Shown here: positions 1 to 14,616 of the stretch, one piece after another
How the letters are laid out: every line of letters begins with the position of its first letter
How positions within the stretch are numbered: the first letter of the stretch is position 1
Source: Thermoflexales bacterium
GTDB lineage: Bacteria; Chloroflexota; Anaerolineae; Fen-1058
Assembly: GCA_016931085.1 (NCBI GenBank)
Contig: JAFGFO010000018.1
Location: forward strand, 1-14,616
Reading direction: 5' to 3'
DNA length: 14,616 nt
The notes under the pieces: generated by a model
The model's database searches: none
The model's input: the letters and a program-made list of their open reading frames with translations, nothing else
What the model was told of the DNA's origin: nothing
Position numbers and translations under genes: made by a program

Positions 1-346
1 ACACCCAGCCGGCGATGCCTTCGTTGGCCGGGATGCGATAGCCGGGCAGCGCTTCGCGCACCTGGCCGTGCGTCAGCGCAAAAACCAATTCGTTGGTCTC
101 CTCATCTACCAGCAGCAGCGAGCCGTCGTTGGCGCCCAGGACGCCGATCGCATACGATAGCGTCTTGTCCAGGGCGCTCATCAGATTGCGCTCGTCGCTC
201 AACTTGTAGCTTGCCTGTTCGAGCGCGTCCACGGCCAGGATATAGCCGCGCAACGCCTGGATTTCTTCGCTCAACTGCTTGTTCTCTTCTGTCAAACGCG
301 CGTTTTCCTGTTGCAAGAAACGCATCATATTCGTCGTGCCTGCCAT
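1..346 (-). CDS. GAF-domain protein, N-terminal part (cut by window edge)
   Basis: Reading down from ATG at 346 gives 115 residues that run off the left edge. The first ~35 residues (starting MAGTTNMMRFLQQENARLTE) form a Glu/Leu/Gln-rich helix typical of a short coiled coil. From about residue 45 the sequence looks like the start of a GAF domain: a helix (SDERNLMSALDKTLSYAIGV), then GANDGSLLLVDEETNEL, then a strand and the common GAF phrase IPANEGIAGWV. GAF domains bind small ligands or mediate signalling dimers; the ligand here cannot be told, and any output domain lies outside the window. An AGGAGGT-like ribosome site sits 7 bases upstream of the start. The gene follows the TPR/zinc-ribbon gene by 34 bases on the same strand, so co-transcription is likely. 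No signal peptide is seen, so the protein is probably cytoplasmic. Confidence 0.8.
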   Translation of the reverse strand, partial: MAGTTNMMRFLQQENARLTEENKQLSEEIQALRGYILAVDALEQASYKLSDERNLMSALDKTLSYAIGVLGANDGSLLLVDEETNELVFALTHGQVREALPGYRIPANEGIAGWV

Positions 347-380
347 TCCGACCTCCTGTTATCCGTATCGTATGACTCGC

Positions 381-1580
381 TCATTGAGCGTTTACTTTGG
401 CCAGGATATGCTCCAGGAACTGGCGCAGCTCCTGGTCACCCGGCGAGGCGCGCAGCGCTTCGCGGACGTGGCTCACGGCCTCGCTGTAGCGGCCAGCCGC
501 GCACAAGGCATTGCTGAGCGGTACGCGCAGCACCGCCCGGTCGGGCTCCAGGGCGACCGCTCGCTCCCAGTGCAAGATGGCCTTGGCCAGCATGCCTTGC
601 TCCCGGTAGCGCCGGCCCCGGTTGTAGTAATCCAATGACGTCACCAGGCCACGATCCAGGCCCAGCTCGTGGCGGATCGTTTCTATCCTGAATTCGCCTA
701 TGCCGCGCAGCAGCAAGCTGCCCACCACCAGGGTGCTGGCCAGCTTGATCAAGCTGGTGTAGACACCGCAGGCCAGCTCGACGGTGACCAGGATGAGGGT
801 GATGACCAGGACGAAGGAGGCCACCAGCCCGGCGTCGAAGCGCCGCCTGGGCAAAATGAGCGCCACGATCAGGAACCAGGCGATGAGGATCGCCTCGCCA
901 AAGACGATGCCCTGAACAAGCCCGGCCAGCCGTTCGGCCAGCCAGCCCGTGCGCGGGCTGAGGTCGATGATGTATGTCGAGACGACCTCCTGTACATAGC
1001 TCGCGCTCGGAAAGTCCTGTTCGAGCCCCAGGACCGCCAGCAAGGCTGAAACGGTGATGCTGCTGACGGCCAGGAACACCGCCGCTAACAGCACCCAACT
1101 GCCTGACACAAACCAGATCGAGCCGGGGGTAGCGCTCTTGATGGGCTGTTCGACGATCAGGCGTTTCCCGCACTGGGGGCACTTCCGATCGTCCGCGTCT
1201 GCCAGTTGCCCACAGTAGGGACAGCCGGCCGGCTCCTCGGGGGGGAGGATCGCCTCTCCTTCGGCCGGCGTCGCCGCAAAGAGTTCCTCCAGGCTGACAA
1301 CGTGATCGCCGCTGGCCGGCTCGTAGGTGATGGCCGGCTGTTCCATAGCTGCCAGCCAGGCACGAGCGTTCTGGTTGGCCGGGTCGATGGTGAGGACGTT
1401 GTCCAGGCAGATTCTTTGTTCCTCTTCTGACTCGACCACGGAGGCCAGCCACAACCAGGCCGTTTCGTTGCGCTCGTCTTGCCTGAGCACGTACAGGAGC
1501 AGCTCTTTGGCGGCGGCTTCGTCGCCGGCCTTGGCAGCCGCTATGCCCTGCTCCAGCCATGTGTCGAGATCGCTTCCCAT
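381..1580 (-). CDS. TPR / zinc-ribbon / four-span membrane protein
   Basis: This 399-residue protein has a clear layered architecture. Residues 5-80 form TPR-like helical repeats (GDEAAAKELLLYVLRQDE, then AWLWLASVVE and IDPANQNARAWL). A zinc ribbon follows with Cys120, Cys123, Cys134 and Cys137 (CPYCG...CPQCG). Hydrophobic segments lie at about 160-184, 225-243, 251-272 and 275-292. A second TPR block covers about 316-392 (YNRGRRYREQGMLAKAILHW and the following repeat). TPRs bind proteins and the ribbon probably binds zinc or a partner; both would face the cytoplasm if there are four spans. No enzyme motif is visible, so it is probably a scaffold or membrane sensor. The ATG at 1580 lies about 37 bases below a good promoter start at 1624-1652. 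It heads a probable operon with the GAF gene. Function unknown; the domain calls are solid. Confidence 0.85.
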   Translation of the reverse strand: MGSDLDTWLEQGIAAAKAGDEAAAKELLLYVLRQDERNETAWLWLASVVESEEEQRICLDNVLTIDPANQNARAWLAAMEQPAITYEPASGDHVVSLEELFAATPAEGEAILPPEEPAGCPYCGQLADADDRKCPQCGKRLIVEQPIKSATPGSIWFVSGSWVLLAAVFLAVSSITVSALLAVLGLEQDFPSASYVQEVVSTYIIDLSPRTGWLAERLAGLVQGIVFGEAILIAWFLIVALILPRRRFDAGLVASFVLVITLILVTVELACGVYTSLIKLASTLVVGSLLLRGIGEFRIETIRHELGLDRGLVTSLDYYNRGRRYREQGMLAKAILHWERAVALEPDRAVLRVPLSNALCAAGRYSEAVSHVREALRASPGDQELRQFLEHILAKVNAQ

Positions 1581-1586
1581 CGCTTT

Positions 1587-1615
1587 CGATAGTTTAAGGT
1601 TTCAGGTTTAATGTT
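1587..1615 (-). repeat. CCTGAAACCTTAAAC-type dispersed repeat, copy 1
   Basis: On the minus strand this stretch reads GTGAAACATTAAACCTGAAA and continues with CCTTAAAC. It shares the ACCTGAAACCTTAAAC core with 4330-4362 and 7966-7989, and more loosely with 5590-5612. It lies in the 5' leader of the TPR/zinc-ribbon gene. Confidence 0.5.
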
Positions 1616-1623
1616 TCACCACC

Positions 1624-1652
1624 AGTGTACCACTGAAAAGGTAAACTGGCAA
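1624..1652 (-). promoter_or_regulatory. Sigma-70-type promoter for the TPR/zinc-ribbon operon
   Basis: On the minus strand TTGCCA (1647-1652) and TACACT (1624-1629) are separated by exactly 17 bases, with TG one base before the -10 box (extended -10). The predicted start near 1617 leaves a leader of about 37 bases to the ATG at 1580. A dyad CAGTG-TAC-CACTG (1623-1635) overlaps the -10 box and could be an operator. Seen by eye only; not tested. Confidence 0.55.
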
Positions 1653-1669
1653 TGTCACGTGTCTTGCAT

Positions 1670-1698
1670 TTGCATCACAGGCCAAGCGGTGTTACAAT
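1670..1698 (+). promoter_or_regulatory. Sigma-70-type promoter for the S58 hydrolase operon
   Basis: TTGCAT (1670-1675) and TACAAT (1693-1698) are separated by 17 bases, with TG one base before the -10 box. The predicted start near 1705 gives a leader of about 34 bases to the ATG at 1739. Together with the minus-strand promoter at 1624-1652 it forms a compact divergent pair whose -35 boxes are 17 bases apart, so one bound regulator could affect both. Confidence 0.55.
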
Positions 1699-1738
1699 GC
1701 AAGTAGGGGTTTGTCCCTGTAACGGAAAGGTAGGCTGT

Positions 1739-2749
1739 ATGGCTCAACTTCAAAACGCGATCACAGATGTCCCCGGTATCCGGGTGGGGCAGGCCCAGGA
1801 CCTCGAGGCGCTGACCGGGGTCACGGTCGTCTTGTGCGAGGAGGGCGCGGTGGCCGGCATGGACCAGCGTGGCGGCGCGCCCGGCACGCGCGAAACCGAC
1901 GCGCTCAAGCCCATCCACCTGGTTCAAAAAGCCCACGCGATCGTCCTGGCCGGCGGCAGCGCGTTCGGCTTGGACGCCGCCTCGGGCGCGGTGCGTTACC
2001 TGGAGGAGCGCGGGGTGGGCTTTGACGTGCGTGTGGCCAAGGTGCCGATCGTGCCGGCGGCTATCTTGTTCGACCTGGGCCTGGGCCGGGCCGACGTGCG
2101 CCCCGACGCGGCGATGGGCTACGCGGCCTGCCAGAACGCCTCGACGGCGCGCCCGGCCGAGGGCAATGTGGGCGCGGGTACGGGGGCCACGGTCGGCAAA
2201 ATCCTCGGCATGGGGCAAGCCACCAAGTCCGGCATCGGCACGGCCAGCCTGGACCTGGGTGGGGGCATCGTCGTCGGCGCGCTCGTGGCCGTCAACGCCT
2301 TTGGCGATGTCGTGGACCCGGCCACGGGGCAGGTTATCGCCGGCGCACGCCGGCCGAACTTGCCCCTGATGCCCAAGCCAGCCAAGCCCTCACCCTTCGC
2401 CGGCACGCTGGCGACGATGAAAGGCCTGCTGGGCAAGACCGCCTTGCGCTTCGCGCGCGGCGGCGAAAACACCGTCATCGGTGTGGTGGCAACCAACGTC
2501 AGGCTCTCCAAGGAAGAGATCACCAAGGTGGCCCAAATGGCCGACGATGGGCTGGCGCGCGCCGTGTGCCCGGCTCACACCATGTACGACGGCGACACCT
2601 TCTTTGCCCTCTCTACCGGCAGAAAGAAGGCTGACGTGAACATCATCGGCGCGTACGCCGCCGAGGTCGTGGCCCAGGCCATCGTGCGCGCCGTGCAGTG
2701 CGCCGAGCCGGCCGGGGGATTGCCCTCGGCGGCGAGCCTGAAGGGCTAG
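1739..2749 (+). CDS. S58/P1-family self-cleaving hydrolase (DmpA/NylC-like)
   Basis: This 336-residue protein has the order and motifs of the S58 (DmpA/BapA/NylC/ThnT) family. Early on it has NAITDVPGIRVGQAQD and the TGVTVVL strand. A Gly-rich substrate-pocket region follows (LAGGSAFGLDAASG, residues 70-83), then NVGAGTGATVGK (143-154) and GIGTASLDLGGGIVVGALVA. Members cleave their own chain before a Thr or Ser, which becomes the N-terminal nucleophile. The expected site is Asn244-Thr245 in GGENTVIGVVATN, so the nucleophile would be Thr as in NylC and ThnT rather than Ser as in DmpA. Known members hydrolyse N-terminal D- or beta-amino acids, or nylon oligomers; the substrate here is unknown. 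No signal peptide is present. The ATG at 1739 was preferred to in-frame upstream starts because GGAAAGG lies just before it and family homology begins there. The next gene starts 23 bases later, probably in the same operon. Confidence 0.88.
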   Translation: MAQLQNAITDVPGIRVGQAQDLEALTGVTVVLCEEGAVAGMDQRGGAPGTRETDALKPIHLVQKAHAIVLAGGSAFGLDAASGAVRYLEERGVGFDVRVAKVPIVPAAILFDLGLGRADVRPDAAMGYAACQNASTARPAEGNVGAGTGATVGKILGMGQATKSGIGTASLDLGGGIVVGALVAVNAFGDVVDPATGQVIAGARRPNLPLMPKPAKPSPFAGTLATMKGLLGKTALRFARGGENTVIGVVATNVRLSKEEITKVAQMADDGLARAVCPAHTMYDGDTFFALSTGRKKADVNIIGAYAAEVVAQAIVRAVQCAEPAGGLPSAASLKG

Positions 2750-2772
2750 TTGGTATAAAAGGAGGGAAAACC

Positions 2773-4344
2773 ATGAAACGTTCACAATTGAGCTGCCTGG
2801 GCCTCGTGTTGATCCTGGTGCTGCTGGCGATGATGGTGGGGGTCATCGGCATGGTATCTATGCTCAGAAGCGGCAGCGGCGCGTACACAGTTGAAGAGGA
2901 GCAGTGGCTGCTGTCCAACTACCAACGCGAGATGAGACAAGACGCGCCGATGGTCAATACCTATGGGAGCGTCGCTGTCCTCGACGGGCTCAAGCAGGAA
3001 GGCAAAGTTTCTACCCCACCCATCGCGACCGGCGCCCGCGAAAGCCACGTCACGGTCGACCTGAACGTGCGTTACAAGGAGCACGGGGGGGCGGCCGTCA
3101 CGGCCTACGACATGGATTTTAGCGGCGTCTACCTCGTCGCCAATCCGGGCAGCCAGCCGGCCGCCCTGGAGATGAATTTCCCCTTTCCGCAAAACGCGGT
3201 CGTGCTGTCCGAGGTGAGCTTGAAGGTCGACGGCGCCGAGCCGCCCGACGTGACCTACTCGATGCAGAGCATCCGCTGGCTGGCTACCCTGGAAGCCGGG
3301 CAGGAAAAGCGGGTTGAGATACGCTATCGCGCTGAGGGGGTGGGCAGCTTTGCCTACGGCGTGCCGGCCAGCCAGCGCGTCCGCGACTATGACTTGCGCG
3401 TGACGGTGCGCGGCGCAAGCGAGATCAACGTCCCCGAAGAAGCCCTGGAGCCAACCGCGCGGGAGGACACGCCCGCTGAAAGCGTGTTGAGCTGGCGCTA
3501 TCTCAACGTGATCACCAACCGCAGTGTGCAGGTCGAATTGCCGGCCAGGCCCAGCCTGGCCTTTGCGCAGCGCGTCGAAAAGCTGGGGCCGTTCTTTGTG
3601 CCGTTGGCGATGGCGGCGCCTTTCCTGACGGTCTTGTTCCTGATCTTGTTGTGGGCCATCGCCCGCATGGAGGCCTTGCCGGTGGCGTTGGAGCACGGCG
3701 TGCTGCTGGGGATCGGCTTTTTCCTGTTTTACCCGCTCTTTATCTTTGCGGCCAATTTCGTGCCTTTTTTGCCGCTGGCCTTTGCCATCGCGCTGGTGGT
3801 AGGCGGCCTCCTGGTGGTCGGCTACGGCGCCTGGATGTTTGGCGGCAAACTGGCGGCCGTTTACCTGCTGCCGCTGTTGATCGTCTTTTACGGCCTGCTG
3901 ACGCGCGGGCTGACCGAGTCGCGTTACCTGGGTGTGATGTTGGTGCTCAGCGGTGTGATACTGGTGGGCCTCTTTATGTGGCGCGTCAGCCAAAGGCACC
4001 GCCCGGCGGACACTTTGAGCGGCCGCTTGTTTGAGACAGCCGCTCCACCTGGGCCAAGCATCGTCGAGCCAGCCGTGCCCGTCGAGCCAACGCCGGCCGA
4101 GGAGGGTCGTGTGGCTAGCCGGCTGGAAGACGAGGGGCCGTCCTCTCCTCCACCGCCCAAGCCAGCCGGACGCTTTTGCATCCACTGTGGGCAGGGCGTG
4201 GGCGCCGAGTTCAAATTCTGCCCCCAGTGCGGTGAGGAAGCCCAGCTCACGCGCCGCTGTGAGCGCTGTGGCCTGGAGTATGTCCCGAGCGACGAGGCCC
4301 TCAACTTTTGCCCGGCGTGTGGCCAGGCCATACCTGAAACCTGA
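2773..4344 (+). CDS. CreD-like membrane protein with two C-terminal zinc ribbons
   Basis: This 523-residue protein starts at an ATG 6 bases after GGAGGG. A hydrophobic N-terminal helix (about 10-31) leads into an extracytoplasmic, mostly beta-rich domain (32-270). About five spans follow (275-296, 308-328, 331-350, 358-378, 385-404). The arrangement, and the stretch around ALEHGVLLGIGFFLFYPLF, recall the CreD family, an inner-membrane protein linked to envelope stress and beta-lactam response in Gammaproteobacteria. That link is by pattern only and may be remote. Unlike CreD it has a Pro-rich linker (about 425-465) and two cytoplasmic zinc ribbons: Cys469/472/483/486 (CIHCG...CPQCG) and Cys496/499/513/516 (CERCG...CPACG). 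No catalytic motif is seen. The final Pro-Glu-Thr and the stop codon are encoded by a dispersed repeat that begins there. It probably shares a transcript with the S58 hydrolase. Confidence 0.8.
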   Translation: MKRSQLSCLGLVLILVLLAMMVGVIGMVSMLRSGSGAYTVEEEQWLLSNYQREMRQDAPMVNTYGSVAVLDGLKQEGKVSTPPIATGARESHVTVDLNVRYKEHGGAAVTAYDMDFSGVYLVANPGSQPAALEMNFPFPQNAVVLSEVSLKVDGAEPPDVTYSMQSIRWLATLEAGQEKRVEIRYRAEGVGSFAYGVPASQRVRDYDLRVTVRGASEINVPEEALEPTAREDTPAESVLSWRYLNVITNRSVQVELPARPSLAFAQRVEKLGPFFVPLAMAAPFLTVLFLILLWAIARMEALPVALEHGVLLGIGFFLFYPLFIFAANFVPFLPLAFAIALVVGGLLVVGYGAWMFGGKLAAVYLLPLLIVFYGLLTRGLTESRYLGVMLVLSGVILVGLFMWRVSQRHRPADTLSGRLFETAAPPGPSIVEPAVPVEPTPAEEGRVASRLEDEGPSSPPPPKPAGRFCIHCGQGVGAEFKFCPQCGEEAQLTRRCERCGLEYVPSDEALNFCPACGQAIPET

Positions 4345-4362
4345 AAGCTGGAACCTGAAACC
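4330..4362 (+). repeat. CCTGAAACCTGAAAGCTGGA-type dispersed repeat, copy 2
   Basis: CCTGAAA-like units occur in tandem (CCTGAAACCTGAAAGC, then TGGAACCTGAAACC). The repeat overlaps the end of the CreD-like gene and supplies its last three codons and stop. It fills the short gap to the convergent Gly-Gly protein gene. It has no hairpin or T-run of a rho-independent terminator. Confidence 0.55.
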
Positions 4363-4365
4363 CTC

Positions 4366-4761
4366 TTAGCCGCCCGTCAGCGGCATCAAGCGGATGAACT
4401 TGGCCGTCGTCTGGGGTGCCAACGTGATCCGCTCGTCGAGCCGGGTGTAGCGCCGCCCGTTCACCAGGATCAAGAAGCGCCCGCTGGCAAAGGCTTGTTG
4501 CGCCTTGCGCACCTCGGTCTCCAACTCGGCCAGCTCTGACGCTCTCGTCTCGGCCGTCCCGATGTCGCGGTATTCACGGCCGGGGCGCCGGTCGAGCGTC
4601 TCCATGGCCACCAGTCGCCTGATCTCTTCCTCGACCTTGAGACGGATCAACTCTTGAACCGTCAGCGTCTCTTCGAGCGGGAATTCCAACACCAGGCGTT
4701 CGGGTGCTCCTAGCAACCCGCCTGGGATTTTGGTTTCGACTTCAAGCCGGCTGGTGTTCAT
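4366..4761 (-). CDS. Ubiquitin-like/MoaD-ThiS-like beta-grasp protein ending in Gly-Gly
   Basis: This 131-residue protein ends exactly at Gly130-Gly131 (IRLMPLTGG), the hallmark of MoaD, ThiS, TtuB, SAMPs and processed ubiquitin, whose terminal glycine is activated by an E1-like enzyme. The fold order also fits. Strands come at about 4-12 and 22-28 (ERLVLEFPLEE), then a helix LTVQELIRLKVEEEIRRL (33-50), a strand FLILVNGRRY (96-105) resembling the MoaD/ThiS ILVNG segment, a turn LDERITL, and a final strand before Gly-Gly. It is longer than MoaD or ThiS (about 65-90 residues) because of an insert at about 52-94 that is charged and probably helical. The ATG at 4761 follows AGGAGA by 7 bases and overlaps the response-regulator gene by 20 bases, so translation is probably coupled. 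It could be a sulfur carrier, a protein modifier, or a beta-grasp protein with a chance Gly-Gly. No E1, E2, JAB, MoaE or ThiF/ThiG gene is in the window. Confidence 0.6.
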   Translation of the reverse strand: MNTSRLEVETKIPGGLLGAPERLVLEFPLEETLTVQELIRLKVEEEIRRLVAMETLDRRPGREYRDIGTAETRASELAELETEVRKAQQAFASGRFLILVNGRRYTRLDERITLAPQTTAKFIRLMPLTGG

Positions 4762-5515
4762 GTGTGTGTCTCTCCTCAAGTTGTTGCAAGATGGTCTTGT
4801 CTTGAATGTCCTGGTCAGCCGAAAACATCACGATCGTGCTGAGAATCTGCTCGGTGGCCGCGTCGATGTCCTCGAAAGGCAGGCTCAGCCTGGGGCGGTA
4901 GCTCTGGTGGTGGGCTGGGACAATGCAGACCGGCTGCTCGGGCAGGTAGATGACCCCGCCGGTATCCAGTGACACCTCGTAGCAGCCTCTTTGCCCTTGA
5001 ATAAAGGCCGCGCGCCGCTGCTTTTCCAGCCTCACGTTGGGGAGGCAGGCGGCGATCTCGTCGGTCAATTGCGCCCGCCGCTGCAACATCGTTTGACGCC
5101 GGAGCTGTAGCCGCTTACGATCCTCTTCGGTCGGCTTGGGCCGGCAGTGAGCCTCCAACACGCGCTCGATGGCCGTCAATAGCTCGCGCGGGCCAAAGGG
5201 CTTGGTCAGGTAACCGTCTACGCCGGCGATCTGCAGTCCCACGATCTTGTCGACGCTTTGGGCGCGGCAGGTGAGGATGAGCACGGGTATATCGTGCAAG
5301 ATTTCGTGCGATTTGATCAGGCGGTAAAAATCCCAGCCGTCTATGTCGGGTCGCATGATATCCTGCGTGAATAGATCGATCGGCTCGCTGCACAGGATAG
5401 ACAGTGCCTCGTGGCTGTCTGAAGTGCGCACGTGCTCGTAGCCGGCTCGCTCCAGGATCAGCCCGATCAGCTCCAGGATCGCCGTATCATCATCCAGGCT
5501 CAAAATCCGCGTCAT
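4742..5515 (-). CDS. Response regulator with REC domain and unrecognised C-terminal domain
   Basis: Residues 1-122 of 257 are a complete receiver domain. The acidic pocket is Asp8-Asp9-Asp10, the phosphoacceptor is Asp52 in FTQDIMRPDIDGW, the switch Thr is Thr82 in VLILTC, and the Lys is Lys105 in LTKPFGP. Residues 128-172 are charged and helical, perhaps a coiled coil. Residues 175-247 form a separate domain (CYEVSLDTGGVIYLPEQPVC, then PAHHQSYRPRLSLPFEDID and a helix TEQILSTIVMFSADQDIQD) that I do not recognise. It has no helix-turn-helix, GGDEF, HD-GYP or CheB signature, so output is probably through protein contact. The ATG at 5515 was chosen over GTG at 5524 because GGGAG lies 8 bases before it. 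The 3' end overlaps the Gly-Gly protein gene. No histidine kinase is in the window. Confidence 0.88.
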   Translation of the reverse strand: MTRILSLDDDTAILELIGLILERAGYEHVRTSDSHEALSILCSEPIDLFTQDIMRPDIDGWDFYRLIKSHEILHDIPVLILTCRAQSVDKIVGLQIAGVDGYLTKPFGPRELLTAIERVLEAHCRPKPTEEDRKRLQLRRQTMLQRRAQLTDEIAACLPNVRLEKQRRAAFIQGQRGCYEVSLDTGGVIYLPEQPVCIVPAHHQSYRPRLSLPFEDIDAATEQILSTIVMFSADQDIQDKTILQQLEERHTHEHQPA

Positions 5516-5535
5516 ACCATCCACTCCCTGGTTTA

Positions 5536-5564
5536 ATTTTACCTCTTTAGATGGGATTCGCCAA
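5536..5564 (-). promoter_or_regulatory. Candidate promoter for the response-regulator/Gly-Gly protein pair
   Basis: On the minus strand TTGGCG (5559-5564) and TAAAAT (5536-5541) are 17 bases apart. The predicted start near 5529 leaves only about 14 leader bases, just enough for the GGGAG site. A perfect dyad AGTAC-GTTA-GTACT at 5566-5579 lies directly upstream of the -35 box and could be a regulator site, for instance for phospho-regulator binding. Weaker than the other promoters. Confidence 0.4.
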
Positions 5565-5589
5565 TAGTACGTTAGTACTGGCAGAAAGG

Positions 5590-5612
5590 GGTTCAGGTTG
5601 CAAGTTGCAGGT
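5590..5612 (-). repeat. Diverged copy of the CCTGAAAC-type repeat
   Basis: On the minus strand it reads CCTGCAACTTGCAACCTGAA and ends CCC. The CCTG(A/C)AAC units match the other copies loosely. It is upstream of the response regulator and outside any gene. Confidence 0.35.
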
Positions 5613-5633
5613 ATGAGGGTTCGAGCCTACAAA

Positions 5634-5711
5634 GTGGGGCGATTCGCTGCGAAAGCCGGCTAGCATTGGCGTCATCTTTTTCGGCTCACCCCACTGTGCG
5701 AATTGCCCCGC
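5634..5711. repeat. Imperfect inverted repeat upstream of the membrane-protein gene
   Basis: GTGGGGCGATTCGC (5634-5647) pairs at 12 of 14 positions with GCGAATTGCCCCGC (5698-5711). A nested perfect 7-base pair AGTGGGG (5633-5639) / CCCCACT (5689-5695) uses the same left arm. The right arm ends just before a possible extended -10 (TGGTATCAT, 5716-5723). Could be a regulator site or part of a degraded repeat. Confidence 0.4.
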
Positions 5712-5732
5712 TTGTGGTATCATGGCGATAGC

Positions 5733-5759
5733 TATTTGCGATTTGTTATTTGCGATTTG
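5733..5759 (+). repeat. Direct repeat of TATTTGCGATTTG, two copies
   Basis: Two identical 13-base copies start at 5733 and 5747, one base apart. They sit between the candidate -10 and the ATG at 5766, so they would form most of the 5' leader. Any ribosome site is displaced by this repeat. Confidence 0.6.
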
Positions 5760-5765
5760 CTCTGT

Positions 5766-6560
5766 ATGGATTACAAAACTGAACTAGGCTTGTGGCTGGC
5801 GGCATCGTTGTCGCTGTCGGTGGGCGGGTCGTGGCTGGCCTGGCGCTTACGCCAAGCCCAATCCATGTCGATCGATTGGCTGAGACGCCGGCTGGTAGAG
5901 ACGAGCGCCGGCCAGGTGCTGCTGCAACTGGTCCGCTTTTTGTACTATGTGGGCCTACCTTACGCGGCCGTGCTGCGGCGCGCCTTGTCGCTGGTGCGGG
6001 CCGGGCTGATGGGGTCGGAAACGAGCGGGCCAGCCGTGCTGGGCTGGCCCATCACGCAATGGGCGCAGGCGTTGGGGTGGACCACCAGCCTGGGGGTGCT
6101 GCTCGCCGTCCTGCTGGCCCTGGGCTGGCGCAACGCGCTGCGCGCGGGGGAGGGGGAGCTGGCGGCGCGCGGCGTGTGGCCACCCTCAGCGTGGTGGGTG
6201 ACGCTCCGCGAGGTGCTGTACAGCGAGATTCACTGGGCGTTTTATCGCGTGGGGCCGCTATTGATCTTGGGCGACGTCTATTGGGCCGTGTTGGTCGGCG
6301 CGGCTTTCCCGCTGCTGGAGTGGGTTCTCGATCCCGATTGGTGGGTGCACGTGCACGGCGGCGCGCGGCGCGAGCCAGTCCTGCTACAGTGCCTGTGGCT
6401 GGGCGCCAGCACACTCACATTTTTCCTGACGCGCAATGCCTGGCTGGCCATCGCGCTGCACCTCGGCCTGGCCCTGGGCTTGGACGCCTGGCTGGCCTGG
6501 TTGCTTGGGCCAGAGGCTATGCCTCAAACAGCCACAGAGACACAGAGGACACAGGCTTAA
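5766..6560 (+). CDS. Multi-pass membrane protein of unknown function (possibly CPBP-like)
   Basis: This 264-residue, very hydrophobic protein has spans at about 5-27, 48-70, 104-121, 160-187, 204-221 and 224-248. The distal half faintly recalls the CPBP/CAAX-protease layout. There is an acidic/Arg helix (REVLYSEIHWAFYR, residues 148-161) and, near the end, a His in a membrane helix (AWLAIALHLGLALGLD, His232). The canonical Glu-Glu and the Asn of the last motif are missing, so an active protease is doubtful. Start choice is weak: the ATG at 5766 has no ribosome site, because a TTTGCGATTTG repeat lies directly before it, and an in-frame TTG at 5703 could add 21 residues. The last ten residues (TATETQRTQA) are encoded by a dispersed inverted repeat and are probably not part of the ancestral protein. 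It diverges from the response-regulator pair. Confidence 0.7.
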   Translation: MDYKTELGLWLAASLSLSVGGSWLAWRLRQAQSMSIDWLRRRLVETSAGQVLLQLVRFLYYVGLPYAAVLRRALSLVRAGLMGSETSGPAVLGWPITQWAQALGWTTSLGVLLAVLLALGWRNALRAGEGELAARGVWPPSAWWVTLREVLYSEIHWAFYRVGPLLILGDVYWAVLVGAAFPLLEWVLDPDWWVHVHGGARREPVLLQCLWLGASTLTFFLTRNAWLAIALHLGLALGLDAWLAWLLGPEAMPQTATETQRTQA

Positions 6561-6581
6561 CTTCTCTGTATCCTCTGTGGC
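6531..6581. repeat. CACAGAGGACACAGAG-type dispersed inverted repeat
   Basis: GCCACAGAG (6531-6539) and CTCTGTGGC (6573-6581) are perfect inverted 9-mers. Between them CACAGAGGACACAG on the left and CTCTGTATC on the right extend the similarity. The TAA stop of the upstream gene (6558-6560) lies inside, so the repeat encodes the protein's tail. Short elements of this CACAGAG composition recur in intergenic DNA of many environmental bacteria (from general knowledge, not checked here). It may form a transcript-end hairpin but lacks a T-run. Confidence 0.6.
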
Positions 6582-6620
6582 AAGAGTTCATGCTTGGCGC
6601 AGGAAGTAATCTATTGCCCC

Positions 6621-6842
6621 CTACTTGATGAAGAGCGACGCGATCACCAACGCAGCCACGATGGCCGCCGCCAGGATGCCGATCCGCTGCAAGTCGGCCA
6701 GGATGTAGCGATATTCTTCTCGAAAGTCAACCGTGCGCGCAGCCCGAGCCGTTAGCGGCTGCTCGGCCGCAGACTGGGCCGGGACGGGTTCGTAGGTCTG
6801 AGTCGCCGATAGCCGGCGGATACGACGAGCTTTTTTAGCCAT
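6621..6842 (-). CDS. Small protein with basic N-terminus and one C-terminal membrane span
   Basis: This 73-residue protein starts MAKKARRIRR, has a polar middle with TYEPVPAQSAAEQ, a charged amphipathic stretch (DFREEYRYILADLQRIG), and a C-terminal hydrophobic helix (about residues 52-70, GILAAAIVAALVIASLF) ending Ile-Lys. A tail-anchored, cytoplasm-facing topology is likely. I recognise no family. GGAGAAG lies 4 bases before the ATG and a good promoter lies at 6892-6920, so the gene is probably real and independently transcribed. It follows the sortase gene on the same strand, but a repeat-rich gap of 165 bases separates them. The short tail after the span excludes a large exported domain. 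Confidence 0.7.
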   Translation of the reverse strand: MAKKARRIRRLSATQTYEPVPAQSAAEQPLTARAARTVDFREEYRYILADLQRIGILAAAIVAALVIASLFIK

Positions 6843-6891
6843 ATAACTTCTCCACAACTGATAAATTCAACCTGCTTGTGGCAGGCAGCAT

Positions 6892-6920
6892 ATTGTACCT
6901 CAAAATGCGTCCCTCGGCAA
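6892..6920 (-). promoter_or_regulatory. Promoter for the 73-residue membrane protein
   Basis: On the minus strand TTGCCG (6915-6920) and TACAAT (6892-6897) are 17 bases apart. The start would fall near 6885, leaving about 43 leader bases. CCTGC-TTGTG-GCAGG (6871-6885) forms a perfect 5-base stem at the very start of the transcript. The -35 box lies inside the dispersed repeat at 6901-6933. Confidence 0.5.
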
Positions 6921-6933
6921 GCTCGGGATGATA
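6901..6933 (-). repeat. Dispersed repeat of the ATCCCGAGCTTGCCGAGGGA type
   Basis: On the minus strand the core reads TCATCCCGAGCTTGCCGAGG followed by GACGCATTTTG. It resembles the widely scattered intergenic element containing CCTGAGCTTGTCGAAGG known from many bacterial genomes (recalled, not searched). TCCC and GGGA at the ends of 6910-6928 can pair. The left part overlaps the promoter of the small membrane-protein gene. Confidence 0.45.
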
Positions 6934-6951
6934 TAAAACGTAAGACGTAGG

Positions 6952-6993
6952 GCGTATTGCGTATTGCGCGGCAGCACGGAATACGCAATACGC
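6952..6993. repeat. Perfect 14-base inverted repeat built of GCGTATTGC units
   Basis: GCGTATTGCGTATT (6952-6965) is followed by a 14-base loop and its exact complement AATACGCAATACGC (6980-6993). A further degenerate unit CTATACGCAATA follows to about 7003. It ends 4 bases after the sortase stop (7008 on the minus strand). It could act as a 3' mRNA-stabilising hairpin, or be a mobile repeat. No T-run follows on the minus strand. Confidence 0.65.
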
Positions 6994-7007
6994 TATACGC
7001 AATATCT

Positions 7008-7958
7008 TCACGGCTGCAGTTCGGCCATGACGACGATGCGCTTGTTGTCTACCATGTAAGGGTAGCACGAAATCAGCGTCGTGGTTGGGTCGTTGGTGGG
7101 ATACATGACGTCGACCTCGGTCGGCTCGACGATGCGCCTTTGGGTGACGACGTAGCGAAAGGTCTGCGAGCCGGAGTAGACCACGATCTCGTCGCCTGGC
7201 TCGAGCTCGTCCAGGTAGCGGAAAATTCCGCCGTAGATGTCGTTGTGTGCCGACATCACCATGTTGCCGCGCTGGCCCGGGTTGGCCGTGCCCTGGTGGT
7301 GCCCTACGCCTTTTTTGAGCTGCTCCCACATGTCTCCCGCCACGACCGGCGCGTCAACGCGAATGGCCGGGATGACCAGCCGTGTTGGCTGGCCGGGGCC
7401 TGGGGTGGGGATGGGTAGGGGGGTGACGGGCTGCACCAAGCCGCGCAAGTGCTGAGGGATCTCTTCCAGCGGGTCCAGGGGCATCGCACTTCCGGACGCG
7501 CTGGGCGGCCGGTGGCCGCCAGGCAGAACGACGACGTCGATCAGGGGACGCACGGTGGGGGTCAGCGTGACCTGGATGACGGCTGCTTCTCGGTCGGTCT
7601 CGTCAATTTGCCAGAAAAGCTCGATCCCAAGGTAGGCGAGTCCTGCCACGGCCAACACCTCGACCAACAACAAGACTTTGTTGCCCAGCCAACGCCAGTC
7701 CAGCTTGAAGCCAAAGCGGGGCGGCGCGGCTTCCTCGACGTCTACCGAGCGGTAGCGATCGTCGATGACGCTTTGCCCGTCAGGCAGCGCTTGCCAGTTG
7801 ACCTGGCCTTGCTCGGCTTCCGGCGAGTCGGCATACGCTAGCCGGCCGCGCGAGGCCATGCGGCGCACGCGCTTGGCGCGCTCGGCGCGTTTCTTGACGG
7901 CCAGGATGCGCTCCAGCTCTTCAACACTCAATTCGTCGACAGATCGTCGATCAGGCAT
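7008..7958 (-). CDS. Sortase (class D/E-like transpeptidase), membrane-anchored
   Basis: This 316-residue protein has the sortase catalytic triad: His238 in VMSAHNDIYGG, Cys298 in TLISCYPYM, and Arg307 in DNKRIVV. The preceding segments LVIPAIRVDAPVV and GTANPGQRGNMVMSAH are typical. Residues 1-90 are unusually long and charged, with a helical start (VEELERILAVKKRAERAKR) on the cytoplasmic side. One membrane span lies at about 93-115. A Pro-rich linker (about 145-190, PIPTPGPGQPTR) leads to the catalytic domain outside. Sortases cut LPXTG-like signals and join proteins to cell-wall or pilin targets. No LPXTG-type substrate is encoded in this window, so the partner is unknown. The start at 7958 has no clear ribosome site; the repeat at 7966-7989 lies there. 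The gene follows the methyltransferase by 24 bases and is probably co-transcribed with it. Confidence 0.88.
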   Translation of the reverse strand: MPDRRSVDELSVEELERILAVKKRAERAKRVRRMASRGRLAYADSPEAEQGQVNWQALPDGQSVIDDRYRSVDVEEAAPPRFGFKLDWRWLGNKVLLLVEVLAVAGLAYLGIELFWQIDETDREAAVIQVTLTPTVRPLIDVVVLPGGHRPPSASGSAMPLDPLEEIPQHLRGLVQPVTPLPIPTPGPGQPTRLVIPAIRVDAPVVAGDMWEQLKKGVGHHQGTANPGQRGNMVMSAHNDIYGGIFRYLDELEPGDEIVVYSGSQTFRYVVTQRRIVEPTEVDVMYPTNDPTTTLISCYPYMVDNKRIVVMAELQP

Positions 7959-7965
7959 GGGATGG

Positions 7966-7989
7966 GTTTCAAGTTTAAGGCTTCAGGTA
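7966..7989 (-). repeat. CCTGAAGCCTTAAACTTGAA-type dispersed repeat, copy 3
   Basis: On the minus strand it reads ACCTGAAGCCTTAAACTTGA and ends AACC. It provides the TGA stop of the methyltransferase and fills the gap to the sortase start. It matches the core of the copy at 1587-1615 (ACCTGAAACCTTAAAC) with one change. Confidence 0.55.
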
Positions 7990-8774
7990 TCACGCGTAGC
8001 CACGGCGAACACTTCGCGCTCGAAGAACCAGCGCAGGGGAACCCAGTTGAACAAGACGTGCCGCGCGGCGCTCCACACCGCCCCCTCGTGCCGCTTTTGA
8101 GGCGGCGTCGACAGCCACACCTTGATCTGGCTAAAGCCGGCCCGCCTCAGGTTCAACCACAAGCCGAGCATGTCTTGTTCGTTGACGTGCACGTCCTCGT
8201 TGGCGGCCACGTTCAAAGCGCGCGGATTGGGCGGGTAGTGTTGGCCCTGGCCCTGCAAGGTGCGCACCAGCCGGACGATGGGATAAGCATACGCGTCGTA
8301 CCAACGATTGGGTGCGGTGTGCACGACGAGTTTCCCACCCGGCGCCAGCACGCGGCGCGTTTCGTGCAGCGCCTGGTGTAGCTCCCACGGATACAGGTGC
8401 TCGACGATGTCGAACATCAGCACCCGCTCGAAGTGCTCGCCTGGGAAAGGTAGCCGCCTGGCGTCGGCGCGATAAACGCGCCCGGCCGCCCCGGCCACCG
8501 CTTGGGCCAGTTGGGCCGCCACAGCCGCATAATCGATCCCATAGGCCGTGGCTCCCATCTGCGCGCAGTGACGCACGATCTCGCCGCGCCCACAGCCCAC
8601 GTCGAGCACTCGCATGCCTGGCTCGACCTGGGCCACGGCGAACGCTTCGCTCAGCCGGCGCGACAGGTATTCGCCGCGGGTCTCGATGAATTCTTCGTAG
8701 CCTTCGCAAGCGCCGAGAAAGTATTGCTCGTCGTACAGCTCGGATGGCAGTGATGGTTGTGCAGCTTGTCGCAT
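7983..8774 (-). CDS. Class I SAM-dependent methyltransferase
   Basis: This 263-residue protein has the SAM-binding motif I VLDVGCGRGE (residues 56-65), an acidic residue closing strand 2 (GIDYAA, Asp81), motif II-like YRADARRLPF (101-110), VLMFDIVEHLYPWE (118-131) and motif III-like RRVLAPGGKLVVHTAPN (140-156). This pattern is typical of Methyltransf_11/25-type enzymes that methylate small molecules, lipids or quinones. A His/Tyr-rich insert (GQGQHYPPNPRALNVAANED, about 174-193) and a C-terminal hydrophobic stretch (LFNWVPLRWFFEREVF) are also seen. The substrate cannot be told; similar enzymes occur in glycan and lipid gene clusters. The ATG at 8774 has GGAGAA 8 bases upstream, within a palindrome, and a near-consensus promoter just above. 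The stop codon is supplied by a dispersed repeat before the sortase gene. Confidence 0.9.
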   Translation of the reverse strand: MRQAAQPSLPSELYDEQYFLGACEGYEEFIETRGEYLSRRLSEAFAVAQVEPGMRVLDVGCGRGEIVRHCAQMGATAYGIDYAAVAAQLAQAVAGAAGRVYRADARRLPFPGEHFERVLMFDIVEHLYPWELHQALHETRRVLAPGGKLVVHTAPNRWYDAYAYPIVRLVRTLQGQGQHYPPNPRALNVAANEDVHVNEQDMLGLWLNLRRAGFSQIKVWLSTPPQKRHEGAVWSAARHVLFNWVPLRWFFEREVFAVATRDT

Positions 8775-8793
8775 CGCTTGGATTCTCCAAGCG
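8775..8793. promoter_or_regulatory. Perfect 19-bp palindrome abutting the methyltransferase start codon
   Basis: CGCTTGGATTCTCCAAGCG consists of exactly complementary 8-base arms around a 3-base centre. It touches the ATG at 8774, begins 3 bases after the -10 box, and contains the GGAGAA ribosome site. The predicted transcript start (about 8788) lies inside it, so an operator for a repressor is the more likely reading. If transcription starts higher it would be an RNA hairpin hiding the ribosome site. Confidence 0.6.
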
Positions 8794-8795
8794 TG

Positions 8796-8824
8796 ATTAT
8801 ACCTTGCCGGGTGCAGAGCGTCAA
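8796..8824 (-). promoter_or_regulatory. Near-consensus sigma-70 promoter for the methyltransferase-sortase operon
   Basis: On the minus strand TTGACG (8819-8824) and TATAAT (8796-8801) are separated by exactly 17 bases. This is the best promoter match in the window. It lies in the 73-base gap after the GH3 gene, so the methyltransferase and sortase are not dependent on the transporter operon. Confidence 0.75.
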
Positions 8825-8847
8825 GAGGCGACTACGAGGAACTCCGC

Positions 8848-10992
8848 TTATATCACACGAAATACCGCGGTCACGGGGGTGGGTGCGCCCAGATCCTGCC
8901 CGCGTTGGCCCGGCGAGCAGCCACCCACTTCCAGGCGGAACTCGCCCGCTTCCAGCTTTAGCTGGCCGTCCTCGTCAAAGAACGACATCATCTGAGGGGT
9001 CAGGGCTAGCTGGACCGTGCGGCTCTCGCCCGGCTGCAAGAAAACCCGCTCAAAGCCGACCAGGTGGTGCAGCGGGACAGTCGCCGAAGCCTCCAGGTCG
9101 CTCAGGTAAAACTGGACCACTTCGGCCGCGGCGCATTGGCCGGCGTTGCTCACCTTGGCGCTCACGCCCAGGCTTTCCCCAGCCTGCACGGCGGGTTTCT
9201 CCAGGGCCAGATCCGCGTACTCAAAGCGGCTGTAACTCAAGCCAAAGCCGAAGGGGTACAGCGGCTCGTCCGTCATGTAGCGATAGGTCCGCCCATCCAT
9301 CCCGTAATCCTCAAAGGGCGGGAGTTGGTCCAGCGATTTTGGAAAGGTCAGCGGCAGCTTGCCGGCGGGAGAGGCGTCGCCAAACAACACATCCGCCACG
9401 GCCCTTCCACCTGCCTGGCCTGGGTACCACACGAACAGGATGGCTTCCACCATGTCTTCCACCTCGCCCAACGCCAGCGGGCTGCCGCCGGTGACCACCA
9501 GCACGATCTTGACCCCGTGGATGGCGAGCTGTTTGATGTACTCCACCTGGCTGGCGGGCAGGCGGATGCCATCGCGGTCGCCGTTGTTGGGCGTGAGCAG
9601 CGAGTCACCCTCTTCGCCCTCGAGCAAGGGTGAAGAGCCTACACAGGCGATCGTCAAATCGGCTTGCTGTGCCGCCATCGGCGCCCAGGTTCTTTCAATG
9701 GCGTTGGGCTGCGTCAACAACGCGCCGGGGTGGTATCCCATGCCCATCCCAGCCGGCACGCGTCCGGTGATGCCTTCCAGCAGCGTGCTCATCTCGTCGT
9801 TGAAACCGTAATAGTTGCCCAGCAGCACTTCCAGGCTGGTGGCGGAGGGGCCGGTGACGAAAATCTTACGCGCGGAGGGCTTGATCGGCAAGATATTGTT
9901 CTTGTTCTTGAGCAGCACCACCGACTGCGCCGCCGCCTGGTAAGCCAATTGGCGGTGCTCGGGACAGGCTACGACATCCATCGAGAGCGAGGCGAACGGC
10001 ACCTCTTCCGGCGGGTCGAACATGCCCAACTTGAAGCGCGTGCCCAGCGTGTGCTCCAGGGCTTGGTCCACTTCAGCTTCAGTGATCAGGCCGCGCCGGA
10101 TGGCCTCGGGGATCTCGTCATAGACGCAGTCGCAGCCCAGGTCGCAGCCGTGCTTCAAGGCCAGCGCGGCCGATTCCGCCGCGTCTCGAGTCACCTTGTG
10201 GTTGGCGTGAAAATCGGTCAAGGCGCCGCAATCCGAGACCACGTGACCCTGGAAGCCCCACTCGCCGCGCAGAATGTCCCCCAACAGGAGCTGGCTGGCA
10301 CAGCACGGCTCGTCCAGCGTGCGGTTGTAAGCGCCCATCACCGCTTCCACCTTGGCTTCCGTGACCAACTTCTTGAACGCCGGAAGGTAGGTGTCGTACA
10401 ACTCGCGGCGCGAGACCACGGCATTAAAGACGTGGCGGTCCTTCTCCGGGCCAGAGTGTACGGCATAGTGCTTGGCGCAGGCGGCCGCCTTGAGGTACTT
10501 GGGATGATCGCCCTGCAGCCCGCGCACGAAAACCGCGCCCATTTCGCCGCTAAGGAAGGGGTCCTCCCCCCAGGTTTCCTGCCCCCGCCCCCAGCGCGGG
10601 TCGCGGAAGATGTTGACGTTGGGTGACCAGAAGGTGAGACCCTGGCCGTGGTCGGTAAAGCCCTTGAGGCGCAGCATCTCGTGGTATTTGGCCCGCGCCT
10701 CGTCGCCGATGGCGGAGGCGATGCGCCGGATCAGCTCGCGATCCCAGGTCGCCGCCATCCCGATCGCCTGGGGAAAGACCGTCGCGCGCCCGTTGCCCGC
10801 CACGCCGTGCAGCGCCTCGCTCCAATAGTTATAGGCCGGGATGTCCAGGCGCGGCACGCCCTTGGCCGGGTGGCTCATCAGGCCGACCTTTTCCTGCAAG
10901 GTCAGGCGCCCAATCAAGTCTTTCACGCGCTCAGTTAGCGTCCGGCTCGTATCCAGGTACGCTGGCTGATTGGTATTTTGGAATTGGGTCAT
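8848..10992 (-). CDS. Glycoside hydrolase family 3 (beta-xylosidase/beta-glucosidase)
   Basis: This 714-residue protein has the full GH3 layout. The N-terminal barrel includes YNYWSEALHGVA (55-65), SPNVNIFRDPRWGRGQETW (123-141), the AKHYAVHSG segment (173-181), and the nucleophile Asp254 in VVSDCGAL. The second domain has VVLLKNKNNILPI (358-370) and a glutamate cluster LEGEEGDS (457-464) that should hold the acid/base. A C-terminal fibronectin-III-like domain (about 590-690) ends the protein. SDCGA and the SEALHGVA motif are commoner in beta-xylosidases and arabinosidases than in the SDWGA glucosidases, so xylosidase activity is favoured but not proven. No signal peptide is present, so it works in the cytoplasm. 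AGGAG sits 7 bases before the ATG. It follows the ATPase gene by 12 bases in the same operon and would hydrolyse the oligosaccharide the transporter brings in. Confidence 0.92.
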   Translation of the reverse strand: MTQFQNTNQPAYLDTSRTLTERVKDLIGRLTLQEKVGLMSHPAKGVPRLDIPAYNYWSEALHGVAGNGRATVFPQAIGMAATWDRELIRRIASAIGDEARAKYHEMLRLKGFTDHGQGLTFWSPNVNIFRDPRWGRGQETWGEDPFLSGEMGAVFVRGLQGDHPKYLKAAACAKHYAVHSGPEKDRHVFNAVVSRRELYDTYLPAFKKLVTEAKVEAVMGAYNRTLDEPCCASQLLLGDILRGEWGFQGHVVSDCGALTDFHANHKVTRDAAESAALALKHGCDLGCDCVYDEIPEAIRRGLITEAEVDQALEHTLGTRFKLGMFDPPEEVPFASLSMDVVACPEHRQLAYQAAAQSVVLLKNKNNILPIKPSARKIFVTGPSATSLEVLLGNYYGFNDEMSTLLEGITGRVPAGMGMGYHPGALLTQPNAIERTWAPMAAQQADLTIACVGSSPLLEGEEGDSLLTPNNGDRDGIRLPASQVEYIKQLAIHGVKIVLVVTGGSPLALGEVEDMVEAILFVWYPGQAGGRAVADVLFGDASPAGKLPLTFPKSLDQLPPFEDYGMDGRTYRYMTDEPLYPFGFGLSYSRFEYADLALEKPAVQAGESLGVSAKVSNAGQCAAAEVVQFYLSDLEASATVPLHHLVGFERVFLQPGESRTVQLALTPQMMSFFDEDGQLKLEAGEFRLEVGGCSPGQRGQDLGAPTPVTAVFRVI

Positions 10993-11004
10993 GAGAAACT
11001 CCTT

Positions 11005-11970
11005 TCAGGGATGTAGAGGACTTGCGTATGCGTGGCACTTGACGAGCACGCCGCCAATATAAATATCCTCGGGTAAGATGTCTTTACACCGCTCGCTTGC
11101 ATTGGGGCATCTGCCTGCGAACTTGCAGCCTTGCCTCAAGTACTCTTCATGTTCCAGCTCAGAGAGGTTGATCGCCTGGGTCCAGCGCTTTTTGGGATCC
11201 GCTTCAGGGATAGACTCTCTAAGCAGCTTGGTGTAGGGATGTTTGGGTTTCATCAGGACCTCTTCCACCGGTCCCATTTCGACGAGGTTGCCTCGGAACA
11301 TGATGCCGATGCGATCGCTCACATAGTAGGCGGTGGCCAGGTCGTGGGTGATGTAAAGCACACTCACGCCCAGCTCGTCCCGAAGTTTTTTGAACAGGTT
11401 CACGATGGACATTCTCAAGGAAGCATCTACCATCGAAACAGGCTCATCCGCGATCAGGAGGGTAGGATCGGTCAATAAAGCCCGGGCGATGGAAATCCGC
11501 TGCAACTGCCCGCCTGAGAACTCGTTGGGATACTTGCCTGCAAACTCTTCGTAAGACAGGCCCACTTCTTTCAGCTTCCGGTTGATGATTTCGATAGCTG
11601 CCGGCTTGCTGGTAGCCAACTTGTAATTGTAGACTGTTTCGAAGAAATAGTTGTCGACCGTCCTCAAAGGGTTGAAGGTGGCAAACGGATCCTGGAAAAT
11701 CGCCTGGACGCCCTCGGTGAACCAAACCTTTTCGTTTTTCGATCCCTTTTTGCCATTATGGATGATCGTGCCCGAGCTTGGTTCCTCAAAGCCCAAAATT
11801 ATCCTGGCGGCGGTCGTTTTTCCGCAACCGCTTTCGCCGGCCAGGGCAAAGATTTCCGCCGGATGAATGTCAAACGACACGTTGTCCACGGCCGTGATCC
11901 GCACTCGCGACAGGATGCTGCCTAAAGAAAAGATTTTGCTCAGATGATCGACTTCAAGAAGCTTTGCCAT
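11005..11970 (-). CDS. Opp/Dpp-type ABC transporter ATPase, OppF-like
   Basis: This 321-residue ATPase has Walker A GESGCGKT (45-52), Q-loop Gln93, signature FSGGQLQR (151-158), Walker B LLIADEP (171-177) and the switch His209 (ITHD). The C-terminal extension has the Cys-rich pattern of the OppD/DppF family (CKFAGRCPNASERC, then a final Cys at 312), which can hold a metal or Fe-S cluster. In this family OppD and OppF form a heterodimer that powers uptake. The start at 11970 is preferred to the ATG at 11982 because the latter directly abuts GGAG. With 11970 the gene begins 1 base after the stop of the OppD-like gene, and GGAGATGGGA lies upstream. Base composition is lower in GC than the following GH3 gene. 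Confidence 0.9.
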   Translation of the reverse strand: MAKLLEVDHLSKIFSLGSILSRVRITAVDNVSFDIHPAEIFALAGESGCGKTTAARIILGFEEPSSGTIIHNGKKGSKNEKVWFTEGVQAIFQDPFATFNPLRTVDNYFFETVYNYKLATSKPAAIEIINRKLKEVGLSYEEFAGKYPNEFSGGQLQRISIARALLTDPTLLIADEPVSMVDASLRMSIVNLFKKLRDELGVSVLYITHDLATAYYVSDRIGIMFRGNLVEMGPVEEVLMKPKHPYTKLLRESIPEADPKKRWTQAINLSELEHEEYLRQGCKFAGRCPNASERCKDILPEDIYIGGVLVKCHAYASPLHP

Positions 11971-11971
11971 A

Positions 11972-12964
11972 TTATTTCCCATCTCCAGCCAGCCAACAGG
12001 CGACCCGGTGGTTGAGTCCCACCCTGGTCAAGTCTGGTATCTGTTTTGTGCAAATGTCCATGACGCGAGGACAGCGTGGATGGAAAGAACAGCCACTGGG
12101 AAGATTTGCGAGGGAAGGCGGGCTTCCCGGCACGCTTTCCCGGACGGATTTATCACCAAATTTGGGCAGGGAGTTGATCAAATACCGCGTGTAAGGGTGA
12201 AACGGTTCGCCGTAAACCTTTTCGGTCGTGGACTCTTCGACGATCTTGCCGGCATACATGATGCCGACCCGATCGGCGATATTGGCCTGGACCCCCATAT
12301 CGTGTGTCACCAGGATGATGGTGTTTTCCAGGTTTTGTTGAATATCTTTCAGGAGCTGCACGACGCCCCTTTGGACGACGACGTCGAGCGCCGTTGTGGG
12401 CTCATCGCAGATGATGATCCGGGGCCTGAGAATTGTCGCCAGGGCGATCGTGACCCGCTGTCTCATGCCGCCGGACAGTTGGTGCGGATACGCCTCCAGG
12501 ACATTCCGGGGCAGTCCCAGCTCGGCGATATGTCTTTTGGCGATCTCTCTAGCTTCCTCTTGGGTGCTGTGGCTCGCGTGGCTCGCGAGGAAATCCTGGT
12601 AACTCTCTTTCAGCTTGAGAACGGGGTTGAGGACGCTCATCGAGCCTTGCGGAACGTAGGAAATATATTCCCAGCGCAGCTTGCGTTTTTCCCCCTCGCT
12701 CAGAGACGTCACCTCCACCTCGTCGCCGTTCGTGCGATAATAGATCCTGCCGCCCATCAATCTCAAGGGAGGCTCGATGGCGGCAAAGAGCGCCTTGAGG
12801 AGCGTCGTCTTGCCGCAGCCACTTTCGCCGGCAATTCCATACACCTCGTTCTCTCGGAACTCGAGATTGACCTCGTCGACCGCTTTCACCACCTTTTGGG
12901 TTCCGTGCATGTCGAGCACGTAATAGGCTTTCAGGTTTTCTGTCCTGAGTATCGGTGTGTTCAT
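11972..12964 (-). CDS. Opp/Dpp-type ABC transporter ATPase, OppD-like
   Basis: This 330-residue ATPase has Walker A GESGCGKT (46-53), Q-loop Gln106, signature LSGGMRQR (163-170), Walker B IIICDEPT (183-190) and switch His221 (VTHD). It ends in the oligopeptide-family C-terminal region with CSFHPRCPRVMDIC (292-305) and a later Cys323. It pairs with the OppF-like ATPase. An additional acidic insert (EVEVTSLSEGEKRKLRWEY, about 82-100) before the Q-loop is usual in OppD-type proteins. GAGG lies 5 bases before the ATG at 12964, and the gene starts 10 bases after the permease stop. The substrate is not predictable from the ATPase; the operon context suggests oligosaccharides. Confidence 0.92.
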   Translation of the reverse strand: MNTPILRTENLKAYYVLDMHGTQKVVKAVDEVNLEFRENEVYGIAGESGCGKTTLLKALFAAIEPPLRLMGGRIYYRTNGDEVEVTSLSEGEKRKLRWEYISYVPQGSMSVLNPVLKLKESYQDFLASHASHSTQEEAREIAKRHIAELGLPRNVLEAYPHQLSGGMRQRVTIALATILRPRIIICDEPTTALDVVVQRGVVQLLKDIQQNLENTIILVTHDMGVQANIADRVGIMYAGKIVEESTTEKVYGEPFHPYTRYLINSLPKFGDKSVRESVPGSPPSLANLPSGCSFHPRCPRVMDICTKQIPDLTRVGLNHRVACWLAGDGK

Positions 12965-12974
12965 GGCTGCCTCA

Positions 12975-13826
<852 letters not shown>

Positions 13827-13838
13827 GTGACTGACCTC

Positions 13839-14616
13839 CTAAGTGTATCTCACCCGCGGGTCAAGCAAGGGATAGGTCAAGTCGACGACCAGGATCGCCG
13901 TTGTGATACCGACGATAGACATGAGCGTGATCCCCATGATCATGTTGTAATCTGCTCGGATGATGGAGTTGTAAAGCAACATGCCCAAGCCAGGGTAAGA
14001 AAAAACCATCTCTGTAATCAGCGCGCCGCTAAAGAGTTGCCCAAGTGAAAGCGCCAGGCCGGTGATTTGGGGCAGCAAGGCGTTGCGAATGACGTACTTG
14101 CTCACGATGCGGTCTTCTGTAACGCCGCCCAGCTTGGCATACTGGACGAAATTCTCGGCGTTGACGTTCTGCACGATCAGCTTCATGGTCTGGAAATTGA
14201 CCGCTGCACCCAGGATAACCAGCGAGAGGGCAGGCAAAAACGAATGCCAGAGGACATCTTTGATGTAGGCCCAGGTGAAGGTGGGGACAGCTCCCAATGA
14301 CGACCCGCCGGTAACCGGGAACCAGCGCACGACCCAAGCAAAAAGCAGGAGCGACGCGAAGGCGAAGATGTAATAGGGCTGCGGGCGGACCACCATGGCG
14401 ATGGCATCCAGGGTTCGCGACCAACTCTTCCGATTATAGTAACCCGCTAACCCGCCAACGATATTTCCTATTATCCACGAGAGGGCGGTCGTGCTCAGCA
14501 AGAGTCCCAAAGTCCAGGGCAAGGCGGTAGCAATGAGCTGGTTAACGCGTGTGGGGAAATTGAAGAAGGAAACGCCGAAATCACCACGGAACAGCCTGCC
14601 CCAAAAAGCCCAGTAT
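13839..14616 (-). CDS. Opp/Dpp-type ABC transporter permease, OppB/DppB-like (5' end cut)
   Basis: The reading frame stays open to the right edge, giving 259 residues. The N-terminal spans and initiation codon lie outside the window. The visible part starts in the periplasmic loop (RLFRGDFGVSFFNFPTRVNQ), the GDFG motif typical of DppB. It contains several spans and a coupling-loop sequence ENFVQYAKLGGVTEDRI with VIRNALLPQITGLAL, and ends LLDPRVRYT as DppB does. It pairs with the DppC-like permease to form the channel. A solute-binding protein gene is expected just upstream. Confidence 0.92.
   Translation of the reverse strand, partial: YWAFWGRLFRGDFGVSFFNFPTRVNQLIATALPWTLGLLLSTTALSWIIGNIVGGLAGYYNRKSWSRTLDAIAMVVRPQPYYIFAFASLLLFAWVVRWFPVTGGSSLGAVPTFTWAYIKDVLWHSFLPALSLVILGAAVNFQTMKLIVQNVNAENFVQYAKLGGVTEDRIVSKYVIRNALLPQITGLALSLGQLFSGALITEMVFSYPGLGMLLYNSIIRADYNMIMGITLMSIVGITTAILVVDLTYPLLDPRVRYT

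What the first reader, a model, noticed from the sequence alone, without database searches (positions are those of the whole stretch)
4366..4761. A bacterial beta-grasp protein with a bare C-terminal Gly-Gly, coupled to a response regulator
The protein ends exactly at Gly-Gly, and its strand-helix-strand order and FLILVNGRRY segment resemble MoaD/ThiS/ubiquitin. Its length (131) and charged insert (about residues 52-94) differ from MoaD and ThiS. It overlaps a response-regulator gene by 20 bases instead of sitting beside molybdopterin or thiamine genes. This could be a new sulfur carrier or protein-modifier tied to two-component signalling. No E1, E2 or JAB gene is visible, which weakens the modifier idea.
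Basis: partly seen in the sequence, partly recalled or inferred. Interest (0 to 1): 0.78.

Follow-up and report, generated by a model that had tools for sequence, protein, structure and literature searches.

The report
Ubiquitin-like partner of DUF7737 response regulator
A small bacterial protein folded like ubiquitin proves to be the regular partner of a little-studied protein domain, here attached to a signalling receiver; the Gly-Gly ending that made it look like a protein tag is kept in its own lineage but not across its wider family, so it is more likely a docking partner than a tag.

Summary
In detail: 4366-4761 (-) encodes 131 aa ending in Gly-Gly and overlaps the upstream gene by 20 bases. 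A beta-grasp fold is supported at moderate strength (best solved match MoaD). The upstream protein is a receiver joined to DUF7737, a domain otherwise seen at the end of DUF4132 proteins. The 131-aa protein belongs to a broad family without a Pfam model, coded beside DUF4132/DUF7737 genes: 71 of 83 fetched loci carry it (ten of the twelve misses look like contig ends), as do 16 of 19 DUF7737-bearing genomes among 400 from one phylum. One genome fuses the two in one frame. Gly-Gly is invariant close to the window (27 of 27 intact tails) but not across the family: 36 of 71 readable tails differ or run on, splitting along a deep branch of the partner tree. No E1, E2 or JAB gene was found in the window. 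I read it as a non-covalent beta-grasp subunit docking, tail included, on DUF7737, here under phosphorelay control. One member, DR_A0165 of Deinococcus, is published and called Deinococcus-only. A modifier or sulfur-carrier role in the Gly-Gly branch is not excluded.

The parts
4366..4761 (-). beta-grasp (ubiquitin/MoaD-like) protein, 131 aa, C-terminus L-T-G-G
4369..4374 (-). codons of the terminal Gly-Gly (residues 130-131)
   Evidence: sequence; invariant in 27 of 27 intact close relatives, not in the wider family
4742..5515 (-). response regulator with DUF7737 as output domain, 257 aa (P0030)
5165..5506 (-). receiver domain (PF00072, E 6.4e-21); Asp8/Asp9, Asp52, Thr82, Lys105 present (numbering of P0030)
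   Evidence: residues read; the roles of these residues are recalled
4778..5083 (-). DUF7737 (PF24879, E 7.1e-19, 68.2 bits against a cut-off of 27)
4742..4761 (-). 20-base overlap of the two reading frames
4771..4777 (-). GAGGAGA, ribosome-binding-site-like, 9 bases before the ATG

Best explanation
The 131-aa protein is the dedicated small partner of the DUF7737 domain coded just upstream. Supported by results here: a beta-grasp-like fold, common descent with a family coded beside DUF4132/DUF7737 proteins in at least ten phyla (by record titles), and one natural fusion of the two. Inferred: it binds its partner without covalent attachment, and its conserved C-terminal R-L-x-x-L-x-G strand and tail dock into the partner, where a free Gly-Gly end suits one branch of the family and a longer end, often G-S/R-x-Trp, suits the other. 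In the window the partner is cut down to DUF7737 and carries a receiver, so phosphorylation at Asp52 by a sensor kinase not seen in the window would switch how DUF7737 and the beta-grasp protein assemble or what they bind. The biochemical output of DUF7737 and DUF4132 is unknown; a stress-response role is suggested by published Deinococcus data.
For: Adjacency: an iterated profile finds the protein in 72 of 84 stretches, that is in 71 of 83 fetched loci plus the window; for ten of the twelve misses the DUF4132 match lies too near a contig end for the upstream gene to be held (judged coordinates), two (L002, L063) are not cut. Of 68 loci with the small gene first, 55 have at most 50 bases to the first possible start of the large frame (counted, crude start choice). 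In 400 genomes of the phylum of G001, 19 hold DUF7737 over the cut-off, 17 hold the protein at E < 1e-6, 16 hold both (Fisher p 1.1e-24); 25 of 33 places of the protein lie within 6 kb of DUF7737 on the same strand, and 25 of 30 over-cut-off DUF7737 places have one. Fusion: L120:6086-9643 (-), 1185 aa, beta-grasp part first, DUF4132-DUF7737 last. DUF7737 is the shared element: the window's partner has no DUF4132 match, and 8 of the 14 partners have no DUF5724 match. E. coli YehI has no detected DUF7737 and no such neighbour. Tail: R124, L128 and G130 invariant in 77 aligned sequences, the last Gly not. Fold. Published: drA0165-drA0166 is a putative operon in the DdrO regulon and DRA0166 protein rises after mitomycin C (PMC8533742, passages).
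Against: No complex was predicted or measured; docking is inferred from gene pairing and one fusion. Gly-Gly is kept in 33 of 36 divergent members of one branch, more than a plain docking strand seems to need. DR_A0165 was reported to bind thioredoxin Trx1 (PMC9650054); whether DRA0166 was among its 157 co-purified proteins was not seen. The N-terminal strands of the model are of low confidence (block means 57-64), no Foldseek match reaches E 0.001, and the Foldseek rows also hold staphylococcal superantigen-like and Eap chains. Some DUF7737 proteins have no such neighbour (L138, L139; L063, L002). Eight of 33 places, seven of them at E 3e-5 or weaker, have no DUF7737 beside them.
Confidence: 0.6

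Rival explanations
1. It is a sulfur carrier or protein modifier: the free Gly-Gly is adenylated by an E1-like enzyme coded elsewhere (a housekeeping MoeB/ThiF) and attached to, or thiocarboxylated for, the DUF7737/DUF4132 partner or other proteins.
For: Gly-Gly at the very end in 27 of 27 intact close relatives, in 33 of 36 members of a deep branch of the partner tree and in 81 of the 120 proteins listed (tally); first fold match MoaD; low confidence at the tail (mean pLDDT 44 for residue 131, and 78 for 121-130).
Against: 36 of 71 readable tails are not GG; 10 of 120 end in GA, some run on past GG, one is internal in a fusion. No E1, E2 or JAB gene in the scanned window ORFs or as a recurrent neighbour cluster. 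No Pfam ThiS match for the window protein; 1 of 77 members at E 0.015.
Confidence: 0.14
2. It is a chaperone or inhibitor of the partner, for example holding a harmful or aggregation-prone DUF4132/DUF7737 protein inactive, with the receiver releasing it in the window's version.
For: Small gene usually first and tightly coupled to a large one; operon upregulated on loss of the DdrO repressor in Deinococcus (PMC8533742); deleting DR_A0165 raised antioxidant capacity, read by its authors as negative regulation (PMC9650054, passages).
Against: Order is reversed in the window, in L123 and in three Bacteroidota loci; no PADLOC model matches the five proteins tried; Pfam shows no toxin domain in the 16 partners scanned; the DR_A0165 deletion strain was studied alive with drA0166 still expressed; a fusion argues for a standing subunit.
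Confidence: 0.17
3. The terminal Gly-Gly and the fold resemblance are coincidental; the protein is just a short conserved adaptor with no mechanistic tie to ubiquitin-like proteins.
Against: Nearly all of the 50 rows shown by VIA are MoaD, ubiquitin, NEDD8, ISG15 or other chains of that fold class (the class of the p110alpha and U11 rows is recalled), and a separate published model of DR_A0165 gave MOCS2A and SAMP1 among others (PMC9650054).
Confidence: 0.08

Closest known systems
DR_A0165 / SEP068184 of Deinococcus radiodurans (PMC9650054)
   Same: Homologous (L001:6977-7381; hhalign E 1.9e-8 over the last 54 residues); MoaD-like model in print; gene 2 bases before a DUF5724-DUF4132-DUF7737 gene; ends L-A-G-G. 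The identity with P0037 rests on gene order (thioredoxin, small gene, DUF4132).
   Different: Partner is a 1626-aa DUF4132 protein without a receiver; the paper calls it Deinococcus-only, and the parts I read do not treat the DUF4132 pairing as a family trait.
MoaD / ThiS sulfur carriers
   Same: Predicted fold and bare Gly-Gly in this branch.
   Different: Extra helix, no Pfam ThiS match, no MoaE, ThiG or E1 neighbour in the window, Gly-Gly not invariant in the family.
TmoB and YukD (PMC1779556, section 15)
   Same: Works like: TmoB is a beta-grasp subunit bound to a larger enzyme; YukD was reported there not to be conjugated.
   Different: Different partners; here most of one branch keeps Gly-Gly. 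No direct comparison with either was run.
E. coli YehI (DUF4132 protein)
   Same: DUF4132 in the annotation.
   Different: No DUF7737 and no beta-grasp gene detected in that stretch; lies with MoxR, VWA and SWIM genes.

Membership tests
DUF7737-linked beta-grasp family (DR_A0165-like) | Profile homology to members beside DUF4132 genes | tested here: met
   hhalign of the close family against P0037 and P0039; window ORF found by the iterated profile at E 2.4e-19, the window itself being in the starting alignment
DUF7737-linked beta-grasp family (DR_A0165-like) | Gene adjacent to a DUF7737-domain protein | tested here: met
   DUF7737 in the overlapping gene, E 7.1e-19
MoaD/ThiS sulfur carriers | Match to the ThiS/MoaD sequence family | tested here: not met
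   0 Pfam families for the window protein at E 10; ThiS for 1 of 77 members at E 0.015
MoaD/ThiS sulfur carriers | Beta-grasp fold | tested here: met
MoaD/ThiS sulfur carriers | Invariant free Gly-Gly end | tested here: not met
   Met in 27 of 27 intact close relatives, but 36 of 71 readable tails of the family differ
MoaD/ThiS sulfur carriers | Thiocarboxylate formed by an E1-like enzyme | not testable with these tools
   needs mass spectrometry
Bacterial ubiquitin-like conjugation systems | E1, E2 or JAB genes in the neighbourhood | tested here: not met
   None in the window's scanned ORFs. For the family only ORF clustering was done, not a scan with E1 or JAB models
Response regulators | Receiver domain with phospho-acceptor Asp and acidic pocket | tested here: met
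   PF00072 E 6.4e-21; Asp8, Asp9, Asp52, Lys105; receiver chains fill the rows shown
Response regulators | Cognate histidine kinase nearby | tested here: inconclusive
   no kinase in the window's scanned ORFs, but the ORF at 2-346 runs off the window and orphan regulators are common (recalled)

The most novel reading that the evidence does not exclude
In the branch that keeps it (Cyanobacteriota, Chloroflexota, Actinomycetota, Armatimonadota, Deinococcus, most Planctomycetota), the Gly-Gly end is chemically active: a bacterial ubiquitin-like modifier or sulfur carrier that uses a general E1-like enzyme and whose dedicated target or ligase is the DUF7737/DUF4132 protein. In the window this would be switched by a phosphorelay. 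The other branch, with tails such as G-x-x-Trp, would have lost the chemistry and kept the docking.
Probability: 0.12. Interest if true: 0.9.

Novelty: new variant of a known kind. Interest (0 to 1): 0.62.

Why it matters
It gives a protein family without a Pfam model, coded in at least ten phyla, a fold, a fixed partner and a testable interface, and gives DUF7737 a role as the likely docking domain. It corrects the published view that DR_A0165 is Deinococcus-only. The split of tail types (bare Gly-Gly against longer ends such as Gly-x-x-Trp) on one partner tree is a natural experiment on whether a Gly-Gly end means conjugation. The window's receiver-DUF7737 protein shows the module wired to a phosphorelay.

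Tried and rejected
Chance Gly-Gly: rejected by 27 of 27 intact close relatives. Family libraries: no Pfam or NCBIfam family for the window protein or for P0037 and P0039; sub-threshold scraps only among the 77 aligned members. Known defence system: no PADLOC match for five proteins. Viral origin: no confirmed relative in viral contigs. Sequence relatives among solved structures: none convincing for the small protein or for DUF4132-DUF7737. The plasmid search with the small protein gave one chance-level match (E 5). The 50 rows shown of the structure search with the regulator model are receiver matches, so the DUF7737 fold stays unknown. A first genome-contig scan with the close family found nothing, probably because its two word patterns were too specific. 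The plasmid search with DUF7737 opened the route to the wider family. DUF7737 rang in 0 of the 14 named control genomes. Weak matches whose frames end in ...RLYQR (six genomes, E 4e-5 to 5e-4) have no DUF7737 nearby and are kept out of the family in the text, though they are in the counts of 24 and 33. The L058 frame stops early and its tail was not counted; the tree leaves out L031 (motif not found by my script), L058 and the window. Among fetched relatives two further odd tails were seen: one ends V-G-D, and the small frame in L135 has no Gly end.

Literature searches behind 'not described': DUF4132 (3 papers), DUF7737 (0), DUF5724 (0), DRA0165/DRA0166 (28 papers, 20 listed, of which two concern the Deinococcus genes and the other 18 are unrelated by title), SEP068184 (2, the second a review seen in the listing only), two combined beta-grasp searches, and yehI/molR/WGR. 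Papers looked into: PMC8533742, PMC7824862, PMC7159879, PMC8195603 (passages only), PMC9650054 (passages and sections 33, 34), PMC1779556 (outline and section 15), PMC1949818 (a term search with no occurrence). Subscription journals are mostly not held.

Full report
What is there. The window encodes on its minus strand a 257-aa response regulator (4742-5515) and, overlapping it by 20 bases, a 131-aa protein (4366-4761) that stops directly after Gly-Gly. GAGGAGA stands 9 bases before the ATG, and codon-position GC is that of a coding frame. The regulator is a receiver (PF00072, E 6.4e-21) followed by DUF7737 (PF24879, E 7.1e-19). No E1, E2, JAB or histidine kinase was found in the window ORFs that I scanned. 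Those with Pfam matches are a TPR/zinc-ribbon protein, a zinc-ribbon protein, an S58 peptidase, a sortase, a methyltransferase, a family 3 glycosyl hydrolase and oligopeptide ABC transporter parts; the ORF at 2-346 is cut by the window's end, so a kinase beyond it is not excluded.

Close relatives. A search of 5.8 billion proteins gave 29 rows including the window's own. Of these, 27 have an intact C-terminus, and all 27 end in R-L-M-P-L-x-G-G. Besides the window's, five proteins carry both a receiver and DUF7737 (P0031, P0033-P0036).

The family behind it. DUF7737 is otherwise the last domain of DUF5724-DUF4132-DUF7737 proteins. In Deinococcus and Bacteroides the gene just before such a protein encodes a remote relative of the window protein (hhalign E 1.9e-8 and 9.9e-6). 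Iterated profile search found the small protein in 72 of 84 stretches: 71 of 83 loci and the window. From match positions I judge that ten of the twelve misses lack the upstream stretch; L002 and L063 do not, and a sensitive search found no relative in them. Of 68 loci with the small gene first, 55 have at most 50 bases to the first possible start of the large frame; in three Bacteroidota loci the small gene comes second (crude start choice; a few large values are to a wrong or broken frame). Clustering of neighbouring ORFs gave the pair as the two commonest families with a gene-like frame; by coordinates most of the other large clusters look like shadow frames of the large gene, and one is a cluster of ABC-type ATPases in 27 loci.

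Independent count. In 400 genomes of the phylum of G001 (the genome in which L005, an Anaerolineae MAG contig, lies), 19 have DUF7737 over the family cut-off and 5 more below it. With the 77-row profile, 24 match at E <= 1e-3, of which 17 at E < 1e-6. Sixteen genomes have both (Fisher p 1.1e-24; with all 24 counted, 4.4e-20). By place, 25 of 33 matches of the small protein lie within 6 kb of DUF7737, all on the same strand, and 25 of 30 over-cut-off DUF7737 places have one. Partners vary in size and front part; DUF7737 is what they share. In L120 the two are one 1185-aa frame, with the tail reading P-L-I-G-D and running on. DUF7737 proteins without the partner also exist (L138, L139). In the E. 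coli YehI stretch neither DUF7737 nor the small protein is detected.

The Gly-Gly question. Of 71 readable tails (window included, L058 left out as cut short), 35 end in GG and 36 do not. Of the 120 listed proteins, the best of 488, in the last protein search, 81 end in GG, 10 in GA, 28 run on and 1 ends in RG (sums of the printed tally). On a tree of the partner's last 430 residues for 69 loci, one side of a branch has 33 rows, none ending in GG; the other has 36 rows, 33 ending in GG and 3 in GA; three changes suffice (quick tree, root drawn at the midpoint only). Some members in the phylum of G001 continue as GGAP, GGA, GGSA or GGCR, and one ends V-G-D. The first Gly, and the Arg and Leu before it, are invariant in the 77-row alignment; the second Gly is not. 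So the end matters in both branches, but a free Gly-Gly is not what defines the family.

Mechanism. Shown by computation: fold class at moderate strength, gene pairing, one fusion. Inferred: a non-covalent subunit docking by its last strand and tail on DUF7737; in the window, control by phosphorylation of Asp52. Precedents: MoaD, whose tail enters its partner (recalled), and TmoB and YukD, beta-grasp proteins described as a bound subunit and as not conjugated (PMC1779556, section 15).

What is published. D. radiodurans DR_A0165 (by gene order the P0037 of this report) was modelled as MoaD-like, called Deinococcus-only and reported to bind thioredoxin, and its deletion raised antioxidant capacity (PMC9650054: passages and sections 33 and 34). 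Another study puts drA0165-drA0166 in the DdrO regulon as a putative operon and shows IrrE-dependent rise of DRA0166 after mitomycin C (PMC8533742: passages); the two papers disagree on the regulatory motif. I found no paper that names the family, its spread or the receiver-DUF7737 form, within the searches listed under Tried and rejected.

Verdict. It is a new variant of a known kind: a beta-grasp partner protein, not named as a family in what I searched, with a receiver-linked form.

Noticed in passing
L120:6086-9643 (-): Natural fusion of the beta-grasp protein with its DUF4132-DUF7737 partner in one 1185-aa frame.
   Followed up: partly
L063:6536-11287 and 11309-16327 (+): Two tandem large genes with DUF7737 in a Capnocytophaga genome with no detectable beta-grasp partner.
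   Followed up: partly
L001:6421-7381 (+): Two Deinococcus papers disagree on a damage-response motif before drA0165: one reports it at -83, the other reports none.
   Followed up: no
L134:9201-9695 (-) and five like places: Weakly similar proteins ending ...RLYQR with no Gly-Gly and no DUF7737 nearby; possibly a further distant branch or chance matches.
   Followed up: no
L137:8280-18945 (+): E. coli K-12 yehI (DUF4132) lies with yehL (MoxR), yehM, yehP (VWA) and yehQ (SWIM): a different context of DUF4132.
   Followed up: no
G361, G343, G282: Several distinct beta-grasp/DUF7737 pairs in one genome, up to three, with different partner sizes.
   Followed up: no
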